21,672 nt of DNA from a virus. Shown here one piece after another: positions 1 through 21,672 of the stretch. The notes under the pieces are model-generated. The model did no database searches and was not told where the DNA came from. It saw nothing but the letters and a program-made list of their open reading frames with translations. A program made the position numbers and the translations under genes. The stretch lies in the IMG/VR virus record IMGVR_UViG_3300027704_000190, positions 1 through 21,672 of that record; one strand, given 5' to 3'. Within the stretch, counting starts at the first letter, position 1; each line of letters starts with the position of its first letter.

Positions 1-2231
1 GTCCAAGTCCCCTCCTCATAGTCATCCAGCTTATTAGCCGCCCCAGTGCCGCCAAGGTATACACCGCCAGAGAGGTAGAGGTCTTTGAAGCGAACACCTG
101 ATGCCCCAAGGTCAATAGCATTATCAGCAACAGCAATGGTTCCGCTATTGTTTTTTGCAGGGTAAAGTATTGGGGCATTGCCATTAAAAACAAGAGCCGA
201 ACCTCCGCTGGTAGGGGCTGCTATATACACACCACTGTTACCAAAAGCGCCTATACTCCCCACAGCAGAGCCAGATTTGTATAGCTTTATTATATCACCA
301 GCTGATGATAGACGATTAAGGTTCATGCTTTCCGCACCATTTCGGGTTACGTTTAAAGCTGATTGATTAAACGCATATAAACCTGCGGTAGTTTGCCAAT
401 TAGTCCCCGAAGTACCCACCAGCAAGTTACCGCTGGCATCCAGTGTCATCGCAGTAGACGTGGCGTTGTCGTCGATGCCTTGTGATGTGAAGGCACCAGC
501 TACAGTCACATTTCCTTGGAACGTACCGCCAGCAGATGCTGATACTGTGTCAGCTACAGTGAAAGACTTAAACGCATACACGTTCAGCAAATCGCCTGTT
601 GCAGCACCAGAGCCTAAGACTACAGACGTTCCGTTAGAAGCAGTGAAGTCAGACGGATCAAGGATAACACCGTTCATCACGACCTGTAGATTACCAGTAG
701 TATATCCCAGTGTTGCGCTGTTATCGTCAGAACCCGTGAATGTAGTCTGAGCATTTGTCGCGGTAAACTCATAGAGTATCAGTGATGCCGTGCCAGCAGA
801 GGAAGCTGCAATCCAGTTGGCCCCATCATACACACGCATTTCGTTTGCATCAGAAGAGAAGAACAAAGCCCCCTCGACCAAAGCATTACCATCGTTGTCT
901 ACCGTTGGGCCTGTGCCACTACCTGAGTATCCAGTTTTGCTTCCAAGATACTTATCATCGAAGGAATCAAAGGCAGCAGCAGCCGCAGCAGCAGAGTCAG
1001 CAGAAGCCGTTGCAGATCCCGCAGCAGCAGACGCAGATCCAGCAGCAGCAGTTGCGTTCGCTGGGGCGCTTTGAATCGCAGCAAGGTTGTCAGTGACGTT
1101 TTGAAGGTTCGTTGTCTGACCTGCCACAGTGTTAATGTTTGTACTGTTACCGGCAACCGAAGAAATGTTTGCGGTGTCACCAGCCACAGTGGTGACGTTG
1201 GCTGAGATACCAGCTACAGTCGTGATGTTGCCAGAGATACCCGCCAAAGTATTCATGTTGTTGACGTTGCCAGATGTCCCCAGGGTGTTCATGTCAGAGA
1301 CGACATCAGCAGTACCTAGAGTGTTTAGATCCGATACAGCATCAGCAGTACCAAGTCTTCCGATCTCAGTTGCCTTACCTGCTACAGCGTTGATCTCAGT
1401 AGTATCACCGGCAACCGTATTAATGTTTGTAGAGTTTCCAGCTACAGAGTTGATGTTCGTTGTATTGCCAGCAACCGTAGTTACGTTTCCACTAATGCCA
1501 GCCACAGTTGTGACGTTGCTATCTATACCGGCAACAGTGTTAATGTTAGTCGCATTTCCAGCAACAGAGGTTACGTTGCCAGAGATACCCGCAACCGTAG
1601 TTACATTGCCCGACACACCGGATACCGTAGTAACATTTGCGCGGATCGTGTTGACGTTTGTAATCGCGTCAGTCGCAACCGTACCATCTTGGATCTCAGC
1701 AAGCGTCTTAATATCAGCAGAGATTGCTGCGATGCTATCGACATCACCGATCTCTGGACCTGGCTCTGGATCACCAGTTGTAGCATTAAACCCCAGAACC
1801 GTACCCTTACGGGCGTCTTTCAGTGGAAGCTCAAGGTCTGTGAACACATCACCAGGATTAACAAACAAACCACGACCAAGTTTCTCGTCAAGCTGCTGGG
1901 TCATAATCACGTTACTGTCTAGCTGTTCATTCAAGCTAGAGGCCAGAAGATCACCGGCTGTAACAAAGTCTGTTGTACGGGAAAGCTCACGCCCACCAAT
2001 GATAGTCAAAACATCAGATGCTATGAGAGCAACGCCAAGAGTGACAGATCCGGTGCCATTTGCGTTAATGCTTACCGTGTAATCCGTAGTCAGCGTTAGC
2101 TCCGTAGTCCCCTTGAAGACTGCGATATCACCACTGACTAAGATGTTGAAGGTAAAGGCGTATGGACCTGTTCCAGTATTACCTGTGAACTGAACTCGGC
2201 GCGTTACCGGATTGATTGCAATATCACTCAT
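1..2231 (-). CDS. Tail fibre protein, T7 gp17-type N-terminus, C-terminus cut by window edge
   Basis: Open frame from an ATG at 2231 to the left edge with no stop (743 codons visible). Residues about 1-125 look like the T7-type fibre attachment domain: a beta-rich stretch (YAFTFNILVSGDIAVF, TTDYTVS), then SRTTDF and SLNEQLDSNV; in T7 this part docks the fibre on the tail. Residues 199-374 are decapeptide repeats of the NVTTVAGISG type, probably a trimeric shaft. An Ala/Ser-rich stretch (about 385-420) leads to FDDKYLG (424), DNDGNALVEGALFF (445) and a YTTGNLQVVMNGVILDP module (about 510). The visible end has LDDYEEGTW (735-743), a motif I recall from marine phage fibres, so the receptor-binding tip lies outside the window. 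It follows the 823-aa gene after 40 bp, with a weak GGGA ribosome site. The fibre call is firm; the receptor is unknown. Confidence 0.88.
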   Translation of the reverse strand, partial: MSDIAINPVTRRVQFTGNTGTGPYAFTFNILVSGDIAVFKGTTELTLTTDYTVSINANGTGSVTLGVALIASDVLTIIGGRELSRTTDFVTAGDLLASSLNEQLDSNVIMTQQLDEKLGRGLFVNPGDVFTDLELPLKDARKGTVLGFNATTGDPEPGPEIGDVDSIAAISADIKTLAEIQDGTVATDAITNVNTIRANVTTVSGVSGNVTTVAGISGNVTSVAGNATNINTVAGIDSNVTTVAGISGNVTTVAGNTTNINSVAGNSTNINTVAGDTTEINAVAGKATEIGRLGTADAVSDLNTLGTADVVSDMNTLGTSGNVNNMNTLAGISGNITTVAGISANVTTVAGDTANISSVAGNSTNINTVAGQTTNLQNVTDNLAAIQSAPANATAAAGSASAAAGSATASADSAAAAAAAFDSFDDKYLGSKTGYSGSGTGPTVDNDGNALVEGALFFSSDANEMRVYDGANWIAASSAGTASLILYEFTATNAQTTFTGSDDNSATLGYTTGNLQVVMNGVILDPSDFTASNGTSVVLGSGAATGDLLNVYAFKSFTVADTVSASAGGTFQGNVTVAGAFTSQGIDDNATSTAMTLDASGNLLVGTSGTNWQTTAGLYAFNQSALNVTRNGAESMNLNRLSSAGDIIKLYKSGSAVGSIGAFGNSGVYIAAPTSGGSALVFNGNAPILYPAKNNSGTIAVADNAIDLGASGVRFKDLYLSGGVYLGGTGAANKLDDYEEGTW
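1110..1637 (-). repeat. 30-bp coding repeat array (decapeptide shaft of tail fibre)
   Basis: In the fibre frame this stretch encodes units of pattern N-[VI]-[TN]-[TS]-V-A-G-x-[ST]-x. There are nine nearly continuous decapeptides upstream and four to five downstream. They are separated by a different block (about residues 293-329) built from roughly 12-residue units of the type NTLGTADVVSDM. The DNA copies differ mostly at third codon positions, so the repeat is kept at protein level. A long plus-strand open frame over the same stretch is a by-product of this periodicity. Confidence 0.9.
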
Positions 2232-2271
2232 GTCGTTTTCCCGTTCATTTGTTCACTCTATAGCAGATTTT

Positions 2272-4743
2272 TCAATTTGACTCAAACATGTTCGACAAGT
2301 CTGGGCCTCTTCTTGGCGATGTTTCACCTTTTTTCCACCAATGGTTCTGACCATACTCGCGGCGATACTTTGATTCCAAGCGTCGAGCCTTGGAGCTAAA
2401 GTCTGGATCTGCCCACTTCTTTCCCTGATCAAGCACAAGGCGCTCAAGGGCCAAGCGAGAATACCAAAGGGACGAACCTGGAGTGTAGCGGCCGGCGAAG
2501 CCCAAGAACTCAGACGCAAAATTTGTATCTTCACCCTTTCCCGCTTCGATTAAATTACCAACTGTTAGTTTTCTTGCGTCATTGGCAAATCCGACGACAG
2601 GACCGGCAATAGTTTCCGCTAGCCCTCTGTCATATCTATTAACATCAGAGAATAGGAAGTCACCAAAGATACCAAGGCCACCGCCCTGCATCAACGCAGC
2701 ACCCCAGAACTCCGGCCCCTCCATTGGGCGTGGATCTCTGCCCTTACTCATCTCTTTAAGTTGCAATGCCAGTGCGCCCATGAGCGTAGTGCTTATCAAT
2801 AGATCTGCATAGTAAGCACTTTTTGCCTTTGGACCTGGCTGATTGAGACCGCGCATTATGTGCGTATTGACCAGCGTAACCCCAAAGCCCTTATACATGG
2901 CGAACGATCGCGTAAGCTCACCGGAAATAGTGCCTGGTCTAGTCTCGTCAATTAAGGCGGCACGTCCTCTGATCGAGCTACTGGGGACCGCATAGTTGGT
3001 TTCTGTCTCTACCATCACCAGCAAGCTAGTGGCTAGATCCTGGGCTAGATCCGATCGTATGTCTGTACGCATCTCGATATCTTCAGCCCGAAGAAACGAA
3101 GCACCCTCGTATTCATAGAGGGGAGTTGCTCTTACAATCTCCCACTTATCAGCGCCAATGTTGTAGTGATCCAACGTCCTGCGCATCATTGGATCTAACT
3201 GGTCAAACGTCTTTCCTGCGTTGTCAGCCAGGTTGCCAAGAAACTCCATTCCGAATGCCCACTTTCCCGCGTTAGTCCAAGGGGAAAGTAATGACGCTCT
3301 CATTACGAAGTCAGCTACACGCCGTGTAACTTCTGGGCCGGACAGATCCCCAACGTAGCGCATTTGAGCAGACGCCAAAGTTGACCATGCTTCCGCAGTC
3401 AAACCAAGCCGGACAGCAAGCTTGCCCTTCTCCTCAAGTGAAAGTGGGTTCATAAACTTGAGATAGTTTTGAATCATTTTAGTCTGAGGTAAGCCAACCA
3501 TCGTTCTTGCTATACGGCCAAAATTCGCATCAGTTACAGCAGCTAGTGACGCAGCGCCTAGCTGTGCAGACTGAAGAATCTGCCGAAGACCCGCGAAGGT
3601 GTAGCCAATCTTACTGTCAACAGGCGCATTAATGCTTCCATTCACATTGGAATAAAGCGTGTCTATAGTTGCGCTTGCTTTACGTGCGGCATTCTCAGCA
3701 GCCGCATCACCAGCCGCGTCTTTTTGCAATGTCTGCTTAACGAAGTTGACAGTAGAACTTGGATTAGGGCCGAGAACTTCAAGCAGAGCAATGTCACGAG
3801 ACATCATGTCGATATGCCCCATCATTGCGTCAAACGGATTTGGATTGCCAAACTTCTGCTGGTACTCCATCCAGGCGTCTGCATTTCTAAACACAAAGAA
3901 ACGATGATCTTGGTTTCGGAGCGCCAGTGATTTGTTGCCGGTCATTGTGCCAGGTTTAAGCTTATTGAACCCATCAGAGGTAATTGACTCATGGGAATCT
4001 CTTAGCGCGATCTCCAACTTCTCTGGGGAAAATGACAAGCCGGTTTGCTCATCGACCATTTTCTTTAGGTCGAGACGTTTCGTAATAAACTCTTTCCATT
4101 CGCCATAGCTAACCTGGCGAACCCTCATAGTGTCATGGATCTGAGGTAGCCCCCAATCCAAACGCTTTACAATAGCGCCACCAGCCGCATTAAACCTGGC
4201 ACGAAGATACTCAGATGAAGCCTTCCAAGCTTGAGCCATTTCTCTAGCAGACGTGCTTGTTGTTGAGCCTTCAGAAAAGACCTCGCGAACCATATCTTTA
4301 AGATCCGCTTTGTTTCTAGTTTCACCAACTATGTTACGCTTAAAGGTGGCTAAGAACTCGTCTAGTTTCCGCGTAGCACTTCTCGTAACCGCTTGCTGGA
4401 CCTGGGCAACGCTGTTGAACTTAGATGTTTGATCTTGCTCGAACAGAGCCTTTGCTGCCTCTCCCTTGTTGGCATTGCCTAAAACGGTTTTGTAGTTGTT
4501 GAGATCGTTATTGATCCGCTTCCACGTTACGGCCTGTAGTGCAGCACGGCGCTTTCGCTCTACAGCAATCTTTCTAGCAGCGATCGACGTATCGGCAGCA
4601 GCCTTTGCCGTTGCCGCAGCAGAACCCATCTGCCTGTTATACTGAACCTCTAGCTCATCAAACAAACCGTTGATTTCATTTGCTTGGTCCTGAGTGATAT
4701 CACCAGCCTGGACGCCATCATCTATGCAGCCTTTAAAAGTCAT
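2272..4743 (-). CDS. Large internal virion (ejection) protein, 823 aa
   Basis: The ATG at 4743 overlaps the stop of the 1149-aa gene by ATGA. The N-terminus (about 1-180) is Ala/Lys/Arg-rich and helical, with likely coiled coil. The middle holds FGNPNPFDAMMGHIDMMSRD and IALLEVLGPNP, a block I recall from large phage proteins encoded between tail nozzle and fibre. The C-terminal third has RPGTISGELTRSF (about 600-615), a hydrophobic stretch around 642-661 (LLISTTLMGALALQL) and a Gly-rich amphipathic stretch (GGGLGIFGDFLF). It ends in a basic tail. No catalytic motif was recognised. Position (nozzle, three other internal proteins, this gene, fibre) matches T7 gp16, so a role in the DNA ejection channel is inferred. 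It may belong to the large polyvalent-protein-associated families, but I cannot assign one. It could be the second half of a protein that is single in relatives. Confidence 0.72.
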   Translation of the reverse strand: MTFKGCIDDGVQAGDITQDQANEINGLFDELEVQYNRQMGSAAATAKAAADTSIAARKIAVERKRRAALQAVTWKRINNDLNNYKTVLGNANKGEAAKALFEQDQTSKFNSVAQVQQAVTRSATRKLDEFLATFKRNIVGETRNKADLKDMVREVFSEGSTTSTSAREMAQAWKASSEYLRARFNAAGGAIVKRLDWGLPQIHDTMRVRQVSYGEWKEFITKRLDLKKMVDEQTGLSFSPEKLEIALRDSHESITSDGFNKLKPGTMTGNKSLALRNQDHRFFVFRNADAWMEYQQKFGNPNPFDAMMGHIDMMSRDIALLEVLGPNPSSTVNFVKQTLQKDAAGDAAAENAARKASATIDTLYSNVNGSINAPVDSKIGYTFAGLRQILQSAQLGAASLAAVTDANFGRIARTMVGLPQTKMIQNYLKFMNPLSLEEKGKLAVRLGLTAEAWSTLASAQMRYVGDLSGPEVTRRVADFVMRASLLSPWTNAGKWAFGMEFLGNLADNAGKTFDQLDPMMRRTLDHYNIGADKWEIVRATPLYEYEGASFLRAEDIEMRTDIRSDLAQDLATSLLVMVETETNYAVPSSSIRGRAALIDETRPGTISGELTRSFAMYKGFGVTLVNTHIMRGLNQPGPKAKSAYYADLLISTTLMGALALQLKEMSKGRDPRPMEGPEFWGAALMQGGGLGIFGDFLFSDVNRYDRGLAETIAGPVVGFANDARKLTVGNLIEAGKGEDTNFASEFLGFAGRYTPGSSLWYSRLALERLVLDQGKKWADPDFSSKARRLESKYRREYGQNHWWKKGETSPRRGPDLSNMFESN

Positions 4744-7700
4744 ACTGTGCAGAACTCCAAACGGGTTATCATTGAATCTTCGGCGTCCAGTTGAGCCTTG
4801 AGATCTCTCATCGTCATAGTAGTAGACTCTACCAAGCCTGTTTTCTCATTAAACCTTTGACCGACAGGCACCTCAAGGTCCATATCATCAAATATATCTC
4901 CGGACTTGACATCAGGCGAAGTGATATCTAAATTGGAATCGGAGGTATCATCAATGATATTTGTTAATTGGGACGGTCGTCCTGCTATTTCCACTTCACC
5001 GACAGAGGCCGTGGCTATACTTGAGCCAGGCGGCGCTTGGACACCGGTAGACGGACCAGACGTTTTCAACACAGGCCGTGTAATACCAGACGAAGCAGCG
5101 TTTATGTCTGCATTCGAAGCTACTTTCGGCAAGCTGTCTATGCCAGACAATGATCTAAACGATTGATCTTCGCTTTTTAACGCATTTGCATAAAGCTCTC
5201 TCATTTGCAGGGATAAAGTTTCTGCCTCTGCCGGATCTTTTGCGTTCCGCATCTTATCATAAAGCTTGTGGCCGGTTTCTTGTTTTGCAGCAAGAAGCTT
5301 TGGAGACCATATCTGTATCTCTGAAACAATACCGTTTGGTGTTCTGACCAAAAGCTTGCGATCAAAATATCCCGCTGGTGTGAAATTCCAACCTTCATCC
5401 AATACTTCCGCATCCCGACCAAATCTGGCAACAATAGCGTCAGCGTCTTCTGCCTTATTGATTACAAATCCACCGCGAGAGATATCAGTCATTTGGTTTG
5501 ATGAGGCATAACTCTTGCGCTTCATCTTTTCTCTGGCAGTTTCTACTGCCTTCAAGCCTGGGTTTTTAAATGAAACGCCAAGCTCACCTTCAAGATCAGC
5601 ACCGATTTTAGCAATATAAGATTGTGACTCTTCTGCTAGGGCATAGATATCATCAACAGTCTCTACAGGTTGCCTTGCTTTCAAATCTGCCTCTACTTCA
5701 GCAGGAGTCCGAATAGGAGCCACAGGAGTCGCCTCATCAGCACCGAACATATCTTGCACTAGCTGGTTTGCCTGGCGCTCTGCTGCTATGCCTGTTGGCT
5801 CGTCGAATCCTTCAAGGGCTGGTTCTGCTGTAGCTTCAGATCTAGTGATCTCCGTCGGACCATCGACAGCGCGTCCAACATCGCCAGTTGATAGCCTTTC
5901 GAAATCGCCAGATTCAATTGATCCTCTGATAGCGTCAAGGAATCCGCCTGTGGCCTCGACGTAACTTCCTGTGTCTCTGGCTGTTCTTGCGGCGTCATTG
6001 AGGGCGTCTGAGAGCGGCCCTTTGCGGTTTGCAAGCGTTTGGAGGAGCGCGATCGTTTGGCCATCTGTATCTGCCTTTTTTTTGTTTACGTCCTTAACTA
6101 AGACATTGCCTTCAGCTTCCAGGCGTTCTGAGTTACGAACCAGTGTTTCGAATGCCGCTTTGTCACGGCGCAATTCTTTGTATGCTTTATCTAGAATTTT
6201 TGCACGTTCTACAAAATAGCTTTCAGTTACTATCTGTTCGCCAAATAAATCTATTTGCTTTACTTGCTCAAAGTCTGACTCCTTAACTTGCCGAATAATA
6301 GCTTCGGCCTCAAAGGCATTGTCGGGGTTTGACTTCGCTAAAACCGATACAGCAGCAGATTGCAAATCAGGATCATCAATAAGCCTACCAATTATAGCAG
6401 CGTAGTTTGGAGGAATAACGCCGTTTATTACTGCCATAAAAGCATCATCGCCTAAACGCATCATACCTTGTGCTTGCTTAACAACCTGAGATTTAGGTGG
6501 CAAACTATTTATAATATCGGCGCTTATATTAGGATTATTTGTTGCCTCTCTTAAAACTTTAGCAGCATCAATAACAAGCTGTGGATTATAGGTATCCTTA
6601 TCAGCATTGGCGATATTTTTTATTGCCGACTGTACTCTTGACTGTATTGGAGAAACGCCATCAACTTCACGATCTTTGTATGCGTATAGAGTTATTTCCT
6701 GAGAGGGATCTTGTGCCTTGATACGCTTGGCTAAACCCAATCTTTGATGTCCATCAGAAACAACAACGCGACCATCTGCATATTCATAAACAGTAATAGT
6801 GCCAGCAAGATTTTTGTCCCACACTGTATCCTGTAGCCGCTCAGTTACACCAAACTCATCACCACCAGATTTAAACTGAAAGGTTTTAGCATCAATACCA
6901 ATTTCGTCAGGCTCATATTTAAATATAACACCGTCAAGATTATCTGCTCCATTATCAACGAGCGCAAGTTCCTGTTTTTGTTTTTCTAAAATACTTAAAC
7001 GCTGTTTGCCGAATCCATCTTGTATAGATCTGAACTCATCAACTTTAGATTGGTTGAGTTTGTTTTCATCCATTAAATCTTTTATTATCTTACTGTCCTT
7101 TGTAAGATTTGGATCAACGTCAAAAGCATCATTTAACCGATTTTGGATTTTAATACCTTCGGCTTCAGCTACTTTTAATTTGGCATTGTTTGCCAACCAC
7201 TTCTTTTGGTTTTTGTTTAGCTCATCCTGTAATGGAATTGTTCCCTTTATCGGAGAAGAAGGCTCTTCAGACATCCTAGGAACCGTATCTCCCGCCAAAG
7301 CAGCAGTAGCATCAGACAGTCTAGCCTCATGCTCAGACTCAGCCTCGATATTATTCTCTGACCGTAACGGGTTTGACGCCTCGATATCAGCCTGACTTTC
7401 CAAAACATTAACCAGTGCTTCATCTTCTGCACTTAAAGGCTTCTTCATTTTGCCCTTGAGAACGTCCCAGCCCTTCAGCGCCTGGTCGGCAGTCATTCTG
7501 ATACCGGCCCCTGCTGCTGGCATAGCCGCACCAAATGCAGCTTGCATGGTTACGTTTGTAATAAAATCCTCGTAGCTATACTCAAGCCCTAGCTCGTCAT
7601 ACCAATCCTTAACGTCAAGCTCACTTATAGCACCGGAACCAGCGTTTACGGCAGCACTTTGCGCAATATTCTTCCAAAGGGTTTTAGACCATCCGCCAAA

Positions 7701-8189
7701 CGGCATAGTAAGTTGAGTAACAATATCGCCACCACCGGCACCCATACCACCAACAAATCTAGCAGCAGCGGGGAAAAACCCTGGATTGTTACGGGCAAGC
7801 TCTGAAAGCTCGGTTTCCTTTTGTTGAACAAAGCTCTTCATCATTTCGTCTACTGAAGCAGAGTTAATTTCGGATAAGCTTTCTGGAAGGCTCTCCTTAT
7901 TGTTCTGTATGTAGGAATATATTTCGTCGGCTTTCCCGTCATATCGAGAAGACATAGAATCAAATAGCCAAATGGCAGGGTTCTCAAAATCTGCGCCGGT
8001 CTCGTTTAGCTCGTCAATAATTGGAGTCCAAACATCAAGTAGAGTAAACCCCCTGCTGTTAGCACCAGCACCACCAGTGTACTTCATTGCATCGAAGGCA
8101 CCGGTCACGTTTTCCATTAGCGGCCCAGGCGCTTCTGATCTTCCATTCTCAGGTAAGAAGTCTAACATTTCTGGTTTGTCAAAATTCAT
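4740..8189 (-). CDS. Polyvalent internal virion protein with ParB-like and RelA/SpoT-like domains, 1149 aa
   Basis: Starts two bases after the stop of the 857-aa gene, with AGG about 8 nt upstream of the ATG, and overlaps the next gene by ATGA. Residues about 130-235 are rich in Gly/Ala and amphipathic (FVGGMGAGGGDIVTQLTMPF), as in ejection proteins. Residues about 250-420 are a charged linker. At 430-545 lies a DdrB-type ParB-superfamily domain: FQFKSGGDEFGVTERLQ, then VVVSDGHQRLGLAKR (about 480), then a helical part with AIKNIANAD. At 870-995 a RelA/SpoT-like domain shows AREKMKRKSY, MTDISRGGFVI (about 900), AGYFDRKLLVR (about 940), SEIQIW (about 958) and GHKLYDKMR (about 972). Asp, Tyr and Glu matching synthetase active-site positions are present; the His of GYxSxH and the Arg after EIQI are replaced. 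The C-terminus is Ser/Asp-rich and probably disordered. Virion location is inferred from gene order. Enzymatic activity is unproven. Confidence 0.85.
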   Translation of the reverse strand: MNFDKPEMLDFLPENGRSEAPGPLMENVTGAFDAMKYTGGAGANSRGFTLLDVWTPIIDELNETGADFENPAIWLFDSMSSRYDGKADEIYSYIQNNKESLPESLSEINSASVDEMMKSFVQQKETELSELARNNPGFFPAAARFVGGMGAGGGDIVTQLTMPFGGWSKTLWKNIAQSAAVNAGSGAISELDVKDWYDELGLEYSYEDFITNVTMQAAFGAAMPAAGAGIRMTADQALKGWDVLKGKMKKPLSAEDEALVNVLESQADIEASNPLRSENNIEAESEHEARLSDATAALAGDTVPRMSEEPSSPIKGTIPLQDELNKNQKKWLANNAKLKVAEAEGIKIQNRLNDAFDVDPNLTKDSKIIKDLMDENKLNQSKVDEFRSIQDGFGKQRLSILEKQKQELALVDNGADNLDGVIFKYEPDEIGIDAKTFQFKSGGDEFGVTERLQDTVWDKNLAGTITVYEYADGRVVVSDGHQRLGLAKRIKAQDPSQEITLYAYKDREVDGVSPIQSRVQSAIKNIANADKDTYNPQLVIDAAKVLREATNNPNISADIINSLPPKSQVVKQAQGMMRLGDDAFMAVINGVIPPNYAAIIGRLIDDPDLQSAAVSVLAKSNPDNAFEAEAIIRQVKESDFEQVKQIDLFGEQIVTESYFVERAKILDKAYKELRRDKAAFETLVRNSERLEAEGNVLVKDVNKKKADTDGQTIALLQTLANRKGPLSDALNDAARTARDTGSYVEATGGFLDAIRGSIESGDFERLSTGDVGRAVDGPTEITRSEATAEPALEGFDEPTGIAAERQANQLVQDMFGADEATPVAPIRTPAEVEADLKARQPVETVDDIYALAEESQSYIAKIGADLEGELGVSFKNPGLKAVETAREKMKRKSYASSNQMTDISRGGFVINKAEDADAIVARFGRDAEVLDEGWNFTPAGYFDRKLLVRTPNGIVSEIQIWSPKLLAAKQETGHKLYDKMRNAKDPAEAETLSLQMRELYANALKSEDQSFRSLSGIDSLPKVASNADINAASSGITRPVLKTSGPSTGVQAPPGSSIATASVGEVEIAGRPSQLTNIIDDTSDSNLDITSPDVKSGDIFDDMDLEVPVGQRFNEKTGLVESTTMTMRDLKAQLDAEDSMITRLEFCTV

Positions 8190-8190
8190 A

Positions 8191-10764
8191 TTAATTACCT
8201 GACGCTTTGCTTAGATCTACCAGCTTAGAGATATCAAAGAAAAATGGTTTACCATCACTACCCTTAACGTATATCGGGGTTCCGTATGCGTCTTCGTCAA
8301 AGATAATCGCAGCCTTATCGCCACCAGCACTAATAACTTTGAATTTACTATTATTCGATATCATGTTCACCATGCTATCATCTAAGCTTATCCCCGAAAC
8401 TTCAAACGCCATATCGGGGGTAAGACTTGATAGCGCATCCTCAAGATCATCTGGCGTTACCTCCGACGGAAGCAATGTCATTTGGCCTCTAACTTCTTGA
8501 ATGCCGCCATATGATTTTCTGCCATCAGTTTTTACACCGGTAGCCATTTTTATCGCGCTAACCCATTTGTCAGCATTGAAATCTGTTTCTTCACGCGCAA
8601 TATCTGCATAAATTAATTTAGCAGTTGCAAGAACTACTGCCTCTGTCTCAGGCGAGAATCGCAATGCACGAGAAGTCATTTGTTTAAATTCTGGTTCTGT
8701 ATATATATCAGATAATCCAGCAGGTTTATTGCCGGCATTTGTGTACTCAAATCCGCGCAAAGCATGGTTAGCAGCAGTCGGCCTGTCTTCACTCATTAGT
8801 GCGCCAATTCCAGCAAGCTCAGGAGTGGTCTTTGATATCTCAGCAAGCATATCAGGCGTAGCAGAACCAGCGCCATCGACTAATCCGCCAAGAAACAGCA
8901 TGACTTTAAGTCTGTGAGACGTATGCTTACTCGGATCACTGCCAGGCATAGTCCCAGCAGCGCCTCCAGATTGAAGAAACTCTGTAAGTAAATCCCGTTC
9001 CTGAGCGGTAAAATACTTAGGTTCAATACCGTATCTAGATGCAATGATTTGTGCGTCAGCCACACGCTTCTTTATATTAGCCGTGACATCAGGATTTTCT
9101 GGAGTAGGAAGTATTGCATCTATTTGCACCGTGTTGTTGTTTGAGTCCTTAACGACAACTTGCATTGCATACGTCACGGGATCATTAGCAAGCTGGGTCT
9201 CCATGTTATTTAGCATTTTCTCAGCAAGATTTAATTGCTTTAGCTCGATAGCGGTATTTACACCCTCCTCCCGCAATCCGGAAAGGTATCCAGCAATTTC
9301 GCTTGGAGTGTACCCTCGAAGACGGTCTCCAAGCAGATTGGTTTTGATCAAGGTATTTACTTCGTCTTGAAAACCATCAATTAAAGAATCTGGTATATCG
9401 TCAAGATCATAAAGAAGTTTTTCTATAGCGAGTTGATCTACAGATATTCCCTGGTCAACAACATCTTGAAGGGTTTTAAGCTGTGCGCCGGCAGCATCTA
9501 TTTTAGGTTGAAACTCCGCTTTTTGCTCAGTTGCTGCGTTTTTAATACTCTTGTTTGCAGCAGTTAAATAAGCCTGTGCGACTTGCAGGGTTTCAGCTTC
9601 GAGAAGTGTATCAATGCCAGAACCACCCATTCCAGTGATACCTGATTTAAGATTATTAACCTCTGACGCCAATTCTTCAACATTCATCTTTCGATAGGTT
9701 GCAGCGTTTTCAGCATTGAACTCTAATTCAGCTAGAGCGGCTCTAGCACCAGCACCCTGTTCTCCCAGGTTATCAGCACGTTCTTGGAGATCAGCGATTT
9801 CCTTTGGGGATGGGTTTCCGCCTTTGGCAAGCAATGTCTCTAATTCGTTTACAGATGAAACGATTGAATTGCTCTCACCTCTAGTGACTTGCAAAGACGA
9901 ATTATAATCAGCGTTTAAAGATTTACGAACACTTTGAGTTTGAGTTAAAGACATACCAGGGAGAGCCATAGTCTCCATGTCAGTTAAAACCCTTTGCTTT
10001 TCCTCTAATGGCGCAGTGTTGAAATCATAAGTTAGCTTCTCTCGATAAGCCGCATTAAATGTTTTCTCATAAAAATCGTTTGCTTGCTTTTCAGTAGCGC
10101 CCATGCCGCGAAGCAAATCTGCTTCAGCCGCAATGCTTTCGCCCAACTTCTCTACAGTCATTCCTGGCAAGATTGCATCGGCTAAGGTACTTTTAAACGA
10201 ACGGTCGGCAGCGTTCGCTCTTTTAGTAGCTTGACGCTGGGCTTGCAGCTTAACGTAATAGTTTGAATACCTCTCAGTCGCCTTACCAGTAGCCCCCTCT
10301 AGGTTCACCTTTAAAACAGAAGAAGCGGCAGGATCTATCACCCGCAGCGATTCCGAATAACCATCAGTAACGTCTGCTAGTTGCGCTTGAACAGTAGAAA
10401 ACGCGGTTCCACTCTTTTCAGCTTCAGTTAAAATTCTACTGATTTCTATTTCAGCAGCGTTCTGAACTTCAGCAACAGCAACACGACTACCCAAAGCATA
10501 TGCTGCTTTGTCAGCGATAGTACGCGGGCCACCCCTTTTATCAATATCACCAAGTGTAGCAATCGCGCCCTCTTCTTGAACACGCTCTTCGCCACGCTCA
10601 ACAGCCCTTTCACCGGCCTTCTGAAACGCAAAGTTAGACATACGGTTTAGTTGCTGAGAAAGGTTCTGAGAAAGAGAAGCCTGTTCTCGTGTATCTGCAA
10701 AATCAAGGTTTTGTGGTTGACGGGTTCTTACACCAAGTTTTTGATATCGTGGAAGCTGTGCCAT
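8191..10764 (-). CDS. Internal virion protein, T7 gp15-like position, 857 aa
   Basis: The ATG at 10764 is preceded by AAGG with 7 nt spacing, nine bases after the stop of the 148-aa gene. The N-terminus (MAQLPRYQKLGVRTRQPQNL) followed by long Gln/Glu/Ala-rich helical stretches is typical of podovirus ejection proteins. Residues about 300-450 look largely coiled-coil. The C-terminal 170 residues include the pattern GVKTDGRKSYGGIQEVRGQ and a terminal beta segment (GTPIYVKGSDGKPFFFDISK), which I recall from the ends of other phage internal or ejection proteins. Length is comparable with T7 gp15 (747 aa), the middle of the three ejected core proteins. No lytic transglycosylase motif is visible. 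The function is inferred from order and composition, not from a catalytic signature. Confidence 0.72.
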   Translation of the reverse strand: MAQLPRYQKLGVRTRQPQNLDFADTREQASLSQNLSQQLNRMSNFAFQKAGERAVERGEERVQEEGAIATLGDIDKRGGPRTIADKAAYALGSRVAVAEVQNAAEIEISRILTEAEKSGTAFSTVQAQLADVTDGYSESLRVIDPAASSVLKVNLEGATGKATERYSNYYVKLQAQRQATKRANAADRSFKSTLADAILPGMTVEKLGESIAAEADLLRGMGATEKQANDFYEKTFNAAYREKLTYDFNTAPLEEKQRVLTDMETMALPGMSLTQTQSVRKSLNADYNSSLQVTRGESNSIVSSVNELETLLAKGGNPSPKEIADLQERADNLGEQGAGARAALAELEFNAENAATYRKMNVEELASEVNNLKSGITGMGGSGIDTLLEAETLQVAQAYLTAANKSIKNAATEQKAEFQPKIDAAGAQLKTLQDVVDQGISVDQLAIEKLLYDLDDIPDSLIDGFQDEVNTLIKTNLLGDRLRGYTPSEIAGYLSGLREEGVNTAIELKQLNLAEKMLNNMETQLANDPVTYAMQVVVKDSNNNTVQIDAILPTPENPDVTANIKKRVADAQIIASRYGIEPKYFTAQERDLLTEFLQSGGAAGTMPGSDPSKHTSHRLKVMLFLGGLVDGAGSATPDMLAEISKTTPELAGIGALMSEDRPTAANHALRGFEYTNAGNKPAGLSDIYTEPEFKQMTSRALRFSPETEAVVLATAKLIYADIAREETDFNADKWVSAIKMATGVKTDGRKSYGGIQEVRGQMTLLPSEVTPDDLEDALSSLTPDMAFEVSGISLDDSMVNMISNNSKFKVISAGGDKAAIIFDEDAYGTPIYVKGSDGKPFFFDISKLVDLSKASGN

Positions 10765-10773
10765 ATTCTAACC

Positions 10774-11220
10774 TTACCTTAATTGTCCGACAGAGTAAGC
10801 AGCAGAACCAAGAGTGGCAGCGGCACTAACATTGGCACTTAATTGAGCGGTTCGCCCTGCGGATCTATAAATGCCAGCTTGTTGAGTAGCTTGCCCGATA
10901 GCAAGAGCCGCGTTATCTTCCGCAATTTGCGCTTCCGTTACGCCTTGTGACGTTGCATACATTGCGACTGTCTGGGCAGATCCAGATGCAGGATCAACAC
11001 CACCGGCACCGGCCCTTGCTATAATTGCTGCAAGCGTTTGATTTAGGTTTGCAAGAGCATCTGCACCTTGCTGCTTGTAAGCAATAGCCTCCGCTCGACC
11101 CTTTAGATCTGCCTGTTGTGCTTGTTGCTCGTAACCAGCCCGTTGCGCTTTTCCCGCTTGAACCTGACTCGCCGCACCGGCAACCGAAGTTACCGCACCA
11201 ACCACTGCCATTGCTTCCAT
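10774..11220 (-). CDS. Internal virion protein, T7 gp14-like, 148 aa
   Basis: Small Ala/Gln-rich helical protein between the nozzle and the 857-aa gene. The N-terminus is a hydrophobic small-residue segment (AMAVVGAVTSVAGAASQVQA), followed by a polar helix (RAGYEQQAQQADLKGRAEAI) and a second small-residue stretch near the C-terminus (LSANVSAAATLGSAAYSVG). This composition and order match the gp14-type core protein that forms the outer-membrane part of the T7 ejection channel. Two starts are possible: ATG 11220 (used here, AAGG very close upstream) or ATG 11211, which would shorten it by three residues. The call rests on position and composition. Confidence 0.68.
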   Translation of the reverse strand: MEAMAVVGAVTSVAGAASQVQAGKAQRAGYEQQAQQADLKGRAEAIAYKQQGADALANLNQTLAAIIARAGAGGVDPASGSAQTVAMYATSQGVTEAQIAEDNAALAIGQATQQAGIYRSAGRTAQLSANVSAAATLGSAAYSVGQLR

Positions 11221-11223
11221 GCC

Positions 11224-13419
11224 TTAACTCCCTACGCTCAAGCGGTACTCAAGACCGAGAACAATCATTTCCAATGGAACATTCTGGCTGATCGTAATCT
11301 GCCCCGTCCCGCTATAACCTAACAGCCCGTGCATTGTTTTAATGCCAGTGAACGGCTCAACTGCCGAATCAAGAACATTCTCGCCAAAGTTTCTGAATGA
11401 AACCTGCTTGCCGTTAATGGTCATATCCTTAGTAGTGTTTACGATTGCATCAACTTGAATGATCCGCTTCTTAAATCCTTGAACAGATCCAGAAGAAAGC
11501 ACCGGCTCTGCTGGCATTGTCCTGGCAGTAACCGTGTAATTCAATCCGACCTGGAAACTTGACGTGGCAGGTGACGCAAAAGTAATTGTGTATGGAGAAG
11601 CAGGAACCGTTTGTTCTGGCTCAAGAATGCCGTCTCTAATGATCTGGACCGTTTCCCCTTGAAGCTGGTTCATGTTGACTGAGGAAGCCGCTCCGCCACT
11701 CTTAACGCTATCCAGAGTAAGATCGGGATCGAACTTCTCTAGCATATAGTTATCAGTGCCATTTATTTTGCGCTTAACGATTGCATAAACGTCTGCAACC
11801 TCCACACCGACAGCTATGTACTCGCCATCTGTTACGAACCGGCTAGGGGCAATGACATTCTGCCCAACCAAGATGGAGTAAACAGCCATCGTTCCATCAT
11901 CACCGTTGACCACGAACAAGCGATCGGACTCATCTGTAGACGCAGCCCTACGCGCAGCCATATCGACAGGGTTCTTTAGCAAGTGAGAGCTAAGAGCAGA
12001 TATGTTCTGAACCTGGTAAGACGCTGTAGTGTCGCCAAACTGGAACACGTTGATTGATTTACCTTGGCGCTGAATAAAGATCGACGCACCGTTTAGCTCT
12101 TCAATCGGAATACCAGCCTTTGATCCCAATCTTGTCTGAGGACGAACAAAGAATGTTGATGGCGTGATTGGATCACCGGAGGTTTGCAAGATTACAAACT
12201 CGCCGCCGGTCGTGAAGATCCGGAAGTCATTGCCTGAGAATAGATTAACGATAGTGTTAAGCTGGTTGGTGTTGATTGTTGCCTCAACACTCTCATCATC
12301 AAGGCCAGTGCCAGGATTGAAATCGAAGTAGTTGATTACGCCAGAACCCCAGATCGTATTGGGTCTGGACCTAGATCCACCAAAGTACAACCGACCCTCA
12401 TGGAATGCAGCAGAGCGTGGCCAGCCGCGAGTATTAGACCACACGTCCTCATATCCGTGTTCGCTTTCCCACTCACCGGCAAGAACCGCTCCAGTGTCAA
12501 AGAATGGAACTTCCACTACAGCCTTCATAACTGTCGGAGATACATACTCGACGTATCTAGCTCGACCAAATGTACTGGTTACTTGCAGATACTCACCAAC
12601 CGCAGCAGGAGCAAAAGGCTCAACCTTATACCCTGTGGTTGCATCTGGCGCTGTGGTCCAAGCGGGATAGACAGTCAGAACCTTTGTAGAAGCAACGAAG
12701 TCTTCAACATGGCGCGTCTGACCTGATCCAGTACCGGAATTTAAAGTAATGAACATCCCGTTAGGCTGGTCATCCGCATAGGAACTAGAGGCTTTAACTG
12801 TAATTGTATTTGCAGATCCAGCCTGTCCCGTACCTGTTTCGGTTGTTGCAGCAGACGCAGTGATCTCAATATTGCCGTTAGTCGCGCTGGGCGTAACCGT
12901 AAAGTCAGGTTGATGTGTGTCAAACGCATATGGGAACTGGGGCAGATTGGTTATTGGTAAGTTTTCCAGCGTCCAATTTGTGTCAGCGTTGCGCACCAGG
13001 CGTTTAGTTTGCAGATCTTGGTGGCAGAGAATGAGCGTATCGACAGCCTGAGTGTAGTTAAGATCATCAAGCATAGCAGTCGTGATATCTGTAGCCACCA
13101 GATAGTCATTGCCGCTACCGTTTATGTTGGTCTGTAGAACTCCAGCCTTAAAGATATAGATACGCTGAGTAACAAGCACCAAAAAGTAGCTATCATCTAC
13201 GCTGAACTCAAACGGGATAACCTTAAAATCCGTAAAGCCAGAGCCAAAGTCATGGATAAACTTAGAGCCATCACGACGACGAAACCCACCCTGTGGCTGG
13301 ATAATGATGTTAGTAGCTTCCTCAAGACCATTCTTATATTGCTGTAGGTCAGTACGAGCGCGAATGAGAGGATCAAGCTCACCAACCGAGAAGTTGGTCT
13401 GGAACTGCATAATCCGCAT
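11224..13419 (-). CDS. Tail nozzle / tail tubular protein B-like, 731 aa
   Basis: The N-terminus shows the conserved pattern of podovirus nozzle proteins: MQFQTNFSVGELDPLIRART, then YKNGLEEATNIIIQPQGGF with basic residues. The hallmark block TRGWPRSAAFHEGRLYFGGS lies near residues 330-350, followed by NTIWGS and FDFNPG. A Thr/Ser/Ala-rich beta stretch at about 165-262 looks like an inserted Ig-like or outer domain. Length compares with T7 gp12 (794 aa), which forms the hexameric nozzle below the adaptor. The ATG at 13419 lies one base beyond the adaptor stop; a second ATG at 13410 is possible. Translation is probably coupled to the adaptor gene. Confidence 0.9.
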   Translation of the reverse strand: MRIMQFQTNFSVGELDPLIRARTDLQQYKNGLEEATNIIIQPQGGFRRRDGSKFIHDFGSGFTDFKVIPFEFSVDDSYFLVLVTQRIYIFKAGVLQTNINGSGNDYLVATDITTAMLDDLNYTQAVDTLILCHQDLQTKRLVRNADTNWTLENLPITNLPQFPYAFDTHQPDFTVTPSATNGNIEITASAATTETGTGQAGSANTITVKASSSYADDQPNGMFITLNSGTGSGQTRHVEDFVASTKVLTVYPAWTTAPDATTGYKVEPFAPAAVGEYLQVTSTFGRARYVEYVSPTVMKAVVEVPFFDTGAVLAGEWESEHGYEDVWSNTRGWPRSAAFHEGRLYFGGSRSRPNTIWGSGVINYFDFNPGTGLDDESVEATINTNQLNTIVNLFSGNDFRIFTTGGEFVILQTSGDPITPSTFFVRPQTRLGSKAGIPIEELNGASIFIQRQGKSINVFQFGDTTASYQVQNISALSSHLLKNPVDMAARRAASTDESDRLFVVNGDDGTMAVYSILVGQNVIAPSRFVTDGEYIAVGVEVADVYAIVKRKINGTDNYMLEKFDPDLTLDSVKSGGAASSVNMNQLQGETVQIIRDGILEPEQTVPASPYTITFASPATSSFQVGLNYTVTARTMPAEPVLSSGSVQGFKKRIIQVDAIVNTTKDMTINGKQVSFRNFGENVLDSAVEPFTGIKTMHGLLGYSGTGQITISQNVPLEMIVLGLEYRLSVGS

Positions 13420-13420
13420 T

Positions 13421-14038
13421 TTAGTATCTCACATTAATAAGGGCATAGTCCTCAATAATCTCCGGTGGCTTGCCACGACCATCTATGTTCATCGCCTCAC
13501 GCATCAATCCACCACGATTTGACTCGCCTGGAGATCCGTAAGCATCAGCGCGGAAATAGTTTGACTTGCTGATTTGGTCTGTGATTGTAAACGCCAACTC
13601 CGCTGCCAACGCAGAGCGCAACAGTCTTACAAAGTAATTAGGCATTTTGCTCTCATCAACTGTGCCTTGATAGTCGATGAAGATCTTTTCAAAATTAGTA
13701 TAAAGCTGATCCCCGTAGATCTCCCAGCCATAACGAGTGGGTTTTTCGGATAGACCAGCACTTCTGAATACAGCCAGAACACCGGAGAGTAGATCGCCAG
13801 GTAGCTGATAGGCATACTTCCACTCATCAATCGGGGCCGTAGACAGTCGGTTAAGCTGAACCTTCTTAACGCTCCAACTCCATTGGTAGACTGAGAGAAT
13901 TGAATCTCTGAGATCTGGATAAAGACGATCACAAGCCTGGGCCGAATCAGACCCCTCCGTAAACGAAGAAATGGGCGAAGCACCCAGCAGGATTAAAGCA
14001 TCAGAACATATTGAAAGTGAAGTGTCGCCAGCAGCCAT
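13421..14038 (-). CDS. Tail adaptor / tail tubular protein A-like, 205 aa
   Basis: Matches the gp11-type head-tail adaptor pattern: LSICSDALILLGASPISSF near the N-terminus, ACDRLYPDLRDSILSVYQWS, then WKYAYQLPGDLLSGVLAVF and IYGDQLYTN, ending with FRADAYGSPGESNRG and an ALINVRY tail. T7 gp11 is 196 aa, so the length fits. In podoviruses this protein forms a dodecameric ring between portal and nozzle. The start codon is preceded by GGAG with 7 nt spacing, and the site lies in a small hairpin (14040-14051). The nozzle gene follows directly. Confidence 0.92.
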   Translation of the reverse strand: MAAGDTSLSICSDALILLGASPISSFTEGSDSAQACDRLYPDLRDSILSVYQWSWSVKKVQLNRLSTAPIDEWKYAYQLPGDLLSGVLAVFRSAGLSEKPTRYGWEIYGDQLYTNFEKIFIDYQGTVDESKMPNYFVRLLRSALAAELAFTITDQISKSNYFRADAYGSPGESNRGGLMREAMNIDGRGKPPEIIEDYALINVRY

Positions 14039-14039
14039 A

Positions 14040-14051
14040 ACGGTTCTCCGT
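14040..14051 (-). promoter_or_regulatory. Ribosome-binding site of adaptor gene in a small hairpin
   Basis: The transcript reads ACGG-AGAA-CCGT just before the adaptor ATG. Four base pairs would close over a loop that carries part of the GGAGA Shine-Dalgarno sequence. This could lower adaptor translation relative to the capsid, but the stem is short and could be chance. Confidence 0.35.
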
Positions 14052-14058
14052 AAGAGGT

Positions 14059-14087
14059 GGAGAGGGCCAGTGCGAACCAGCCCTCCC
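14059..14087 (-). terminator. GC-rich hairpin after capsid/79-aa genes, no U-tract
   Basis: The transcript forms an 8-bp stem (GGGAGGGC with GCCCTCTC, one G-U pair) around a 12-nt loop, in the gap between the 79-aa gene and the adaptor gene. No run of U follows, so it is not a classical intrinsic terminator. The place matches where T7 has its partial terminator, a little downstream of the major capsid gene. A role in partial termination, RNA processing or mRNA stability is inferred. Confidence 0.45.
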
Positions 14088-14092
14088 TTTCT

Positions 14093-14332
14093 TTAGATTA
14101 CTGCCGCTGTAATAACGCCAGAACTGTTGGTTGCTACGAGCGTTTGACCGCCATCGCTACCGTATGTGTAGATCCAATCACCAGTAGTGATAAGAGCCTC
14201 AACTGTGTTGAAGTAACCGGAACCGGCAATAGTAGCTTTGTTGTCACCAGAGGACTTGTAGCTATAGATTGCAGGAGCATTGCCGCTTTTAGAAGCGCCA
14301 ACGGTTGACCAGTTTGCTGTTGCGAATGCCAT
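14093..14332 (-). CDS. Small conserved phage protein next to capsid, possible decoration protein, 79 aa
   Basis: Begins 13 bases after the capsid stop, with a strong AGGAG site 8 nt before its ATG. The sequence is Ser/Thr/Gly/Ala-rich and beta-prone: MAFATANWSTVGASKSG, YSYKSSGDNKAT, GSGYFNTVEAL, GDWIYTYGSDGG. I recall this pattern (MAF-T-NWS..., GYFN, GD-I) from small proteins in other marine phages, where no function is established. The strong ribosome site, place after the major capsid gene and small beta-rich character suggest an abundant head decoration protein. That role is inferred. Confidence 0.72.
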   Translation of the reverse strand: MAFATANWSTVGASKSGNAPAIYSYKSSGDNKATIAGSGYFNTVEALITTGDWIYTYGSDGGQTLVATNSSGVITAAVI

Positions 14333-14345
14333 GTTTCAGATCTCC

Positions 14346-15179
14346 TTATTCAGTACAAGAAATTTTAACGATGCCAGCACCGTCGATTGAAACAGAACCA
14401 GCAGAGAACATTGAGCTAACCAAGAACGATGTCTTTTCTGCGACATAGTTGACTTCGGTTTTCTGAGCCATTGACTCAGCATAGCCCATTGCGTCTTTAT
14501 GCCAGGCAAAGCAAGTGCGAGTTGATGGCTTTGGAAGACCACCTTCATCACGATCGCCTACTGTCAAGATGTTGAAGCCCATGAATGTGTTGATTTCACC
14601 TTGGACAAGAGCCTTTACAGAAGCAAAGTCTTGGCTTGTGATCTCAGTTTCACCGAGCAAAGCATCTAGCTGAGAAGCGTGCATGAGCAAATTACGACCT
14701 TCAGAAGGTACGTTATTTTGGTTCATAGCTTTTGCAGTAGCGCGTAGCTTTTCGATGTTCATGTTTGTGGTAGAACCACCAATGCTTGTTGCAACGGCTG
14801 TTGTGCCGGTAGCAGCATTCAGAGCATCAATCATAATCTGGTCCATGCGACGAGCAATAGACTTAGATACGACTTGAACCAACTCAGAACGCTCATCAAA
14901 GTTGATGTGAGACTGTTGGAAAATGTCTGAGTATTCCGCAGCAATGTAATCTTCCATTGTCGCAGTTACTTGGCCATATGTTACGTTAAGCGGTGTAACA
15001 TCGGTTTGTGGTACGCGCAAAGTTGCTACGCCCTTACCGATTGTTGGGAACTTAACTGTGTTACCGGCTACGCCAGTACGAGTCCGCATTGTGCCGCGAA
15101 GCACAGATTCGGCTTGATACGCTTGCTTGACCTCAGAATCGAAGAGATCAACAAAAGCTGTTGATACGTTAATCGCCAT
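14346..15179 (-). CDS. Major capsid protein, 277 aa
   Basis: Placed right after the scaffold gene. The protein begins MAINVSTAFVDLFDSEVKQA and has the features of small HK97-fold phage coat proteins: an N-terminal helix, RTRTGVAGNTVKFPTIGKG, an E-loop-like region, IARRMDQIMIDALNAA as spine-helix-like segment, and FMGFNILTV with FAWHKDAMGYA near the C-terminus. At 277 aa it is shorter than the T7 (345) or P22 (430) coat proteins. I chose ATG 15179 because GAGG lies 8 nt upstream; an in-frame TTG at 15185 would put the site only two bases away. The 166-bp leader before it is highly structured, suggesting special expression control. Capsid identity rests on motifs and position. Confidence 0.88.
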   Translation of the reverse strand: MAINVSTAFVDLFDSEVKQAYQAESVLRGTMRTRTGVAGNTVKFPTIGKGVATLRVPQTDVTPLNVTYGQVTATMEDYIAAEYSDIFQQSHINFDERSELVQVVSKSIARRMDQIMIDALNAATGTTAVATSIGGSTTNMNIEKLRATAKAMNQNNVPSEGRNLLMHASQLDALLGETEITSQDFASVKALVQGEINTFMGFNILTVGDRDEGGLPKPSTRTCFAWHKDAMGYAESMAQKTEVNYVAEKTSFLVSSMFSAGSVSIDGAGIVKISCTE

Positions 15180-15196
15180 TAGCAAAACCTCATTTT

Positions 15197-15213
15197 GCGT
15201 TTCTATTAAACGC
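15197..15213 (-). promoter_or_regulatory. Hairpin just upstream of capsid ribosome site
   Basis: The transcript reads GCGTTT-AATAG-AAACGC, a perfect 6-bp stem with a 5-nt loop. It ends a few bases before the GAGG ribosome site (15188-15191) of the capsid gene. It could stabilise the 5' end of a processed capsid mRNA or tune initiation. Confidence 0.5.
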
Positions 15214-15237
15214 TTCCGTTATCCGAGGTTCGGGCGG

Positions 15238-15330
15238 TCGCTTGCGCGTTATGGCCGCGCCAACCAGTAGATTACTACATCTAACGGGCCGAGCGCGGTT
15301 AGCCGTTGTGGCCAAAATACACGCAAGCGA
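15238..15330 (-). ncRNA. Structured RNA candidate in scaffold-capsid gap
   Basis: The two ends pair as a 12-bp stem (TCGCTTGCGTGT with ACGCGCAAGCGA, one G-U pair) enclosing 69 nt. Inside, GGCC (15310-15313) can pair with GGCC (15253-15256). Two hairpin arms follow: AACGG/CCGTT with an inner CCG/CGG, and GTAG/CTAC with a TAAT loop. A competing 6-bp pairing CCGCGC/GCGCGG would rearrange the centre. The overall form is a closed multi-branch fold. It lacks tRNA features (no T-loop sequence, outer stem too long). This is the only gene-free stretch above 150 bp in the window, directly upstream of the most heavily expressed structural gene. A processing site, translation enhancer, small RNA or part of a promoter region are all possible; the fold was worked out by eye. 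Confidence 0.5.
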
Positions 15331-15346
15331 TACTTATTGCAAGACT

Positions 15347-16111
15347 TTAAGATTTTTGCTGCGATTGAAACCATTTCTGTTCCATCTGGGTGCGCCATGC
15401 GGCATCACTTTGCCAGCGCGGATCAGAGATTGCAGTATCAAGATCTTGTCTAGTCATGCTGTCTTGTTGGATCGTAGGCTTAATTGGAATGTTTTCATTC
15501 GTAATCGCCTGGTGATACTTCAAGAATGCGTTGATAGCATCAGCATTATTCAAAGAATACGCTATAGCTTCACGCTCAGATGGATTTAGAGGAGCCTTCA
15601 TCAGCACACGCTCTGTCATCTGGATCTTCTCAGAGGCATTAGTTCCAAGCTTTTCCATTTCTACGCGCTGGTCATACTGTACGCTTTCCTGTTCGTCCTT
15701 AGACAGAGCTAAGACACGACCCGCCAGATCTTCGAAAGCACCCTGGCTAATCCCATTTTCTTTAGCCCAATCCTGATATACGGCGACAGTCGGATCTTCA
15801 GAGTCCAAACCCTGATCCGAAAGTGCAGATACATCATACTCTTCCGGTGCTTTATGTTTGCCGGACTTAAACTTCTTTTCAAGCTCCGCATAGCTCTTTG
15901 CAAGCTTTTCAACATCAGGCCCGTCCTCATCCCAAAACTTTTCTGGATAGTATTCTGGACGCTCTAATGGTCCATCATCATTTGCAGCCTTCTCTTCACC
16001 TTGAGGCTGGTCGTGTACCGCAACAGGTGCATCCTCTTGAGGAGCCTCTGGTTCTAACACGTTAATCATTGGGCCATCAGCCGCTACTTCTTCTGCCATT
16101 GCTTCAGCCAT
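15347..16111 (-). CDS. Capsid scaffolding protein, 254 aa
   Basis: Acidic, hydrophilic, helix-rich protein between portal and capsid, like T7 gp9. The N-terminus is Glu/Ala/Pro-rich and likely disordered. The block PEYYPEKFWDEDGPDVEKLA followed by YAELEKKFKSGKHKAPEEYD is a signature I know from podovirus scaffolds. The C-terminus, AISDPRWQSDAAWRTQMEQK, resembles the coat-binding helix. The start has a strong AGGAAGG site 8 nt upstream and overlaps the preceding gene by 8 bases. It would guide coat assembly and leave the procapsid on maturation. Confidence 0.88.
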   Translation of the reverse strand: MAEAMAEEVAADGPMINVLEPEAPQEDAPVAVHDQPQGEEKAANDDGPLERPEYYPEKFWDEDGPDVEKLAKSYAELEKKFKSGKHKAPEEYDVSALSDQGLDSEDPTVAVYQDWAKENGISQGAFEDLAGRVLALSKDEQESVQYDQRVEMEKLGTNASEKIQMTERVLMKAPLNPSEREAIAYSLNNADAINAFLKYHQAITNENIPIKPTIQQDSMTRQDLDTAISDPRWQSDAAWRTQMEQKWFQSQQKS

Positions 16112-16361
16112 TGTTTGACCTTCCTATTCTTTTTTCAATCATGCGGACCATTTCAGCCATGCCTGTTCTGACATAACCGAAACTCGCATCTTCTCCAGGA
16201 AACCAAGTCGGTTGCTCAATCGTAACACTGCGCAAATGACTTAGTACGCGCTGCCCCTCAGTAGTTTTAAAGACCTTGCCGTATAGGATATCTATATCTG
16301 CTGCCTTTGGGACTTCACTTGTTGCTTGGGTTAAACCTTCCCACCCATCGGGTGAACTCAT
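16104..16361 (-). CDS. Bbp19-like small phage protein, 85 aa
   Basis: Overlaps the portal stop by ATGA and the scaffold start by 8 bases. The core pattern, LYGKVFKTTEGQRVLSHLRS then FGYVRTGMAEMVRMIEKRI, fits the Bbp19 family (named after Bordetella phage BPP-1), small proteins encoded between portal and scaffold or capsid genes. The biochemical role of that family is not known to me. The gene position suggests a part in head assembly. The family call is from memory of the pattern. Confidence 0.75.
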   Translation of the reverse strand: MSSPDGWEGLTQATSEVPKAADIDILYGKVFKTTEGQRVLSHLRSVTIEQPTWFPGEDASFGYVRTGMAEMVRMIEKRIGRSNNG

Positions 16362-17920
16362 TGCATTGCCTCCATTGTTGCTCCACCGTCATCAGCAACT
16401 TGTGGCCCTTGTTCTGCCATCGCTTGTTGCTGCATCTGCTGCATCATCATCTCTTGCTCTTCTGCTGTAGTGAGCAATTCCTGCTTGATGTTCATCTTGC
16501 TGGCAATGAATGCAGTGATCCTTGGGATCGACAACGCCATCTGACCTTGTGGACCTAGAGAGTTTGCAATCTGCATAAACTGCACAATGTCGTTTACCTC
16601 TTGGAGCTTCTGGGCCTGGGCCAAAGGAGCAACGGGCGTCACCTTAACCTCAACACCATTTACCTTGAGCGGTAGATCAATGTAGCCAGCCTGATCCATC
16701 ACATAGAGAATGCGAGAAACCAACGGGATCATTGTCTCGTCAATCAATCGACCAAAGGCCGAACCAAGGTTAGACGCGAGCTCACGGGATCTTTCAGCAA
16801 TCTCAGTAGCAGAACGAGCCGACATATTGTCAGGTGGCAACGTATCATCCATCAAGATCTTTTTGATGCTCATACGCAGATCATTCATTACGATCTGGCT
16901 TGTGTTGAAGTCACCGGCGCGTGGTAATGGTGACAAGGATGGACCCTGCGCGCCACCGTTACGGGCAACGCCAATGATTGCACCAGGCTGGATCTTTACG
17001 TTCTGAGGATTGAGAACCCCGTCATCAGCAGCCGTGTAAACGCCAGAGATAGACAGTGAAGCATTCTTCAGCACTAGCTCAACAGTCTTGTTTAGCGTTT
17101 TGATATCAGCGATTGCTGTAACCAATGGGCCACGGCCATAGATTTCACCGGCAACCTTCATGTAACGAGCGACGATAAACGGAGAAGACTTCATAGTGCG
17201 GTAGACAAGCTCTTGCTTCTTGCCAGGCCAGATAACGTGGTAGCAGTAAATGCCCAACTCATAGTCATAAATCACAGCATCAAGCAGATCTATCTCTTTG
17301 GATGGAGACTGCGATATTGCTTCAGCAAGCTCTGGAGTCATTTCCACGTCTGGAAACTCATTCGGTATCGCTTCGCACTTCATACGCATTTTGCGATATA
17401 CGTTATCGACGTTACCAAAGGTGCCTTCTTCGATCGAGACAAGGTACTGGGGGATAGGCGTAAAGCGAATAGGCGTAGCCTCATCACCAGGTGTAACCAT
17501 CATCACGGCCGTACCAACGCATAGATCCAGTAGGAACTCGCCCATAGCCAGATCAAAGTTAGTCTGGCGCATTACCTCAAACATCCGCTCAGTATAAGCG
17601 TCGAGTGCAGCTTGAGCCTGTGGCTCTTGCTCTTTCGGAATGCCACTACCTGCCTCTAAACGACACCAAGCCTTTTGGGGCGGGAACAAGCCAGCTTGGA
17701 TACGGTTGGCAAAACGCTGCGTTGCAGAGATAGCAGTGGAATCAAACACACGGCCCATCTTACGTTGACCGGCTGTGCCGCCATCATAGTTGCCGTCATA
17801 CATATTCCGTTGCGGCAGAGCGAACTCATAGCAATCCTCATAGATAGAGCGCCATTGATCCTTGCGGGATTGGGCCTTGGCCTCACGCTCCATGATATCT
17901 TTTACGTTTAGCCGAGCCAT
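16358..17920 (-). CDS. Portal protein (head-tail connector), 520 aa
   Basis: Typical podovirus head-tail connector of the T7 gp8/phiKMV type. An N-terminal helical part contains WRSIYEDCYEFALPQRNMYD. The block RVFDSTAISATQRFANRIQA with GLFPPQKAW is characteristic. The centre has EIYGRGPLVTAIADIKTLNK, and the later stem region has MSARSATEIAERSRELASNL then GSAFGRLIDETMIPL. The C-terminal 40 residues are Met/Gln-rich (MMMQQMQQQAM) and probably form the inner barrel. Length is close to T7 gp8 (535 aa). The ATG at 17920 has AGGA 7 nt upstream, located in the end of the 90-aa gene. It would form the dodecameric ring through which TerL pumps DNA. Confidence 0.96.
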   Translation of the reverse strand: MARLNVKDIMEREAKAQSRKDQWRSIYEDCYEFALPQRNMYDGNYDGGTAGQRKMGRVFDSTAISATQRFANRIQAGLFPPQKAWCRLEAGSGIPKEQEPQAQAALDAYTERMFEVMRQTNFDLAMGEFLLDLCVGTAVMMVTPGDEATPIRFTPIPQYLVSIEEGTFGNVDNVYRKMRMKCEAIPNEFPDVEMTPELAEAISQSPSKEIDLLDAVIYDYELGIYCYHVIWPGKKQELVYRTMKSSPFIVARYMKVAGEIYGRGPLVTAIADIKTLNKTVELVLKNASLSISGVYTAADDGVLNPQNVKIQPGAIIGVARNGGAQGPSLSPLPRAGDFNTSQIVMNDLRMSIKKILMDDTLPPDNMSARSATEIAERSRELASNLGSAFGRLIDETMIPLVSRILYVMDQAGYIDLPLKVNGVEVKVTPVAPLAQAQKLQEVNDIVQFMQIANSLGPQGQMALSIPRITAFIASKMNIKQELLTTAEEQEMMMQQMQQQAMAEQGPQVADDGGATMEAMQ

Positions 17921-17924
17921 TTAC

Positions 17925-18197
17925 TTATCCTTTTTTGTGACGGTTAGCGAAGTTACGCGCTGCATCAACAGATCCAAAACCCCATGCTTTCAAAGCTAGT
18001 GCCTTGCGGGTGGGTTCACCCTTGTCATCTTTCATCGGTCCCTTCATACCAGCGAACCTAGCAGCAAAGCTAACACGCCGAGGATTGGTCCCTGTCTTGA
18101 CGGGAGCCTTTAGATTGCCCCCATCTTTTCTTTCAAAGTGCTTACGGCCAGCCTCATTAAGACCACCCGCAGCGTTTTGATGTGCCTTCTTAACCAT
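17925..18197 (-). CDS. Small basic conserved phage protein, DUF6321-like, 90 aa
   Basis: Lys/Arg/Gly-rich. The pattern AAGGLNEAGRKHFERKDGGN, LKAPV, RRVSFAARFAGMKGPMKDDK and TRKALALKAWGF matches a small family I recall from many phages (DUF6321-type), of unknown function. It starts four bases after the 40-aa gene's stop with only a weak ribosome site, so coupling is likely. It ends four bases before the portal start, and its last codons carry the portal's Shine-Dalgarno sequence. Its charge fits DNA or RNA binding or a minor virion component, but this is speculation. Confidence 0.7.
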   Translation of the reverse strand: MVKKAHQNAAGGLNEAGRKHFERKDGGNLKAPVKTGTNPRRVSFAARFAGMKGPMKDDKGEPTRKALALKAWGFGSVDAARNFANRHKKG

Positions 18198-18201
18198 GAG
18201 A

Positions 18202-18324
18202 TTACTTCTTGGCTTTAGGCTTTGCAGACTTCTTTGGAGCCGCTACCTTTACCGGCGCAGCTTCCTTTGCCACCACTGACTTGGGGCGATTGTGAATGCG
18301 AGTGTCAGATTTAATTTGAGTCAT
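18202..18324 (-). CDS. Tiny Lys/Ala/Pro-rich protein with H1-like tail, 40 aa
   Basis: Short open frame beginning in a TAATG overlap with the stop of the 82-aa gene and ending four bases before the next start, so it fits the operon exactly. The N-terminal half is MTQIKSDTRIHNRPKS. The second half is an alternating Ala/Pro/Lys tail (VKVAAPKKSAKPKAKK), like the C-terminal tails of H1-type DNA-binding proteins. No family was recognised. Gene status is supported by tight coupling and by the lack of any other gene in this stretch. DNA binding is suggested only by composition. Confidence 0.65.
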   Translation of the reverse strand: MTQIKSDTRIHNRPKSVVAKEAAPVKVAAPKKSAKPKAKK

Positions 18325-18572
18325 TACTGGCCACCCCCAAGCATTGTAGTTTTAGCCTGATCCGGCCCTTCCATACGAGCAGGAGAAAACAACAGGCGCA
18401 AACCACCGGTACGGCGCAAGCGGCGTCGAGCTTGAGCGCCCTTCATCTCTTTCTTTTCGGAAGCCTCAGCCCGTTCTTCAGAACGAGCCGTAGCAGCAGA
18501 AGCCGCATTGGTTGATTCAACTTGAGATACTGTCTTTGCTGGGGCAGATCCACCGCCAAATATTCCGCTCAT
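18324..18572 (-). CDS. Small phage protein of unknown function, 82 aa
   Basis: Starts MSGIFGGGSAPAKTVSQ, followed by an Ala/Glu/Lys helical stretch (AATARSEERAEASEKKEM). A strongly basic segment (QARRRLRRTGG) and a short hydrophobic patch (LRLLFSPAR) follow, and the end is TTMLGGGQ. GAGG lies 7 nt before the ATG, inside the end of the GNAT-like gene. Small proteins with a Gly-rich start, basic middle and Gly-rich end are common beside portal genes in podophages; I know no function. A minor virion component is a guess. Confidence 0.7.
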   Translation of the reverse strand: MSGIFGGGSAPAKTVSQVESTNAASAATARSEERAEASEKKEMKGAQARRRLRRTGGLRLLFSPARMEGPDQAKTTMLGGGQ

Positions 18573-18573
18573 A

Positions 18574-19053
18574 TTAAAACCTCGCCATCATATAGTAGTC
18601 GGCCCCATCCGGACCATACTTTCTCATAACACTTTCTACCTCAAAACGTAGTGCTTTGGCAAACCTAAATGCGGTATCGTTATTGACGTTTACGCACATT
18701 TGAAGCCTTCTTATGTCATAATCTCCGATTGCAGTATCGCTTAACATACGCGCAGCCCTTATAACCGATATCGCATGGCGGTCTATCTCTTGTCCAGGGA
18801 TCAACCACATCTCTGATACGCCATCCCAGAATGGTCTAATGCCAAAAGCTGCTATGACCTTGCCTCTACCGATACCAGCCCAGCTTGTTCCAACTGCCGC
18901 ATTGTCCCAGATGTAATCAATATAGTTTGGAATCACGTCTACGAAATCGCTGTTCTCTTTTTTAAGCCTTATCCTGGTAAGGTGATCGTAAGTTAGCGGC
19001 ACGATATGCTCATCGTGGGCCATTCTTACTTGAGGGAGTTGAACCAGCGCCAT
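18574..19053 (-). CDS. GNAT-fold acetyltransferase-like protein, T7 gp13-type, 159 aa
   Basis: Begins in a TGATG overlap with the TerL stop. Features of a GNAT fold are visible: an N-terminal helix pair, a beta stretch KVIAAFGIRPFWDG then SEMWLIPG, a helix (ISVIRAARMLSDTA), and the C-terminal part VNVNNDTAFRFAKALRFEVE plus RKYGPDGADYYMMARF, which resembles the conserved GNAT end (N-x3-A-x2-F-x3-L-x-F-x2-E). The EMW-I/L-P pattern recalls T7 gp13, a GNAT-like protein needed for internal core assembly. The acetyl-CoA loop (R/Q-x-x-G-x-G/A) is not clear, so enzyme activity is doubtful. Unlike in T7 it sits between terminase and portal. Confidence 0.72.
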   Translation of the reverse strand: MALVQLPQVRMAHDEHIVPLTYDHLTRIRLKKENSDFVDVIPNYIDYIWDNAAVGTSWAGIGRGKVIAAFGIRPFWDGVSEMWLIPGQEIDRHAISVIRAARMLSDTAIGDYDIRRLQMCVNVNNDTAFRFAKALRFEVESVMRKYGPDGADYYMMARF

Positions 19054-20576
19054 CAGAAAACGTCGAAGTCTGTGCTGGCACTGAATGTTTGGCCACCGGC
19101 AAAGCTATTTCCGTAGGTTCCACGCCGCAATCTGCGTTGCTCACCACCACCCAGCATCAAATAACCGAAAGCATCTCCACAGTGGGAGTGTTCATTCTTT
19201 ACCGGCGCGTCTTTAAAGCGATCTTGCCCAGCGCCCATTGATACACGCTTGAAGAAATAGCCACCGCTCAGAGATTTTCGCAACCGCAAGCACTTCTTGC
19301 TCACAAGCAAACCTGGCTTACCACCGACCAGCCGGTTCATAGGCGCGGCAGCAGCTTCACGTCTTACATTGAAAGCGTTGCTATCTGTTGGTTGCGCCCG
19401 AAACCCAATAGATTGTAAGTGATCGAACGCTGTAACCTCATAGATCTCGTCGCGTTTGTTACCAGCAGGATCTCCCCAGATCTGGACTTCAGCCTTATTA
19501 AAGCTTGCCGCGATCTTGGCTATTAACTCCTGCCCGAAACGCTCAAGGCCCATATCAAACGTGACCAACTCATCGAGTATCTTCCACGCACCACCGGATG
19601 TTCGCTGCCCAAAGATAGCAGCCGGTGTTAAACCAAAGTCAACGCCGATCTGTAGCGGGTATTGTGGGTCATACTTCACATCAGTAGACATCATTTCGTC
19701 GTCATACTCAGGCCACACCGGTCTGCCCTCTTGGACAAACGTGTACTTGCCTTCAGCGTAGCAGCGAATCCAATCGGCATTCTTGCCGCCCAGCATCTGT
19801 TGGTAATAGCCATCAGGTAAATGTGTCTTGTTCTCAGCAGACGGATTAACCATCCACCATTTACCGCCAGAAAATACAAATCCATTCGCCTCTGGGTTTT
19901 CCGGCAGATCCTTTGCCGAGACCTCAAGCACACCACCAGGCTGTCTATGAAAAGTCCACGGGAAGCGACCACCGATCGGGTTCTTCTCAGCAAGCTCATG
20001 CCACCAGTGATCCGCATCTGGCGGGTTGGTGTCCATGATAATGCCGTACCAAGACGCACCACCGTCTGATTTAGTAGGATAACGACCCACACGGTGAGTC
20101 AATCCGTCGATCACAGCCTTCGGAAGCTCCCTAGCTTCGTTCACCCACGCGCCGGTAAGCTCAAGTGACAACAGCTTTCGCACATCTTGCGGCGTAGAAA
20201 GAGCCATGAATATAACTTCGCAGTCAATTCCAGGTGCGTTATCGCGTGTTGGCAGCTTTAAGTGGTGGGTAATTGGCGGTTGCCAGCGCATTGACCCCCA
20301 TACATCCTCCGGAAACAACTCCTGCCACGTCTTGATCGTCGTAGTGCGTAGCTCCGGATAGGTGTTGCGAACGATAACAAACCGAGAATACCGGATACCG
20401 TCACGCGGAGAAGGCTTTTGCTGCACAGCCTTGAGCATTATCTCAGCAGCACAGCCGTAAGACTTCCCAGATCCAACTGGACCCATCAGGCCGCGAACAA
20501 AAGACTTGTCATGCAGAAACTTCCAAACCGTAGCAGACTTAGAAAAGTCCAGGTTCATGCTTGGAATGCTACTCAT
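19053..20576 (-). CDS. terL: Terminase large subunit (TerL), 507 aa
   Basis: ATPase-nuclease motor of DNA packaging. Walker A is GPVGSGKS (residues 32-39). The Walker B-like strand with catalytic Glu is ELTGAWVNEARE (Glu about 147), and a coupling-type motif IIMDTNPP follows. The RNase H-like nuclease half has acidic residues in LQIGVDFGLT (Asp about 313), IWGDPAGNKRDE (Asp about 369) and HSHCGDAFGYL (Asp about 468). I chose ATG 20576 because GAGG lies 6 nt upstream; an in-frame ATG at 20588 (511 aa) has a poorer site. The gene overlaps TerS by 8 bases and the GNAT-like gene by one base. It would dock on the portal. Confidence 0.96.
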   Translation of the reverse strand: MSSIPSMNLDFSKSATVWKFLHDKSFVRGLMGPVGSGKSYGCAAEIMLKAVQQKPSPRDGIRYSRFVIVRNTYPELRTTTIKTWQELFPEDVWGSMRWQPPITHHLKLPTRDNAPGIDCEVIFMALSTPQDVRKLLSLELTGAWVNEARELPKAVIDGLTHRVGRYPTKSDGGASWYGIIMDTNPPDADHWWHELAEKNPIGGRFPWTFHRQPGGVLEVSAKDLPENPEANGFVFSGGKWWMVNPSAENKTHLPDGYYQQMLGGKNADWIRCYAEGKYTFVQEGRPVWPEYDDEMMSTDVKYDPQYPLQIGVDFGLTPAAIFGQRTSGGAWKILDELVTFDMGLERFGQELIAKIAASFNKAEVQIWGDPAGNKRDEIYEVTAFDHLQSIGFRAQPTDSNAFNVRREAAAAPMNRLVGGKPGLLVSKKCLRLRKSLSGGYFFKRVSMGAGQDRFKDAPVKNEHSHCGDAFGYLMLGGGEQRRLRRGTYGNSFAGGQTFSASTDFDVF

Positions 20577-20988
20577 CTTCAACCTCATAGCCCGTAGACA
20601 TATCCGGACCCTTCATATTGATCCCAATGATCGAAGGCTTGTCCACATTGCTCTCAACATCCAGCAATCCACTCGCCTTGGCTAAGACACGCAGAACACT
20701 CACCTTGTCGAATAGCTCAATGGTTGTGCCATACTGACCGACCGTAACCTTCTTAATCGCAGCCAGAGCCTCATCAGGGATCTCCTCAATAGGCTTAACA
20801 GCACCAGTATGCAGATCTATGATATCAGTAATACGGGCCGTACCCATCGCAATCAATTCAGTCGCAACAGCTTCCTTGTTCTGAGCCAAGGTCTCCGATC
20901 GACCGATCCGGCGTTGCAACACTCGCGCACCACCGAACCGACCAACAGGCGGGATAGGTTTTATCTTATCCTCTTTTTTCCTAGACAT
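20569..20988 (-). CDS. Terminase small subunit-like (TerS), 139 aa
   Basis: Overlaps the preceding stop by one base (TAATG) and the TerL start by eight. The pattern ATELIAMGTARITDIIDLHT, IPDEALAAIKKV, IELFDKVSVLRVLAKASGLL matches the C-terminal part of the Terminase_2-type small subunit family (lysine/leucine-rich 'K-x-x-AL-x-LL-x-LG' end). The basic N-terminus (SRKKEDKIKPIPPVGRFGG, then RVLQRRIGRS) has no evident helix-turn-helix, so DNA recognition may use another surface. In such phages TerS selects the packaging site and stimulates TerL. The acidic C-terminus (GYEVEDE) may contact TerL. Confidence 0.8.
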   Translation of the reverse strand: MSRKKEDKIKPIPPVGRFGGARVLQRRIGRSETLAQNKEAVATELIAMGTARITDIIDLHTGAVKPIEEIPDEALAAIKKVTVGQYGTTIELFDKVSVLRVLAKASGLLDVESNVDKPSIIGINMKGPDMSTGYEVEDE

Positions 20989-21224
20989 TAGAACGGAATC
21001 GAATCGTCCAAGGGCGCAGCAGCCGGTGAAGATTGCTGGGGACGTGAACCATCATCCTCAAACAACTTGAGCCAAACCTCACCATCCTTATTAGGAAGCG
21101 GTAAGCTCTCAAGCTTAATGCTAATTCCCTTATCACCCTGGAAGGCAATGCCATGACGTAACCAGACAGGCTTATCCCGACCAGGTACTTCTTTCGCTTG
21201 CACAACACTAAATCGCTTGCTCAT
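20988..21224 (-). CDS. Small protein with SSB-like acidic C-terminal tip, 78 aa
   Basis: A strong AGGAGA site lies about 6 nt before the ATG. The N-terminal 55 residues (PVWLRHGIAFQGDKGISIKL, LPLPNKDGEVWLKLFEDDG) fit a small beta-barrel-like family I recall from phages and mobile elements, with the pattern GxAF-x-KDG-I-KL-LPL-G. After a Gln/Ser/Pro/Ala linker it ends in LDDSIPF, almost identical to the DDDIPF tip of bacterial single-strand binding proteins, which docks partner enzymes. This suggests a small ssDNA-binding or SSB-mimicking protein, although it is too short for a complete standard SSB domain. Location before terminase genes is notable. Function is inferred. Confidence 0.72.
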   Translation of the reverse strand: MSKRFSVVQAKEVPGRDKPVWLRHGIAFQGDKGISIKLESLPLPNKDGEVWLKLFEDDGSRPQQSSPAAAPLDDSIPF

Positions 21225-21280
21225 GTTTATCTCCTATACAATGTTGCAGTAAGGATAACGATATCGCCTAGCAAACGATA

Positions 21281-21454
21281 TTACAATAGATATTCTCCAC
21301 GAGACTTCATCAGAAGACCACCAGCTAGATCCTCTATGAGATAGGGAAACTTATCGTGAGGTATCAAACCGACAAGCTTCCCATCCGCATAAACACGCAG
21401 ACCATCAGGAAACACCTCCCAGATAGTCACAACGTCACCTAGCACATCAGCCAT
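21281..21454 (-). CDS. Hypothetical protein, 57 aa
   Basis: The ATG at 21454 overlaps the 3' end of the 54-aa gene by eight bases. The protein starts MADVLGDVVTIWEVFPDGLR and continues VYADGKLVGLIPHDKFPYLI, a compact alpha/beta composition with an acidic N-terminus. A longer version upstream (to 21541) would run antisense to composition and over the basic gene; I reject it. No family was recognised. The 56 bp downstream of it, before the next start, contain a repeated ATATCGTT word but no clear promoter. Confidence 0.6.
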   Translation of the reverse strand: MADVLGDVVTIWEVFPDGLRVYADGKLVGLIPHDKFPYLIEDLAGGLLMKSRGEYLL

Positions 21455-21611
21455 AAGACTTACGCATACGCTTCTTAGCAGCCTGCTTAAACGCAGCGTC
21501 AGTAGGCGCACCCTTAGAACCAGGCTTGCGCATCTTCTCATCAGAGCCAGCAGCTATCCGCTTCTTCTTCGCATGTATGTTAGCATATAATCCAGTTTTC
21601 GTTTTAGGCAT
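21447..21611 (-). CDS. Small Lys-rich conserved phage protein, 54 aa
   Basis: The open frame from ATG 21611 has AGGA about 7 nt upstream. The sequence begins MPKTKTGLYANIHAKKKRIA and contains DEKMRKPGSKGAPTDAAFKQ, ending in a basic tail (AAKKRMRKSYG). I recall closely similar short proteins (MPKTK-LYANI-AKRKRI, MRKPGSKGAPT) from many marine phage genomes; their function is unknown. High positive charge suggests nucleic acid binding. It is the first complete gene of the block, so the promoter probably lies beyond or at the right edge. Confidence 0.75.
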   Translation of the reverse strand: MPKTKTGLYANIHAKKKRIAAGSDEKMRKPGSKGAPTDAAFKQAAKKRMRKSYG

Positions 21612-21672
21612 TGGGGTTCCTTTCACGGTTTTTCCAAAAATAGTTCTGTGGGGGACTGCACAGTAAGTCGGG
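21612..21672 (-). other. Right-edge non-coding segment with weak hairpin
   Basis: The 61 bases upstream of the 54-aa gene hold its ribosome site and a small inverted repeat (CTGTG at 21646-21650 with CACAG at 21659-21663), followed in transcript direction by five U. This could be the end of a terminator for a gene beyond the edge, or nothing. No clear -35/-10 pair is visible. Confidence 0.3.

Follow-up and report, generated by a model that had tools for sequence, protein, structure and literature searches.

An exchangeable enzymatic cassette in a ParB-fold protein encoded among the ejection-type genes of a marine podovirus

What is a protein with ParB-like and RelA/SpoT-like (RSH) parts doing among the ejection-type genes of a marine short-tailed virus (podovirus) of bacteria, and is its enzyme-like part a fixed component of it? 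The window analysed here is the whole 21,672-nucleotide stretch of the IMG/VR record IMGVR_UViG_3300027704_000190, in which an ORF with an ATG start (4740..8189, minus strand) encodes the 1149 aa of this polyvalent-type protein; the ORF and every motif quoted in an earlier note on this DNA were found in the translation. The gene belongs to a gene-dense minus-strand late operon, and its stop overlaps by 4 bp the next gene, which encodes an 823-aa virion structural protein (2272..4743, minus strand; phrog_684, E=1.2e-168). Beyond it lies a tail fibre gene (3..2231, minus strand; phrog_21412, E=1e-32) that extends past the window end. On the other side is an 857-aa gene (8191..10764, minus strand), placed by gene order as a large ejection/core protein; it had no match in the PHROG search, and its Pleomorphomonas counterpart (L115) carries an SLT transglycosylase (E=6.7e-16). 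A small internal virion protein follows (10774..11220, minus strand; phrog_418, E=2.7e-6).

The order of these genes is that of the internal/core protein block of SPN1S, and the ParB-RSH gene is situated in the internal virion protein block, as are the podovirus ejection proteins (T7 gp14-16, eps15 core). Since no homology was detected between the N-terminus of the protein and SPN1S_0018 or MEP301 gp24, which occupy the same slot, it is from gene order that we infer its packaging and ejection. With at least two conflict-type domains encoded among virion late genes, the polyvalent-type architecture described in the earlier note, a ParB fold and an RSH fold in a podovirus ejection-gene neighbourhood, was recovered by profiles, model and gene calls.

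ParB and RSH folds in one protein

All the features described below are on the minus strand. The N-terminal helical region (residues 1-300; 7290..8189) is conserved across the family according to alignments, and includes Gly/Ala-rich, mildly hydrophobic helices at residues ~139-230 (hydropathy, model). A helical insert (residues ~316-414; 6948..7244) occurs in the window virus, L002, L003 and L017, and is missing from L004 and most relatives; its likeness to IpaB and other helical proteins was set aside as common helical packing. Then come the ParB-superfamily domain with its SDGHQRLGLAKR motif and a helical HTH-like part (residues ~421-640; 6270..6929), a conserved helical linker (residues ~641-819; 5734..6269), the exchangeable effector cassette (residues ~820-1077; 4959..5733) that contains the RSH-1 domain (residues ~843-1014; 5148..5663), and a C-terminal tail (residues 1078-1149; 4740..4958) that is retained under every cassette type. 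The AlphaFold2 model of the full protein has a mean pLDDT of only 64, with ~75-89 in the RSH domain. Searches of Pfam, NCBIfam and PADLOC with the whole 1149-aa protein gave no meaningful family match. The match of residues 431-734 to phrog_21, annotated as portal protein, falls at the extreme C-terminal end of the profile, which has 1362 positions; this gives no evidence of a portal, and the match is probably to a fused ParB/helical part of the profile.

Foldseek on the model assigned residues ~420-640 to ParB/Noc/Spo0J (probability 1.00, best E 5e-4 to 1e-3) and VIA aligned residues 421-636 with ParB at a Z of about 9.4-10, so that the predicted structure has the ParB/Srx superfamily fold. 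The earlier note had read this region as a DdrB-type ParB-like domain; the ParB fold stands, whereas the DdrB subtype found no support in the window protein, as the PF18763 (DdrB-like ParB) profile did not match it and hhalign of the region against true DdrB-ParB returned a probability of 0.4%. The region resembles ParB/Noc instead. It shares with these CTP-binding partition proteins the fold of the N-domain and of the subsequent helical part, with DGHxR, by eye, at the place of GERR in ParB, and differs from them in having neither a known ParA partner nor a known partition role. A profile search with the region in the PDB had no match, to a solved ParB or otherwise, the fold being visible in the model only.

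PF04607 (RelA_SpoT) had no match in the window record, and the RSH call is thus based on a Tas1-like profile and on the fold. A phmmer search with the window RSH domain reached Tas1 (E=4e-4), and the RSH-1 family profile did so at E=1.8e-9, the next two matches being GTP pyrophosphokinases. The AlphaFold2 model of the domain aligns with Tas1 at a Z of 16.8 (2.4 A over 161 residues) and with the small alarmone synthetases SAS1/SAS2 at a Z of ~16. The RelA/SpoT-like domain of the earlier note is thereby borne out, and structure prediction yielded both proposed folds (RSH at ~843-1014, ParB at ~421-636).

The catalytic Asp (Mg), the Glu and the ATP-site Lys of the RSH-fold pyrophosphokinase superfamily are all conserved. 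K880, K888, D902 and R905 (K38, K46, D60 and R63 in alignment numbering, +842) are invariant in 28/28 RSH-1 members and E957 (alignment E115) in the 27/27 members with data, while Y941 is among the invariant or nearly invariant positions of the 28. A dN/dS of about 0.07-0.15 for the closest pairs indicates purifying selection, and the active site would be that of a plausible nucleotide pyrophosphokinase. In the acceptor-site (syn3) motif, SxH marks guanosine recognition in canonical (p)ppGpp synthetases and GxN the Apk (p)ppApp synthetases (PMC12226406). Neither SxH nor GxN is present in RSH-1, all members of which have DxK (GYFDRK). Since GYFDRK replaces GYxSxH or GxN, synthesis of neither (p)ppGpp nor (p)ppApp is predicted, and an acceptor site of this unusual kind points to a product not yet described.

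This deviation from characterised RSH enzymes could also be taken to mean that the domain is catalytically dead and acts within a core protein as a spacer, structural or for the condensing of DNA, in line with the relatives whose backbone has no cassette at all. We find this very improbable, given that even very divergent members have kept the catalytic Asp, Glu and Lys without exception, that dN/dS is low and that the cassette found in its place in other relatives is a kinase unrelated to it, with an intact P-loop.

Exchange of the cassette among relatives

The family comprises 428 relatives in viral contigs, 80 of which were kept for a census of the slot. RSH-1 was found in 28, a Zeta_toxin kinase also in 28 and a second RSH lineage, RSH-2, in nine; 11 have no cassette in an intact frame, and four were left unassigned. 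Among named phages, no isolate was seen to carry a member with an RSH cassette. The zeta cassettes match Zeta_toxin (PF06414, E 4.6e-21 to 9e-17) and their P-loop GPPAxGKS is invariant in 26/26, while RSH-2 matches SAS2 (Z 15.1) and is homologous to RSH-1 (hhalign 95.9%, E 6e-9). The backbone tree (78 rows) contains 26 cassette changes. That the RSH domain is one among several interchangeable cassettes had been overlooked in the earlier note.

The cassette edges are visible in the DNA, where identity with L002, L004, L125 and L127 falls sharply at 5725-5734 and at about 4886-4958; the 5′ flank, for instance, is 85% identical to that of L125, which has a zeta cassette, up to 5734. The window and L002 have different RSH cassettes, and the DNA around them is 94.1% identical along 10.5 kb and 95.8% identical along 4.4 kb; for L127 (zeta) and L138 (RSH-1), whose cassettes are unrelated, the values are 98.1% (6.7 kb) and 95.9% (3.4 kb), so that flanks reach 94-98% identity over 10-15 kb despite unrelated cassettes between them. 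In the pairs L151/L149 and L191/L192 a cassette is present in one virus and absent from the other. Residues ~820-1078 are therefore an exchangeable cassette, and its absence from 11/80 relatives shows that it is dispensable. Selection seems to favour change of effector over a single product.

No linked immunity gene travels with the cassette, as the L127 and L138 flanks are 96-98% identical (6.7 + 3.4 kb) with cassettes that differ. A hidden immunity function in the form of an HD_4 hydrolase was sought in 14 records and not found. In this family, as in polymorphic toxins, a conserved carrier bears a toxin-type domain that varies, and the linked cognate immunity gene of those toxins is lacking. 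An integrase was matched in one of 14 records, the other 13, which like it may be incomplete, having none.

A cell near lysis would need no immunity gene, and the gene position implies expression with the late genes. These points, together with the fact that virion presence is deduced from gene order, would suit late intracellular action with no ejection, either as a moron-like cassette against superinfecting phages or as a shutdown of host metabolism before lysis, the late-operon place being incidental. This reading appears unlikely to us, as the protein that harbours the cassette is itself conserved, its C-terminal tail included, and occupies an internal/core protein slot, and as this RSH domain also occurs in fusion with a portal protein.

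The latter case is L118, a phage portal protein (PF04860, E=7.5e-93) with RSH-1 at its C-terminal end. RSH-2 was also seen in proteins of 2.8-3.1 kaa, with LPD38 in both of the two that were scanned. In these sequences, RSH domains recur repeatedly on virion-type proteins.

Proposed action and known systems

The interpretation that we favour, and consider reasonably probable, is that of a podovirus ejection-cluster protein in which a conserved backbone carries a toxin-like effector that can be swapped and that would reach the host as infection starts. The backbone would consist of the N-terminal helical region, the ParB-fold and HTH-like region for DNA or nucleotide binding and the short C-terminal tail, with one exchangeable enzymatic slot, filled in the window virus by a predicted RSH-fold 3′-pyrophosphokinase. 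Packed in the virion core, the protein would enter the host alongside the DNA; its ParB-type part may bind DNA, and perhaps also CTP, close to the genome as it comes in. Within the first minutes of infection its RSH part could use host ATP to pyrophosphorylate a 3′-OH, that of a nucleotide or of a tRNA end, and so disable the growth of the host, its competitors or one of its defences. A growth-arresting enzyme might harm the phage that brings it, which counts against such an effector. We propose only tentatively the wider form of this interpretation, that in these apparently lytic marine podoviruses an ejectosome protein has an immunity-free polymorphic slot by means of which each virion would inject one phosphotransferase (a zeta-type kinase, or either of two RSH lineages whose acceptor specificity would be new). 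The enzyme would then modify nucleotides or sugar nucleotides of the host as infection begins.

The RSH and zeta families are ATP-dependent phosphotransferases of nucleotide-like acceptors, and the rapid exchange of cassettes (26 changes on the tree) is typical of arms races. Both cassettes could interfere with host immunity by modifying a 3′-OH on the small nucleotides or sugar nucleotides that it uses, the exchange tracking the defences of local hosts. Signal interference has been proposed for such domains by Iyer et al. 2017 (PMC5512222). We nevertheless doubt this explanation, as PADLOC matched no known defence family.

In regards to the favoured effector interpretation, the pairing of domains has precedents. 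The earlier note held that no described virion protein joins them, which is contradicted by Helicobacter prophage polyvalent proteins, in which Iyer et al. 2017 (PMC5512222) describe a DdrB-like ParB joined to RelA-SpoT, and by a Pleomorphomonas prophage with PF18763 and RSH-1 in a single protein in the same gene slot. The same source also places RelA/SpoT, and in phages a zeta-like kinase, on MuF. The phage polyvalent proteins treated there are, like ours, multidomain late-gene proteins with ParB-superfamily and RelA/SpoT domains, whereas the window ParB has no PF18763 match; mosaicism is described for them, and here podovirus genomes that are nearly identical differ in whether one defined slot contains RSH, zeta or no cassette.

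An RSH-fold effector on a phage virion-type protein is likewise found in the polymorphic MuF-Apk2 toxins of temperate phages (PMC12226406). However, Apk2 makes (p)ppApp, has a GxN motif and is linked to the immunity genes iapK and aph1, whereas the window family has DxK, a conserved tail after the cassette, no linked immunity gene and no integrase match in 13/14 searched records. Tas1 (Apk1; PDB 6ox6), a (p)ppApp synthetase and T6SS effector, is the closest solved sequence and fold and has the Lys, Asp, Arg, GY and Glu positions in common with RSH-1, but differs in its T6SS delivery, its immunity protein and its GxN acceptor motif in place of DxK. The small alarmone synthetases (RelP/SAS2, SAS1 and the exported SaEAS) share the fold of RSH-1 and RSH-2 (Z 15-16); they are solo enzymes, and the SxH guanosine-recognition motif of the canonical ones is missing from the window RSH-1. 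In the open-access literature we found no description of an ejection protein with RSH/zeta exchange, and relative to the described ParB and RSH pairing the new part is the exchange of the cassette at residues ~820-1078.

Near-identical viruses that differ only in the enzyme of one slot, if they have any, constitute a natural experiment on injected phage effectors. If the protein is ejected, the virus would bring in an alarmone-synthetase-like enzyme at the moment it infects, free of the immunity genes on which polymorphic toxins depend. RSH enzymes are known as bacterial anti-phage weapons (CapRel, toxSAS), and an RSH fold on the attacking side, in the phage, therefore opens to experiment the part that pyrophosphorylated nucleotides play in the conflict of phage and host.

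Gene setting and the ParB-fold region

The 1149-aa ORF at 4740-8189 on the minus strand is real by ORF and translation, and contains every motif quoted in the earlier note. The 21,672-base virus contig is a podovirus late region on the minus strand, in which Pfam and phrog matches identify TerL (nearest to that of Methylophilales phage MEP301, 68%), then a head-tail connector (PF12236, E=8e-96), scaffold, capsid region and two tail tube genes; downstream on the same strand follow a small internal virion protein, an 857-aa gene, the ParB-RSH gene, a phrog_684 virion structural protein and the tail fibre. The tail fibre gene (3-2231) carries many NVTTVAGI/NINTVAG-type repeats, and its length varies among relatives.

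The ParB region of the window protein had no Pfam match. In an AlphaFold2 model of the whole protein (input, 27 family rows), Foldseek placed residues ~421-636 on the ParB proteins of Caulobacter and Myxococcus, on Noc and on Spo0J, with probability 1.00 and E-values starting at 5e-4. VIA alignment of the region gave Z ~10, but with a high rmsd across two subdomains, and the N-domain taken singly superposed at 2.5 A over 94 residues. By these matches, the predicted structure is a ParB superfamily fold followed by an HTH-like part; the DdrB subtype first proposed for it was unsupported. A true DdrB-ParB (PF18763, E=1.5e-32) is joined to RSH-1 in one protein in the same gene slot of a Pleomorphomonas koreensis prophage. 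In a Bradyrhizobium contig, a single frame encodes RSH-1 together with a DGHQR ParB region of the window type. At 6510-6953 the ParB region falls into two allele groups, the window and record L004 vs records L002 and L003, and all four combinations with the two RSH cassettes occur. A helical insert (6948-7244, residues 316-414) occurs in some family members and is missing from others, which makes it a second presence/absence module in the protein.

A RelA/SpoT fold with a DxK acceptor motif

The RelA/SpoT-like domain was borne out by profile and by predicted structure. Used alone, it matched Tas1 (PDB 6ox6), a type VI secretion system effector and (p)ppApp synthetase, at E=4e-4; with relatives from viral contigs added, the RSH-1 family profile gave Tas1 an E-value of 1.8e-9, and its next matches were a pair of GTP pyrophosphokinases (0.014 and 0.033). 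The RSH part of the model (pLDDT ~75-89) aligned with Tas1 at Z 16.8 (VIA-align, 2.4 A, 161 residues), with SAS1/SAS2 at Z ~16 and with CapRel at 12.5. Lys880, Lys888, Asp902 and Arg905 (position in RSH-1 alignment A6 plus 842) are invariant in 28/28 members and Glu957 in 27/27 with data, very divergent ones included, and dN/dS is about 0.07-0.15 in the closest pairs. The family is thus, by predicted fold and active site, an RSH-fold pyrophosphokinase. However, its acceptor motif following GY is D-R-K, whereas the corresponding residues are SxH in RSH enzymes that use GTP and GxN in Apk enzymes (PMC12226406), so that its product is not predictable and neither (p)ppGpp synthetase nor (p)ppApp synthetase is a suitable name.

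An exchangeable enzyme slot

When the window was aligned with its closest relatives, proteins that matched elsewhere proved to carry one of two C-terminal domains that looked unrelated. Besides RSH-1 there is RSH-2, which is modelled with an alarmone synthetase fold (pLDDT 88.6; SAS2 Z 15.1, SaEAS 15.0, Tas1 12.7), and profile comparison shows RSH-1 and RSH-2 to be homologous (95.9%, E 6e-9). Among 80 relatives kept out of 428 found by scanning with the conserved middle region, the slot holds RSH-1 in 28, a kinase that Pfam assigns to Zeta_toxin (PF06414, E down to 4.6e-21) in 28 and RSH-2 in nine; it is empty with an intact reading frame in 11 and cut off in four. A tail of ~72 residues is conserved after the cassette, and there is a 4-base overlap between the stop and the gene that follows.

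The cassette borders lie at about 5,725-5,734 and 4,958 in the window, whose flanks match those of L002, an RSH-2 record, at 94.1% identity for 10.5 kb on one side and 95.8% for 4.4 kb on the other. Records L127 (zeta) and L138 (RSH-1) share 98.1% identity over 6,676 bases before the slot and 95.9% over 3,415 after it, and in the pairs L149 vs L151 and L192 vs L191 the cassette is cleanly absent vs present. On a backbone-region tree of 78 rows, the four slot states need 26 changes, against a least possible 3 and a shuffled mean of 38; the slot is therefore exchanged often, yet not randomly.

Two further arrangements were observed. In L051 (1757-5452) and L056 (2229-5924) an extra domain of ~190 aa (MTVYRVGEV...GEDEVIIRGEVLI), which had no Pfam match, is inserted ahead of RSH-1. 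It could be a further effector, and on visual inspection alone it resembles an ADP-ribosyltransferase. The C-terminal parts of L136, L153, L162 and L201 carry a second ParB-like segment (VRDGNSTYAIA...) immediately before a divergent RSH-1, a ParB-RSH pair within the slot.

Immunity, and a proposed delivery and mechanism

Phage polyvalent/MuF proteins with RelA/SpoT and zeta-like domains are already published and, contrary to the earlier note, which knew of no virion protein joining ParB-like and RelA/SpoT domains, the same source describes DdrB-ParB together with RelA-SpoT in Helicobacter prophages (PMC5512222). MuF-Apk2 toxins have also been published, with immunity genes (PMC12226406), whereas none is linked to the window family: no immunity gene accompanies the cassette in the paired genomes, which match outside the slot over the aligned flanks, and 14 records contained no match to HD_4, a family of the small alarmone hydrolase type. 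As only one of these had an integrase match, most look lytic by gene content, though records may be incomplete. In the open-access literature we found no description of a podovirus ejection-cluster gene with a single enzyme slot whose content is swapped among seemingly lytic genomes that are nearly identical and lack immunity genes, nor of the DxK acceptor signature, and these appear to be new here.

Since comparison with SPN1S_0018 and MEP301 gp24 showed no homology of the backbone to a known ejection protein, we infer ejection from gene position and from RSH domain fusions. The gene position corresponds to a block of the eps15-like Salmonella phage SPN1S comprising two internal virion proteins, a head protein, an unnamed 600-aa protein, a virion structural protein and the tail spike. 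A phage portal protein (PF04860, E=7.5e-93; L118:6543-8519, a Rhodoplanes MAG) also carries RSH-1 at its C-terminus, and RSH-2 lies at about residue 820-935 of polyvalent-type proteins of 2.8-3.1 kaa in larger viral contigs (L021-L035), with LPD38 in both of those scanned (L021, L029). The eps15 core exits the capsid and makes a tube across the periplasm (PMC12391199), and T7 gp16 binds DNA and is thought to get to the cytoplasm (PMC8954989).

The ParB-RSH protein would sit in the virion core and enter the host along with the DNA, to which its ParB part would tether it, and the RSH part would add pyrophosphate to a 3'-OH. Few copies could be enough, because the turnover of related enzymes is about 1e5 per minute (PMC12691689). 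By our own arithmetic, roughly 6e5 molecules would be produced each minute by some six copies, a number comparable to the ATP pool that one would expect in a small marine cell. Immunity may be superfluous, perhaps because the host is doomed, or perhaps because the domain crosses the portal unfolded and would be active only once refolded.
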